From IMG/VR virus record IMGVR_UViG_3300030451_001066, positions 1 through 20,687 of that record: a stretch of 20,687 nt of DNA, one strand, 5' to 3'. The translations under genes were made by a program, and so were the position numbers. Under the pieces are notes generated by a model that was not told the DNA's origin, did no database searches, and saw only the letters and a program-made list of their open reading frames with translations. This DNA is from a virus. Shown piece after piece: positions 1 to 20,687 of the stretch; position 1 is the stretch's first letter, and every line of letters begins with the position of its first letter.

Positions 1-1
1 C

Positions 2-268
2 CCTGTCAATGATTATGCCCCAGAAAAAAATGTAATTTTTGATTTTACTATTGAAAATGCATTAAAAGCTGCAGAGTTTTTTATGAAAATGCATGACAAA
101 GCAGAAAAGGAAGGTACAACAATCAGAGTCTATACAGACAAGAAAGAGTATCATGAAGAGGCTGGATTTACGCTCTGGGGCGGTATGTGGGGAAATAGTG
201 GCAAACTAGCCCCATTACCACCAAAAGATTCAGAGGAAACAATTAGCGTTGATGACCTACCCTTCTAG
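2..268 (+). CDS. C-terminal part of a protein with an SSB-like acidic tip (5' partial)
   Basis: The reading frame is open from the window edge to a TAG stop, giving 88 visible residues; an internal ATG at 83 exists but the frame continues upstream of it, so the start is outside the window. The C-terminus is acidic and ends in ISVDDLPF, very close to the DDDIPF tip with which bacterial and phage single-stranded DNA-binding proteins recruit partners. Before it lie a short helical stretch rich in Lys and Glu, an aromatic segment (FTLWGGMWG) and a Pro-rich linker. A role in ssDNA binding or replication is inferred from the tip alone; the visible part does not show an OB fold clearly. The next gene overlaps it by 17 bases, suggesting a shared + strand operon. 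Confidence 0.7.
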   Translation, partial: PVNDYAPEKNVIFDFTIENALKAAEFFMKMHDKAEKEGTTIRVYTDKKEYHEEAGFTLWGGMWGNSGKLAPLPPKDSEETISVDDLPF

Positions 269-416
269 ATTCCCTAGCGACCCTTACGAGGGTCAAATAT
301 TTTACGATGCCGATACGGATAATACTTACGAGTATCAACGTAGAGACATCTTAGACAGAATGATTAATCGTCACAAAGATGTTTATTTCTGGGAAAACAT
401 AAGTAAAGAACTCTAA
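252..416 (+). CDS. Small hypothetical protein, 54 aa
   Basis: ATG at 252 lies inside the end of the upstream gene, in another frame, and runs 54 codons to TAA at 414-416. A GAGGA stretch at 233-237 could serve as a distant ribosome-binding site. The product begins MTYPSRFPSDPYEGQIFYDA and continues with a Tyr- and Asp-rich stretch. The P-x-EGQIFYD...YEYQ pattern resembles a short motif I have seen in phage structural proteins, but the rest is unlike a fibre and no function is assigned. Its stop overlaps by four bases the stop of the convergent - strand gene. Overlap with both neighbours and full use of the space support it being real. Confidence 0.6.
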   Translation: MTYPSRFPSDPYEGQIFYDADTDNTYEYQRRDILDRMINRHKDVYFWENISKEL

Positions 417-712
417 TCTTTACCAAACAAAATGTATTTAAGGCGCTTCATTAGAGGCGCTTTTTTTTTAGTTTTTCTCCTTTCAAAATAGTTAATCATG
501 TCTTGCTGATTGCACATTATTTCTAATGCATTAGCTATGAACTGAGATTGTTTGTGATTAGCTCGTGCTAAAACACTTGCCAACTCTCTTAGCTCGTCTA
601 TATCTTTGATTTTGTGAAGTTCAGCAATAGAACTTTCTACAGCAAACTCAGATTCTAAGCTTGGTCTTTTTGTAAGAATGTTTATAATACTTTTCACTTG
701 ACCTCTGGCCAT
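413..712 (-). CDS. Hypothetical protein, 99 aa
   Basis: ATG at 712 to TAG at 413-415. The product is mostly helical by composition, with Leu/Ala-rich segments in the middle (about residues 28-70) and a strongly basic C-terminus (RRKTKKK, then MKRLK). There is no signal peptide or membrane segment and I do not recognise the family. The start lies inside the end of the preceding 54-aa gene (19-base overlap), so the two probably form a small leftward operon. The 3' end overlaps the convergent + strand gene by four bases and carries that gene's terminator, which may constrain the Lys-Lys-Ala-Pro codons here. No clear Shine-Dalgarno sequence precedes the ATG, which fits translational coupling. Confidence 0.65.
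   Translation of the reverse strand: MARGQVKSIINILTKRPSLESEFAVESSIAELHKIKDIDELRELASVLARANHKQSQFIANALEIMCNQQDMINYFERRKTKKKAPLMKRLKYILFGKD
440..469 (+). terminator. Rho-independent terminator of the left + strand block
   Basis: A 10-bp stem (440-449 with 454-463, two G-U pairs) closes an ATTA tetraloop and is followed by a T-run to 469. The wobble pairs work only for the RNA made from the + strand, so it should end transcripts from 2-416. It sits inside the last codons of the convergent - strand gene. Confidence 0.65.
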
Positions 713-858
713 AGATGAACTGATACATAATCAACAATCTGATCGTCTATTGTATTATCTGTGGTCTTTGCTAATGCCTTTAAAAGATCAATAATTAATT
801 TTTTTACTGCATTCGTTTTTACGAATGTCATAAGAATAGGTTTTAGGATTCTGAGCAT
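694..858 (-). CDS. Small hypothetical protein, 54 aa
   Basis: ATG at 858 to TGA at 694-696. The product starts MLRILKPILMTFVKTNAVKK, followed by a hydrophobic/amphipathic helix (LIIDLLKALA) and an acidic half (TTDNTIDDQIVDYV). The composition is that of a real protein: an amphipathic N-terminal helix with Lys spaced every few residues, then a D-rich segment. It resembles small proteins I recall near lysis or structural genes of marine phages, but no function can be assigned. It overlaps the 99-aa gene downstream by 19 bases and heads the leftward pair. A candidate promoter lies just upstream. The frame is under 60 codons, so routine callers may miss it. Confidence 0.6.
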   Translation of the reverse strand: MLRILKPILMTFVKTNAVKKLIIDLLKALAKTTDNTIDDQIVDYVSVHLWPEVK

Positions 859-880
859 AATAATCTTGTGTTACTTTCCA

Positions 881-909
881 AACATAGCTACATTGCTAGT
901 ATTAAACAA
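881..909 (-). promoter_or_regulatory. Candidate sigma-70-type promoter for the leftward small-gene pair
   Basis: On the - strand, TTGTTT (904-909) and TATGTT (881-886) are separated by 17 bases, placing transcription start about 15 bases upstream of the ATG at 858. Matches to consensus are partial (3/6 and 4/6), so this is a weak prediction in AT-rich DNA. Confidence 0.3.
894..902 (+). promoter_or_regulatory. Candidate extended -10 promoter for the rightward block
   Basis: The sequence TGCTAGTAT contains the TGn extension plus TAGTAT, with no good -35 element upstream. Start of transcription would fall near 909, about 15 bases before the ATG at 924. It overlaps the candidate leftward promoter, so the two could interfere. 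This is weak evidence. Confidence 0.25.
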
Positions 910-923
910 GAGTTGTAATTTTT

Positions 924-1181
924 ATGGCAGAAGAACAAGAAGAAAAAGAGGGTACGGATTGGGGCGAAATTTTTGGTCATGCTGTACGTTTTATGATTTT
1001 ATGTTGGTCTTTAGCGATGATGACTTTAGGATATATGGATAAAATTAGGAATGATGGCGCTTTTCTAGCTGGCCTGACCAGTGGCGTTTTAGGCTCTTAT
1101 GGTATAAGTGTGAACAAAAAGAAACCTAATAATACTGCTAAGATAGTAGATAATAAAGACACTAATGTAGGAATCAAATGA
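924..1181 (+). CDS. Small membrane protein, holin-like, 85 aa
   Basis: ATG at 924 to TGA at 1179-1181. The N-terminus is very acidic (MAEEQEEKEGTDW), followed by a hydrophobic segment at about residues 19-37 (VRFMILCWSLAMMTLGYM), a short charged turn (DKIRND), a second Gly-rich hydrophobic segment (about 44-62) and a Lys/Asn-rich tail. Two hydrophobic segments with charged ends in under 100 residues is the usual holin layout, so a holin is a reasonable guess, but no lysin gene is adjacent and holins cannot be recognised by sequence alone. It leads a rightward block; its stop overlaps the next ATG (ATGA), and the following genes encode exported proteins, pointing to a joint role at the cell envelope. 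A longer frame covering 761-1042 is a shadow. Confidence 0.6.
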   Translation: MAEEQEEKEGTDWGEIFGHAVRFMILCWSLAMMTLGYMDKIRNDGAFLAGLTSGVLGSYGISVNKKKPNNTAKIVDNKDTNVGIK

Positions 1182-1696
1182 AAAAATTACTGCCTTTAAT
1201 ACTTTTTCTTTCTCCGTCTAGTGCTTTTGCAGATATTACCGCAAAGTATGTAACCTCTGCACAAATATCAATAGACTCTCCATACGTCATTACAAATGCA
1301 GCTCCTAGCACTTACAGCATAAGTGGCAATAATGTAACAACATCTACAGGAACTGGAGATAGTGTTGTCACAAATGGGATTGGAGGACTCAACTTAGGAA
1401 GTTTAAGTAATGGTGTACCAGCTTTAGTTAATACAAACAAATCGGTTACAACTGCTGGATCTGCCTTCTCTCTCAGCGAAAGTTACCAAGCTGGAGACGT
1501 AACGCAATCAGCAATAACTCCAAGTAGCGGTATAGCAACTCTTCCTGTTTTAGGTGGACAAACAACAGTAATTTCAGGTGGCACAGCTGGTAATTTAGCT
1601 CTTACTTCATTATCTTCAGGAATCCATACTTGTACAGCTGGTGGCTCTGGCACAAGTTGTATCGCTTCAACTACTGTTCAAATCGAAATTGACTAG
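1178..1696 (+). CDS. Secreted Ser/Thr/Gly-rich protein A (Sec signal peptide), 172 aa
   Basis: ATG at 1178 overlaps the previous stop by four bases and has AGGA six to nine bases upstream. Residues 1-18 are a classic Sec signal peptide (KK, then a Leu/Ile core, then SSAFA) with cleavage expected after Ala18. There is no lipobox. The mature part is rich in Ser, Thr, Gly, Val and Asn, with almost no charge, typical of beta-structured extracellular proteins. Residues 93-102 (AGSAFSLSES) match a motif in the next gene. Two Cys (152 and 161) near the C-terminus could form a disulfide loop. Function is unknown: an exported surface, fibre or envelope-modifying protein is possible. The last codons overlap the start of the next gene. 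Confidence 0.75.
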   Translation: MKKLLPLILFLSPSSAFADITAKYVTSAQISIDSPYVITNAAPSTYSISGNNVTTSTGTGDSVVTNGIGGLNLGSLSNGVPALVNTNKSVTTAGSAFSLSESYQAGDVTQSAITPSSGIATLPVLGGQTTVISGGTAGNLALTSLSSGIHTCTAGGSGTSCIASTTVQIEID

Positions 1697-2126
1697 ACTT
1701 TGGCTGCTAGTTTTATTAGTATTACCTGTAAGAACTCTTGCTACCCCAGTGGTGCCACAGTTTAGAAGTGGTAGTTCCACGATGAGTTCAACCTCGCAAA
1801 GCGTTATTAATGAAACTATTACCTCGCACCAGTATAATTCTGGTTTTTCGTACTCAGCGTCTGGACACAATATTGAATCTGCAGACCTTAATGGTTACAT
1901 TAACCCTGCAACAACTTCTGGAACAACTCAAACTCTTAATGGGGTTCAGTTTAACTGGACAAGTCCAACACTTGAAGATGTGCCAAGATGGAAGATAGTA
2001 AACGCTGGACAAAGCTTCTCTTTAGTAGAATCGCTACAAGGTGCTGGTCTTTCAAACGTGACCACAATAAACAGAACAATAACAACTACCACAACCACAG
2101 AAACCACCTCTGTCTTTGGACAATAA
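1689..2126 (+). CDS. Secreted Ser/Thr-rich protein B, paralogue of the preceding gene, 145 aa
   Basis: The start chosen is TTG at 1689, which overlaps the upstream stop by eight bases and yields an ideal signal peptide (MTRLWLLVLLVLPVRTLA, cleavage after residue 18, the same length as in protein A). The ATG at 1641 in this frame would add 16 residues before it and overlap the upstream gene by 56 bases. The mature protein is rich in Ser, Thr and Asn, predicted mainly beta, with a Thr run near the end (ITTTTTTETT). Residues 106-115 read AGQSFSLVES, matching AGSAFSLSES of protein A at a similar place. There is no Cys in the mature part. Export by Sec is well supported; the function is unknown. 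Confidence 0.65.
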   Translation: MTRLWLLVLLVLPVRTLATPVVPQFRSGSSTMSSTSQSVINETITSHQYNSGFSYSASGHNIESADLNGYINPATTSGTTQTLNGVQFNWTSPTLEDVPRWKIVNAGQSFSLVESLQGAGLSNVTTINRTITTTTTTETTSVFGQ

Positions 2127-2704
2127 TTTTTTTACTTAGCCCTGTAAAAGTTTTAGCAAATACAACAGTAGCTAGTCCTAGCAGTAACGCTCAAGGTGTC
2201 GTCAACAATAATGCAACCATGATAACGCCATCAAGTTTGCCTCAGAATAAATATTCTCAAGGAATAGTTTGTGTATCTCCTAGCCTCACAATTACCCCAT
2301 ATTTAACAGATGCGTGGTCATTTAATCGACCTATCGAAACAGTTACCAAACAAAACATTTATGACGAGGACACAGGGGCAATAAAATACATTCAAGAAAC
2401 ACCAAGATTTGAAAAAGATAATTACAACCTAAATTATGGTATTTCTATGCAATTTAATATTCCTTTGGGTAATGGTGGAGAGCTATGTAAAAAAGCTGCA
2501 AAAGTAAATATTGAAGCTCAAGAGTTATTAATTGCCAAAACTAAAATGGAAATGGAATTGTATAGACTTAAAATTTGTGGAGAGCAAGCACGTCTAGGAG
2601 TAGTGTTTGTTGACAAGTACCAAATTAACTGCGATGGCATCAAACTAATAGCTAAACCTAACCAAGTTTTGCCACATACACACAAAATCAAACTAACTGA
2701 CTAA
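1988..2704 (+). CDS. Secreted four-cysteine protein C (start uncertain)
   Basis: The frame closes at TAA 2702-2704. Its only canonical start is ATG 1988, 139 bases inside the previous gene, and the first ~40 residues would then be an Asn/His-rich shadow of the Thr-codon run in gene B. The real protein probably begins near 2105-2126, just before LCLWTIIFLLSPVKVLA, a signal-peptide core that aligns with that of gene B (LW...L..PV[RK].LA), with cleavage before NTT (~181 mature residues). No ATG, GTG or TTG is in frame there, so an ATA/ATT start, recoding or a sequence error must be considered. The mature part has four Cys and a helical C-terminal half with Lys/Glu-rich repeats (about 2490-2610), unlike A and B. 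Function unknown. Confidence 0.6.
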   Translation: MEDSKRWTKLLFSRIATRCWSFKRDHNKQNNNNYHNHRNHLCLWTIIFLLSPVKVLANTTVASPSSNAQGVVNNNATMITPSSLPQNKYSQGIVCVSPSLTITPYLTDAWSFNRPIETVTKQNIYDEDTGAIKYIQETPRFEKDNYNLNYGISMQFNIPLGNGGELCKKAAKVNIEAQELLIAKTKMEMELYRLKICGEQARLGVVFVDKYQINCDGIKLIAKPNQVLPHTHKIKLTD

Positions 2705-2846
2705 ATTACTCCCTCCAGATTGCCCTGTAACAGCCCTGTAATTATCGGCCTATATGTTTGTACCCTCGAAATAGGCGGCAGACAAGCACGGGTTGGAACT
2801 TGCCTACCTAGACGCCCTATCCATTGCCTTGTCGAATAGGGTTTTA
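2705..2846 (+). other. Convergent intergenic segment with dense inverted repeats
   Basis: No gene is visible. The segment holds a 9-base direct repeat GCCCTGTAA (2722-2730 and 2733-2741) and several complementary pairs: 2748-2753 with 2771-2776 (GCCTAT/ATAGGC), 2774-2777 with 2813-2816 (GGCG/CGCC), 2777-2780 with 2801-2804 (GGCA/TGCC), 2781-2786 with 2828-2833 (GACAAG/CTTGTC), and 2815-2820 with 2836-2841 (CCCTAT/ATAGGG). Several partners overlap, so alternative folds or a pseudoknot are possible. It could be a structured 3' untranslated region, a small RNA or a protein-binding site; no known RNA family was recognised. Confidence 0.4.
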
Positions 2847-2853
2847 TTATTTT
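2815..2853 (+). terminator. Putative terminator of the secreted-protein block
   Basis: The stem CCCTAT/ATAGGG (2815-2820 with 2836-2841, plus one possible G-U pair) has a 15-base loop and is followed by a T-rich tail TTTTATTATTTT. It points to + strand termination and runs into the last codons of the convergent - strand gene. The long loop makes it weaker than the one at 440-469. Confidence 0.5.
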
Positions 2854-3503
2854 ACATCATTTTTTTTCTTTGTAAGCTTTTTTGTAATCTGTTTTATACC
2901 ACTTTTAGCAATTCCTTGTATTACAGGGACAAGAGCCGCAGACCCACCAGCAACCAGACCAATAGCAGCAGTAGAAATAAGTACTTCAGGCGTACCAATA
3001 AATGTTTCTCGAAATGGTACGTCCTCATAAAGAGTAATGCACTCTGATTTATCCGAGGATAACTTATAGCCAACAACTTTTTCAATGCGTTTTGAGTTTC
3101 TGTAATCTCCGATTTTCTGCTCTTTCCTACTAGGACACTCAGGGATTACTAATTCTTCTTTTTTATTTTCAGGTGCTTTTGTTTCTGGAAGATCAGTTTC
3201 TGGCATTGGTGGAGTTTCATTTGATATTGGTAAATCTTCAGTTATTACCAATTGATCTGGTCTGTAATCCATAGGGAAAAAACTAGGAAAAACAGAATCA
3301 CAATCAGTAAATACCCCATTAGGGTCATCTAATAAAAGCTGAGTATTACCAGTATTTTTTATATCTCTATGCTGATAGGTACAACCAGCTACATTTATTT
3401 CTAAATTTGTTATTACAGGCAATACAGGGTCTGGTTTATAAATCTCAGGAATGTAAACTTCTGGAATATTGATTTGTCTGATACCTATTTCTGGTATCTC
3501 CAT
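2847..3503 (-). CDS. Pro-rich protein with C-terminal membrane segment, 218 aa
   Basis: ATG at 3503 follows the upstream TAG directly; the stop TAA is at 2847-2849. The first ~30 residues repeat a Pro-Glu-Ile/Val-Tyr pattern (INIPEVYIPEIYKPDPVLP). A middle section has a Cys-containing stretch (AGCTYQHRD), then DDPNGVFTDCDSVFPSFFP and a Pro/Glu-rich linker ending PECPS. A hydrophobic segment near residues 173-205 (ISTAAIGLVAGGSAALVPVI) precedes a Lys-rich tail (KKLTKKK). A Pro-rich N-terminus plus one C-terminal membrane anchor recalls unassigned proteins of marine cyanophages; this resemblance is from memory. It is the last gene of the late operon and may be a minor virion or membrane-facing protein. 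Confidence 0.7.
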   Translation of the reverse strand: MEIPEIGIRQINIPEVYIPEIYKPDPVLPVITNLEINVAGCTYQHRDIKNTGNTQLLLDDPNGVFTDCDSVFPSFFPMDYRPDQLVITEDLPISNETPPMPETDLPETKAPENKKEELVIPECPSRKEQKIGDYRNSKRIEKVVGYKLSSDKSECITLYEDVPFRETFIGTPEVLISTAAIGLVAGGSAALVPVIQGIAKSGIKQITKKLTKKKNDVK

Positions 3504-3746
3504 CTATCTTGTAGGACTTGGTGATGGTGGTATAAACTCTGGGATTGTCCCGCCTGTCATATCTGGCAAAGCATTGTCTAAAACTTTAGGCATCATGCCT
3601 TGTACGTTATCTAAAACTTCATTCATAACCCTAGCTTTGAATTGCTCTGACGTAACAAATCTATAGGCATAGTACGCTGTGCCACTCATTGAAGCTACCA
3701 TAATGAATGAAACAATACTTAAAACATTCGCTATTTTTTGAAACAT
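3504..3746 (-). CDS. Small single-span membrane protein, 80 aa
   Basis: ATG at 3746 is preferred; a GTG at 3785 would add 13 residues. The product starts MFQKIANVLSIVSFIMVASM, so a membrane helix spans about residues 6-27, followed by YYAYRFVTSEQFKARV, an amphipathic region repeating M-P-K-V-L-D and L-D-N motifs, and a Pro-rich end (IPPSPSPTR). No signal cleavage site is obvious, so an N-terminal anchor is likely. It directly abuts the 218-aa gene, and both carry a Pro-rich part plus one membrane segment, which suggests the two products work together. Function unknown. No Shine-Dalgarno sequence is seen at either start. Confidence 0.7.
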   Translation of the reverse strand: MFQKIANVLSIVSFIMVASMSGTAYYAYRFVTSEQFKARVMNEVLDNVQGMMPKVLDNALPDMTGGTIPEFIPPSPSPTR

Positions 3747-3876
3747 GATAAAAGAAGCATTTTTAAAGGCTCTAATGCCTGTCACTATTATAACTTTTTG
3801 TGCAATCTGTGCATTAGCACCACTTTATGTAACAATGTCTGTTCTTACAAGGCAAATGCAAGAAAAGGTTAATTAA
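3745..3876 (+). CDS. Possible small membrane protein on the opposite strand, 43 aa
   Basis: ATG at 3745 to TAA at 3874-3876. The product starts MIKEAFLKALMPVTIITFCA and continues with one membrane helix (to about residue 29, ALAPLY) and a polar end (LTRQMQEKVN), a credible mini membrane protein. It fills the only sizeable gap in the late operon (3747-3872). Its ATG overlaps the ATG of the leftward 80-aa gene in a CATG, and its stop overlaps the stop of the 60-aa gene by four bases. Against it: no Shine-Dalgarno sequence, no visible promoter, and an orientation opposite to every neighbour within the late operon. Confidence 0.4.
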   Translation: MIKEAFLKALMPVTIITFCAICALAPLYVTMSVLTRQMQEKVN

Positions 3877-4055
3877 TCAGCAGCTTCAGCTGTATTTCCC
3901 TCTGCTACCCACTCAAGGTAATTTTGATAATCGGTATTATCTTCAACAAATGGGATTATCGTAATGACATTACCTACTTGAGTTTTTACTTGGTCGACTT
4001 TACCTGACATGGGTTCTTTTACTAATTTGTATATTGGATTTGTTGGATATGCCAT
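3873..4055 (-). CDS. Small fibre-associated protein, 60 aa
   Basis: ATG at 4055, two bases after the stop of the fibre gene upstream. The product begins MAYPTNPIYKLVKEPMSGKV and ends with a DYQNYLEWVAEGNTAEAAD segment. Short proteins with YKLV...GKV near the start and IP..N.DYQ.YL.W...GNTP-like ends recur beside tail-fibre genes of marine phages; this is recalled rather than searched. A relative, also 60 aa and sharing the YKLVDGKV element, lies at 6167-6349. Likely a fibre-assembly or virion accessory protein. Confidence 0.7.
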   Translation of the reverse strand: MAYPTNPIYKLVKEPMSGKVDQVKTQVGNVITIIPFVEDNTDYQNYLEWVAEGNTAEAAD

Positions 4056-4057
4056 GA

Positions 4058-5203
4058 TTACAGTTCCGCGTTCATAGATACTTTAGCAGAGCTATTTTGT
4101 GATGTGAATCCCCCTGCACCACCTTGATTAAGACTTAAGCCTGTAGCGTAAATACCAGTAGAACGTCGACCCGGATGACTCAAACTTGCAAAGCTACTAA
4201 AACCTTGTCCAGCAAGGTTGCCATAAAAATAATAATAGTTAGAACCACTAGTCTGCTCTAAAGATGGCGTTGTTCTCATTGTTGTTCTATAAGTAAAAGT
4301 TCCATAAGAATCACCAGTAGTGTAATTAAAAGTAGTACAAAAATATTGGTTTGATGTTTCTGAACCATCTACAACAATCTGAAAATAACGTTCACATAAA
4401 GCAAGCTCATGACCAAATGACCTATGCTCAAAATCTGTTACTACACCTCCAACCTCAAGCTGCCATCCCGTAATATACAATTCGTTTGATGTTGAACTGG
4501 CTAAGTTTACATTTGAACTTGACACCCTATTTGGGTTTGATTTCGCAGCCCATGAAGATTGATTAACAGTGCCACTTGAATAATTAGTACCTCCAACAAG
4601 CCAAATTTTTACATCCATTGATGCATTGTTGTCATTATCTAAAGCACCTGTTGTATCTGCTGGAAAAATTAATGAATAACGATTCCAGTTTCCATCTGAT
4701 ATTGAGAATGTTTTACTAGCTATTCTGCTGTTGTCATTATCTTGTATTTCAGCAGTATAAGTTCCAGAAACATTTGACTTTATATAAAATGAAACAGCAA
4801 ATTGTTTTGCAGCAGATGTACCTTTTGCAAACGCTTGTACTTGTTGCCCTTCAAGTTTTTGTTGAATAAGCATAAAACTACCAGCATCAAGAGAACTCTT
4901 TGCAGTTGTGCAATCTAACTTCATAGATGTACCAAACCCATCGGGTGTGTCTGTGGATTGAGAAAGTGACCAAGTACCTGCACTACCCATAGCAACCCTC
5001 ATTCTGTCACAACCATAAGCACTACTTGTTTGACCTGTAAGGTCTCCTCTTTGATTAACTTGCATCGCTCCGTTGATTAAGATATTTCTATTACTTAAAT
5101 TATTAGTAACATTGGCAGTACACGTTCCATCAGTATTGTTAACAGTAATAGCAGCAGTACTAGCTCCTACCCCTTTTATCGAATTTACCTTGATCTCTGA
5201 CAT
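4058..5203 (-). CDS. Tail fibre / carbohydrate-binding structural protein, 381 aa
   Basis: ATG at 5203. The N-terminus (MSEIKVNSIKGVGASTAAITV) is an adapter-like start found on many marine phage fibres, followed by NRNILINGAMQVNQRG, a hallmark of this group. Residues ~75-255 resemble a beta-sandwich carbohydrate-binding module (FAVSFYIKSNVSGTYTAEI, then a WLVGG strand, then LYITGWQLEVG). The element VVTDFEHRSFGHELALCERY marks the end of that module. The last ~110 residues are Ser/Gly/Tyr-rich and probably the variable receptor-facing part. Predicted to bind host surface glycans. Encoded directly after the fibre chaperone. Confidence 0.85.
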   Translation of the reverse strand: MSEIKVNSIKGVGASTAAITVNNTDGTCTANVTNNLSNRNILINGAMQVNQRGDLTGQTSSAYGCDRMRVAMGSAGTWSLSQSTDTPDGFGTSMKLDCTTAKSSLDAGSFMLIQQKLEGQQVQAFAKGTSAAKQFAVSFYIKSNVSGTYTAEIQDNDNSRIASKTFSISDGNWNRYSLIFPADTTGALDNDNNASMDVKIWLVGGTNYSSGTVNQSSWAAKSNPNRVSSSNVNLASSTSNELYITGWQLEVGGVVTDFEHRSFGHELALCERYFQIVVDGSETSNQYFCTTFNYTTGDSYGTFTYRTTMRTTPSLEQTSGSNYYYFYGNLAGQGFSSFASLSHPGRRSTGIYATGLSLNQGGAGGFTSQNSSAKVSMNAEL

Positions 5204-5205
5204 AA

Positions 5206-5571
5206 TTAACTTGGTTCTGTAGGGAAAGTAACAGAACTTATATCTAAATTACCATCTGTATCTAGTTTAGGCGATGCACTAGCTGGTAAATCACGCAAAT
5301 TTTGACGATAAGTTTTCCATGCTGTAGATAAAGTCAAATCAGAACTAGCTCTCCAATCACACGCTGTTAATAGTCTATTTCTTTCAACTCTTAATAACCT
5401 CATAGGTTCTGCGTTATTCAATCTTGTAACTTCAGCATCTATTTCAGATTCAGTTGGTTTCGTGTCTGTATTAATCTTATCCCATATAAAATTTGCATAA
5501 TCAAAACCATGCCAAGTCCAGCTGCCATTTGGTTTTAAAGAACCTACTGCGTTTTGTCTGTTGTATATCAT
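5206..5571 (-). CDS. Tail-fibre assembly chaperone, 121 aa
   Basis: ATG at 5571 overlaps the upstream stop (ATGA). The central and C-terminal part carries the signature of phage fibre chaperones: an R..RN.LL..CDW block (residues ~61-73), then a W-x-x-Y-R-Q-x-L-R-D-L-P block (~86-97). The N-terminus (NRQNAVGSLKPNGSWTWHG) is Trp-rich. Such proteins help fold or trimerise the neighbouring fibre and often lie directly beside it, as here between two fibre genes. A role in assembly of the 381-aa or 200-aa fibre is inferred from position. Confidence 0.75.
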   Translation of the reverse strand: MIYNRQNAVGSLKPNGSWTWHGFDYANFIWDKINTDTKPTESEIDAEVTRLNNAEPMRLLRVERNRLLTACDWRASSDLTLSTAWKTYRQNLRDLPASASPKLDTDGNLDISSVTFPTEPS

Positions 5572-6170
5572 GATACGTCAACCTCGTATAAGCTTATAGA
5601 ATGAGCATTTGCTCCCTCATCAAACAAGTAAATTGTATTAGAACCTGATTCTCTTTTTAAAGCTACTTTATAAGTATGAGAGCTTGTATCAGCAGGGTTA
5701 TCTAAATATACATAAGAAGTTCTCGTTGCTTTAGTCGTACCATCAGATTCACGAAGGTTTGCGTATGTTTCTTCATAAATCATAGTGGTATCTCTAAAAA
5801 GTTTTAAAGCTGCTCTACCTGCTCCTGTTCCACCTATATATGGGTTACAACTAAGCACTACTAAAACTTTATTTGAGCTTGATGTCAACGTAATGCTAGT
5901 AGTCATACCACCTACATCTGCTCCATTTCCATCTTGACTTGCTGTAGAAAAATTTCCACTATTAGCTTGTGCATATTTAAATTGTATAATTTTTCCAGTA
6001 GCTATAGCAGGGGATAGTTTAGTAGAATCTATAGAACTTTGACTTGTTAAAAGCGTTCCATCTGCAATATCTGGTAAACTTATAACCCTGTTATTACTAG
6101 ATGATGAGGGTGCTTGAATACTTATAGACCCACCACCTGATGCTGCGTTTAATTTAATCTTTGCTGTCAT
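5568..6170 (-). CDS. Tail fibre-like structural protein, 200 aa
   Basis: ATG at 6170 overlaps the upstream stop by four bases. The N-terminus (MTAKIKLNAASGGGSISIQA, then an LPDIADGTLLT element) is an adapter motif that recurs on marine phage tail proteins. Next comes a short linker and a beta-rich domain from residue ~60 onward (VLVVLSCNPYIGG..., YKVALKRESGSNTIYLFDEG, ending ISLYEVDVS). The domain has few charged residues and looks like a compact jelly-roll or beta-sandwich head. Probably a short fibre or fibre tip forming part of the adsorption apparatus. Confidence 0.75.
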   Translation of the reverse strand: MTAKIKLNAASGGGSISIQAPSSSSNNRVISLPDIADGTLLTSQSSIDSTKLSPAIATGKIIQFKYAQANSGNFSTASQDGNGADVGGMTTSITLTSSSNKVLVVLSCNPYIGGTGAGRAALKLFRDTTMIYEETYANLRESDGTTKATRTSYVYLDNPADTSSHTYKVALKRESGSNTIYLFDEGANAHSISLYEVDVS

Positions 6171-6349
6171 GCGTTATCCTCTACTTTTCCATCTACTAAT
6201 TTATAGAGAAGTGTAACTTCTGGTGGTTGGCCAGTTCCATGCGTTGTAAAAACTTTATCGCAATCAACTGCCCATGGAGGTGCTTTTGAGGGATCTTCAT
6301 AAAAACCTGTGATTTCATTTTTTTCATTAATAAGACATTTATAACTCAT
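6167..6349 (-). CDS. Small fibre-associated protein, 60 aa
   Basis: ATG at 6349 overlaps the stop upstream (ATGA), and its own stop overlaps the next start. The product starts MSYKCLINEKNEITGFYEDP and ends LLYKLVDGKVEDNA. The YKLVDGKV element is shared with the 60-aa protein at 3873-4055, though the order of segments differs. Two Cys (5 and 30) are present. It sits between two fibre genes and is probably an accessory or assembly factor; function is unproven. Confidence 0.65.
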   Translation of the reverse strand: MSYKCLINEKNEITGFYEDPSKAPPWAVDCDKVFTTHGTGQPPEVTLLYKLVDGKVEDNA

Positions 6350-6801
6350 GATGCCTCTCCTATCGCTACAAATTTACAAGTTCTGCTTACAATAGCACCA
6401 TCTCTCGAACCAACTACCAAGAATTGAAATCCTGAGGTTGATATATTATGACAACCACCAACTGCTGCATCGTGATAATCTGCTTGAATAGTCACAAAAA
6501 CTGCAGGGGCAGAATTAAAACCAGTAAGTCCAGTTACAGTTGTGTCTATATATTTTTGAGTTGAAACTCCGTAGGAAGTACTGGCTGAAACTGTAGATGA
6601 TGCAGTTGTTACTGAACCAGTTTGTATTCTTATTCCCCCTATCGTTATTCCACCAGTTGCTCCACCTGAGAAAAGATCTGCAATTTTAGCGTTATTTACT
6701 GCATTTGCAGCAAGCATATCTGTATCTACTATTCCGTCAGGCAAGCCACCTACTGCTATTCCTGTAATAGTATTTGAAGATCCGTTGATTGCTATTGCCA
6801 T
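6346..6801 (-). CDS. Tail fibre-like protein with possible lectin-type C-terminus, 151 aa
   Basis: ATG at 6801 overlaps the upstream stop by one base. The N-terminus (MAIAINGSSNTITGIAVGGL, then DGIVDTDMLAANAV) is an adapter motif of marine phage fibres. Residues ~55-85 form a Ser/Thr-rich linker, and ~93-148 a beta-rich domain with paired Cys (119 and 141) and the sequence NISTSGFQFLVVGSRDG. That pattern, aromatic strands around an 'N-x-S/T-x-x-G-F' turn, loosely resembles H-type lectin domains, which bind sugars; this is a guess. Likely part of the receptor-binding assembly. Confidence 0.7.
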   Translation of the reverse strand: MAIAINGSSNTITGIAVGGLPDGIVDTDMLAANAVNNAKIADLFSGGATGGITIGGIRIQTGSVTTASSTVSASTSYGVSTQKYIDTTVTGLTGFNSAPAVFVTIQADYHDAAVGGCHNISTSGFQFLVVGSRDGAIVSRTCKFVAIGEAS

Positions 6802-7757
6802 TATGGAATCGTTACAACTGAAGGACTATTTATTGTTAGTGTAGCACCAGATGCAATAGTTAATGGACCCGCAACCAAAGCGTTATGATTTGATGAAATT
6901 GTGTAACTGTTATTCATTTCGTTTTCAGATTCAAAGAAAATTTGTTCACCGCCTCCACCAGTACCACCGCCACCGCCTGCATCTGCATATTCAAGCTGAC
7001 CAATTGCAGTTGCACCACTTCCAGAAATACTTTTCACTTTTAAGACTTTATCAGCAGCAATTTGGTTATCTGGCAAAATCAAAGTATAAGATTGTCCAGC
7101 ACTATGAGCAGGGGATTTAATTTTTACACCATGACTATTTTGATTGCAATTAAGCTGTAGGGTTCCATCATTTGTATTTCCTTTAATTTCAAATAATCCT
7201 GTGCCGTTTGGCGTTACTTTTATATTTCCGTTTGTTGTAGATGTATTTAACTCATTCGCTTGAACATCTAAGTTACCACCTAACTGCGGAGATGTGTCAT
7301 CAACAACATTAGAAATACCACTAGCACCACTTAGAGAACCCCAAGCTCCATTATTGTATCCTTCAAACTGGTTGGTTTGACTGTTATGACGTATCATTCC
7401 GACTGCTGGGCTGCCGTCTCTCTGAGCCGTTGTACCAGAGGGCAAAGTTATCGAAGAAGTAATATTGAATGTTGCTCTAGCTGTAAATGTATTTGCACTA
7501 GATAAAGACGCATGACCAAAGTTTGTTTGACTTACATCTCCCAAACTCACAAAGGCATTATTAGCAGCGTTTCTAATTTTTAAAGTATTACCATCAATGT
7601 GTTGCGTATAAGCTGCAACACCGATTGAGGGATCGCCAGAGCCTTGATTAGTTGTGCTTAATGCAGCTATTATTTGATTTAACTTTGTTCTTACGACAAG
7701 TCCAGTTCCATTATCAACTGTAAAACCTGCGCCACCAGTATTGTCGACTCTTGCCAT
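6801..7757 (-). CDS. Tail fibre / distal tail structural protein, 318 aa
   Basis: ATG at 7757, 34 bases after the J gene. The N-terminal ~110 residues include a coiled or beta linker and a short MIRHNSQTNQFEGYNNGAWG element (about residues 127-146), a motif common in virion proteins. Residues ~150-260 hold TSPQLGGNLDVQ, NGNIKVTPNGTGLF and a strand-rich stretch ending DKVLKVKSI, typical of marine phage fibre shafts. A glycine hinge (GGGGGTGGGG, about 267-276) separates a small C-terminal beta domain ending SGATLTINSPSVVTIP. As the first gene after J it is the best candidate for the fibre attached to the tail tip. Confidence 0.8.
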   Translation of the reverse strand: MARVDNTGGAGFTVDNGTGLVVRTKLNQIIAALSTTNQGSGDPSIGVAAYTQHIDGNTLKIRNAANNAFVSLGDVSQTNFGHASLSSANTFTARATFNITSSITLPSGTTAQRDGSPAVGMIRHNSQTNQFEGYNNGAWGSLSGASGISNVVDDTSPQLGGNLDVQANELNTSTTNGNIKVTPNGTGLFEIKGNTNDGTLQLNCNQNSHGVKIKSPAHSAGQSYTLILPDNQIAADKVLKVKSISGSGATAIGQLEYADAGGGGGTGGGGEQIFFESENEMNNSYTISSNHNALVAGPLTIASGATLTINSPSVVTIP

Positions 7758-7791
7758 TTAATTTAAAGCAATTTTTTCTATAATAGCTGTT

Positions 7792-10700
7792 TTATCCACC
7801 TTTACCAAACCCGACAGCAGTAAAATTAAAATTTCTATTTACTGAAGCACCTGAACTGTTTTTGAACTGTACTTTAAATGATGAAGCTGTGATGTCAGAT
7901 AAAGTAAAAAAGTCTCCAGCTTGTAGGTCGCTTGCAGTAATACCGATAGAGGGTAATTGACTATTTGCACCCAATAAAGAACTTGTGCCAACAAAAAATG
8001 GAGAACTGAAGTTGACAGTTGTTAAACCGCTTGATGTCTGTGTACCTGATTCAGTTCTTCTTTGTAAACTTGCTGTGTAACCAAGTTCTGTAATTCTAAT
8101 TGTTTGGGCTGGGTCGCCTGATGTCAAAGTAGTTCTAAACTTAAATCCTCTACCCCTATAAGTACCATTTGCAAAAGTTTGAAAACCAGCGTAAGTTGCA
8201 GAGCCAGAACTAGGGTCATCTTGAGTTACATTTATTTCAGTAATAGCGTTAACATCAACACTTCCAGTACCGTCAAAATCTTGCAAGTCATCAATCAGAC
8301 CTCTATTGTCAATCAAATCGTTTGGGTAGATAGCTTCAGATTTCAAATGTCTTTTAAGGTCTAGAGCAAATACACCGCCCAAATCTAAAAAAGTGCCGCC
8401 AGCACTACCACCAAATTCATAAGTACCAGATGATGCAACGCCTCCAATAAAGTCAATACTTGATTCAGCATCTACATCACTAATAGTATCGAACAAACCT
8501 ACACCAGTTAAAGTCAAAGAATTAGAAACATTATCAAAGGCTGTGGTTGTTTTTGTTCCTTGAAACTTTGGATTGTCTTGATCTTCTCTTCTTGTTTGTG
8601 TAATTAAGGCTGGAATTGGGTCTGGTGGGTCAATAATTACAGATGTCTCTCCAGTACTAAACCGCCCGCCATCATCTTGCGCCCTTAAAATTACCTCACC
8701 AGCCAGTATTGGGATCTCCGCAGAACTTGTATTACCAGCAACCGCAGTTACAAGGTCGGTTGCATTTGAAAAAGTACCATTTCCTGTGGTATCTGGTGTG
8801 TGCCGTATGAAAATTTTTCCCCCTGCGATCACATCTGCTTCTGTAGGTGGGTTCCATCTAAGCCTTGCAAGTTTATCTGTTAATGGTTCATAGGTTAAAC
8901 CTGTTATATCTGCTGGTGGTGCTGTCTTACCTACTGCATCAAATGTTAATGTTGCTGGGGTTCTACTTGGCTCTCCAAGACCATTAAAAGAAAATACTCT
9001 AAATTCATATCTACCAGCCTGACTATTAACTATTTCAGCGTCACTAGAAACTGTATCAATTTTAAAGAAACTGCCGTTATCTACTCTGTAATGAACTTCG
9101 TATCTATTTGCTCCTTGCTGTGTTTGCCAGTCAATGAGAATCTTTGCAACAGCTTTATTATTAATAATTACAATTTTTTCCTGTGCAGATAGTCCCTCTG
9201 GTGCGTCTAAAACTACTGTTAATGCAGTTGTACTTCTAGTCGGTAAAGCTGCCCCATCTTCAACAAAAGCATATTTGCCTTCATTATGTTCCAGAGCCGA
9301 TATTGAGTAGGTAAGATCATTATTTTCAGTTACAGATACTACTCTCCAAGTAGTTGTTTCTAAGGTTGAACTTTCTAACACAAAAGGTGCGTTTACATTT
9401 GGTGTTGTACTAAATGCGGAAGAAACAGTAACAGTAGCCCCAGAAACTGAACTTATTGTTTTTGTTTCTAAACTGCCATCTGGCATAACAACTGAAATTG
9501 TTGGGCTGTTTGTAGTTGGTATATCTGTTGAAGCTGAGTCATCTAAAACAACAACTGTTGTACTTGTTACCGAAGAAAGCAAACCACCTCTTCTTACACC
9601 TGCTTTTAATGAATCTGCTATTTCAATAATGTCTCCACACCTAACCAAAACACCAGCAGCAGCAGTTGTTGTAAAGGCACAACTTTCTCCAGAGTTTTGT
9701 TCATTAAACAAAAACCATTTACCTAATCTGGCGGCTTGACCTCTGGAAGTACAGGCAAAAGCTTTAATAGTTTTTGTTCTTATCCCATATTTAGTCTGAG
9801 TTGCAGCATCAGCCTCAACAGTTTCAATATCCAGTTCTTGTGTAATCATGTCAAGATATTGAACATTAATAACTGTATGTCTTGTCTTTAAACTTGAGCC
9901 GTTATACACAAAACCATCTTCAGTAATATTTGAATTATTAAATATATATTTGGTTGCTTTACCTTCGGCATCTTGTGAAATCGCTATTGTACCAGCGGAG
10001 TAAAAAGCAATAGCTCTCATTGTGCTACATAAAGCGTTTATGAGATCAAATGCATCTGATTGTTGTGTAATATTTACATTGCAACTGAAACGTGGCTCTG
10101 TACTTCCATCTCCATTACCAGCATCAATTAATGCTCCACAGTATTCACTAACAGATTTAAAAGTGAATTTATCAAGAGAAGATTCAGCAATATCACAGCC
10201 GTAGCGATCATTTGTTAATAAGTCGTACAAAATCCAAGCTGGATCTGAACACCACTCCTTACTTGCTTTAAAAGTTCCATTCCATGTGCCAGCATAAGAA
10301 AGGCTGCCATGAGTGGCATTTACAGTTGCATTTGATGGTATTTTTACTTTAATTCCTCTAATCCTATATACACGATTTGGTATTCTTGGGAATTTTTCAG
10401 CACTAAATCTTAAAGCGGTATGAGCAGTGTTTGGATATGCGTTTTGCTTCATTATGATATTTGTTGCAGAGTTAAACCTAAACGCATTAACAGTGCTTGA
10501 TTCTGTGCTATCTGGTGTTACTCTTTCAACTCTGATCTGTACAGGAAATGAAGTACCACTAGCAAGATTAATTAAATAATCTCTAAAATATGCGTTTGTT
10601 GATCTACCTCTTACAGTGTCATCGACTGCCGTTGTGGTTGTCCCATCATTTTCAATAACCTTTATTAATAAACGAACTTCTGTTCCATCTATACCACCTT

Positions 10701-11166
10701 CATCATTAAAGACTTGCATGGAGGGAAAATTCAACGTAACTCTTACAGCGTTTATTGTTGATTGCGTTACTGTATGTGTTACTGGATTTGAAGTGGTGAC
10801 AGTTGTACCTATACCAACTTCTGTTTCAATATTTTTTATTCCAGAAATGAAAGTTTGATTCGCAGTGCCTTCTCTAAAATCAAAACCAACATCTTTGAAA
10901 TTAAAATCACTATCTTGAGGTGAGCTAACACTTGCAGCCGCTTGGAGTATTGGTGTTTGATTCAAGAAGATATCTTTTTTAAAACTGTTTATATAAGCTG
11001 TAGATGTTTTATCTGTAATTCCATTCTTTGATGCTGTTGCACTACCCTCTATTTCTCCCTCAGACAATAGCTCTACTATCGTATTAAATTGCTTGGAAGA
11101 TAATGCACCACTAGGTAAATCTGGATTTGAAAAAGTCGTACTTTGGTCAAATTCTTTTATACTCAT
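7792..11166 (-). CDS. J: Central tail tip / host-specificity protein J, 1124 aa
   Basis: ATG at 11166 overlaps the I stop by one base (TAATG). Length is close to lambda gpJ (1132 aa). The N-terminal part has the usual start with IVELLSEGEIEG and GTEVRLLIKV strands; near residue 305 is the conserved DPAWILYDLLTNDRYGCDI segment. Two fibronectin type III-like repeats lie at about 650-735 and 740-830 (WQTQQGANRYEVHYR, YEFRVFSFNG, RLRWNPP). The C-terminal ~280 residues are beta-rich and likely contact the host receptor. In lambda J plugs the tail tip and binds the outer-membrane receptor; the same is inferred here. Receptor identity cannot be read from the sequence. Confidence 0.93.
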   Translation of the reverse strand: MSIKEFDQSTTFSNPDLPSGALSSKQFNTIVELLSEGEIEGSATASKNGITDKTSTAYINSFKKDIFLNQTPILQAAASVSSPQDSDFNFKDVGFDFREGTANQTFISGIKNIETEVGIGTTVTTSNPVTHTVTQSTINAVRVTLNFPSMQVFNDEGGIDGTEVRLLIKVIENDGTTTTAVDDTVRGRSTNAYFRDYLINLASGTSFPVQIRVERVTPDSTESSTVNAFRFNSATNIIMKQNAYPNTAHTALRFSAEKFPRIPNRVYRIRGIKVKIPSNATVNATHGSLSYAGTWNGTFKASKEWCSDPAWILYDLLTNDRYGCDIAESSLDKFTFKSVSEYCGALIDAGNGDGSTEPRFSCNVNITQQSDAFDLINALCSTMRAIAFYSAGTIAISQDAEGKATKYIFNNSNITEDGFVYNGSSLKTRHTVINVQYLDMITQELDIETVEADAATQTKYGIRTKTIKAFACTSRGQAARLGKWFLFNEQNSGESCAFTTTAAAGVLVRCGDIIEIADSLKAGVRRGGLLSSVTSTTVVVLDDSASTDIPTTNSPTISVVMPDGSLETKTISSVSGATVTVSSAFSTTPNVNAPFVLESSTLETTTWRVVSVTENNDLTYSISALEHNEGKYAFVEDGAALPTRSTTALTVVLDAPEGLSAQEKIVIINNKAVAKILIDWQTQQGANRYEVHYRVDNGSFFKIDTVSSDAEIVNSQAGRYEFRVFSFNGLGEPSRTPATLTFDAVGKTAPPADITGLTYEPLTDKLARLRWNPPTEADVIAGGKIFIRHTPDTTGNGTFSNATDLVTAVAGNTSSAEIPILAGEVILRAQDDGGRFSTGETSVIIDPPDPIPALITQTRREDQDNPKFQGTKTTTAFDNVSNSLTLTGVGLFDTISDVDAESSIDFIGGVASSGTYEFGGSAGGTFLDLGGVFALDLKRHLKSEAIYPNDLIDNRGLIDDLQDFDGTGSVDVNAITEINVTQDDPSSGSATYAGFQTFANGTYRGRGFKFRTTLTSGDPAQTIRITELGYTASLQRRTESGTQTSSGLTTVNFSSPFFVGTSSLLGANSQLPSIGITASDLQAGDFFTLSDITASSFKVQFKNSSGASVNRNFNFTAVGFGKGG

Positions 11167-11738
11167 TAGTTTGTACCCTCCACTTGAACTGTATCAATAC
11201 CATTTGATACCACAATAGAGCCGACTAAAATCTCACCATATGCCAAATTAACTGGAATACCAGCTTGAGAAATATTAGTCAGACCTGTAAATGAATAGTT
11301 ACTCGCTAATGCAGATGGGTCAAGTGGATCTTCTCTATTTTGTTGTTGTGTATTTTGTTGTGGTGAAAGTATATTATTTACACCCTGAGTTATCATGCTT
11401 AGAGCAACGTAAGTAACAACAGTTTGAATAATTTTGTTTTTGATATATTCTTTAGCACCATATTTTAAAGCTAAACCCAAAACAAGAGTAAAAAAATTAC
11501 CATGCACTAAAGGTATGATTTTTATATCTTGATCTGTTCTTATGGTTAAAAGGTCTTTTGTAATTGCCTTATCTCCCACTTTTATACAATAAACTTGTTT
11601 TGACATCTTCTCTTCTAAACCTTTGAAATTACACCATAAAAAACTAAAAGCTTCATGTGGTGAATTAACATCAGCCAAAAATTCACTTTGGCCTGTATAT
11701 TTTCTTATAAATCCATAAACTTTTATTTTTTTAAGCAT
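11166..11738 (-). CDS. I: Tail assembly protein I
   Basis: Start set at ATG 11738, giving MLKKIKVYGFIRKYTG, the usual N-terminus of gpI homologues, with AGAAG just upstream and an eight-base overlap with the K stop. A TTG at 11753 would add five residues. The N-terminal ~85 residues form a ubiquitin-like beta-grasp region ending IIPLVHG; a hydrophobic stretch follows (FTLVLGLALKYG and QTVVTYVALSMIT, about 89-125), then a Gln/Asn-rich linker and a C-terminal region (NYSFTGLTNISQAGIPVNLAYG) shared with the family. gpI is needed for tail-tip assembly in lambda with J, K and L; it is not abundant in the finished virion. Confidence 0.9.
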   Translation of the reverse strand: MLKKIKVYGFIRKYTGQSEFLADVNSPHEAFSFLWCNFKGLEEKMSKQVYCIKVGDKAITKDLLTIRTDQDIKIIPLVHGNFFTLVLGLALKYGAKEYIKNKIIQTVVTYVALSMITQGVNNILSPQQNTQQQNREDPLDPSALASNYSFTGLTNISQAGIPVNLAYGEILVGSIVVSNGIDTVQVEGTN

Positions 11739-12072
11739 CTTCTTCTGGTTCAATTACAATTATTTTATCTAAATCTGGACAAACGAGATAAAAAGGTATT
11801 TGAACTGCATTACAACTAGCAACATCTTCTTTTGAAAATTCCAATATATTTTGAGGATGTGAGTGAACTACTCCTAAAATTTCACCTCTATCTTCACCAT
11901 CAGCAAAATCAAGTGGATCAATAATAAACGATTCCATTTCAAACTCATAAGCTACATTTTTGCATCTAAAATACTCAAGCCCATTATCTGTTTTTAAAAA
12001 TAATCCACAGCACTCATTTGGTGCCTCTTCTTTCGCATGAGCTATAGCTTGTTTTTTTAATAGTTCATTCAT
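11731..12072 (-). CDS. K: Tail assembly protein K, JAB/MPN domain only, 113 aa
   Basis: Start set at ATG 12072, two bases after the L stop; a TTG at 12078 is an alternative. The protein carries a full JAMM zinc-protease motif: Glu20 in NECCGLF, His70 and His72 in VVHSHP, Ser80 and Asp83 (H-x-H-x7-S-x2-D). Lambda-type gpK usually continues into an NlpC/P60 peptidoglycan-hydrolase domain; this one ends right after the JAB fold (KIIVIEPEEDA), so only the N-terminal half is present. It probably trims or activates a tail-tip component. Placement between L and I fits the family order. Confidence 0.9.
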   Translation of the reverse strand: MNELLKKQAIAHAKEEAPNECCGLFLKTDNGLEYFRCKNVAYEFEMESFIIDPLDFADGEDRGEILGVVHSHPQNILEFSKEDVASCNAVQIPFYLVCPDLDKIIVIEPEEDA

Positions 12073-12074
12073 AA

Positions 12075-12692
12075 TCAATTTACAAATGTACCAACACCAT
12101 CAAAATCTTTTCTAGTTACTTGTCTTGCTGGCACTCTTTTATTTTGCATATCAAGCCTGTTTACTAATTCAAAAGACACAATATCTCTGCTTTCTTGTAT
12201 TTTTCTGTCAATAAAATGTATTTCTTTAGGAAATTCATCAGAACTTGGTGTGCCAAAAGGGTTTGTGTTACCAGCAAAGTTACTAGCGTCTAAGGCATCT
12301 GCTGTGAGAGTTCTTCTTGTTACTTTGGCATCTAATAAGTCATTATGTGCAGTAATTAGATTTACAGTTGTTAAAAGATCTGTGACTCTTAAGACAGAAC
12401 CAAGTCTTGTAATTCCTCCTAAATTACTCATTACCAGTGTAGGTCTTGGTATTTTTCCCTCTCCAGCAAACTCATAGCCACTTGCTTCAATAGGAAATCT
12501 CTCGTAAGTGTTTGTCTGCCATACTATATTTGCGTAAGTATCTATATTGCCACCAGAATGAAAACGATAAATAGTCGGTACATTTGAAGGATTGCCAGTA
12601 GCATAGTGTAAACCCTCAACAAGTTCTAATTCAAAAAGCTCAATAATTGAGTTTGGATTAATTTTTTGTAGTTCAGCATGAGGTATTGCCAT
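12075..12692 (-). CDS. L: Minor tail protein L lacking the Fe-S domain, 205 aa
   Basis: ATG at 12692 overlaps the M stop by one base. The central and N-terminal regions match minor tail protein L: ELFELEL, FHSGGN, IVWQTNTYERFPIEASGYEF, RPTLVMSNLGGI, then a SFELVNRLDMQNKRVPARQV segment. Lambda gpL continues from that point into a Cys-rich C-terminal domain binding a [4Fe-4S] cluster. Here the protein stops about 15 residues later (RKDFDGVGTFVN) and has no Cys at all, so the cluster cannot form. It should still cap the tail-tip hub. Function by homology is firm; the missing domain is read directly from the sequence. Confidence 0.93.
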   Translation of the reverse strand: MAIPHAELQKINPNSIIELFELELVEGLHYATGNPSNVPTIYRFHSGGNIDTYANIVWQTNTYERFPIEASGYEFAGEGKIPRPTLVMSNLGGITRLGSVLRVTDLLTTVNLITAHNDLLDAKVTRRTLTADALDASNFAGNTNPFGTPSSDEFPKEIHFIDRKIQESRDIVSFELVNRLDMQNKRVPARQVTRKDFDGVGTFVN

Positions 12693-13039
12693 TACGCTTC
12701 AAATACCTCTTCAAAAGTAAGATTCATAGTTACTCTATCGTTATAAGGAATAGATGTCCTTCTTCTAGTGCATTTAAAATTTCTAGCAGAGGACTCGCCA
12801 CCTATTGTGTACTGAAACGCGTCTTGATCGTCAAAACGTGCGTTAAGGAAAGTATTAATTGTATTTGCTTGAGCCTGTGTAATATTAAAAACCAAACTTA
12901 TGACATGATATCTTTTGTTTGCTGCTAATCCTCTAACTAACCTTTGTTCATATCCATCGCCAAGCTTAACAATAATATTGTCTTGCTCTATTGTTTGTGA
13001 TTCTCCGTAGGCTGGAGTGATTGAGGGAAAAGTTGCCAC
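12692..13039 (-). CDS. M: Minor tail protein M (distal tail), 115 aa
   Basis: GTG at 13039 overlaps the tape-measure stop by one base (TAGTG); a strong AGGAGG (13052-13057) inside the end of the tape-measure gene is its ribosome-binding site. The sequence has the family start (PSITPAYGESQTI), the conserved LGDGYEQRLVRGLAANKR region and the FEEVFEA end. Length is near lambda gpM (109 aa). gpM forms the ring that joins the tail tube to the tip and contacts the tape measure and gpL. Its place between tape measure and L matches lambda. Confidence 0.92.
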   Translation of the reverse strand: MATFPSITPAYGESQTIEQDNIIVKLGDGYEQRLVRGLAANKRYHVISLVFNITQAQANTINTFLNARFDDQDAFQYTIGGESSARNFKCTRRRTSIPYNDRVTMNLTFEEVFEA

Positions 13040-15360
13040 TATGCTAATAAACCTCCTGATCGTTTTTCTTCAACAAGTGTAGCTTTTATTGCAACAGCTA
13101 TTTGTTCTCCTAATTGTTGTGACATTCCACTATCGCCTTGGACAGAACTGCCTGTAGCATCTACTGAGACATTGATAATATTTGTGACGCTGTCCCCGCC
13201 ACCAATTTTACTGTTAGGAATTACATTGCCACCTTTAGAACCCATTTGTAGTATTTCGGGTCCACGTTCCCCTACAACATAAGCACCGCCAGCAGATACA
13301 GAACCACCTCTTTCTTTTCCAAACAAGCCACCTAAGAACCCACCAAAACCTTTGCCACCACTTAAAGCATTTCCTAAACCACTAATTGCTTTGTTTAAAG
13401 CGAGATCAATTAATTTATTTTTCAAATTTCCTAAAACTCTATTCATTGCTTGTCCAAAACTTTGACTACCATTGATAGCCTCTCTCAAGTTCATAACTAA
13501 ATCATTTCTTACACTTTCTCCTATTTTTTCAAAAGTTTTTTCTAATTCTTTCGCTTCTTCTTTTGCTTTTTTTTCTGCTTCTGTTAGTTGTTCTACTCCT
13601 GTTTTTATTTTTCCATTCGTTTCAACAATTTTATTTTTTGCATCTAATTGTTTATTATTTTCATCTGTAATGGTTTTTTCTATTCCTGAAAATTCAAGTA
13701 CACCTTCTTTTAATTTGTTTAAATTTTCTTGCGCCCCTTTTAAAAAGTCTTTTCCAAACTCTTTGACACCTTTAATTTTTAGATCTATTTCAGGTAATTC
13801 AAGGCCACCTAGTAATTTTTTTAGAGGTTCAGGAATAAAACTTACAATCTTTTCAAATGCCTGCCTAAAAAAGTTAACAATGCTTTGAGCTAGACCACCG
13901 ACTTTTTCTCTAACAGAATTTATAAAAGTTGCAACTACTCTAATTGAATTACCTATTACCCCACCGATTACTTGACCAATAAATATAGCTCTATCTGAGG
14001 CCTCTGTTATAGCTTCTTTAATACCTATCCACCCTTGTTCAAGACTAAACAAAGCGTTTGTTCCATCTATCCCAAGTGACTCTCCTATGATTTTACCTAT
14101 TTGACCCACGGCAGCAGAAACAGCTCTTACAGGTGCTAAAACTATTTTGAATGCAGCGCCTAAAGCCTCAACTGTAACTGCTGCTACTTTAAGAGATTCT
14201 CTAATTATTATTCCAAACTCAGAACCCTCTGTAGTTAAATTTGTAAATGCAGAACCTAGTCTTGTTAGTTGTCCTTGAATAGTGTTTTGAGCTTCGAATG
14301 CAGCTATTGCAGCTTTGTTTTGTGCGCTGGCTTGATTCTCTAAGTTTTGATTAAATGTCACCAGCTGGTCATTCAATAGAGGTAGAATTGCAGTTCTAGC
14401 CTCAACAGAACCAAACAATAATGCTAGTGTCTCTTCGCTTGCACCACCTTTTTCTACAACTTCTGCTAATACACCACTAAGTCCTTTAGTCTTTAGAGCA
14501 GTAGCACTAAAATCTATACCAAGTTTTTCTGCCGCTTTTGCAGCTTCACTTGTTGGTTTTTGTATTGAAGCAATAACTTGTCGTAATCCAGCAAAGGTAG
14601 ATTCAACTGGTACACCAGTAGCAGTGACAGTAGATATTGCAGCGTTGAGTTCATCTATACTTACACCAGCACCAGCCGCTATAGGTGCTAGTCGACCTAT
14701 CTGTTGTGCATACTGATCTACAACAATTTTACCATCGTTCTGTGTTTGAATAAATCCATCTACTAACTTAGCTGCTTTATCTGATTCAAGGCCATAAGCA
14801 TTAAGAACAGAGGTAGTAGCATCAGCAACAGTAGCAAGATCAGAAAAACCACCAGTAGCACCTAACTGTGATGCTTTTAATACATCTGAAAGTTCTGCAA
14901 CTTCACCGAAACCAGCAGACGCTACATCATAAGAAGCGGCTAATAGATCAAGCTGTGACACTTGACCACTCAGCTCATTAGACAAACTTGCTAATTTGGG
15001 TTTTAGAACATCTGCATCAACTCCTAAAGTTTTAACTTTCGCTGTTGCAAAATCAGCAGCAGCAAGATTTCCAAAGGCTTTTGTAAGTCCACCAATAACA
15101 GCACCGATACCGATTAGTGGACCCAAAAGTGGCGCAGCTGCAGCAGTTAAGGCAGTAAAACCACCAGCCGCAACTTTAGCTCCTCCACCTGTAGCTACCA
15201 ACCCTGCAGGTAATACTTTTAGACTTCCTGTAGTTGCTTTTAGTTTTCCACTTGTACCGCTTATAGTTGTATTAAATTTCTTGGCCTGTCCATCAACATT
15301 CTTAAGCGCTGTGACAGCTTGTGTGGCATTAACTCTTAGTTCTACATTAGAAACTGCCAC
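13039..15360 (-). CDS. Tail tape measure protein, 773 aa
   Basis: GTG at 15360, with AGGAG about 14 bases upstream inside the frameshift-encoded part of GT. The N-terminus has a short helical region, then a Gly/Ala-rich hydrophobic stretch (about 60-100). Residues ~100-370 match the TP901-type tape-measure core (VADATTSVLNAYG, IGRLAPIAAGAGVSIDELNA, FAGLRQVIAS, LLFGSVEARTAILPLL). A second hydrophobic region lies at ~455-520, a Lys/Glu-rich coiled-coil-prone stretch at ~555-615, and the C-terminus has the usual RGGSVSAGGAYVVGERGPEI element (about 685-704). The protein sets tail length during assembly and is ejected with DNA; at ~0.15 nm per residue the tail would be roughly 115 nm (estimate). 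Confidence 0.95.
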   Translation of the reverse strand: MAVSNVELRVNATQAVTALKNVDGQAKKFNTTISGTSGKLKATTGSLKVLPAGLVATGGGAKVAAGGFTALTAAAAPLLGPLIGIGAVIGGLTKAFGNLAAADFATAKVKTLGVDADVLKPKLASLSNELSGQVSQLDLLAASYDVASAGFGEVAELSDVLKASQLGATGGFSDLATVADATTSVLNAYGLESDKAAKLVDGFIQTQNDGKIVVDQYAQQIGRLAPIAAGAGVSIDELNAAISTVTATGVPVESTFAGLRQVIASIQKPTSEAAKAAEKLGIDFSATALKTKGLSGVLAEVVEKGGASEETLALLFGSVEARTAILPLLNDQLVTFNQNLENQASAQNKAAIAAFEAQNTIQGQLTRLGSAFTNLTTEGSEFGIIIRESLKVAAVTVEALGAAFKIVLAPVRAVSAAVGQIGKIIGESLGIDGTNALFSLEQGWIGIKEAITEASDRAIFIGQVIGGVIGNSIRVVATFINSVREKVGGLAQSIVNFFRQAFEKIVSFIPEPLKKLLGGLELPEIDLKIKGVKEFGKDFLKGAQENLNKLKEGVLEFSGIEKTITDENNKQLDAKNKIVETNGKIKTGVEQLTEAEKKAKEEAKELEKTFEKIGESVRNDLVMNLREAINGSQSFGQAMNRVLGNLKNKLIDLALNKAISGLGNALSGGKGFGGFLGGLFGKERGGSVSAGGAYVVGERGPEILQMGSKGGNVIPNSKIGGGDSVTNIINVSVDATGSSVQGDSGMSQQLGEQIAVAIKATLVEEKRSGGLLA

Positions 15361-15378
15361 GACTAAACAATAACTCCT

Positions 15379-15914
15379 TTAACTATATCTTGATTTGCGC
15401 TTGATTGCATCTGCTTCTTTTTTCTCTCTATCATACTTTAATTCATAATAAGCAGCAAAAAATATCAACTCTTCCTCAGTAAGTTGTGATCTCAATTCAC
15501 TAATTGTTTTACCTAATTCTGTTGCAAGGAAAAACTCAAAATTTAGCCAGTTGTCCCCCTTTAGGATTCCTTTGCGTTATCAATCGTTGCGTTTTGGTTT
15601 ACCCCAAATAAAAATAATTCAATCTCGTTTAGTACATTTTCTGGTAACTCATTTTGCAAGTTAGCAAAATCTGCTGGGTGAAATGCTTTTGTACCATCTT
15701 CATTCTCTGCCAACTGACAAAGCATATGTGTAGAAACGACTAAAGGATCATCACTACCCGCCCTTTGCGTTGCTCTGGCTCTGTCAGCCCTTGTAATGGC
15801 CTTGAAATATAAACTGACCACAACATTACCATTATCATCTTTAACGTCAAATTTACGCCTTTTAGAGAGGTCAAACGACTCCTTTAAAAGGTCAAGAGTT
15901 CTTTTTTGTGCCAT
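15379..15914 (-). CDS. GT: Tail assembly chaperone GT, made by -1 frameshift
   Basis: Codons 1-115 come from the G frame (15914 down to the AAG at 15572-15570); translation then shifts back one base and continues in a frame open from 15576 to TAA at 15379-15381, adding 63 residues. The extension contains WLNFEFFLATELGKTISEL, then TEEELIFFAAYYELKYDREK, the signature of lambda-type T domains. That frame has no ATG, GTG or TTG before the middle of the domain, so it should only be made by recoding. The probable slip is at C-GCA-AAG-G, where the Lys tRNA re-pairs from AAG to AAA. GT binds the tape measure and recruits tail tube subunits. Total about 178 aa. The shift is inferred, not shown. Confidence 0.8.
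15561..15914 (-). CDS. G: Tail assembly chaperone G, 117 aa
   Basis: ATG at 15914 to TAA 15561-15563. The product has a basic N-terminus (KRTLDLLKESFDLSKRRKF), a central VVVSLYFKAITRADRARA segment, and a region near residues 60-105 (LVVSTHMLCQLAENEDGTKA, then LPENVLNEIELFLFG) typical of siphovirus tail chaperones that bind the tape measure. It lies between the tail tube and tape-measure genes, the conserved place for G. A fraction of ribosomes should bypass its stop to give GT. G and GT are not expected in the mature virion. Confidence 0.88.
   Translation of the reverse strand: MAQKRTLDLLKESFDLSKRRKFDVKDDNGNVVVSLYFKAITRADRARATQRAGSDDPLVVSTHMLCQLAENEDGTKAFHPADFANLQNELPENVLNEIELFLFGVNQNATIDNAKES
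15568..15575 (-). promoter_or_regulatory. Candidate -1 frameshift site for GT
   Basis: In the G frame the codons read GCA-AAG-GAA. Shifting back one base gives C-GC|AAA|GGA, so the Lys tRNA can re-pair on AAA while P-site pairing is poor; this is an A-AAG type slip rather than a perfect X-XXY-YYZ heptamer. The -1 frame has stops (TGA, TAA) at 15577-15582 on the - strand, so the shift must occur between 15576 and the G stop at 15561. A Gly-rich-codon G-run (GGGGG) follows just past the stop. Confidence 0.45.
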
Positions 15915-15942
15915 AAATTAAGTGCGAGATAATCTTAATTTA

Positions 15943-16362
15943 CTATATATCTGAAGTTATGGCACCAGTTGTCTGGAAAGATATGTTAATCAACTGAGTC
16001 TCTCCAAGTGTTGCACCATATTCTGCACTTGTAATAATTCCAGAAAAAGCTAACTTTTTAGAACTAGCTGAACTATCAGGGAATAATTCAAATAATGCGT
16101 CTCCAGCATCACCAGTTGTTAGTATATCTTCAACAAAAGATAGATAATCAGCGTTACCAGCATTGTCATAAATCAGTTCTGCTGATCCTTCACCAGATAT
16201 TAGACCACCAACAAAAGTCTTTGAGGTGTTTCCTTGAACTGTAGTTTCTAAAGTATCTTTTGAAACTGATAATGACCAAGATCTAGTTCCAGCAATATCG
16301 GCTTCTGTGCCTCCTGCGTTATGGAACATGATCTTACCTACATCGCCTCTAATAGCTGCCAT
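15943..16362 (-). CDS. Major tail tube protein, 139 aa
   Basis: ATG at 16362. The sequence shows a compact beta-rich protein: GDVGKIMFHNAGG, TRSWSLSVSKDTLETTVQGN, KTFVGGLISGEGSAELIYD, ALFELFPDSS and a C-terminal ETQLINISFQTTGAI strand. The pattern of 'SWS...D.LETT' followed by a Gly-rich loop is typical of siphovirus tail tube subunits. It should polymerise as stacked hexamers around the tape measure. Position between the connector genes and the G chaperone supports the call. Shorter than lambda gpV because the extra C-terminal Ig-like domain is missing. Confidence 0.87.
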   Translation of the reverse strand: MAAIRGDVGKIMFHNAGGTEADIAGTRSWSLSVSKDTLETTVQGNTSKTFVGGLISGEGSAELIYDNAGNADYLSFVEDILTTGDAGDALFELFPDSSASSKKLAFSGIITSAEYGATLGETQLINISFQTTGAITSDI

Positions 16363-16391
16363 GACAAAAAAAAGAAAGATTTACAAATATA

Positions 16392-16544
16392 TTAACTCTT
16401 TTCGGAGTTTTTTACATCTTTTTTAGAATTTTGTTGACTCTCCATATATCTTTTACAATTTGGATCCCAGTATTGTGGGTCTCTTACACCTTTGACAGCT
16501 TCGATAGCGTCTAGCATTTCGTCTGTGATAATAAGTTTTGCCAT
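16392..16544 (-). CDS. Small hypothetical protein between tail terminator and tail tube, 50 aa
   Basis: ATG at 16544, two bases after the upstream stop; TAA at 16392-16394. The product starts MAKLIITDEMLDAIEAVKGV, followed by RDPQYWDPNCKRYMESQ and a polar Lys/Ser-rich tail. The sequence is compact and hydrophilic, with no membrane segment. It fills an otherwise empty 180-base gap in the tightly packed operon, with a start spaced like its neighbours, which supports translation. No function is known; a tail or tube-assembly factor is possible from position. The length is below common ORF cut-offs. Confidence 0.65.
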   Translation of the reverse strand: MAKLIITDEMLDAIEAVKGVRDPQYWDPNCKRYMESQQNSKKDVKNSEKS

Positions 16545-16546
16545 TT

Positions 16547-16969
16547 TTAAAGATTTTCGTAAATAGTAAATGTTATTCTGATTTGAGTTTGAAACTTACC
16601 TTCTGGACTTGAACTAAGAATTTCACTTCCTACAGGTGCGTCAAAAATAACATTAGATACTGTAATTCTATTGTATAAGTCCCTAAGTCTTTTGCAAATT
16701 GTAAAGTTAGACCCTGCCCCTAGACCTTCCTCTGTAAAAACATTAAGAAGAACTAAGCCTGTAATTAAATTATGAGAATTACTAGAATCACCTTGAGTTA
16801 AATATGTGTTAGCTCCAAAGCTTGTAATGCACTGTACAAAGGTATCTTCAGCAGTAGAGTCAAACGTCATATTATTAAAAACAACAGGAATAGCAGGGCT
16901 GCTGGCTAGTTCTGTTGCCAATCTGGCCTCTATTGTTGATCGAACTGTGTTTAAATCTATAGCCGCCAT
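16547..16969 (-). CDS. Tail terminator protein, 140 aa
   Basis: ATG at 16969 overlaps the upstream stop by one base (TGATG); a TTG one codon earlier is also possible. The product begins MAAIDLNTVRSTIEARLATE and includes IPVVFNNMTFD, ITSFGANTYLTQGDS, the strand LITGLVLLNVFTEEGLGAGS and LRDLYNRITVSNVIFDAP. This order (an N-terminal helix, a FNN strand, then GLVLLNVFT-EGxG) matches small phage tail terminators of the U/DUF4128 kind. It caps the finished tail tube and joins it to the head connector. Confidence 0.8.
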   Translation of the reverse strand: MAAIDLNTVRSTIEARLATELASSPAIPVVFNNMTFDSTAEDTFVQCITSFGANTYLTQGDSSNSHNLITGLVLLNVFTEEGLGAGSNFTICKRLRDLYNRITVSNVIFDAPVGSEILSSSPEGKFQTQIRITFTIYENL

Positions 16970-17346
16970 CAAATATTACCTTTGATTTTATTGTATTCCC
17001 CTTCAGCCCAAGTTTGTAATTCTTTTGCAATAAGTTCTGGAAAGCCAGCCTGTGTATTCTGTCTTGTCCTATAAACATCGCCCCAAGATGGTGGTAAATT
17101 TTCACCGAAACAAACTGGCTCTGCATAAGGCAAGTTGTTAGACACAGTACCGCTGAACTTTTTTATTTGTGTTTGCCAAGCATTTCTAAGAGAGCCTCCA
17201 ACTCCTTTTTCATTAGCTCTAGGCTCGAATACTGGTGTTGCCTTTTTTACTCTGGCTGTCCATTCTAAAGTTGTTGCTTGTACCAAAATTTCTACAGATT
17301 CCTCCATTACCTTTGGGATTTGCAAGATAGAAATTTGTCTAGCCAT
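16969..17346 (-). CDS. HK97 gp10-like neck protein (tail completion), 125 aa
   Basis: ATG at 17346. The N-terminal third is helical (ISILQIPKVMEESVEILVQA), followed by TPVFEPRANEKGVGGSLRNAWQ, a typical 'TPV..GXLR.SW' segment, then VSNNLPYAEPVCFGENLPPS, where N-x-x-YA-x-x-x is the family hallmark, and a C-terminal helix (ELIAKELQTWAEGEYNKI). Proteins of this kind form part of the neck between head and tail. Position between head closure and tail terminator is the standard one. Confidence 0.85.
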   Translation of the reverse strand: MARQISILQIPKVMEESVEILVQATTLEWTARVKKATPVFEPRANEKGVGGSLRNAWQTQIKKFSGTVSNNLPYAEPVCFGENLPPSWGDVYRTRQNTQAGFPELIAKELQTWAEGEYNKIKGNI

Positions 17347-17347
17347 G

Positions 17348-17701
17348 TTACCTCAAGATAAGATCAAAACTAACTGGTGTATTATTCTGCTCATTAACAA
17401 TAACTTGAATAATTTTAAATTCCACGCTACTTATTACCACTCTGTCTTTTGTTGTGGGTGCAAACGTAAGATCACCAGCGGATATAGTTAGCAGTTTGTC
17501 TTGTGATTCAATCAGATCGTTTACCTGATTCTTTGAAACATTACTTAATGCACCTTTGATAGTCGTATCAGATGTAGATTCTGTTATAGCTCCAGTAGTG
17601 GTATTGTATGCCCCAGCTGTTACCTGTCTGATAGTCACATCACCACCAAGTTTTTTCAATGAAGCGCTGGCAGCTTTTTTTAGTGCTTTAGCAAGACTCA
17701 T
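17348..17701 (-). CDS. Head-closure / head-tail joining protein, 117 aa
   Basis: The start is placed at ATG 17701, overlapping the upstream stop by four bases; a longer reading frame from 17758 would add a Trp/Tyr-rich shadow of 19 residues. The product starts MSLAKALKKAASASLKKLGG and continues VTIRQVTAGAYNTTTGAITE, LLTISAGDLTFAPTTKDRVV and VNEQNNTPVSFDLILR. This helix followed by a small beta-barrel with 'G.YN..TG' is typical of head-closure proteins that cap the connector. Neighbours on both sides are connector components. Confidence 0.8.
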   Translation of the reverse strand: MSLAKALKKAASASLKKLGGDVTIRQVTAGAYNTTTGAITESTSDTTIKGALSNVSKNQVNDLIESQDKLLTISAGDLTFAPTTKDRVVISSVEFKIIQVIVNEQNNTPVSFDLILR

Positions 17702-17943
17702 AAGGAATAAGCAATAACTTGACCACTCGCAAGAGTAATACTTGTAATAACTCCACAAACTTCAGAGGAAGCTTTCATTGTGATGCCATTAATAGTAGCT
17801 GATCCATTTTCTGTAATATTCTCTGCTACAAAAGTTGCTTCTGCATCTGTTAAGCAATGCACCTTACCAAATCTGCCTGTATGTGCAGCCGTATCGGTAA
17901 TAATAATTGCAGCTGGATACTCATAGCCGTAACCCATTTTCAT
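17698..17943 (-). CDS. Small head/connector-region protein, 81 aa
   Basis: ATG at 17943 overlaps the upstream stop by four bases. The product begins MKMGYGYEYPAAIIITDTAA and continues with GRFGKVHCLTDAEATFV, a Gly/Asn turn and a C-terminal strand pair (VCGVITSITLASGQVIAYSL). It is a small all-beta protein with two Cys. Such short genes between the DnaT-like connector and head-closure genes are found in other phages, often as hypothetical or minor virion proteins, but I cannot name this one. The strict ATGA coupling on both sides argues for stoichiometric co-expression with the connector proteins. Confidence 0.75.
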   Translation of the reverse strand: MKMGYGYEYPAAIIITDTAAHTGRFGKVHCLTDAEATFVAENITENGSATINGITMKASSEVCGVITSITLASGQVIAYSL

Positions 17944-18500
17944 GACCTCTTAATTGATAAGTTTGCTCTTCCACCTATTCTAATACCCATTAAGTAGTGG
18001 TCAACGATTGGTGGAATACGATCAACCCCAACTGCTCCATAAAATCTAGGAGTTACATTTATATTACCAATACTTACAGCGGCAAAATCTTCTAAGCCAC
18101 TTAGTTCTAGTCCGTTCCTATTGTTGTTAAGGTAAACAGCCAAGATTACTTGTGCGTGTTTTACCCTATCTGGTATTTCTGTGTCGAGGTAATAATCTGC
18201 GACTAATCTATTAGGAAATGATAAGCCATACAAGTTGGTGTATGTATCAGGTTTCCTTACTCCTGATCTAGGCCACTCCAAAGCTTGGGTGTCAGCTACC
18301 CTCGCCCCTAAAAACTTTTCTCTATCAATTCTTTGGGCTGCTGTAAAAAGCGCACGATTTTTATTATCGTTGCTTGAGCCGTCCCAAGCTGCGGTATCAT
18401 CACTGAGGATTAGACCCTCAATAAATGAGTTCGCATCAGCAAGAGTTATATAAGTGTTTGCGTTAGCACCGCCAACAGTAGCATCAAGTGTTATCGCCAT
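17940..18500 (-). CDS. DnaT-like head-tail connector (adaptor) protein, 186 aa
   Basis: ATG at 18500 to TGA 17940-17942. The sequence has the pattern seen in phage 'DnaT-like ssDNA-binding' entries: ANTYITLADANSFIEG near the start, ALFTAAQRIDREKFLGARV, ALEWPRSGV, IPDRVKHAQVILAVYLNNN and a C-terminal IPPIVDHYLMGIRIGG. In morphogenesis operons these proteins act as the adaptor ring between portal and neck (HK97 gp6/SPP1 gp15 role), not as a replication protein; the DnaT name is historical. The place just after capsid and decoration genes supports the connector role. Its first codons overlap the preceding 45-aa gene. Confidence 0.85.
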   Translation of the reverse strand: MAITLDATVGGANANTYITLADANSFIEGLILSDDTAAWDGSSNDNKNRALFTAAQRIDREKFLGARVADTQALEWPRSGVRKPDTYTNLYGLSFPNRLVADYYLDTEIPDRVKHAQVILAVYLNNNRNGLELSGLEDFAAVSIGNINVTPRFYGAVGVDRIPPIVDHYLMGIRIGGRANLSIKRS

Positions 18501-18621
18501 TGAGTTTTACCTTTTTGGACTTCGGTTTAGTTTTTGGCTTTTCAATAGTGGGAGTGAGTGAAGCCGCTTTAAGGGCAGCTTCATTTCTCTCTCTCATACG
18601 CCTAAATGCGTACATAGCCAT
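18484..18621 (-). CDS. Small basic protein, 45 aa
   Basis: ATG at 18621 overlaps the decoration-gene stop (TAATG), and the stop TGA (18484-18486) lies 17 bases inside the next gene. The product starts MAMYAFRRMRERNEAALKAA and ends with a Lys/Pro-rich tail (PKTKPKSKK). The N-terminal half should form an amphipathic, charged helix; the tail is strongly basic. Similar short 'MYAFRR.RE..EA..KAAS' proteins are found next to capsid genes in phages, without known role. DNA- or capsid-binding is possible. The overlap on both sides argues that it is translated. It falls below usual length cut-offs. Confidence 0.7.
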   Translation of the reverse strand: MAMYAFRRMRERNEAALKAASLTPTIEKPKTKPKSKKVKLNGDNT

Positions 18622-18986
18622 TAGCTTGATGCACCCTTAAGAGCAACAAAGTTAATAACAATAGCTTCACTAAGGTTTCCACCAGATACGTTAGAAACTG
18701 TCACTGCGAAAGATCCAGCTGCTATTGCATTAGCATTTACCAAATATGAACCAGCAGTACCAGCAGAACCATGGCAAGCCACAACAACATCTGTTGCTGC
18801 GATCTTGCTATTAGTTACTGTGAAAGATACCTCTGTGCCAGCGTCAAGCTGTGCATTGTTCATTGTGATTTGTCCAGACTCTGTATTAAGAGTTACACCT
18901 GTTGATTTATTGGTGGCCTGAGTTACAGTACCGCCATTTGTTGTACCGACTAAGGAGCCAGCAGTTACTTCAAATAATGAAGGCAT
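18621..18986 (-). CDS. Capsid decoration / head fibre-like protein, 121 aa
   Basis: ATG at 18986, 12 bases after the capsid gene. The product is almost entirely beta: TVTQATNKSTGVTLNTESGQ, ITMNNAQLDAGTEVSFTVTN, TDVVVACHGSAGTAGSYLVN, FAVTVSNVSGGNLSEAIVIN. This repeat-like segment (ITMN.A.L.AGT.VSFTVTNS.I..TDVVV followed by L.EA.V.NF) is a widespread stand-alone or C-terminal module in phage virion proteins. The location beside the major capsid gene suggests it coats the capsid surface, although tail or fibre use is also possible for this module. Confidence 0.75.
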   Translation of the reverse strand: MPSLFEVTAGSLVGTTNGGTVTQATNKSTGVTLNTESGQITMNNAQLDAGTEVSFTVTNSKIAATDVVVACHGSAGTAGSYLVNANAIAAGSFAVTVSNVSGGNLSEAIVINFVALKGASS

Positions 18987-18998
18987 AATTAATTACCT

Positions 18999-20033
18999 CT
19001 AATCTTGGTTAGATACGTTGGTAGCACGAACAATTCCTATGTTCTTAGTCTCATACACTTTCGACCATGAACCAACTGTTTCCAATACAGTTCTGTTTGG
19101 ATTAACTGTTGATACTGCGTACTTAAGACCTACAGGGTGGTAGATGTAATGAAGATCTACTGCCATTGCTTCTTCTAAAGCAAGAATATCTCTATCAGTT
19201 TGTGTTCTGATTGGTGCTTGCTCCCCTGTTACTACTGCCCCTTGTGTAAAGAAGAAAGTAGAATACTCTGTTGATGAGCCGCTGCCTGTTGTTGGTATAT
19301 CGTCAGAAACGATAACTCTTAATCCCATGAAGGTATTAACAGTAGGATTTTCAAATGCTCTTACTGTGCTACCACCTGTTGCGTCTGAATCTGGTGCGCC
19401 TGTATTATCGTAGATACGATCAATCGCATTTCTCTCAACTAGGTCATAAAAAACCTTTGAGTGCATCGCGATAGCTGTTAATTTACCGCCTTGATCGCCT
19501 AGTAAAGCTTGTGCTTTAGCAACGTGTCTTGGGCTAAGTACTGTTGGAGTATCACTTGATTCAGAGTCAATAGTTAGATCAAATAACGCTGAACTACTAG
19601 AGTTTGCATTGATTGAACCAAATGCACCAGTTAAGCAAGAATATAAATCCTTCTGCTTTTGGTTGTTGACGTATGCCGCCATCTTCTGAGCAATAGCAGC
19701 CATTGGGTCAACACCGCCACCAACTGCGAGAGCTGCTAAGTCACGTGAACTGAATGCACGACCTCTATGAAGTACAGCTGCAATTTGGTTATCAGCTGTA
19801 ATCTTTGCTGGTGTTAATGATGTTGAGTCTGTTAAAACTTCAAAATCGCCAGTTAAATTAGCTTTGTAGAAAGGTATCTTTACAAAGTCTCCGCCTCTTT
19901 CTGCGGATAGATTCAATTCTGCCAAAGGTTGTACTACCCCACTCTGTAGGAAGCTGTCAGTTTGAGTTGTAGCTTCGATTAAGTAGGGAGTAAACACCTC
20001 AGGAATTATTAAATCACTGCGTAATGTCGCCAT
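18999..20033 (-). CDS. Major capsid protein, 344 aa
   Basis: ATG at 20033. The sequence is that of an HK97-fold coat protein: IIPEVFTPYLIEATTQTDSF, GDFVKIPFYKANLTGDFEVL, the ITADNQIAAVLHRGRAFSSR segment, VDPMAAIAQKMAAYVNNQKQ (the spine-helix region), then LTAIAMHSKVFYDLVERNAI and a C-terminal LDLHYIYHP-like part (VDLHYIYHPVGLKYA). This arrangement resembles coat proteins of the Gp13-like group. There is no N-terminal delta domain; a separate scaffolding gene lies directly upstream, as expected. No Shine-Dalgarno sequence is seen before the ATG. Confidence 0.92.
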   Translation of the reverse strand: MATLRSDLIIPEVFTPYLIEATTQTDSFLQSGVVQPLAELNLSAERGGDFVKIPFYKANLTGDFEVLTDSTSLTPAKITADNQIAAVLHRGRAFSSRDLAALAVGGGVDPMAAIAQKMAAYVNNQKQKDLYSCLTGAFGSINANSSSSALFDLTIDSESSDTPTVLSPRHVAKAQALLGDQGGKLTAIAMHSKVFYDLVERNAIDRIYDNTGAPDSDATGGSTVRAFENPTVNTFMGLRVIVSDDIPTTGSGSSTEYSTFFFTQGAVVTGEQAPIRTQTDRDILALEEAMAVDLHYIYHPVGLKYAVSTVNPNRTVLETVGSWSKVYETKNIGIVRATNVSNQD

Positions 20034-20101
20034 TAGAATTTAATAAATATGTTTACTTCGAGGCACAACCTCTGACGTAGCACAACCACGTTGTTACTAT
20101 A
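20034..20101 (-). other. Scaffold-capsid intergenic leader with short repeats
   Basis: This 68-base gap is the longest between clearly established late genes. It contains an 8-base direct repeat GCACAACC (20063-20070 and 20080-20087, + strand reading) and a 5-bp hairpin ACAAC/GTTGT (20082-20086 with 20090-20094). On the - strand TTGTGC is followed 17 bases later by TATTAA, a possible promoter placing a start very near the capsid ATG. Evidence is weak; it could boost capsid expression or be an mRNA processing site. Confidence 0.3.
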
Positions 20102-20687
20102 CTAACCGCTAACTGCGTTTTTGAGCATATTATATTTATTTATGTCTGTACGATATAACCTTGCTTGCTCAGTTAAATTAAAAGAATCTTTGGCAAATGG
20201 ATTATTTTCACCGCTAGTTACAAACTCTGTTTGAACTTTGGTAGTAGTCGCCCCGCCTCCCTGCGGTCTTGGATTCTTTTGTACCCAAGCTGGCATTTTT
20301 GACATCGCCCACTCTTTTACAGGTGTTCTGTTATAGCCATCTACTACAACAACAGTCCCATCTGTTTCTCTAGCTAATTGATCTTTGTCAATTCGTGACA
20401 AAACATATTGTGGGTCGTGAACAACATCAGCAAGTGCTGTTACAGCTGGTGCCTCTACCTCAAGCTGTCTCTGTCTAGTCTCTAGCTCTTGGATTCTCTT
20501 GTTTTTAGCTTCTTCAGCATCACGATATTGTTGAGCCTGTTTTGCAATAGCTTCATCATATCTGCCTTTTGCCTCTAGCTCTTCTTGCTCTTTTTTTTGT
20601 TTATAAGCAATCAGTGCTTCAACATCTACATCAGGTGGTACAGCTTTTGCCGCTTCCTTTGCTTTTTTGTAATCGTCTAAGATTTCT
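20102..20687 (-). CDS. Scaffolding protein, C-terminal part (5' partial)
   Basis: The frame is open from the right edge to TAG at 20102-20104, about 195 residues; an internal TTG at 20401 is not the true start. The visible N-terminal half is a long charged coiled coil rich in Lys, Glu, Ala and Gln (for example KQKKEQEELEAKGRYDEAIA and QQYRDAEEAKNKRIQELETR). A short linker and a less charged C-terminal part follow (VVVVDGYNRTPVKEWAMSK, then NPRPQGGG and a polar tail). A coiled-coil-rich protein immediately upstream of the major capsid gene is typical of a siphovirus scaffold. It should guide capsid assembly and leave before DNA packaging. The rest of the gene lies beyond the window. Confidence 0.82.
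   Translation of the reverse strand, partial: EILDDYKKAKEAAKAVPPDVDVEALIAYKQKKEQEELEAKGRYDEAIAKQAQQYRDAEEAKNKRIQELETRQRQLEVEAPAVTALADVVHDPQYVLSRIDKDQLARETDGTVVVVDGYNRTPVKEWAMSKMPAWVQKNPRPQGGGATTTKVQTEFVTSGENNPFAKDSFNLTEQARLYRTDINKYNMLKNAVSG

Follow-up and report, generated by a model that had tools for sequence, protein, structure and literature searches.

Introduction

Overlapped two-component spanins, such as Rz/Rz1 of phage lambda or LysB/LysC of P2, are late envelope proteins encoded in overlapping frames, with conserved cysteines; their genes lie in the lysis region, and their starts are frequently mis-annotated (PMC6139136). A survey of 677 phages found overlapping genes to be common among spanins (228 of 528) and found no spanin in 22 marine picocyanophages, with the suggestion that their hosts may simply possess a fragile outer membrane (Kongari et al. 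2018, PMC6139136). Other phage-encoded exported envelope proteins are the CsgG/CsgF of pelagiphages and methylophages, the function of which (lysis or pore) is debated (PMC7029224, PMC9004378). For cyanomyoviruses, a cluster of hypothetical genes (T4-GC 218, 219, 234, 235, and 237, often accompanied by a plasmid stability protein) was reported in every phage studied except S-PM2, and the plasmid-stability gene was suggested to confer mobility; one virion structural protein is counted among the 12 genes found in 15 of the 16 cyanomyoviruses, the class to which this cluster belongs (Sullivan et al. 2010, PMC3037559).

Here, a gene block with the order M-A-B-C facing D-E was analyzed in a 20,687-nt contig (IMG/VR record IMGVR_UViG_3300030451_001066; the whole stretch is hereafter called the window). 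Its genes, and their clustering, are those of the cyanomyovirus T4-GC 218-237 cluster, for which the 2010 paper (PMC3037559) reported neither a function nor an export signal or overlap. Novelty, therefore, lies not in the cluster itself but in the wider virus range (sipho- and podoviruses as well as cyanomyoviruses), the near-inseparability of the genes, the maintained overlap between B and C, and the late-promoter motifs. The block shares with overlapped spanins (PMC6139136) the late envelope proteins, the overlapping frames, the conserved cysteines, the frequently mis-annotated starts and, in podoviruses, the location in the lysis region. It differs from them in that it contains no lipobox, in its candidate inner-membrane partner D, which has a single transmembrane segment (TM) at the C-terminus, in its larger and partly beta-rich proteins, and in being carried by phages listed as spanin-less. 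The phages encoding CsgG/CsgF are comparable in that they, too, are marine viruses of the same family with exported envelope proteins.

Locus and Gene Content

The window is a Prochlorococcus siphophage contig of the MED4-117/P-HS2 type, and among named phages it is closest to MED4-117 and MED4-184/P-HS2, siphophages of Prochlorococcus MED4 (C 92% identical). Its minus strand is occupied by tail and structural genes, at the edge of which the block lies (Table 1), with a 4-nt overlap between M and A. Beside the block, the window showed no endolysin gene, and an Rfam scan of the window returned no RNA families. A small open reading frame, antisense and upstream of the block (413-712, minus strand), matches phrog_30071, and an inverted repeat (CCCTAT...ATAGGG) with a T-rich tail, possibly a terminator, is found at 2815-2841 between the convergent genes C and D; its loop exceeds the length allowed by the scan used.

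Table 1. Features of the M-A-B-C/D-E block (positions in the window).
Feature	Position	Strand	Description
M	924..1181	+	85-aa membrane protein; two hydrophobic segments, basic C-terminus; DUF6450; phrog_721/2714/21865; T4-GC 218
A	1178..1696	+	172-aa exported beta-rich protein; B paralogue; phrog_564; T4-GC 237; signal peptide 1178-1231
B	1689..2126	+	145-aa exported protein; DUF6322, phrog_650; T4-GC 236; signal peptide 1689-1742
B start	1689 (TTG, probable)	+	overlaps the A stop; alternative GTG 1641; from alignment
B/C dual-coding overlap	1988..2126	+	139 nt; B C-terminus and C N-terminal extension in -1 frame
C	1988..2704	+	238-aa exported protein; phrog_848/1755; T4-GC 235; overprinted extension; four conserved Cys
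C signal peptide			ends VLA-NTT at residue 57
D	2847..3503	-	218 aa; Pro-rich N-terminal part, four Cys, C-terminal TM, basic tail; phrog_570; T4-GC 234
E	3504..3785	-	93 aa; one N-terminal TM; phrog_568; T4-GC 414; 'plasmid stability protein' in some records

Coding Status, Export Signals, and Kinship of A, B, and C

An earlier note on this DNA had described A, B, and C as three consecutive genes for exported, lipobox-free proteins, each beginning inside the preceding one in another frame, and the positions and frames of the three open reading frames agree with this description. The note overlooked the N-terminal extension of C, about 40 overprinted residues that precede its signal core, and the larger unit, to which M, D, and E belong as well. 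A, B, and C are real coding genes: in comparison with siphophage relatives, dN/dS is 0.06 for A, 0.12 for B outside the overlap, and 0.09 for C after the overlap. These values, well under one, together with the linkage of the three genes described below, answer the concern raised in the note that the frames might not be conserved together.

Signal peptides, whose absence would likewise have spoken against the note, were scored by a simple, home-made core-plus-site rule. Strong signals were obtained for A, B, and C (scores of 3.7-4.1), while among the 22 other window proteins three were weak (2.2-2.7), the membrane segment of E reached 3.5, and the rest gave nothing. The rule was also positive across relatives (C, 378/388; A, 353/378; B, 388/403), and the depositors of the P-SSP7 record annotated its B as 'possible SignalP'. 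Among the residues listed for the predicted sites of A, B, and C, no Cys occupies position +1, which is the lipobox residue expected of an outer-membrane spanin subunit. The envelope role proposed for the three proteins is probable, and they may also form a surface appendage, as the note suggested, or a pore.

The paralogy of A and B, which the note had concluded from a shared motif, is confirmed by hhalign (96%, E 1.5e-9), and the motif is indeed present as AGSAFSLSES at residues 93-102 of A and AGQSFSLVES at residues 106-115 of B (counted from the TTG start). Both families match DUF6322 (PF19847), B directly (E 1.1e-33; 116 bits against a curated cut-off of 30.6) and A through its family members (9 of 25, best E 1.3e-4). 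In profile searches, A matched phrog_564 (E 3e-41) and phrog_650 (E 0.0014), and B matched phrog_650 (E 9e-45). C, which matches phrog_848 (E 8.7e-79), belongs to a separate family (phrog_848/1755) unrelated to A and B. The alignment of the B and C signal cores offered earlier reflects a likeness no greater than that of signal peptides in general, and a paralogy of C with A and B is unsupported, the features in common being those of signal peptides.

Of 388 C sequences, 386 have exactly four cysteines in the mature part, which fits a disulfide-bonded periplasmic or outer-membrane protein. The AlphaFold models of A (pLDDT 49) and C (mean pLDDT 51) are too weak for fold assignment; that of C suggests, at low confidence, a long beta-hairpin followed by a 39-aa helix, and no significant match to it was found with Foldseek. 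This predicted hairpin leading into a long helix would resemble half a TolC repeat (PF02321), but C shows no significant profile similarity to TolC, has a single hairpin, and carries four cysteines. Tempting as the pattern is, assignment of C to the TolC/OEP proteins was rejected, since only one of 42 C members matched (E 0.15) and the hhalign probability was 8% against 3.6% for the reversed control.

Maintained Overlap of B and C

B and C overlap by 139-325 nt in 399 of 400 loci, invariably with C in the -1 frame and with lengths that vary by lineage (mostly 139, 166, 172, 178, or 292-325 nt). On the sole non-overlapping contig (L127), C has its own nearby ATG, which may reflect a rearrangement or an assembly chimera. 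No C-frame stop occurs in the tested overlap of any of 317 unique sequences from five overlap classes (a first analysis had one exception among 130 sequences), and stops appear in about 97% of cases when the B codons are redrawn synonymously. The redraws treat sequences as having no shared ancestry, so that the independent events are fewer than the count, but the pattern recurs in every class. An overlap by chance is excluded.

The frame opens where C starts. In the 139-nt class, a stop lies directly upstream of the C ATG in 57/57 sequences, and in the longest class, which has no start at 150-185 nt, the frame is open past 292 nt; the open frame thus ends at the start codon. This codon is kept in all 68 siphophage sequences (67 ATG and one GTG) and is ATG in 62/62 cyanomyovirus sequences; in the latter, its A falls on a free third position of B codons for Ser, Thr, or Gln. 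Within the overlap, the B frame is constrained (dN 0.053, dS 0.879), and the residues of the C frame are not (dN 0.272, dS 0.058). The overlap, therefore, preserves the readability of C, while the extension of 40-100 residues drifts freely.

The constant -1 frame raises the question of whether ribosomal frameshifting, instead of initiation at its own start, yields C as part of a B-C fusion, all the more as the signal core directly follows the B stop and most lineages have no adjacent Met. We regard this as very improbable, given the conservation of the C start codon despite a free third base in B, the stop directly upstream of the ATG throughout the 139-nt class, and the case of P-SCSP2, where the overlap is short and C begins at a start of its own with an ordinary signal peptide. 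Inspection by eye of the sequence before the B stop also revealed no classical slippery site.

Owing to the overlap of 139-325 nt, the annotations of several genomes omit C or truncate its start, which hides the export signal. C is missing from the annotation of S-RSM4 and S-SCSM1, and its start is placed after the signal peptide or overlap in S-CAM8, Bellamy, and P-SSP7; the loci with a missed or truncated C are L083:6001-6747, L442:5001-5645, L164:6731-7417, L181:6022-7002, and L443:8784-9239.

Membrane Proteins M, D, and E

M matches PF20048 (E 1.5e-7). A threshold scan of 321 M proteins found two TMs in 128 and one in 190, and the depositors of P-SSP7 noted two TMs by TMHMM in the M homologue orf43. 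With its small size, two hydrophobic segments, and basic C-terminus, as well as its place in the T7-type lysis region of P-SSP7, M would resemble class II holins. Nevertheless, it has no sequence similarity to any holin family, its only matches being DUF6450 and phrogs with no assigned function, and it is a holin candidate by layout. The window M (924-1181) is 84-86% identical in DNA, and identical at 80/84 residues, to the M of 18 MED4 podoviruses of the P-SCSP1/2 group (L444:3880-4134); it is nearer to these than to the M of MED4-117, which points to a recent gene transfer between viruses of different type that share a host.

D matches phrog_570 (E 1.6e-52); its family has four cysteines in 359/403 members and mostly a single TM late in the protein. 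E matches phrog_568 (E 2.4e-21) and has a single TM in 330/345 relatives. An inner-membrane spanin subunit would be expected to have an N-terminal TM with type II topology; the TM of D is C-terminal, and E, whose TM is N-terminal, is small.

Linkage and Distribution

Linkage was counted by profile searches over 414 loci fetched through C, and the counts, therefore, describe linkage and not prevalence. A and B were beside C in all 282 loci with enough flank, and D was adjacent in 324/346, E near in 246/258, and M near in 109/114 loci, so that the proximity of a small membrane protein to the three genes, noted earlier in the window, is a kept feature. In siphophages, M-A-B-C faces D-E, and the cyanomyovirus arrangement is A-B-C opposite D-(D2)-E-M.

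C was found by tblastn in 412 phage records, all marine picocyanobacterial or of marine type. A query with the P-SSP7 copy added T7-like cyanopodoviruses (P-SSP2, P-SSP3, P-GSP1, S-TIP37, S-RIP1/2, NATL1A-7, P-SSP10, and others) and the MED4 podoviruses P-SCSP1/2. That the block spans sipho-, myo-, and podoviruses infecting marine picocyanobacteria as a nearly inseparable unit is new here. Nearly all marine cyanomyoviruses carry it, and its listing as a hypothetical cluster dates from 2010; the view that such an arrangement is unusual among phages of these hosts is not supported. C was not found in S-PM2, P-SS2, Syn5, HTVC008M, S-CREM2, S-SZBM1, P60, or S-CBS4. In the record of S-SM1, M corresponds to T4-GC 218, D2 to 219, D to 234, C to 235, B to 236, A to 237, and E to 414, and homologues of the cluster genes are grouped together in the S-SM1 and S-RSM4 regions.

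A host origin of C was considered and rejected: the ten C-bearing contigs in genome assemblies come from Prochlorococcus single cells or are MAG/assembly contigs of unrelated phyla, and are probably phage. Cyanophage-like C on contigs labeled Nonlabens, Bacteroidetes, Lewinella, Euryarchaeota, and Gammaproteobacteria (L172, L174, L175, L176, L178) probably marks mis-binned phage contigs.

In a small search, orf42-orf45 of P-SSP7 were identified as D, M, B, and C (E 2e-4, 2.5e-28, 5e-10, and 1.4e-30, respectively), located between the tail fibre gene gp17 and the terminase gene gp19. In podoviruses, D is tied to the family through its C-terminal part only, and the copy in P-SSP7 is short and has no Cys. 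In T7, the interval between gp17 and gp19 holds the holin gene 17.5 and the Rz/Rz1 genes 18.5/18.7. D-M-B-C follows the tail-fibre genes in S-TIP37, and M-B-C faces D beside the large terminase in P-SCSP2.

Timing of Expression

The T4 late-type motif TAAATA was counted 15-50 nt upstream of genes, using unique cyanomyovirus-type upstream sequences. It precedes A in 140/182 and M in 80/166 of them, compared with 0-8.5% for B, C, D, D2, and E and 6% (107/1698) for background open reading frames, and its placement varies little, being mostly 30-39 nt ahead of A. M and A are the first genes of the two convergent units, both of which, judging by the motifs, are probably late operons in cyanomyoviruses. 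The motif is absent upstream of M and A in the siphophage window, where no T4-type transcription is expected. The text of a P-HM2 transcriptome paper (PMC5082946) gives no per-gene timing.

Candidate Functions

As the proteins are probably late, predicted to be directed to the envelope, and, on indirect grounds, mostly not virion proteins, and as their genes occupy the lysis interval in T7-like phages, an end-of-infection role is indicated. Our tentative proposal, which we hold at somewhat less than even confidence, is that M-A-B-C/D-E may be a late envelope-disruption (lysis) module, a lipoprotein-free stand-in for holin and spanin genes. It is supported by the presence of exported or membrane proteins throughout the block, and its gene context is that of spanins: overlapping genes, the gp17-gp19 interval in P-SSP7, and late motifs in cyanomyoviruses. 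Of the 22 picocyanophages listed as spanin-less, 17 carry the block or part of it (C in 13; B in P-RSM4; M in P-HM1, P-SSM4, and S-ShM2). The other five (S-PM2, P-SS2, Syn5, P60, and S-CBS4) have no C, and the block is, therefore, no general requirement for lysis. Searches of Pfam and phrogs profiles gave the block proteins no likeness to a known holin, spanin, or endolysin.

The absence of the block from some lytic cyanophages is also what would be expected of an accessory function, and a rather unlikely alternative is an envelope-remodelling or outer-membrane pore module active during infection (in uptake, efflux, or surface change against superinfection), comparable in role to the pelagiphage CsgG/CsgF but unrelated to them. 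All the proteins are envelope-targeted, the block is near psbA in several cyanomyoviruses, and the low-confidence hairpin and helix of C has, among its non-significant Foldseek neighbours, ring- and pore-forming proteins. No homology to OEP/TolC, the curli cluster of HTVC008M, or defence models was detected, the PADLOC defence models giving only one weak match (B, E 0.017) and no block profile (A-E, M) matching HTVC008M 1-50000, so that a curli-like system was rejected. As to superinfection blocking, which the earlier note had entertained, exclusion calls for early expression, and expression from the T4-type late motifs before A and M in cyanomyoviruses would come too late for it. In HTVC008M itself, a protein beside csgG (L437:10638-11963) has curlin-like repeats of the N-N-V-x-V-x-Q type, and the pelagiphage curli cluster may, thus, include the subunit-like protein that published accounts call missing. 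The late motifs would also suit late virion or assembly components, for example made through the periplasm or particle-borne and placed in the envelope at entry, and so would the tail genes that neighbour the block in the window and in podovirus genomes, as well as the Pro-rich segment and terminal hydrophobic helix of D, which would befit an ejected protein. We consider this improbable: Sec export of A, B, and C leads away from cytoplasmic assembly, and the gene class counted by Sullivan et al. (PMC3037559) would, as an indirect argument, allow at most one virion protein in the cluster. Virion proteomes are published for S-CREM2 and S-SZBM1, but neither phage carries C, and the GenBank labels of S-SM1 do not mark virion-detected proteins.

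Proposed Mechanism and Implications

Under the lysis proposal, M-A-B-C facing D-E would form a late two-operon envelope module that breaches the host envelope at the end of infection. M, with its two hydrophobic segments, would serve as a holin-like protein of the inner membrane; A, B, and C would leave the cytoplasm via Sec; C, stabilized by disulfides, would arrive at the outer membrane or periplasm; and D, anchored by its C-terminus, would contact C across the periplasm, the pair disrupting or fusing the membranes with the assistance of A and B. The position of the C start inside B would couple the production of the two proteins. Export signals, A/B paralogy, synteny, the maintained overlap, late-promoter motifs, and the podovirus lysis-region location are directly supported, and from them we infer the lysis function, the final protein locations, and the mutual contacts.

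A more specific and more doubtful version is an outer-membrane disruption system of marine cyanophages that uses no lipoprotein, but pairs the C-terminally anchored D with an exported, disulfide-containing, outer-membrane-inserting C overprinted on its partner B. Such a system is of a kind that has so far only been foreseen. D has the layout of one member of such a pair, and C may have that of its counterpart, with a putative outer-membrane fold. As D has no export signal, an external location of its large N-terminal domain would need unusual translocation.

A large share of Prochlorococcus and Synechococcus is killed by phages, and we know of no mechanism by which the phage progeny leave these cells. 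A late envelope gene block common to three morphologies, and found at the lysis position in T7-like podoviruses, makes this question of exit testable in tractable phages. If the lysis proposal is true, the block would be the way in which cyanophages without the usual spanins break the outer membrane of their host to exit.
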